A DNA stretch of 37,950 bases from Spirogloea muscicola (Eukaryota > Streptophyta > Zygnematophyceae > Spirogloeales > Spirogloeaceae): the NCBI GenBank assembly GCA_009602725.1, contig WELB01000250.1:97747-135696 (forward strand). Direction: 5' to 3'. The notes beneath the pieces were generated by a model. It did no database searches, was not told the origin of the DNA, and saw nothing but the letters and a program-made list of their open reading frames with translations. The position numbers were made by a program, and so were the translations under genes. Shown piece after piece: positions 1 through 37,950 of this stretch. Each line of letters starts with the position of its first letter. Position 1 is the stretch's first letter.

Positions 1-3237
<3,237 letters not shown>

Positions 3238-3942
3238 TAACTGTAGAGAGGGTTGTAAAGGCGTCACTGCGTCACAGGGCCATAGCTATGTAAGCTGGCT
3301 CAGTCTGTGGCAGCACCAAGTAATTGAAGTCATGCTCATGGGGTCTATTGTGAACCCTTGAGTGGCGCATAATTGGCGCTCTGGATCTTCATTCAAACAT
3401 TGAGACATGCTGATGTAAGACAGTGTCTGCTAATGTGTGATGTGACAAAATCTGTCTGGAGGTTGGGTTCCTTGTGAACAGCACGTTCGGTCAAGCGAAC
3501 TACGTAGCCACGTTGATACTTGCTGTCCTTTGAGCTCCACTTAGTAAGACAAAACCAAGACTTCCTTGGATGCCTGCCTGACACGCGAGCCATACCAAGA
3601 CGGCTACCTGTTGAGCAGTGGCGGTGTGTCAATATTGTACATATTTGTCACATTATACTACCGGGGCAGTCTGCCAAGATAGCCAAAAATGAGTGTGGCT
3701 GCCCTCGTGTGCTTCACTCTTGCCGAGGACGCTTGATGGCAGCACCTTCTGAACAGGGCAGTGATCTTGCAATCCATGGAGCGACACCCTCTGTGTCCTT
3801 CTTCAAATGTGGAGTGCTTTCTGCAATGCTTCCTCGTCTGCCTTCACCACCAGGTCTGGTGGTAGATGCGAGCTGCGAGCCTGTTCCACCTTGTGGAACT
3901 GTGCATGGCTCTTCGCTTGGGCACAATCTTTTTGCTGTAGTG
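3238..3942. other. Intergenic spacer between convergent genes
   Basis: About 700 bases between the stop of the lyase gene (+) and the stop of the RecQ gene (-). A TGTAA, the usual chlorophyte polyadenylation signal, lies at 3254-3258, just after the lyase stop. It is close to the stop codon, so its use is uncertain. No conserved coding sequence was seen. A 146-codon open frame at 3520-3960 (+) has no recognisable domain. Confidence 0.6.
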
Positions 3943-8737
<4,795 letters not shown>

Positions 8738-8769
8738 GGCGGCGGCCCGCCTGCAGCAGCAGCGCGGGA

Positions 8770-8965
8770 GGAGAAGAAGGGCTCGCCCATTGAGAATATG
8801 GGCTGGAACAGCCAGCCCAAAAAAGAATGAACAGAGTACAAGAGAGAGGGGGGGGGAAGCCAGGCGAAGCCCTAAGGCGAAGCAGCAGAAATGACAAGCA
8901 CACAAGAAAAAACAAAGCAGCTACTAACCACTCAGTAACCCCTGCTAAGCAGGAGGAGGACCCCA
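8770..8965 (-). repeat. Dispersed repeat tail A with RGY-stop end, directly upstream of RecQ
   Basis: Read on the minus strand this starts with a frame ending LLLLSRGY-stop (stop near 8936), then a T/C-rich stretch, the hairpin GGGCTGG-CTGTT-CCAGCCC (8818-8800) and the conserved end CTCAATGGGCGAGCCCTTCTT. The repeat ends about 35 bases before the RecQ ATG and has the same orientation, so it occupies the expected promoter/5' UTR. The same module recurs near 9570, 9640, 22801, 23365, 24097, 25288, 33482, 33659 and 37601. Confidence 0.8.
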
Positions 8966-9180
8966 GCTCCCGAGCTGCCAGGCCAGTTGCCCGCCCGCCT
9001 CCACTCCCGCGCCTTCCGACCCGACAAGGCATGTGACGTGGCTGCACACGTGGACATCTGAGGCACGTCACATATCAGGTACAGTAGTGTGAACCAGGAC
9101 TCGCAACCACGGCACCTCCAGGTCGGCCCCGGTCAGGTAAGTGAGCCGCGTCGTCGATCGCCATTGGCAATCGGTGTTCA
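8966..9180. other. Non-coding stretch, nothing recognised
   Basis: Mixed-composition sequence between two repeat blocks. No open frame with family resemblance, no tRNA-like fold and no splice-linked exon was recognised. Confidence 0.5.
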
Positions 9181-9335
9181 TCCTACCATCCCAACCGCTC
9201 CACAACATCGCCAACCTGCCGCTGACCCGTCGATATGGCATCAGCAAGCCAAACCCCCATCAACCTCTCCCAACCGCTCAACAGCAACGTGGACCTGTCG
9301 CTGAGTCGTCGATATGGCATCAGCGCGCAGTCCCC
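9181..9335 (+). repeat. Two-copy direct repeat, period about 79 bases
   Basis: The string cgatatggcatcagc begins at 9231 and again at 9310, each preceded by a related segment (CCGCTCCACAACATCGCCAA versus CCGCTCAACAGCAACGTGGA). One frame reads PLHNIANLPLTRRYGIS and, in another phase, PLNSNVDLSLSRRYGIS. The 79-base period is not a multiple of three, so the two copies are out of frame. A related peptide, LLQNIANLGYTRRADVF, is encoded at about 24238-24288, linking this to the dispersed coding remnants. Confidence 0.7.
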
Positions 9336-9540
9336 ATCCTACCGCTCGAACCGCTCAAAAAGCCTCGAAGCGAAGCCGAAAAGGCTCCTCAATGGGCGAG
9401 CTAAGGCCCGCTCTGATGGGGATGACCCACCCTGATGGGCGAAGGCGGGTACCGGCCAGGCTAGCGGCGGGTAAAGGTGAAAGGGTGAGGGAATAGCAAT
9501 CCCAGGCTACACTGGCCTTGGGGATTAAGGGTGGAGGGGC

Positions 9541-9695
9541 AGAAGAAAGTGCTCGACCATTGAGGATAGGGGCTGGAAAAGCCAGCCCAAAAAAGAATGA
9601 ACAAAGTACGAGAAGGGGGCCAGGAAGAATAAAGAAGAGGGGCTGGCAAAGCCAGCCCAAAAAGAATAGACAATGTCCAAAGCCAAAGAAAGAGA
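9541..9695 (-). repeat. Tail A repeat, two hairpins in tandem
   Basis: Two adjacent copies of the hairpin module: GGGCTGG-AAAAG-CCAGCCC at 9570-9588 and GGGCTGG-CAAAG-CCAGCCC at 9640-9658, each followed on the plus strand by an A-rich AAAAAGAAT stretch. The second resembles the copy at 23340-23400 in its spacing to GACAATGTCCAAAGCC. Sense orientation, judged from copies with attached coding remnants, is the minus strand. Confidence 0.8.
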
Positions 9696-10204
9696 TGCCG
9701 AAGAAGGACTACACTACCCTAAACCCGGCTACACTGGCCTCGGGATTGAGGGTGGAGGGTGGAGCCAAATAGGCCAAAGCGGCTGCTCCAATCAAGAACA
9801 ATGCCATTCTTTCTGATCCGCATAAGCGAGCGGAGGGCTGGGACCGAGCAGTTCGACTCGGTCCCGTCTCCTTCCCTGAGCCGATTCCCCTCCGCCGCCG
9901 CCGCCGCTGTCGTCGTCGCTACTGTCGCCGTCGCTGCTTTGCTGCCGCCGCCGCCACGCTGAAAGCTCAGCGGGCATCGAGCGCGCGTTGGCCGTGCCAA
10001 GAAGGCACGGGTAGGTGTGAAGGTCTGGATCTGATGCTCGAGGAGCCTTCTAACGGAGAACTCCGTCAACCGGTACGTGAAGAACCGGTGCCTTGGCAAG
10101 ACACGCTTGTTTTGCTCAAACCTGATGTTCTGAGCATCGTCTCAGAGATCGTTTTGTCTGCATTGTTGACTGTATCATCTACGAAAGTTGCATTGTGTGC
10201 ATCT

Positions 10205-10275
10205 TTTGCAAGTACTAAGCAAAGTCACGAATAGGGCGAGTAGAGATACTGGCACTAAGTCCCGAATAGGGCGAA
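10205..10275 (+). repeat. Short direct repeats around GAATAGGGCGA, left arm
   Basis: Two units of the form (AAGTC[AC]C)GAATAGGGCGA, at about 10222 and 10259, separated by a block containing TACTGGCACTAAGTC. The right arm holds three units at about 11010-11100 in inverse orientation, so copy number changed after the arms were formed. Confidence 0.65.
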
Positions 10276-10351
10276 CTGAGTCGCCGGGGACTGTTACCTT
10301 GGTTACGGTGCACAAGACCCTCTCTGGTCTCTAATTGATATCGATTCTGGT

Positions 10352-10651
10352 TCATGTATTACTGTTGATTGCTTGCTGTCTTCCACTCACTCGTTTACTG
10401 GACCGAGTAGAACTCTGTTGATACGTATTTGACTTGAAGCGGTCGTACGCGTCAGTTGATGAAGCGGGCGAGTAGCAGCCATAACCGCCATAGGTGCTGA
10501 GGACCACATACTCGACGGTCTGGACGGAGTCGGTGCCATCGAAGTAGGTGGCGCCCGATTGAGCAGGTAGCGGACGCGGAGGTGGCAAGGGCCAGGAGCA
10601 GCATCCGCTCCCCGCCCCTTCGCCCCCCCCTCCCGCCCTCCCAGCAGCCAT
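10352..10651 (-). pseudogene. Left-arm copy of the small secreted-protein ORF, frame-disrupted
   Basis: The minus-strand open frame matches the right-arm protein over the core segment (YF.GT.SVQT.EYVVLSTYGGYGCYSPAS.TDAY.RFKS). Its signal-peptide part (LLLALATSASATC) is in a different frame from the core, because the sequence near 10560-10600 carries small indels relative to the right arm, and the right-arm start codon region is absent. A 99-residue reading frame is open but would lack a signal peptide. It is therefore best read as a decayed partner. Confidence 0.6.
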
Positions 10652-10898
10652 GGCTCACCTCGCCGCCGCCGTCCTGCTCCTGGCCCTTGCCGCCACCACG
10701 TCCGCTTCCTGCTCCTCCTCGGGCGTCACCTACTTCGGTGGCACCAACTCCGTCCAGACCCTCGAGTATGTGGTCCTCAGCACCTATGGCGGCTATGGCT
10801 GCTACTCGCCCGCTTCATTTACTGACGCGTACAACCGCTTTAAGTCTAGCACGCTAACTCGTATCAACATAATTCTACTGAGTCCAGTGAACGAGTGA
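10650..10898 (+). CDS. Small predicted secreted protein, no known family
   Basis: 82 residues from the ATG at 10650. Residues 1-20 form a typical signal peptide (MAHLAAAVLLLALAATTSAS, cleavage likely after SAS/SCS). The mature part is Gly/Tyr/Ser-rich with GGYGCYSPAS. I do not recognise the family. It lies just right of the centre of the inverted repeat and reads outward. The stop overlaps a possible splice donor (AACGA|gtgagtgg at about 10894), so this may be only exon 1 of a longer gene. The same donor string is conserved in the left arm. Preservation of the core in both arms suggests it was under selection when the arms arose. Confidence 0.5.
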   Translation: MAHLAAAVLLLALAATTSASCSSSGVTYFGGTNSVQTLEYVVLSTYGGYGCYSPASFTDAYNRFKSSTLTRINIILLSPVNE

Positions 10899-11522
10899 GT
10901 GGAAGACAGCAAGCAATCAACAGTATTACATGAACCAGGATCGAGATCCATTAGAGACCACAGAGGGTCTTGTGCACTGTAACCAAGGTAACAGTCCCCG
11001 GTAATTCAGTTCGCCCTATTCGGGACTTAGTGCCAGTATTCGAATGCTTCGCCCTATTTGGGACTTAGTGCCAGTATCTCTACTCGACCTATTCGGGACT
11101 TTGCTTAGTACTTGCAAAGATGCACACAATGCAACTTCCGTAGATGATACAGTCAACGATGCAGACAAAACGATCTCTGAGACGATGCTCAGAACATCAG
11201 GTTTGAGCAAAACAAACGGGTCTTGCCAATGCACCGGTTTTTCACGTACTGGTTGACGGAGCTCTCCGTCAGAAGGCTCCTCAAGCAGCAGATCCAGACC
11301 CTCACACCTACCTGTGCCTACTTGGCACGGCCAACGCGTGCTCGATGCCCGCTGAGCTTTCAGCGGTGGCGGCGGCGGCAGCAGCAGCGACGGCGACAGG
11401 AGCGACGATGACAGCGGCGTCGGCGGCGGAGGGGAATCGGCTCAGGGAAGGAGACTGGACCGAGTAGAAATCTTCGTTGTTTGAGATCTGATTCTTGCCT
11501 CAGAGATTGTCGTTGATAGAGC

Positions 11523-12230
11523 TTGTGTGGCATTGATTCTGATTTCTACATCGAGGTTGTGCTTTGTGTGGCTAAGACATTCAGGCTGTTCACAATAGGG
11601 CATGGATTGAGAAGCGGCCGAACCATTGATTCTGTAGGTGAACCTTCAGACATTGTTGAGCTGGCAGTTGACGCCTCAGACATTGCCGCTGTGTATGATT
11701 TGTCTGCAAAAGACTTAGCAGTTATCTCTGGCAGACCTCGCCGCGCCATCATGTCGAGCGGAATGGGACCTACATACAGAGGTACGCCAGTTGGTGACTC
11801 TCTAGCCAAGGTGAAGGTTCATTACGATGCAGAGCTCTGCCAGCTAAGATTGCTGGGCAGTACTATCAGTCGATAAATTGCTATTACTGGGGCCTTACTT
11901 TAATTATGAGGCAGCAGACGTCTATGAGAGGCTGAAGGATGACCTCTTAGCTAGGACTACACCAGTCCCAGACAACGCATCAGTTGCACAACGGAAAGGG
12001 GTCCTTAATTATTAGAGGATCCAGTCGAGAAGATGTTTAAGGCTTGCGTCCCGCAAGCCATCGTTGCATGCTACAGGATGAGGCTACCATTGAGTCTGCA
12101 GCGCTCCCAAGCACTCGTGATTCACCAGCGTGCTGGTCGTGCATTAGCCCAGGCTAATGGCTTCCGTGGTGGTGGTTTGGCTCCTCAGTATAGCTTGTCA
12201 GATATGCATGTGCTCACTCGGGGATTTTAG
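11523..12230 (+). pseudogene. Decayed coding unit of the RGY-stop repeat family
   Basis: Three successive open frames chain together. First, 11523-11876 contains DLSAKDLAVISGRPRRAI and GDSLAKVKVHYDAEL. Second, an overlapping +1 frame from about 11850 runs DKLLLLGPYFNYEAADVYER and on to GVLNY-stop at about 12015. Third, a frame at about 12011-12230 runs EDPVEKMFKACVPQAIVACY, then MRLPLSLQRSQALVIHQRAG and ends SDMHVLTRGF-stop. The frame changes at points where homologous sequence continues suggest indels in a once longer protein, though unmarked introns could do the same. The C-terminal part matches remnants at 23174, 23497, 23793 and elsewhere. No similarity to a named family was recognised. 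It starts about 55 bases after the inverted repeat ends. Confidence 0.5.
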
Positions 12231-12332
12231 TGTTCCCCTTAGCCAGCTCATTACCCAGTTAACAGGACATTTGTAAGGCTAGAACTTGCCTCCCTTTCAA
12301 TTTCATGCGCACCGCGCGCCTTCTCTCTTTGC
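12092..12332 (+). repeat. 241-bp repeat, copy 1 (partner at 23497-23738)
   Basis: Covers the end of the RGF-stop coding unit and about 100 bases after it, including CCCCTTAGCCAGCTCATTAC and the segment CCTCCCTTTCAATTTCAT followed by accgcgcgccttctctct. It aligns end to end with 23497-23738, with roughly a dozen to fifteen differences. One substitution makes RGF-stop here but RGYLASPLASSLPN-stop in the partner. Confidence 0.85.
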
Positions 12333-12850
12333 AACACCGTGCTGGTTGTGCCCCTGCAGCAGCCTCTGCCTTGCGCAGCGGACATGTCCCTTTTCCTTCG
12401 GTCATTTGACTCCACTTTGCTGACACGGGGGGTACTGAGAGGGCCCTGGTGCCCAGCCTGCAGCCGCATAGCATAGATGCACTTCACATTTCCATCTGTA
12501 TGCACTCGGCTGGCTTTCACAACCAACGCTGCCATCTCTTTGCAGCAACCTTTGGCTTTTGTCCGGATACGTCCTAAAGTGCACAGCCTTTTCTTCTTGA
12601 TGCACTTGTCTGTCTTTCAGCTACATAAGCACATTGCCAAGGCCTCCTGCCAGCCAATGCGCTTTTTGTGGAAATAATGAAATATAATGGTGAATGAGCA
12701 ATCTGGGCTGGGTTACAATCTGGAAAGCCTAGTGGGCCGGGAGCGCTCCCTGTGAAAGGGAAAAAGAAGTGGCTCTCCTAGACGGGGCAAGGGCTGTGCA
12801 AAAGCCAGCCCGAAAAACATTGACAAGGTTCGAAGGGCCAGCTCTGTGTG
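12333..12850. other. Non-coding stretch with degenerate repeat copies
   Basis: At 12320-12400 one frame reads LLSLQHRAGCAPAAASALRS, a diverged copy of the SLQRS..LHQRAG part of the repeat coding unit. At 12788-12840 there is a broken hairpin module (gggctgtgcaaaagccagccc, then AACATTGACAAGGTTCGAAG). No intact gene was seen. Confidence 0.5.
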
Positions 12851-12990
12851 ACAATGGCTGCTTATTTGTGTGAGGTCAGTATCTGTGTGAGGACGGAGTC
12901 TCAGCTGTCTCTGGGATAGTGTAAATGCTTTCTGTCTGAGGTGGGTTCCGTGTGAGGGCGGAGCCTCAGCTGTCTGTGTTACTGTGGCTG
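12851..12990 (+). repeat. Imperfect tandem repeat, two units
   Basis: GTGTGAGGACGGAGTCTCAG near 12887 recurs as GTGTGAGGGCGGAGCCTCAG near 12951, each followed by CTGTCT. A shorter relative (GTGTGAGGTCAG) lies just before. It is a simple local duplication with no coding content. Confidence 0.6.
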
Positions 12991-14195
12991 ATCCTTGTGT
13001 AATGTCGAACTCTGTGCGCCGCCATAAGCGAATTTGCGTCTGAACCGCCTAGATGTGGGCGGTCTGCTGGTCCTTCAGGGAAAGGGAACGTCCAGTTGAG
13101 GATTCCGAGTGGAGGGACAGAAAATGGAGGCTGTTGAACGCGATCGACAGGTGCAGCATGAGGAGCAGCCAGAGCAGGAAGATTAAGATCCACTCTTAAC
13201 GACATACATAACTGGGCAACTCAATGAGTGGGCCGCCACTGCTGATCACCCTGATTGAACGATATGTGTTACAGCTCAGAAGCAGCAGCTGAGCTAGCTA
13301 TCGCTGGCCACACAGGTGTCACTACCTACCAACCGAGGTCCATGCCTAAGCTGAGAATACAGTTGTGCTGGCTTATTGCTAGGATCAGCAGTATGCATAG
13401 GAGGAGGCTGTCGCAACTACCAGCAGAGCTGCTAGAAGGGGGCCGCACTAACTCAGCCTGTCAGCAATTTGTATTACCTTCCGCGGCTCTAGATCGCTGA
13501 GCAACCCCTTCCTATCCTCTCGCAACCATGGTGATGTCAGCCTACCAAACCACCCCAGATGCCCGCCCTTGTGCGCATGCAGGTGACTGTCAAGACTCGC
13601 CCCCTGATATCTCAGTATGAGTCAGGGACTCATAGCAACATCAATATGGGTGCAATAGCTAAGTCAGTCAGTACTCGAAGAACATCTGAGGAAAAGTTGT
13701 GGAGAACATGCTGATGCCACTTCCTGGAGTACCAGTAGTCAGAACCTCGCCTGCATCTCGCCTGCTGCTCGTCATGTCCCTGCATCAAGGTCACACATCA
13801 CCTGCCCATGCACCACTGACTACAATGATCTACTGCCTTTGCCAAGCCCTGATCGTCCTGTCGGAATCCTTCCCACGCTCAACTGGCTTGCATCATGACC
13901 AAATTGCACATCTCAGCAGCCAATCTTTTCTGTATCACACAGAGACCTTTACTTTGCCTCATCTTCAATGAACCTCACTGGCACGAGTATGCATGCACTT
14001 GTGCAAGCGCGCACAGCCCTACTGCTCATTCTGCTCTTAGCCCCTGCAGGCTGCAGCCTGCTCTAGCATTCTACAGTCACCAGTCACACCCATCACGCAT
14101 TCTCCTCCGTAAACCCTAACACCACCTCACTCAACACCTCACTTGGGGCTGCGCAACCCAGAAAGTAGTATCTCACACCACTGTCATCCCCTGCA
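12991..14195. other. Intergenic, nothing recognised
   Basis: About 1.2 kb before the 3' end of the SEC gene. Only short unrelated open frames occur, without domain resemblance or linked splice sites. I saw no RNA gene or clear repeat here. Confidence 0.5.
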
Positions 14196-17100
14196 CTACC
14201 CGTGGCGTGGGAAGGCCCTGTCATCTTCCAAAGCTTTGAACGGGCTGGGATGACGCCCCTTGCAGTATAACCTCCACATTGCAAAGAGTGCACGCTCAAA
14301 GTTCACCACCTTTACAGCCATCCCAGAGCATGGGCCAAAGATCCACATGGAAGCAGGCATTATTCAGCAATCTCCTGCAGGAAATGCTAGTCTACAATGC
14401 CAGAAGACAACCAAGGCCACGAATCAAACAAGATGCGGATCAGGACTTACCCAGCGGGTAGTGTCAAAGAGCGGGCAAGTAAGGCGATTTCTGCTCAGCT
14501 TCCCTCTCAAAACTTTCAGCAATTCAGGATTGGTGGCATACATGACAGCACGCTCTTCGTACTCGTCCAAGCTGCAAGCGAGAAGGCGCATGCACGTGAC
14601 ACTAAACACCTACTGGAAGAAGCGAGATGTACTAACTATATAAGAGTACAAAAGCGATATCTCCATTTGCACTACAGGCCCAAGACTCACCTGTATACAA
14701 CCATATCTGGTCCCAAGCCACATGCAAAGGCAAGGGACATGGCAACACGAGTGGCCATCTTCTGCAGCGGCAACGTTATCATCGGCAGACCAGCCCAGAG
14801 CACGTCAACTCCTGTTGTGTGCGCATTGCACAAGGGGCTGCACAAAGTAGGACAAGGCTAGTTATGGGCAGATATCAAGTAATATGTTACGTTGTCTTAA
14901 CATGGCAAGAGGGGCAAGCAAGGCATGCTACTATCACCACTCAGAATGAAGCAGAAGGTCACTGCCTTGTCAATTCATGTTCGTATATTTTGTGATTGGG
15001 GCTTCTCAAAAAATGACATGTGCAGTAACTCAAAGTTACTGACGATTGTTGCGCATGCGTGCTCCAGAGGGTGATTGGTCACAAGTGAAGGTATGGACTG
15101 GAGACACAAACAGTGGCACATGCATGACGCCTAGCAAGTGTAGCAAGTGCTTACGTGTCCAAAAAGAGGTCAGCCAAAGCACTTCGCCGTATGTGCTCAT
15201 TCTTGGCAGCTACATCTGTGAATATGATCTGGTCTGACCGCACACCCCTCTTCTGGGCAACTGCAGTGTAAGCCCATTCCCCTTGCTCAGAAGGTGACCT
15301 CCTCTTTACGCTCTTTCAGAGCCTAGTACTGTGCAAGCGTGCCTTCTCCGTAGAGCATACCCATTGAGGTCAATTCTTGGCGCGTCATCTGGAGATAGAT
15401 GTTGCAACCTCTTCTCAACACCATATGCTTCACATGAATTAACAAGACAGACTTACAGGCACTGAGTCTGGCCTCTCCAGCTGCTGGGAAGCGAAGGAGC
15501 CAAAGTGCACTATTTGGAACACGCTTCAAGATGTTGCACCTACAAGATATACACTTTGAGGAATGTAACATGGCAGCAAGGCAAGCGGGCCGCAGATTGA
15601 CTATCAGGTATACGAATGGAGGGCATCGTAAGATGGCTTTGTCTACCAAACAAGCACTTACCATGTGAGGAAAGTGTCTGGGTCTATCTTGTATAGCTGG
15701 TTGAAGCAAGCAAAGAGGAACTTGTCTTCTGGAAGACCGTACTGGGCACGAGTGAGTATGGGGGAGGGGTCTAGAATGTCCAGGTTCCTCTGACACACCA
15801 CACAGCCATCCGTGAGACGATTACCCCACCACTCTGCTTGATAATGGACTGCTTGCAAACCACATCTGCCTAGGATCCAAGCCCTGTTCTACGTCAGCTG
15901 CACTGTGAAAGCCCAACTCCGCAATAATCATAGACGATTCTCTACCTGCTTGTAATCATTGACAAAGTAGCAATGAGGAAGGTAGACCAGTGTCTCAGAG
16001 TAAATGTGAGCAAAGCACTGAGGGGAAACAAGCTGCAGCAACTCCAAAATAGAGGAAGATCAGATCTGCTGAACACTGAGCAGCATATTACTTGATGCAG
16101 TGCAATGCGTCAACCTTGCCGGTGAAGACCTGTAAAGAGCTCTTGCACAAATACATGCTCACCTCATCTGTAACCAGATAGTCTATGTAGTCAGCTCCAG
16201 TTGTTCCAGGGAAACCCATATATGATATCTGGATGGGAGCAGGCCTGAGTGCAAAGATATCATTGCGAGCACCCTGCAGACAATCATGATACACAGTCTA
16301 ACCTCATCAGTTGCGCCAGAACACTCTGGCTATGTAGCCACCTGCAGCATGAAGAATGCATAATCCTGAAAAGGACATACCTTGGTGTACCCATTGAGGT
16401 TGACCAGAATGTGAATGTTGTCATCAAAGATTCTTTGACCAATTTGGTCAGTGCTGAAGGATGAAATGTCAATGAAGACTTCTGCTTCTGAGGCTATTCT
16501 TTGCCTCCATTCTGACCCGTCACTGCTACTCAGGGCATAGCAAAACACCTGCCAATAACCGCCACTGTGCACTAAATCAGAGACCTGTTGTTCGACATAT
16601 GACAAGCCAATGACCTGCTTCCACTTTCTAAGGGCAACTGAATGTCAGGTTCCTGTGTTTGGCATCCAACAACAAAGAATGAAGCAAGTGCACTTGCTGT
16701 AATAGCACTTACCTTTATTCTCTGTCGATTGTGAAGACCAAAGACAGACCCCATAAGATGAGACAAGGGATGATTACCAAAATCGCTACTGACATATCTG
16801 CAGATGAAAAGAAGAAATGAAGCATGGTGTAACACAGGCTCGAGATCCTCTACAAATTACTGCACATTGCCGTCATCTTCTCAGCAGATTTAGCGGAGCT
16901 TCTATACCACAGCAACTATTGCCAAGATGTACTACAAATATGCAGTGAGCTGGCTTGATACACAGTCCACGTTGCAGAAGTTGAAGCAGGAGAAGCAAAA
17001 TCAGACCCTATGTGGAGGCGGCCAGGAAGTTTTGATGCAGGAGGAGAATGGTTGTATGGAGGTAGTGACAATCGAGAAGCCAATACTCGGCAGTGCTCAG

Positions 17101-20100
17101 CATATCTGCGACTGCAGGGACAAAGAACCGACTGTGAACGGACTGACTCTGAACAGGTACAGAGGCTCCAGGCTGACAAATTGTGGAGGTTGTTATACAT
17201 AGGGAGCTGAGCTATCTCTGTGGAAAATGCATCAGTGCACACGCATCGGGAATTGAAAGGTTCACATCACCATTTCCGGTGGCGTTTCAAGTGTAAATCT
17301 GAGTGGCAAGTATCGTGTTGTTTAGAATCACCTTATTTCAAGGGCAGTCAGAGGGTCAATCGGATATGCAATGGCATGAAAGGGCTGGACGCTTGGCAGA
17401 ACATCGATCTGCAAAATGTTGTGAGGCTCAGCTCAACAGCTGACACATGTGACTAGCAGCTGAATAGCTTAGTGGCACTATCCTTCATATCATCCATGCA
17501 TTTACAACAAACACATATTGTTTGGATGTTACTAACCCACCTCCATCTGCCGCTTCACCACTGATTCTAAATCTTTAAACTTCTCTTCGCGGTCCTCCCA
17601 ATCACACACGCACTGCAGGTGCAGAGCAGTAAGGGTTCAGGTTCGCAGTTCCTCCCAGTAACGTGCATAACTTGAGAAAATGAGCAGCTCGCAGAAGATT
17701 ATAGAAAGTGCCTAGGACCTGGAGAGTATGTAGAAGATTGCATGTGGCCTCGGGAAAATCAGGTCTCAACAACAGTGCTTGCTTGTAGCTTCTGATCGCC
17801 GCCTCCACATGACCGCTACACCTCACAAAAGTAAAAGCTTGTTTGACATGTTAGCAGCTCTTAGACATGTCAAGCACAGTACCTCTGAGCTCATGTTCCT
17901 CATGTGGCTTCTAACAATCGATGAACAATCTATGAGTAGAGCTGCTCGTTCAGGATCAGTCAAGTCTGCTGTTGGCCAGCCAACCAGCAGCCAGCCGTGA
18001 TGGGTGCCTTCTCACCTATCCTTGTATGCCGATCCAAGATTGGCATGCCCTTCTGCCATAGACGGCCTGATAGCAACAGCAGTAAGGTAGTCTTGTAGTG
18101 CTTCTGAGACACGACCCACCTCCTTCAAAGTATTCCCTCGGTTGACAAGGGCATCCGCAGCCAGCGGATCGACTCTCAGCACTCCATTGTAACAGGCAAT
18201 TGCTGCAGCAGAATTCCCCTGCATGATATGATTGGCTGATTAAGTGGGCAGATATACGTCTGCAATTGTTGACAAATCTACTGGAACCCTCATGCTAGCT
18301 TGCAGGGATGTTTCAGATTGTCTCCACACGCAATGCTGGATTCTGAGCATGCTTGTAAACAGAATCTCTCAGCAACATGTGTGGTGCGTCTACATGGGTT
18401 TGTCATCAAGTCATTCAATTTTGAATGCCACGTCAAGTGAGCAGACCTTTTGTTTGTAGATTGATGCAAGACTTGAATACGGTGCAGAGAGGCCTGTGGT
18501 CACAAGCAGCGTGCGCTCGTACAGCTTCTGTGCCTCAGAGAGCTGGTTCCTGTAGCAGAATGCTGTGGCTTGTCATCTATAATGTGCAGGCGCGTGATGA
18601 GACACCCTTTGACATTGTTGCGTGTTGCCCAATGCAGCTCAATCGAAACATCCAATTACTGTCTAAAAGGCTAAGCTACTTACAACTCCAAATATACATT
18701 GCCGAGATTGATGAGTGCATGCAGATGTTGGGGCTGTACAGCAAGGCATGACTGCCAAGACCAATAGTAACAGAAAATCAATAAATCAATGAAGAAGTTC
18801 TGTGATAATTGCTTGCATTTTGATGCCGGCAATGGTCTGGACATCATATGGAGCAACTAGCAACAGCTTTGTCAACCTTAGCCAAGCCCACAATACATGC
18901 AAGTAGTCCTCATGTCAAATACCTGATAGCAGGACATGGCTTCTCCAGTCCTGCCAGCTGCTTTAAGTGCATTACCCTGAGACATAATGAGGAACATAAG
19001 TCATAGACTTAGTAGCCCTTGCAACACAGACATCGTGCAATTGATTCACGGCTTACGATCTGCTGTGTAGCACGAAGTTGCTTGTTGCACAGTATGCTGC
19101 TATACAGCTCAGTGAGCAGAGACAGACCACACATGCATACATATCCGCTGGGTCATCCATTGGACTCAAAATATGTAAGACCTGCTCTGTGGCCTGAAGT
19201 ATCTGTTTGTGCAGCATGGTGCTACCTAGCTCAGTGAAGCACACTGACCAGATTGTTGTAAGCATCCAACAATGATGGATCCTTGCTGACTGCTCGCTGG
19301 TAGTTGGTTATTGCACAATCCAACTGGCCCAGCTCGTAGTACACATTCGCAAGATTTCCTGCAGAGATCCAGCTTGTCAGTGCTCCTGCAGTCTCCAGAG
19401 CTACACAGCCTATAGTCAACAGAGTCACAGATATGGTTTGCTGCACACTTACAACCCAACTAAGATATATAGACCTCAGGTAAACTTGCTGTATTGTGCA
19501 CAGGCTTGCCAATTGAAGCAATGAACTGAAGCGCTGGAACTTGCGTGAGTGACATCTGGAGCTTGCTACCATAGGCTACTGCAGAGTCAGGTCGATGTTG
19601 TATGGCCTTGCGATAGCAGACCATGGCTTCTGGTATGTAGCCAACAGCCTGCACCAGAGCAAGCCATCAAGAGAAACGAGTGAACCAGCTCAGACTTGAA
19701 GGCAGGCTCTAAAGTCTAGCTGCTCCAATGAGGTCGTTTAGAGCTTGCACAACAACAATGATACTGCATAACTACAATCAAAAGGCAGTGGACAATAAGT
19801 AACGAGCAACAATGAAGTTCACTTAAGCAATCACAACCAAGCAGTAGGTGAATGATGGTGATCATGCACTGTCGAACCTCGAAAATGTTGCCTTGACACA
19901 AAAGTGCCTCTACCAAGTCAGGCTTGAGGCTCAAAGCTTCCTAAGAAAACAACCAGAACATAAGATGGTCAAAAGCCACAAAGAAAGCCAAGACAACACC
20001 ACATACTGGCAACTGGTACTGGTAGACAAATTTAACCATGACACCTTTTTAGTTTCGTCCAATCATCTTGTCGACAAAATTCAGCAGCATGCGGCCTCAT

Positions 20101-22409
20101 CATCACACCGACCTCAATTTTGATTGAGCCAGACCTTGTAGTAGAGCAGAGCTTGGAAGTACTCCCCAGTCTCCATGAGAATGCCAGCCATGTTGCTCCA
20201 TGCGAATGGACACGATGGTTGCATGTGCAATGCTTGTTGGAAGCAAAGGTATGCCTACTTGAAAGGCCAGTACAAGGGTGAGGTTATCCTGCTGCCTGCT
20301 GGACGGCTTCTGAATGGGAGAAACATCCACTCTGCTGAGTATCACGTGCTTTCGGAACTTTCAAGATTTTTGTGCATCATGTGCAACCTTTCCAGTAGCC
20401 ACTGCCTTGGACTGAATTGTCTGAAGGTGACCTTACCACAGATTGTCCAGATGGCATGGCCAGCAAGGAGAGCCTTGCACATACCTGATGGATGTAACCT
20501 TGTGCCTTGAGAAGACTGCCAAGGTTGCAGTGAGCATCAACCTGAAGGTTGCCAAGCTGAAGCCGTCAGGAGCGCTTCTGCAAGCGATGAGCACATAAAT
20601 GCAGGAAATGGCTGGGGGCTTACCAGTTGAGGATTCAGAGCTAGAGCATGTCGGCAGCAGGTGACGGCTTGACTCGGCATCCCCTTCTGCATGTAAGCAC
20701 TGGCTGCGTTCGACCACGCATCGCTGAAACTAGGCCGCAACTGAGGAGACACAGCATCCACATATTTCAATGATGTTCCGACCCCGCTTTGTTTGTATGT
20801 GCGAGGCGGTCTATGCATGCACATGCTTCCAGGGAGAAGATGAGTCAATTGTTTGAGCACAGCGCATCATCTCGTCATCCACTCCGTGACTGAGCACCTA
20901 CACCAAAATCCAGTCAAGTAAGAGCAACATGCACACTTATCAGAGGATGACATGTACATGTTGCTCCGGGTAGTATCTGCATAAGCCCTCAGTAGAGTCC
21001 ATCTGCTCTAGCAGGTGCCTGACTAACTCACCTCAATTGCTCTGAGGTAATAGTAGATGGCAAGATCCAGGTCTCCTTTCTCCTGCATCACAGAAGCACG
21101 CATGGGGTCTGTGTAAGCAACGTCGACGATACGAGCCGATGCGCAGCTTATAAAAAAACATGTCCTGACCAACAGGAAGCCCAAGTGCTTTGCAAGCAGG
21201 CACATATGTTGGTCAATGTCATCTTGCACGCCAGTGTAAGCATATCTCATCCCTGCCAGTAGCAGGATCAGATGCAAGATTGAGCGCGCATGTGGAGGAC
21301 AGCTCCACTGAGTGTGGTAGCTGCCATGCCACCCAATTTAAATCAGCTGTGAATTGGCTGATCAGTCAGCTCGATGACAGGTCAAGCATGCATAAGTTTG
21401 GTTGTACCTTCAATGCGTTGGCCATGTGGCCGTAACACTCTGCAAGAGCAGGATTCACTTTGATCGCCTCTTGATTCTTCATGATGCACTTATCATAGTC
21501 GTGCAGCTGTGCTTGCTCAGAAAACACATCATCTTACTCAGGATAACAAAGGTTTGGCATTCGCCAAGGACAGGTATGACAAAGTAATGGACAAATGCGG
21601 CAACTGCAGGCTCATGCTGATGAAAGCACCAGCATGGCACCAGCATAGGCTGGTGGCATACATCTGGTACACATTTGAACGCACTGTGCAGGACCAGGAT
21701 GTCAAGTCGTGCCCGTCATAGCATGCAGCTGCTGTCGCTGTCTACCTGGTAGTAGACAGCCCCCATGAGTAGTAAAGCATCGGTCTGTGAGGGCCACAAC
21801 TCGTGCACTATCTTGCGGTGGCTGAGGGCCTGCATGTATGTACAACATGCAGAAATATCGTGATAAAAAAGAATGTCGAAGAGGGCCTGCAGAGTGGCGA
21901 CTCCAGCCCCTCTGCTAATCCTAAGAGATAACAGGGTATGCGCTTATGTCAGTCATCGTTAGCTTGCCCCCGAAGACAAGGTTGTATGGTGCAGCCCCAG
22001 CATGTTGTGCACGACCCTGTGCATGATCAAGCTTTGCAGGCGAGGAGCCTGACATCTAAAGGCACGTGACGTGACGCCAGTCTCTCCCATGTGAGTGCCC
22101 AGCTTACCTGCTCATAATTTCCTTCCTCATAAGCCTGGTGTGCAAGCGTCAGAAGGTCAAACTCGTCCCCAGTTGTGCCACCTGGAGCTCGGGCGCCAGC
22201 AATTGTGCACGTAACAATGTCAGATGCTGATAGAGCTGGAACAGCAACTACCGGTGCCTTTGCTTGTGGTGCTTACTGGCAGACCTCAGAGAGGAAGGCG
22301 GTCTACCTTTGACGGCAGCTGCCAGCGGCTGATGGAGCCAATTGGCAGGGCATTGCGGAGGTTGCTGCATGCGAGCAGCAGTGAGGCAGTCGCCGAGCAG
22401 CCAGCTCAT
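14196..22409 (-). CDS. SEC: UDP-GlcNAc:protein O-GlcNAc transferase, SECRET AGENT type
   Basis: Transfers GlcNAc from UDP-GlcNAc to Ser/Thr of nuclear and cytosolic proteins. Firm exons: ?-22108, 21829-21746, 21476-21408, 21082-21032, 20740-20624, 20541-20485, 20254-20135, 19940-19878, 19648-19570, 19358-19249, 18976-18923, 18751-18684, 18549-18447, 18218-18016, 17821-17719, 17612-17541, 17408-17332, 17111-17007, 16797-16713, 16548-16381, 16273-16163, 16032-15946, 15789-15662, 15539-15457, 15260-15155, 14837-14691, 14571-14451, 14309-14196; phase is kept throughout. Up to 17719 the exons encode a long TPR array ([73 protein letters not shown]). Then comes the GT41 domain: [112 protein letters not shown]. 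The 5' end is unsettled: the frame up to 22108 has no ATG. A frame from the ATG at 22409 to 22277 fits in phase with a very short (41-50 base) intron, giving about 981 residues, close to plant SEC. SPINDLY is less likely, given the plant SEC-like sequence throughout. Confidence 0.94.
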
Positions 22410-22680
22410 GGCCGGCTGCACAGGAGCAGCCGCGGGCCTGGGCAGAGCCAGCATCGTCGTCGGCGGCCGTATGGTGGGGGCATGGGAGCGGGAAGCGCGG
22501 GACGCGGGCCGCGCCGAGGAAGGGGGTGGGGGGGGGGCGTCAGGAGTGGGGGCGGAGGTGGGGGGGCGGCGAGCTGCGCCAGCGGCTGCAGGAGAAGGGG
22601 CGGCCGAGGCGCGCCATGGCGGGGCCGCGGTCCGGCGGCAAGCCGGCTTGTCGGCAACCCGCTTCCCCACTTCTGCTTCA
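22410..22680. other. GC-rich stretch upstream of SEC
   Basis: Strongly G-rich on the plus strand (runs of G near 22525-22565), with overlapping open frames on both strands that look compositional. It is the likely promoter/5' UTR region of the SEC gene. No conserved protein was recognised. Confidence 0.5.
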
Positions 22681-23069
22681 AGAGAGAGAAGGCGCGCGGG
22701 GCGCATGAATTGAAAGGGAGGCCAATTCAAGCCAATACATTGTTCAGGCAGAGTCGAGTGCAGACTAAACAAGAAGAAAGGGCTCGCCCATTGAGGATAG
22801 GGGCTGGACAAGCCAGCCCAAAAAAGAATGAACAAAGAACGAGAAGGGGGCCAGAGGAAGCCAGAGGAAGCGCTACCGGCACGAAGGTGCAGCGCACGGG
22901 CCATGGACCTCTGCAGCGAGACGGCCAAGCGCATGCGATACACTTGCGCCAGCGACCCGGCTGCAGGAAAGTCTACCGGTTCACCATGGAAGCGACGGGC
23001 GATTGCGTGGCGGGCGAGCTGGTTAAGTAGCTCAAGCCACCGAGCGCCCAGTGCCCCATGGATGTCAAT
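22681..23069 (-). repeat. RGY-family coding remnant fused to tail A
   Basis: Minus-strand reading from 23069: HGALGARWLELLNQLARHA, then FHGEPVDFPAAGSLAQVY and MRLAVSLQRSMARALHLRAG. This passes straight into the middle of tail A, so the RGY-stop end has been deleted. The hairpin GGGCTGG-ACAAG-CCAGCCC lies at 22801-22819. Beyond it, 22726-22681 repeats the GGCCTCCCTTTCAATTCATG and gcgcgccttctctct segment found after 12270 and 23690. The block reads toward the SEC gene on the same strand and is cut at its upstream end by the N gap. Confidence 0.75.
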
Positions 23070-23173
23070 NNNNNNNNNNNNNNNNNNNNNNNNNNNNNNN
23101 NNNNNNNNNNNNNNNNNNNNNNNNNNNNNNNNNNNNNNNNNNNNNNNNNNNNNNNNNNNNNNNNNNNNNNNNN
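23070..23173. other. Assembly gap (104 N)
   Basis: Unresolved bases flanked on both sides by fragments of the same repeat family in opposite orientation. Repeat collapse is the likely cause. Confidence 1.
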
Positions 23174-23273
23174 CGCAGGACGCGCTCTGGCCGCGGCCTC
23201 CGGGTCTCGGCGGAGTGCCTCCTTCCCTGCCTCGAGCTACTCGGACCTGATGTTGCTCACTCGCGGGTACTGA
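23174..23273 (+). pseudogene. C-terminal fragment ending LLTRGY-stop
   Basis: The frame emerging from the gap reads AGRALAAASGSRRSASFPAS then SYSDLMLLTRGY and stops at 23271-23273. It matches the C-terminal part of the repeat coding unit (AGRALAQANG...SLSDMHVLTRGF at 12230). The upstream part is lost in the gap. Confidence 0.7.
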
Positions 23274-23319
23274 GCTTCCCTAGTATGTTGTCGTGATTGG
23301 TAGAGTAGAGGAGTCCTTC

Positions 23320-23420
23320 CTCGGCTTCTCATTCTTCGGCTTTGGACATTGTCCATTCTTTTTAGGCTGGCTTTGCCAGCCCCTCTTTCTTTATGGGCGA
23401 GCCTTCTTCGACGGCCTCCC
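23320..23420 (+). repeat. Tail A repeat
   Basis: Follows the RGY-stop fragment in the same orientation: GGACATTGTCCATTCTTTTT, hairpin GGCTGG-CTTT-GCCAGCC at about 23365-23381, and a diverged TTATGGGCGAGCCTTCTTCG end. The order stop codon, spacer, hairpin, GGGCGAGCC end is the same as in other complete copies. Confidence 0.75.
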
Positions 23421-23496
23421 CGATTTCCGCACACTAGACATTGTGGGCGTGCAACCTGGTGGTGGACCACGGGCCCCGGTCGACGTTGTTGTTGCG

Positions 23497-23738
23497 GAGT
23501 CTGCAGCGCTCCCAAGCACTCGCGATTCACCAGCGTGCTGGTCGTGCATTAGCCCAGGCTAATGGCTTCCGTGGAGGTGGTTCGGCTCCTCAGTATAGCT
23601 TGTCAGATATGCATGTGCTTACTCGGGGATATTTAGCGTCCCCCTTAGCCAGCTCATTACCCAATTAACAGGACAGTTGTAAGGCTAGAATTGGCCTCCC
23701 TTTCAATTTCATCCGCACCGCGCGCCTTCTCTCTCTGC
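23497..23738 (+). repeat. 241-bp repeat, copy 2 (partner at 12092-12332)
   Basis: Near-identical to 12092-12332 and in the same orientation. The frame reads LQRSQALAIHQRAGRALAQA, then NGFRGGGSAPQYSLSDMHVL, then TRGYLASPLASSLPN-stop. The base following the tyrosine codon differs, so translation runs on 11 codons past the usual stop. Confidence 0.85.
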
Positions 23739-24145
23739 GGAACGGAGGCGCATAAAGGTCCAGCATCAACACATCGCTGGTCACGCAGTGGGCCATGGTG
23801 AGCCGGTAGACTTTCCTGCAGCCGGGTCGCTGGCGCAAGTGTATCGCATGCGCCTGGCCGTCTCGCTGCACAGGTCCATGGCCCGTGCGCTGCACCTTCG
23901 TGCCGGCGGAGCCCTAGCTGCTGCCTCTGGCTCTGTCCCACTTCCAGGACCCTAGCATCTCTGATCTGCGGCTGCTCAGCAGGGGTTACTGAGTCATTCG
24001 TAATTGCTTTGTTTCTTCTTGTGCTTGTTTTCCTTAGCGCTTCCCCTGGCTTTTTTTTCCCCTGGCTCCCTTCTCGTACTCTGTCCATTCTTTTTTGGGC
24101 TGGCTGTTCCAGCCCCTATCCTCAATGGGCGAGCTCTTTCTTCAA
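23739..24145 (+). pseudogene. RGY-family coding remnant with complete tail A
   Basis: From about 23760 one frame reads AGHAVGHGEPVDFPAAGSLA, then QVYRMRLAVSLHRSMARALH and LRAGGALAAASGSVPLPGP, where it meets a stop at about 23955. A one-base shift restores SISDLRLLSRGY-stop at 23991. Tail A follows: CTTGTGCTTGTTTTCCTTAG, the ccttctcgtactctgtccattc stretch, hairpin GGGCTGG-CTGTT-CCAGCCC at 24097-24115 and CTCAATGGGCGAGCTCTTTC. It is the best copy for seeing coding end and tail joined, with one frameshift. Confidence 0.75.
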
Positions 24146-24485
24146 GTTGCAGCTACTCCGACTACCCACAATGTGATCAGCTCCTGCCAGCGGCAATCGA
24201 CATCTTTGGCTGTCTGGGGCCTCGTTTCCACACCCTCCTCCAAAACATTGCCAATCTAGGCTACACACGTCGTGCAGATGTGTTTCCGGCTGAGATGGGC
24301 TTACCAGCTGCATACCTGTCCTTCTTGCAACGACGAGTTTCGGCCTGTTTGCAGCATGCTCAGGCTAATGCCTTGCACCAGAAGCTGGACGAGCTCTAGT
24401 TGGCGGTAGAAGAGCTTCGTATCTGACATCTAGTATTCAGGCATCGATTAACGACCTTTATGTTTTGAACCGTGGTTACTGAGCG
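24146..24485 (+). pseudogene. RGY-family remnant, second subtype (NRGY-stop)
   Basis: The frame 24185-24399 reads FGCLGPRFHTLLQNIANLGY, then TRRADVF and, further on, RRVSACLQHAQANALHQKLD followed by EL-stop. Past that stop another frame runs QASINDLYVLNRGY-stop, ending at about 24482. The LQHAQANALHQK part corresponds to LQRSQALVIHQR in the other subtype, and a diverged relative lies at about 32628-32740. The internal stop and frame change indicate decay. Confidence 0.65.
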
Positions 24486-24585
24486 GGTCAATCTGCTGTA
24501 GCTTATGTAGGGTCTTCAGATTTGCTTGCCTTTGTACTTGGCCATTTGGTCTTCGTTTGTTTCAAGTACACAAAATTTTCTCGAG
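24474..24585 (+). repeat. Dispersed repeat tail B
   Basis: Begins at GGTTACTGAGCGGGTCAATC, overlapping the RGY-stop codons, and continues CTGCTGTAGCTTATGTAGGG ... TTGCTTGCCTTTGTACTTGG ... TTTGTTTCAAGTACACAAAA. The same module occurs at 37560-37440 (-), 32285-32205 (-) and 32455-32560 (+). It is unrelated in sequence to tail A but occupies the same place after the stop codon. Confidence 0.8.
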
Positions 24586-24589
24586 GGGC

Positions 24590-24800
24590 CGGGCCAAACC
24601 ACGGAAGAGAAGAACGCTGAAGAGATATGGACAGGCGCATGCAAAACACCTGCACGAGCGAGGCGGCGGCGTTGGAGTCGGCCTCCTGGCCCCGCCTTGG
24701 GATACAGCGTGGCGTGCAAGCGGCTGCAGTTGGTCCAGCCACCGACTGCCCAATGCCCCATGCACCCAAGTCCATCGCCAGCACCACAAACTCACTCATC
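24590..24800 (-). pseudogene. RGY-family remnant in inverted orientation
   Basis: The minus strand from 24795 reads in one frame WVHGALGSRWLDQLQPLARH (compare HGALGARWLELLNQLARHA at 23060). After a frame change it reads AASLVQVFCMRLSISLQRS (compare GSLAQVYRMRLAVSLQRS). It abuts the tail B copy at 24585 head-to-tail but inverted, so this is a rearranged, non-functional copy. Confidence 0.65.
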
Positions 24801-26635
24801 ACTGGCAGGGTGATCGGCGTATGGGCAGTCTTTCCCCTAGCAGCCTTGCCAACCGCGTGCCCTGCTTCCGTCGCCAGTTTGGTGGGGCTGGCGGAGTAGG
24901 CGGAGTCGTAGTCACCACGTCCGTTGATGCGAGATCACCCTCCAGGCGAACTGGCGACCAGGTCTGCGCGCCGTTTATGTAGACGACCGTCAGCCCACAG
25001 CTCTAAAGTATATCTGCGGAGCCACAGGCTAGGCAAACAGGGCGCTATTATCACCCCCTTGTCCACTTCAATGAGCTTACTCCTTACTATAACGAGTAAG
25101 CTCATTAGGGAGGCTGCGAATAGCCAGCCCCAAAAAGTGGACAAGGTCCGAAAGGGTCAAAAAGCGCTGAAACAACACAACTGTGCAAGTATCAAGAAGG
25201 ATGGTCACTTAGTAACCCTTAGTAAACAGCCGCAAGTCAGAAAGACTAGCCGCCGGAAAGAGAAAAGGGCTCGCCCATTGAGGATAGGGGCTGGACAAGC
25301 CAGCCCAAAAAAGAATGAACAAAGAACGAGAAGGGGGCCAGAGGAAGCCAGAGGAAGCGCTCGGAAAGCAGTCCCCTTGACTGCTTTTCGGCGGTTCCAG
25401 CGGTCCTTGACGGTAGCAAGAGGGCTGGCAGCTAGATCATGGCCAGCTCGCAGATGCAAGGTGTTAGCCAAGGAAGCGCTCGAAGAAATGGAAAGGCGCA
25501 AACGGATGAACAAAGCAGGCCAAGTCAAAGGGGCGGCGGCTGTGGAAACGAGACAGCTCTCCTTCCTGCAAGTCAAAGGCTGGGAGAGGCCAGCCCAAGG
25601 AAACGTACAAGGTTTGAAGGGGCTGGAAAGGACAAAAAGCACAGAAAGCCAGCCCGAAATGGTCGGACAAGGGTTAACCAAATCTATTGGGGCGGGATGA
25701 ACAATGTCGGAACGGGCGCCCAAATGACGACTTCTCTTGGTGAACGAGAGAACGCGGCTGCGGATACTAAGAGGCGGATTGGAAGCCAGCCGAGTGCATA
25801 CAGAGGGAAAAGAAAAAGTTGGCTCTTCCAGAAGGATCAAGGGATGTTAGAAGCCAGCCAAGAGAATGGACAGCCCAGAAAGCATCGCACCGCCTCCTCT
25901 CCCCTTCTCCCAACTGCTGCTACCACACCATGCGCTCCGCGCGTCACCTCGCCGCCCTCTTCCCTCTGTCAGCAGCGCACTGTCTACATAGACGTGCTGC
26001 TTTTGTTTACTCCTATCTGAAGTAGTTCGTGGTCTGCGTCTTCCAGCCTTGTTGGACCTTGTCCACTCCTTGTGGGTTGACCTCTCACAGCCATTGCGAA
26101 GCCATGCTTTTGGGGGACATATGGCCCCCTTTCGTTGTAGGCACTCCAACCTTGTCCGATTAGATTGGGCTGGCCAGTGCCAGCCATCGCCCCCTTCAAG
26201 TTATAATCTCTCTCTTTCTGAGCTGTCTTTTCACCTCTGTTGCCCCCTTTGGAAGAGCTTCTTACACCGCAATTAGCCTCTCCGGCCCTCAAGCTCACAC
26301 ACGCTTTTTCCATATCAAGCTGCCTCTTTGCAGGCACTTGAGACTCTTGATTGCGCCTACGCTCGGCTGCTTACTGCAGTGCGCCAACCATTTCTCTGGC
26401 TTCGTTGTGCCCAGCAAACAACACACTCAGTCTGGGCCAACTGCTCAGACAGACCTGGCTCTTACTTGGTCTCTGTCAGCAATGGAACGACAGCCCTGGC
26501 CTCCATCCAAACACATTCACAGCGCCCAAGCCCTTCTCTTGCTCACACTACCCGGAACCATAAGTGTAAGCCATCTTCTTTCCAGCGAAAGACGGACTCC
26601 CATCCTCCAGCGTTCACCATTTTCCAAGGCACCAC
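24801..26635. repeat. Repeat graveyard: fragmented tail A copies, no intact gene
   Basis: Contains an intact hairpin copy at 25258-25365 (stem 25288-25306), a partial copy at 25100-25150 (AATAGCCAGCCCCAAAAAGT), several diverged GCCAGCCC / GGACAAGG fragments between 25560 and 25870, and reverse-orientation fragments at 26045-26190 (GGACCTTGTCCACTCCTTG, GGGCTGGCCAGTGCCAGCC). The long open frames here (for example 24924-25700) are made of these repeats and show no domain. 26200-26635 holds nothing recognised except the 3' flank of the Nudix gene; a TGTAA on the minus strand lies at about 26262. Confidence 0.65.
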
Positions 26636-29600
26636 TCACGCTGGCCCCTTCAAAAGGTCCACAGCCTGGGCAAAGGAGGGTGCAATATCCACCGGGACCT
26701 GTGCCCAGCAATCACGTCAGCGTGTAAGCTGCTCTGACATCTGTTGCATGCCTGTCTGTGCTGGTCCCTAAAATCTGTAATGACAAGCACAAGGCGTCAC
26801 ACTTGCAGCCAACTTTTTGTCCAGCAGTCTGCCACACCACACATTTCCAGAGAGAGGATTGCACTCCTCAGCAGGGTCTAAGTGCACATTCGAGATGGCA
26901 CAGCAAATGTTGTATATAACAATCTACACCAAACATTGGGCATGCATGATTGGTTGTTCACCTCTATGAGCCCAAGGTGGTCGATGGCTTTCTGCAGAGG
27001 TGGAGACATGTAGGCATATGTTCTCAATACATCTTTTGCTCCGTTTTTGTCGCCCTGTGCTTGCAAGGTCAAAATTCTCCTACAAAGTCCCTCCACTGCC
27101 TTTCTGATCTGGAGAAAGAGGTAGAATGTCAGACATCTCACATCATAGCATCGACCTGTCAACATACTGCAGTGTGTAGTGGGCAACTTTCATAACTTTG
27201 ATATCAAGTTGTCCTACTTCCAAGAGCTCTGCACACTACCTTGACATGGTCGACGAGGAATGTTCCATCTTCTCTTTCCTTAAAGGCACCATGCTCAAGG
27301 AGCCAATTGAATTGCAGGGCTTGGCCCCTCCTGCAATTCATGAACCAAGGCCCTTATCACCACTACGAACACGAGCCTCAACACTGTCGCACTCCTTGTC
27401 ACATAGCAAGGTGTGCGCAAGCAGCCAGTCATGCACTTGCGCGGTGTATGATAGGAGGGGTGACCCGTGAGCTTCCTCCAAGCCAAAGCGAGTGGAGCGA
27501 AAGCAACCCGCTAAGAAGGCAACATACATTCTTGTCTCCAAATGCTGTGGAAGAAAACCCTGCAACAAGAGCCAAAGCAAGGACTGGCATGCTTGAGAAG
27601 GTCATACTTCTGTGACTTGTCAAAAGACATGTGATACAGCTACTCATTGCAATCCCCTTGTTCACTGAAGGTCATGCTGATTATTACCTTGTCAACCAGG
27701 TATTGCAAAGCCCAGAGCCCAACGATGTCTGCTTTTGCCTCCTCTATAGAGGAATGCAGTTCCTGCAGTTCCTGCAGGAGCTCAGGCTTACAGAATCTTA
27801 ATGCATGTCTCGTGGAGGCCCTGATGTTGCACTGAAGATAATGTGCACTGCACAACAGGCGGAGCTCCTTGTTCATTGCTTGTCAGCGGCCGCAGAATGC
27901 CATAAACCAGAGGTGAGGGCTACCTTCCTGACAGTAGATGCTCTTCCATCTGGTAAGACGATATTGTGAGGGCCAATAGCATGGCAGCATTCATGGCAGA
28001 GGACATGGGTGAAGTAGGCCTCAAATGTGACCTCTTCCCGTTGCTCTGCCCCAACCAGAGCATTTCCAATTGGCTGGAGTATGTTGTCAAATCTGCAGCA
28101 GCAGGCTTACAACTCAGCCCTTATTACCACAACCATTACATTGACAGAATGAAGAGCATGTTGCAGCATTGCACTATCTGTGCTTGCGGCCCTTACTTTG
28201 CATGGAGGATGTTCTGCAGCATCACCATTGCGGTGCCCCTCTCTCTTACAATCTCCTCATCATTTGGGAGGTTGAAGGCAACAGTATGTGGCCCTCTCAC
28301 ATCCTGTGACATACACTTGCCTTCGAGAATCAGTATGCATCACTGCAGACCAGTATGTACAAGGGATGAAGCTGCAAGATGTCTGCTCTGTTAGCTGCCA
28401 ACTCACCCCACTACTATACAAAAGTTGGATGACACGAATAGGCGCGGCTCCACCCACATCCTTTGGCTTGTACTGGTCGTCCATGGGCAAGTGATCTTCC
28501 AGCTCCTGCAGTATTTCTGACAGCAATTTAAGCAACAGTTTCATAAAATGCTCGCTCTTTTTAGTGCACATCATGCACCGGCCTGCAGACTTTTAAGCTT
28601 CACCTGAAGGTGCTGGCCAAAGAGCCTGACTTTTGCGGTTGCTTCATCGTCTCGAATTCCAATAAATGCTTCAAATGTTGCCTGCAATTGATGTTGTGCA
28701 GAAATACATATCAACTCTCATTTGCATACTATTGTTCTCGGCTGGCTAGGAAGAATTGCGCAAAAGGTTGAGTTCCGGCAGTATAAGATGCTGCAATGCA
28801 GTTGAAGTGTGCCTACTATTTGGTTGTTGACTCTGTACAGTCCAGTAATGTACCTACCACATAGGTCTGGCAATGTGTTCACCTTGTGGCCAAGTAGTCT
28901 GTCATTGTAGGTCTCATAGGGCCCAATTGTGACGTCCACCTGAGAATCCTGGTCACATGTGAAGGTCACATGCAAGACATCAACCATCCACGTGCCAATC
29001 ATGTCCAATTGCTCTGATTATGTCGTATTTAATTGGTTGCAGCAACTACGATATGAGCAGTAGATTGACAACCCATAAATTTCCAGTTGCACAGTAGTTA
29101 ATTAAATAGCAGAGGGTCTATATATAGCAATCACATGGAGGTATCTTACAAGTGCCAACCAGTCAATATCTGAGTCACGGTAGTCATTGAGCAGCAAAGA
29201 CTTAGAACGTGACTTGAGGAACTCTTTGAGACTGCAGTGCAAAGCAACAAGCTGTCATGCCATGGGTGTCATCCCACCAGGTTTGGCAAGGAGCTGCGCA
29301 GGCATGAAGGTACCCAATCTTCAATCTGGTGACAGCAAGTTCTCAAAGACACTGTTGAAAGTACCAAAAGGAATATACATGCATGCCAGCAGCTGCATCT
29401 TTGGAGGGCTTTCTCCACGACCTGTGAGTATCAGCAACATCTCCAGCCAAATCGAGCATGCCAGCAGCGTCCGTGAGAAAGGTCTCGTACTCCTTTGCAT
29501 ATGTTATAGTCCTAAGGTCCCTATCTCCTGTCATGCTCTGCAGCTCTGATGCTGGCTGATTACTGTCTATTACAGCAGGATGCTCTGGCCTGCGTATCAC

Positions 29601-32129
29601 TGAGAAAAATCCTGTAGCAGCCTCCCGTTCTTCCTCTGAGAGCGTGTTCACCCATGTCTGAAACTCCTGCAGAAAATACAAGGAGAGTACGAAGGCACAG
29701 TGAGGAATGTATGAAGGTCCAATTTCAGCACTGGTAGAAACCCAAGCATACAAAGTGCTTTTATCAGTGCCCGACACCTTCAGGCATGTGAAATCATGCC
29801 TTCTGATCCATGTCGAGAGGATAAAAGTTGGCTCCCAGCGGTTTCAGTTGCGGAAATGAGGCTCGACATTGGAGGCCCTCCCAGCTGTCAACTTTCTGCA
29901 CTGCAGTGGGCAACAATATAGGTGGAGCATCTGCTGTGGACATGAAGGGGCCACTCTCGTCCAGAACTGACCTGTCCAGCCGCGGAGCTTGCTGTGAGCT
30001 TTGCGACTCATCACAAGCAGAACATGAGCCCACCCTCAAGCAAGAACATCCAGAGAACAGGCATTGTGTTGATAGGGAAAAATGCCATTTACCAAGGGCT
30101 CTTATTTATCAAGAAATACTGCAGCTTCAGGTGATCCAATTGTGATGCGTCACATTTTGCAGCTGAGTCCTCCAGCCACAACCTCAACTTTGAGCTTACA
30201 GCACAGTCCTGCTAGCGTTCACTGTCCAATGTCAATCCGCAAAGGTAATGGTCGGATGGGCGGCAGCTTGCTAAAGGTCCACGGACATTTGACTGGCACG
30301 ATCAAAAGTGGGAAGTGCTTGAACCAACCCGCCACTTGGACATGCATGCTAGAGGCTGTGCTTACCTGCTCGAGAAAGACCCGCTCTATGATTTGGGCAG
30401 CACGGATGATGTATTGAAGCGACATCAAATCGCCACTGCTAACATGACGAATCTGGGAGCAAGCAGCAGGACGATCGTACCTGGCCTTAGTCAGCAGTCA
30501 CAGAATAGGTTGGACGTCTGTGTCTCATTTACAAAAGAGAGAGCGCTTAGTATGCATAGCAGTACAAGTGAATGAGCTTGGCCCGAGCAACAAAGCATCC
30601 AACCTTCATGCTCCTTAACATCGAGGTGATGAGCCTCCCTGCATTCTATGAAGCTCATCAAGGAGCATGGGCTCAGTCCAGACTAACGTCTGCAGTCAGC
30701 GTGACTGGGACGTAGCGTGAGAGCTTCGTCCGCAAGGAGTGCTCCCGCCTGCTAATGTCACCTTCATATCTGCACAATACACCACCTTTCAAGTCTTGCT
30801 ACAGCTCAAAAGACTCTCTAAGCTCAAACAAGCTACTTTTGGATCGCACTCTGTGATCCTGGCAGTGTATGCTCTTCTGAGCAGCAAGTGCATCAATTAC
30901 CTCTCCTTGATGATATGGAAGAGCCTGCCATAGTCGCCCTCCACGTCATAAGGCACGTACTGAGGATCGTCCCTTTGCAGTGCTTCTCTGTACTCTTGCC
31001 ATTTCATGTACTTGACAGCGGATACCTCAGATTCCTGTTGACAAAGTTAAAATTATTTGAGATGCTTGAGGCAGATATATGCAGGTACTTCTAACTGGTC
31101 ATCAAGACAGAGTCCTCTAAACCATCTGCTTCCCGCTTAAGTGCAATGCTGATGCCATGTTGCTAAAATTTTACTGAATTGTGAGAGCAGGACAAATGAC
31201 AACGCCTGCGTTATGGAAAGGGTGGCACCTATATTCAATTGGAGCCAATAGTCGTTGCAATTAACGAGAGGCTTGCAATCCTTGCATTGTCCCTGTAGGA
31301 CCCGCTCACCTGGAGCGTAAAGGCCTCCAGAGGTATACATTCCACGGTTGTGACCAAGTACACATCATTGAATTCGTTGTTGATATACGAGCCTTCATTA
31401 ATTATGCTGCATTCCACAGATGAAAGCTAACACCGTCAAGGATATCCTGACAAAACAAGAGTGCCAGCTTCAGTGCTAGGGGCAGGAGCAGGTTAGCAGA
31501 GCTGCCCGGCCGCCAACTGTGCACTCGCTAATCTATCGCGCGGCTGCCCCTGCAGGATATCAGAGTGGCGGCAGGAAGGATGAGACCTGGCCAGTGTTCA
31601 CACCTGTGCTGAAAGTACACAAATAGAAGCTCCAGAGCCTCAGCTGGCAACGTCACCCCCAGCTCCTCTTCCAGCTCCCGCCTGCGGCAAGCCTCACAGA
31701 TAAGCTGACCCGGCTCTGGCAGCGGAGGAGCGGGAAGTCTTGCGGAACCTACGCAGGCCCGTTGTGATTTGGACCTGGCGGACGCGATGGAGGCGTCGCC
31801 GGCAGACACATGGCCTGCAGACGACACGTCCCACTGGCCCGGCCAGGAGTCCTTGTGGTCCGCCCGCTTCTGCAGCAGCAGCTCGCCCGTGCGCTCCGCG
31901 TAGATCCAGAGGTGCACTGCCCGGTGCCGGAGGCCCTCCGCGTGCACGCGGCTCCTGCAGCCAGCGGGGAGGCGACAAAGCCGGTTGGCTCAGTGCAGGG
32001 GCAGCCGAGGGAGGGCGCGGATGCGGAGGACGCGGAGGAGGCCAAGGATCACCGCGGCTGGCGCTCGCCGGTGAGCGAGCCGTCGGCGGCGAGCACGTCC
32101 AGATGCTCCTCCAGCTCCGCGGCCACCAT
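26636..32129 (-). CDS. NUDT3: Nudix hydrolase 3: Nudix domain fused to dipeptidyl peptidase III-like domain
   Basis: Twenty-one exons (32129-32053, 31954-31775, 31681-31604, 31406-31310, 31034-30901, 30769-30688, 30452-30366, 30208-30093, 30034-29800, 29666-29422, 29231-29150, 28948-28883, 28681-28604, 28505-28407, 28303-28197, 28092-27924, 27771-27688, 27559-27465, 27330-27240, 27108-26962, 26698-26636) give 803 residues with phase kept. Residues 1-215 are an IPP-isomerase-like Nudix domain. The Nudix box runs from G73 to G94 (SSAGHVS ... RRELEEELG), with Asp79 where the consensus has Glu, as in plant homologues. INNEFNDVYLVTT and YVPYDVEGDYG follow. Residues from about 220 are M49-like: zinc motif HECCH at 621-625 with EEAKAD at 654-659, then FLAGCFRSTRFGLEEAHGRG. 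Plant NUDT3 acts on ADP-ribose and isopentenyl diphosphate and has peptidase-like activity; here function is inferred. One intron, 29799-29667, begins with GC. The ATG at 32129 fits the family N-terminus. Confidence 0.94.
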
Positions 32130-32204
32130 GCCGGCTCGCCCGGGGGCTGCCGCCAGTGCCCTGCGTATAGCCTGTCGTCCGAGTGCCGAAGCTCAGCAGA
32201 CCCT

Positions 32205-32285
32205 CCAGTAAAAGGAATATTCGTGTATTTGAAACAATCGAAGGCCAGTATGGTCAAGTACAAAGGTAAGCACATCTCATGACGT
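32205..32285 (-). repeat. Tail B repeat, about 80 bases upstream of the Nudix hydrolase ATG
   Basis: Minus strand: ATGAGATGTGCTTACCTTTG, TACTTGACCATACTGGCC, then TTTCAAATACACGAATATTC. It has the same orientation as the gene, so it lies in the promoter or 5' UTR. The plus-strand copy at 32500 is its nearest relative (both have GACCATACTGGCC). Confidence 0.75.
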
Positions 32286-33060
32286 AGCAGCTAGCATCCA
32301 GTAAAGATGCTCCGCTGTTTCACTGTAAGGCAATGGCTGTAAGAGGCCAGCGCAGAGTGAATGTACAGTACAGAGTCGAGAAGGCCCGGAAAGGTGCTAG
32401 ACCACGAAACTAATCGTTCATCTTGGCACCGATCAGCAACCTCCACGTGCCAACCGCGGCTACTGAGCCATCATTCTACGCAGCAGGCGGCCTACACTTG
32501 TATATGTGCTTGCCTTTGTACTTGACCATACTGGCCGTTCTGCCTTTCATCTCCATGCATGTTGTTCCCTCAGCTAGCCGACAGCAGCGCTGTTGTTGTT
32601 GCCCCGCCCTCATGTGAGTGATATTGCAGCGAGCCCAGGCACATGCTCTGCACCAGAAAGCTGGGCGAGCTCTAGTTGGTGGCGGTGGGGGCTTGACCTC
32701 TGCCATCTGCTATTCGGGCATGCTTTAGCGACCTCTGTGTCAACCTGCTGCTAGTGCGCCTAGCATAGCAGCATGTGTAAAAGTGCTTGTCACTTTACTT
32801 TACCGCTTTGGCCTTCTGGCCCTCTGTCCCTCTGTTCCTCTGTCCCTCTGTCTCTTTATTGAACTCATTCCCTCATCAGTTCCTCTGCTACTTTAGCCCA
32901 CGCTCCGTACAGTCCCGCATTCTCCCTAAAACGGCAACTGCCGCATGGTCAAATAGGAGACCTCTTGCTGCAAGTCTGACCCACCTCCGGCTCTTGAATT
33001 GGGGATTTGCTGATATTGGGCAGTAATGATACTTGACGCACTTACTCTGAAGAGTCCATC
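32286..33060 (+). repeat. Tail B copy with NRGY-stop remnants and degenerate relatives
   Basis: One frame ends ANRGY-stop at about 32467, followed by a tail B module (GTGCTTGCCTTTGTACTTGA at about 32507). At 32628-32740 one frame reads LQRAQAHALHQKAGRALVGG, a diverged form of the LQHAQANALHQK remnant at 24340. At 32780-32830 is a poor tail B relative (TGCTTGTCACTTTACTTTAC ... TTTGGCCTTCTGGCC). At about 33000 the frame THLRLLNWGFADIG looks like a mutated LRLLxRGF end. No intact gene was seen. Confidence 0.6.
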
Positions 33061-33454
33061 TGCTGGTGCTGCTTGCCAGACCGCTTCTTGATCACCATCC
33101 ACTTTCCCCTTAAACCTCTTGAAATCAGGATGTCCTTTTCCTTCTCTTGGCCACTGCTTTAATCAGAAGAGCGCTAGTTGAATCTCTCTCGGCTATCGTT
33201 CCTCTTTGTAAGAGCCTTACTCCTCGTATGGCTCCTTCGGCTGCTCAACAGGGGGATATTGAGCACTCAGTGGGCCACTTGAGTCGCTGTGTGCTTTCTC
33301 GCTTTGTCTGGCCCCTACGAACTTTGTGCATTCTTGTTCATGGGCTGGCCAATCACAGCCATCTGGGAGCGCCACTTCTCACAAACACAGCCATTGCCGT
33401 CTACTGTAAGAGTCTTCCTTCTTTCTTCTCTGCTTTGGGAAGAGCTCACCATGG
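33061..33454. repeat. Degenerate tail A fragment in otherwise unassigned DNA
   Basis: 33300-33350 (plus orientation) keeps TTTGTGCATTCTTGTTCATG and GGGCTGGCCAATCACAGCC, a hairpin module whose stem has decayed. The remainder shows no recognised coding sequence. Confidence 0.5.
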
Positions 33455-33605
33455 AAGGAAGTGCTCGCCCATAGAGAATGGGGGCTGGGAAAGGCCAGCC
33501 CAAAGAGAATGAACAAAGTGCGAAGGGTCCAGGGGAAGCGCTAAAGCCAGCACAAGTGGCATCAAGCAGCTACAGAACACTCAGTAACCCCTGCTAAGCA
33601 GCTGG
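33455..33605 (-). repeat. Tail A repeat with LQLLSRGY-stop end
   Basis: Minus strand from 33605: LQLLSRGY-stop, spacer, hairpin GGGCTGG-CCTTTC-CCAGCCC at 33501-33482, then CTCTATGGGCGAGCACTTCC. The loop is one base longer than in most copies, but the 7-bp stem is intact. Confidence 0.8.
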
Positions 33606-33631
33606 AGGTCAGAGAAACTGGGCTCCTGGTG

Positions 33632-33840
33632 GAGAAAGAGCTCGCCCATTGAGGACAGGGGCTGGAACAACCAGCCCAAAAAAGAATGAACAAAGTACGA
33701 GAAGGGGGCCAGGGGAAGCGCTAAGAAAAGCAAGCACAGGAAGAAACAAAGCAGCTGCGAATCTCTCAGTAACCCCTGCTAAGCAGCCGCAGATCGGAGA
33801 TGCTAGGGTCCTGGTGGCGGGTCCCCTGGCCAGGGCCAGA
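33632..33840 (-). repeat. Tail A repeat with SISDLRLLSRGY-stop end
   Basis: Minus strand: a frame from about 33835 ends DPSISDLRLLSRGY-stop at about 33770, identical in its last 12 residues to the frame-shifted end at 23991. Tail A follows, with hairpin GGGCTGG-TTGTT-CCAGCCC at 33677-33659 and CTCAATGGGCGAGCTCTTTC. Upstream, GPGQGTRHQ is not alignable to the other coding remnants. Confidence 0.8.
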
Positions 33841-34648
33841 CGCAGCAGCCTCGGAAGAGCTGGCAGGGCAGACACGAGACGGAACTGGGCTTCCTTTGTT
33901 CTGGGCTGGCCAGTCAGAGTCATCGCCCTCTACTGGAAGTCTCTGTTCCAAGGCGGAACTGCGCTATCGCCCAAGCCACGTTGAGCTTCTGGCGAGACAA
34001 CCGCAAGCCAGGCGGCGGCTTCCCCCGTGCCCGGACGGAGGCCACGTCGGCTCGAGCTCCCCGCCCTGGCCGCCAGGCCCGTCCTGCGGGACGTGGCCGC
34101 CGCGACCCCTGCGCCCCGCCCCCGCCCCCCCCGCGCCGCTCCCCTGCCTGCCTCCCGCNCCGCCCCTGGCCGCCTCGCCTCGCCGTGGCCTCGCGGCGCC
34201 TCGGGCAACCGCCCCGATCGCCAGCCCCGTGCTGGCGACAGGCCGCCCCCTGCTCTCCGCCTCGGCGCAGCCTCCGGCTCTCTGCCGCCTTGCCGCCGCC
34301 GTTGACGGCCCCGCTCCCCTCCTCCGTCCGGATCCCCTCACGTCTGCACCACTGTCAGGTGCAGCGCCTGCCCCTTCCTCCCCCCCCTGAATGCTGTAGG
34401 CTCATATCTATTCCAGGTTATCTCGTCGCTGCAAGATGCCTGGAAACCAAGGCGCTTGCGTGTCACGCCTGAGATAGTGCTGCGATTCACGTGACTGCAC
34501 CGAGTGGTGTCCGTCCTGTCGCAGGGCGTGAAGTTACTGCTGGGGGCTTCTTCAAGGCCTCAACGAGAAGGAGGCTTGCTCTGAGCGGCTTTGCAGCAGG
34601 GCTCGTGATGTGCGCAGCGGCGGCCACGCAGGAGATGGCAAAGGCTGA
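33841..34648 (+). other. GC-rich upstream region of the hydrolase, possible transit-peptide exons
   Basis: 33960-34380 is very C/G-rich with one undetermined base at 34159. Its open frames are Ala/Pro/Arg/Ser-rich, like algal plastid transit peptides, but no frame can be tied to the hydrolase. A separate frame, open from 34473 to about 34742, encodes FKASTRRRLALSGFAAGLVM then CAAAATQEMAKAD. This is a twin-arginine, hydrophobic core, A-x-A arrangement typical of thylakoid-lumen targeting. No splice pair in correct phase joins it to the hydrolase exon at 34757-34888. Confidence 0.4.
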
Positions 34649-34756
34649 CATCGAGCTGGACAGCAGAGGTCTAGAGTTGCTCCTTGTCCTCATTCACCCG
34701 AGTCTGAGGTGGAGCCAAGTGGTGGAGCCAATTCCGTTCTAAGCCAGCAGGATGAG

Positions 34757-37308
34757 ATGCAGCCAATCCTTCTACTCGTGAATGTCTTTACTGGCAGCAA
34801 TTTGACTGGCTTCGCAACATCCACAGGCAGAAGCAGGTTGGCCTTCAAGAGCAATGGATACTACTACTGGCCTTGGCGAGGACACCAGGTGAGCACAAAG
34901 TCCCCCCTGGTGCGAGACTTACAGCTGCAATTCTGTCTTACATGCCTTGTCACCTGATCCACCAGCCTGCCTGTTGTGTTCGTTGATGTGGACATTCTGC
35001 CTAGTGCTGTATTGTGACAAGCCATGCAGCCCTGTGCACTGGGAGCCTGTTTCCTGATGACTGCTGTTGCTAGTGTGCACGCATGTTGTACACATGTAGT
35101 AGTTCCAGCTTGGTAGGTCATAGGTCAGCAAGCTGTCAAGACAAGGTGAAATGCGTGAGACCCTCCTAAGGTCAGCATGGAAGCGCTGCAGATTCACTAC
35201 GTCTCAGAAGGGCAAGGTGAAGGGCCTCCTATTGTCTTGGTACACGGTTTTGGAGCGTCTGCTTATCACTGGAGGTAGGCTGTCCCACGTATCAATCAAC
35301 AGTGCAGCCATGTGATTTGTCAACTGCCTGCGTAAGAATCTGCTTTAGCTGCAGCTCATCTTCTCTCCCCTTGGCAGGTACAACATTCCGGAGTTGGCAA
35401 AGAAGTACCGTGTGTATGCTTTGGACCTTCTGGGTTTTGGATGGAGTGACAAGGCAGTAATCGATTACCATCCCGGCCTGTGGCGAGATCAGGTCGCAGA
35501 CTTTGTTCGGGAGGTTGTCAAGGAACCTGCGGTCCTAGTAGGCAACAGGTGAATACCAGCTTGGTAGGCACTGTGCTTGTATCTTCAAGCATATACCCAG
35601 TAAGGAACGAGCAGTCCTGGCTGCGTGCTGACTTTGAGTTGTTGGGCGCTGAATAAGGTTGCTGCAACTGAGCTGATGCAGTGTGGGCGGCTACACAGTG
35701 CTGTCAGCTGCAGCAGAGTACCCTGAGCTGGTGAAAGGAGTTGCGTTGGTGAATGCAGCTGGCCGCTTTGAGGAGGATTCTGACAGAAGCGGCAAGGTTG
35801 AGCCTCATAGTTCCTAAGTCGTGGATCTTAATATGGTCTCATGGCTTGTACACAAAGCACAGAGCATTCATTGCCTTCCATGCCACGCGGTATGGACAGG
35901 GCACCTCTGCCTGTCACGGTTGCAAGTATGCGTTGTGCTGACACACTCTAGCACTTTCTCGCGAGACAGACGAAGGTTGTGGATACACGGGAGGAAGTTG
36001 ATCTCACGTCAGCTTTCATTCTGCCAGGTGAGCGGGCACTGATGTCCCAGGCTCTTACTTGCATACTGCTTCAACCAAGGCACAATGACAAGGAAAGCGT
36101 GCAAGGAAGGCTGCTGTTGCTGCTATCTCATGTGCTTACACAGGGAGAGACTCGCGGCGTGCTGGACTTTGAGCATTCACTAGTGTTGTATGTTCACCAT
36201 GTCCTGCTTTTCTGTCAAGAGTACCATTTGCTGGGGGCAGGGAATGCTTTGGTTCTCACGTACCCCACCTTGCGGCATCACTCTGAGTGGTTCGTGTGTG
36301 TGCTGCAGTGAAGCAGGTGTTTCAAAGAGTTGCAGTCTACCTCACTTTCTTGCAAGCCAAGCAGCCCGCAAGAATCAAGCAAGTGCTGCAGAACGTGAGT
36401 CTGGCCAGAGGCCCTGTACTAGCTACTGAGGCTTGCTTGTCTCCAGATGGCATGATGATCCGGCTGCTCAAGTCAAGTACTTGTTTATGTCGGCGCAAAT
36501 GTCAGTCATCACCATTATGTTGTTTGAAGAGCATGTGGCCACCAAGGACTGTATTCTCACCTTAACTGCACTCTCTCACAGCTGCACTTGGATCCTCCCT
36601 GTATTGAGCAGGTGTATATTGACAAGACGAACGTGGACGATTACCTCGTTCGCTCGATTGTGCAGCCCACTGCAGATGCCAATGCAGCAGAAGCGTACTA
36701 CAGGTGTCCGTTATGTGCCAGGCCTTTGATTTTCACTCGTCTCACTGTCTTCCCGTCTGCTGCCTGATCCTCCCACCTGGTTTGGCTGTGTCACAACATG
36801 ACCGATCGAGAGCGGCATCTGTGGTCTGGTGCTGCAGATTGACCACGCAGGTCCTACTGCACCCCACTGCTGTCCCTGTGGACGCGCTGCTGTCTCGCAC
36901 AAAGGCTCCTGTGCTGCTGCTCTGGGGAGAGCTGGACCCTTGGATCACTCCCGCCAAGGCAGATCGCATCCAGCAGCTCTTCCCCAAGGTGATGGCTGCC
37001 TGCTCTGCGCCCATGTCACTGCAGCAGCCTCTACCCCTATTGTCGCTGCCCTCTTGTATCGGTAGCTGTCGGCCTCCTTTGTGCGTCGCTGGTGAGCAAG
37101 GATACTACGCTGCAGCGGCGCAGTGGCAGGAAGGCGAGTGTGAAGGTGGAGGCAAGGGGAATGACAAAATGGGTAGGGGGTGCAGGCCCAGCGGGTGCGG
37201 CTACAGGCGGGGCACTGCCCGCACGACGAAGCGCCGGAGGCGGCGAACGCGGCGCTGGCGGCCTGGGTGGCGGGCCTGCAGGGCGCCTCCGCGGGCACGG
37301 GGCCGTGA
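34757..37308 (+). CDS. Plastid-type alpha/beta hydrolase (plant At4g36530-like)
   Basis: Nine exons: ?-34888, 35192-35274, 35378-35548, 35682-35796, 35976-36027, 36309-36394, 36612-36703, 36838-36988, 37186-37308. The frame runs GYYYWPWRGHQ|IHYVSEGQG, then VLVHGFGASAYHWR (oxyanion loop), YNIPELAKKYRVYALDLLGF and GWSDKAVIDY. The nucleophile elbow is GNSVGGYT (Ser split between exons 3 and 4). Next come VFQRVAVYLTFLQAKQPARI, VYIDKTNVDDYLV, the acid in LLLWGELDPW and the catalytic His in LQAGHCPHDE, so the full Ser-Asp-His triad is present. The close plant relatives are predicted chloroplast hydrolases; the substrate is unknown. The start shown is the first in-frame ATG; the frame is open from 34649 without another, and the transit peptide probably lies in an unresolved upstream exon. 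From exon 2 to the stop there are 290 residues. The exon at 35976 is short but fits in phase. Confidence 0.88.
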
Positions 37309-37389
37309 GCGGGCATTGGGCGGCCGTCCGGTTGGCCGGCCGGCCGGAGGCTGCGCGTGCCTGGGCGGACGGATCGCGCTGGATGGAAG

Positions 37390-37700
37390 CTTCCCCCTAG
37401 AAGAAAGGGCTCACCCATTTGTTTCAAGTACACTTCCTCAAATACGCTTCCTAGAAGAAAGAAAATTTCGTGTATTTGAAACAAACGGAGGCCAAAGGCC
37501 AAGTACAAAGGCAAGCACATTTAAAGACCTACATAATCTACAGCAAAGTGACCCGCTCAGTAACCTTCCTAGAAGAAAGGGCTCGCCCATTGAGGATAGG
37601 GGGCTGGAAAAGCCAGCCCCAAAAAGAATGGACAAAGTACGAGAAGGGGGCCAGGGGAAGCGCTAAGAAAAACAAGCACAAAGAGAAACAAAGCAGCTTC
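37390..37700 (-). repeat. Tail A followed by tail B, antisense and downstream of the hydrolase
   Basis: Minus strand from 37700: tail A with hairpin GGGCTGG-CTTTT-CCAGCCC (37619-37601) and CTCAATGGGCGAGCCCTTTC, then GGTTACTGAGCGGGTCACTT at about 37563, which starts tail B (AATGTGCTTGCCTTTGTACT, TTGTTTCAAATACACGAAAT). After this a TTCTTCTAGGAAG-flanked segment repeats TTGAAACAAATGGGTGAGCC. Here both 3' modules lie in tandem, joined by GAAGGTTACTGAG. Confidence 0.8.
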
Positions 37701-37760
37701 GGGGACAGTTCTGTCCTCTCCCGAGGACATTTCTGTCGTCTCCGAGGACAGAAAGCGGCT
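37701..37760. repeat. Cluster of short inverted repeats (GAGGACA / TGTCCTC)
   Basis: The motif GAGGACA or its complement recurs about four times in 50 bases: GGGGACAGTTCTGTCCTC, then CCCGAGGACATTTCTGTCGT, then CTCCGAGGACAGAAAG. Neighbouring units can pair with each other. Confidence 0.6.
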
Positions 37761-37950
37761 AATCTCAAAAGGAAGAAGGGGTCTGTCTGCCTGTGTTCAA
37801 GCCTGCGTGGGCAGCCAGTGCCTGGCATGGGGGCGAGAGCTGTAGCGCAGGGCGGGCGCCAGGCGGGGAGAGCAGGTGCGAGCGGGATGGAGAGGGCGTG
37901 CAGGCGGGGCGGGGCGCCGGGCGGCGCCAGCGCAGCGGGCGGGCGGGCGG
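37761..37950. other. GC-rich window end
   Basis: From about 37835 the sequence is almost all G and C with GGCGGGCGGG runs, similar to the sequence preceding the RecQ, SEC and Nudix start codons. It could be the promoter side of a gene outside the window. No coding assignment is made. Confidence 0.4.

Follow-up and report, generated by a model that had tools for sequence, protein, structure and literature searches.

LINE-1 carries a non-LTR reverse transcriptase (RT), and its copies show 5' truncation and flanking duplications, all of which it has in common with the elements described here. R2 (PDB 9nl2, 9nl3, 9dou; PMC5678591) presents a single long frame with an RT, a knuckle and the landmark residues of its restriction-like endonuclease (RLE), i.e., a histidine at the first helix, PD-(D/E)XK, a catalytic lysine as the first of KX2KY, and a conserved tyrosine. 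The HERO clade and R2-like BLAG elements are also RLE-type LINEs, described in PMC4640811 and PMC7650587 as not, or not all, target-specific. At the level of listings and abstracts, the literature yielded no paper naming the elements reported below.

The window, i.e., the whole 37,950-nucleotide stretch analysed, contains repeated peptides that end in RGY-stop or RGF-stop. These units are very probably 3' ends, truncated on the 5' side, from at least five related non-LTR retrotransposon (LINE) families (A, A2, B, C and D) of the RLE kind, R2-like and early-branching. The LINE reading follows from the continuity of the RT frame, a fixed 3' end beside 5' ends that vary between copies, flanking direct repeats, insertion at scattered sites, nested copies, and constraint between families.

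RGY-stop endings and element fragments in the window

A six-frame scan yielded eight RG[YF]-stop endings, which are presented in Table 1 together with the fragments that contain them. Given that 100 single-letter shuffles produced a mean of 1.41 such endings (SD 1.17) and a maximum of 4, a chance origin is ruled out. The recurrent ending noted in the preliminary description is real, eight of its nine named places having been recovered by the scan. The other place, near 23620, is a family A copy with ..LTRGY as described, and its stop is out of frame because of one extra T after that peptide. The place at 32467 is the most degraded: its DNA is 76% identical to the family D 3' end, and the frame leading to its RGY is without family peptide. 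The peptide blocks said to precede several endings were also found, with GEPVDFPAAGSLAQVYRMRL at 22869-23069 on the minus strand and from 23794 on the plus strand, and SLQRS..AL..H.RAG.ALA at 12048-12227 and 23498-23632.

For the four family proteins presented in the next section (L035, L076, L077 and L078), the RT-to-end part also served as a tblastn query against the window (E 1e-3). In total, the LINE portion of the window comprises 20 fragments and 3552 bp (9.4%). Given that a family A and a family B copy lie inside one D copy, insertion is directly shown.

Table 1. Retroelement fragments in the window and the RG[YF]-stop endings within them. L numbers denote copies elsewhere in the genome.
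Feature	Positions	Strand	Ending	Identity or match
Family B 3' end	8769-8952	-	RGY-stop, 8932-8943	72.4% to L077 3' end
Two adjoining tails: B-type 9541-9624, C-type 9635-9721	9541-9721	-		92.9%, 92.0%
Putative gag-like 5' part of another (LTR-type) retroelement, LINE tail abutting	11523-12042	+		82-85% to L002-L005
3' end of a family A LINE, with C-terminal peptide, stop, 3' UTR, pyrimidine tail	12043-12330	+	RGF-stop, 12219-12230	94.8% to A copy L039
A2-type tail fragment	22683-22773	-		91.3% to L035 3' end
Family B 3' end, internal deletion, holds GEPVDFPAAGSLAQVYRMRL	22767-23069	-		tblastn 94% to L077 protein (match covers 22869-23069; tail is 22767-22861)
Family C 3' end	23174-23401	+	RGY-stop, 23262-23273	95.6% to L078 3' end
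Family D endonuclease-region piece (RTLDIVGVQPGGGPRAPVDVVVAES), left part of split D copy	23428-23492	+		tblastn 88% to L076 protein
Family A 3' end nested in D copy	23497-23738	+	stop shifted by one T	97.4% to L039 (23497-23730); up to 23738, 94.6% to the second A copy in the window
Family B 3' end nested in same D copy	23793-24143	+	RGY-stop, 23981-23992	83% DNA to L077; peptide GEPVDFPAAG.. 97% to L077; DNA about 88-90% to scored copies
Family D 3' end, right part of split copy	24153-24544	+	RGY-stop, 24471-24482	72% DNA to L076; L076 protein at 79% and 67% by tblastn
Old family C-like piece, internal stop, including endonuclease region (RRADLVASSPGG)	24611-24994	-		tblastn 45% to L078 protein; 69% DNA
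B-type tail only	25258-25348	-		87.9%
Two degraded family D pieces: 32435-32536, 32625-32740	32435-32740	+	RGY-stop, 32455-32466 (family D, degraded)	76.4%, 73.3%
Family B 3' end	33454-33629	-	RGY-stop, 33581-33592	78.9%
Family B 3' end	33633-33849	-	RGY-stop, 33766-33777	85.3% DNA, 83% peptide
D-type tail 37497-37565, B-type tail 37571-37670	37497-37670	-		81.7%, 92.0%

The interval 11523-12335, previously taken as a single unit, joins two unrelated elements, and its LINE portion is 12043-12330 alone. The piece at 11523-12042 was rejected as a portion of the RGY unit, since it aligns with the LTR-type element L002-L005 instead; the piece itself has no Pfam match. Downstream frames of L002-L005 contain CCHC knuckles, and that of L005 an LDTGA protease-like motif; by these motifs, the frames are the gag-pol of an LTR-type element. 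The five copies of this family (L002-L005 and the window piece) present a mutual identity of 78-86%. A large imperfect palindrome occupies 9852-11469, is 84.5% identical to its own reverse complement, and includes the 5' region of an L003-type retroelement in both orientations.

Tandem Repeats Finder reports an array at 33459-33817 (185-bp, 2 copies), which corresponds to two adjacent family B 3' ends in the same orientation. On the minus strand, the frame 6314-6796 matches Helicase_C (9.7e-12) and the frame 3943-4407 matches HTH_40 (2.1e-12), and these, along with an N-terminal-like frame near 8700, presumably belong to a RecQ-type gene split by introns. Within 8737-8952 on the minus strand, the family B 3' end (8769-8952) stops some 30-40 bases upstream of a possible RecQ-like start codon near 8737, and this LINE tail may be part of the leader or promoter of the RecQ-like gene. 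Window positions 1-122 are a run of 122 T.

Full-length proteins, constraint and resemblance to R2

Longer copies were located by protein search elsewhere in the same genome (153 Mb, 471 contigs). Copy L035, of family A2, has a 1316-aa stop-to-stop frame with no N, which presents, in order, a zinc-finger-like motif, RVT_1, CECG..H..C, D-x14-D, ERKKERHY, and the end SLSDLFVLSRGY. The same layout is found in L076 (family D, 1267 aa, stop-to-stop), L077 (family B, 1325 aa) and L078 (family C, 1386 aa), the last two frames running open to the edge of the sequence stretch taken, so that these lengths do not fix their starts. The end of L078 is TCGY instead of TRGY, and L077 carries GEPVDFPAAGSLAQVYRMRL. 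In L034, a member of the L035 family, most of the sequence is masked and the last 299 residues only are visible.

Pfam RVT_1 is over the cut-off in all four proteins, with E-values of 2.3e-15 for L035, 1e-18 for L076, 8.4e-16 for L077 and 2.4e-13 for L078, in frame with the RGY or CGY end. The RT-bearing proteins represent families A2, D, B and C, and none is from family A. The preliminary description recognised no RT signature, and within the window the tblastn search found only endonuclease-region or later pieces; the element class it had left undecided was resolved as LINE via the longer copies. What it had proposed as an independent coding unit is a long protein reduced by 5' truncation to its end, and its idea of a mobile element's protein conserved at the protein level was borne out by pS exceeding pN and by the RT in frame.

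Constraint was assessed on seven representatives of the five families, using their last 64 codons. The 21 pairs between families present pS of 0.60-0.90, pN of 0.15-0.57, and pN/pS of 0.19-0.80, and the differences by codon position 1, 2 and 3 sum to 614, 463 and 867. These values indicate that the families keep the protein and that silent sites are near saturation. The expected excess of synonymous over non-synonymous change is therefore present between families, the window copies themselves being truncated. Within family A, a pN/pS of 0.44 was obtained and set aside as evidence, given it derives from only 13 stop-free copies.

A host gene family with many copies, some of them decayed to pseudogenes, would likewise present a conserved protein end with a stop, and the C-terminal part alone has no Pfam match, as such a family might. 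However, the RT in the same frame, the large equal-score copy blocks over many contigs, and the flanking direct repeats with 5' truncation all speak against host genes, an explanation to which we give almost no credence.

The retrotransposon proteins most resemble R2 among solved structures. When a four-protein profile was compared with 177,635 PDB sequences, three R2 sequences came top (E 1.7e-10 to 2.4e-9), with a chain named RNA-directed DNA polymerase (0.0018) and LINE-1 ORF2 (from 0.0033) lower. R2 was also first with a three-sequence RT profile (1.9e-4), one R2 chain ranking beneath LINE-1, and with the L035 protein alone bacterial retron-type and group II RTs were top, none of them significant. 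Endonuclease profiles gave no match against solved structures, R2 included.

In the alignment, H1127, D1168, D1183, K1213 and Y1217 (L077 numbering) are invariant in all four proteins. KX2KY is exact in two of them and has H as its second K in the other two, the P of PD is not conserved across the four, and GXW is seen as GX2W in three and as GX2F in one. A CCHC knuckle follows the RT in each protein, with spacing C-x-C-x11-12-H-x3-C, unlike the CX2-3CX7-8HX4C given in PMC5678591. The N-terminal C-x2-C-x12-H-x3-C is invariant or nearly so, with all Pfam zinc-finger models below cut-off. Given that the landmark residues are invariant, whereas P, KX2KY, GXW and the knuckle deviate, the C-terminal domain would be RLE-type at the motif level, with variants, and the endonuclease of these LINEs is a putative one, identified by motif match only.

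The proteins thus share with R2 the single long frame, RT, knuckle and landmark residues, as well as a zinc-finger-like motif before the RT, 5'-truncated copies, and the best solved match. They differ from R2 in their dispersed sites, as opposed to one rDNA site, in knuckle spacing, and in the P of PD, which is not conserved here. The likeness to HERO and BLAG, namely RLE-type without strict target specificity, is by published description and not by sequence. An APE-endonuclease LINE (L1-like or of another late clade) or a mixed Dualen element, with an unrelated C-terminal domain, is improbable: although the RT profile also matches LINE-1 ORF2 chains (0.0033), this match is much weaker than that of R2, whose score is far better (1.7e-10), Pfam finds no endonuclease domain ahead of the RT in the four proteins, and the RLE landmark residues are invariant.

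Copies across the genome and their insertion

The family A query (12043-12330) yielded 2345 first-look candidates and the family B query (23793-24143) 4744, which are loose counts and no measure of copy number. Besides the window copy, the scored family A places comprise 39 that match most of the query at 93-95% and a single short piece at 73%, and the flanks of family A copies stay similar upstream to differing distances. Across 50 copies (29 A and 21 B, window copies included), drawn from the best-scoring matches and biased toward long ones, the 3' end does not vary and the 5' ends are scattered.

That queries this long match very many copies at nearly full query length would also be expected of a SINE-like, non-coding repeat some 290-350 bp long, with a short frame by accident. 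However, the common start is the window copy's own truncation point, while other copies extend upstream variably, and this extension enters the RT frame; moreover, the protein is constrained between families, and ARAGORN and Rfam are empty for the window. The extension to differing distances into the RT frame contradicts a SINE, a reading that was rejected and that we hold to be very improbable.

Consistent with LINE insertion, direct repeats flank part of the copies. In 15 of the 50, homology comes within 20 bases of the edge of the sequence taken around the copy, and the repeat test concerns the other 35. In 11 of these, the two junctions carry a direct repeat of 7 bp or longer, against a mean of 1.4 and a maximum of 5 when junctions were re-paired (300 trials). 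For repeats of at least 5, 6 and 8 bp, the counts are 21, 16 and 6 of 35, against re-paired means of 11.6, 3.7 and 0.3 and maxima of 19, 9 and 3 (300 trials each). The 24 copies without a repeat of at least 7 bp include both tested window copies. The copies sampled come from many contigs and have unlike flanks, and inspection by eye revealed no common target word, in contrast to the 28S rDNA insertion site of the R2 clade proper.

Families B and C have a common 3' tail with a GGGCTGG-loop-CCAGCCC hairpin, seen in 67 distinct matches chosen for spanning it. For 35 chosen examples, RNAalifold kept 6 pairs at -9.5 kcal/mol, with no two-sided changes in these pairs; the hairpin is conserved, although not proven by covariation in these 35. 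A splice-acceptor or introner role, suggested by tails that lead into pyrimidines and then AG, was rejected, since AG follows 13 of 72 distinct tails and, of the 1725 pyrimidine runs elsewhere, 262 (15.2%; p 0.51). By analogy with other LINEs, the tail may be recognised by the RT.

According to known LINE biology, these elements would spread by target-primed reverse transcription. A full-length element would be transcribed first, the single protein would attach close to the 3' end of its own RNA, the C-terminal endonuclease would nick the DNA, and the RT, acting at the nick, would begin its copy at the 3' end of the RNA. An early stop would leave the last tens to hundreds of bases, from the end of the protein and its RGY-stop through the 3' UTR to the pyrimidine tail, and many copies would retain just these because copying often ends early.

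In 20 ten-kilobase slices (130,015 of 200,000 bases unmasked, three slices wholly masked), the LINE queries cover 7.1%, the queries including 1.5 kb upstream of the L035 frame, which is partly a D-type 3' end. B/C-type tails number 18 in 8 of the 20 slices, or about 2x10^4 genome-wide by very rough extrapolation. Blocks of equal score and identity make up 21 of 150, 16 of 114 and 37 of 150 protein-search matches, which is consistent with identical stretches and recent activity, as judged by score and not by letters.

When the genome was searched with RVT_1, 150 other places outscored the LINEs studied here, and the blocks of equal 1237-aa frames among those places make at least one further group of retroelements look recent. 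In one scan of viral contigs with the RT profile, 61 pattern matches were obtained and none was confirmed as a relative.

Implications for RLE LINEs and for Spirogloea muscicola

The LINE kind itself is already known; for RLE LINEs, the dispersed, high-copy, apparently recent state of the present families and their variant motifs are somewhat unusual. Tentatively, and with more doubt than confidence, the families could represent a new deep RLE LINE lineage that lost site specificity and became a main recent invader of this eukaryotic genome, with several families active in parallel, a shared, conserved C-terminal extension YRMRL..SLQRS...SDLxxLxRGY-stop, and variant knuckle and PD motifs. The element class previously left open is now settled, the peptide being the C-terminus of a LINE protein, and the conserved RGY tails provide annotation markers for the Spirogloea muscicola genome. 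Given that RLE LINEs are mostly target-specific, according to PMC4640811, an RLE group that is abundant, scattered and apparently recent would help test what loosens target choice.
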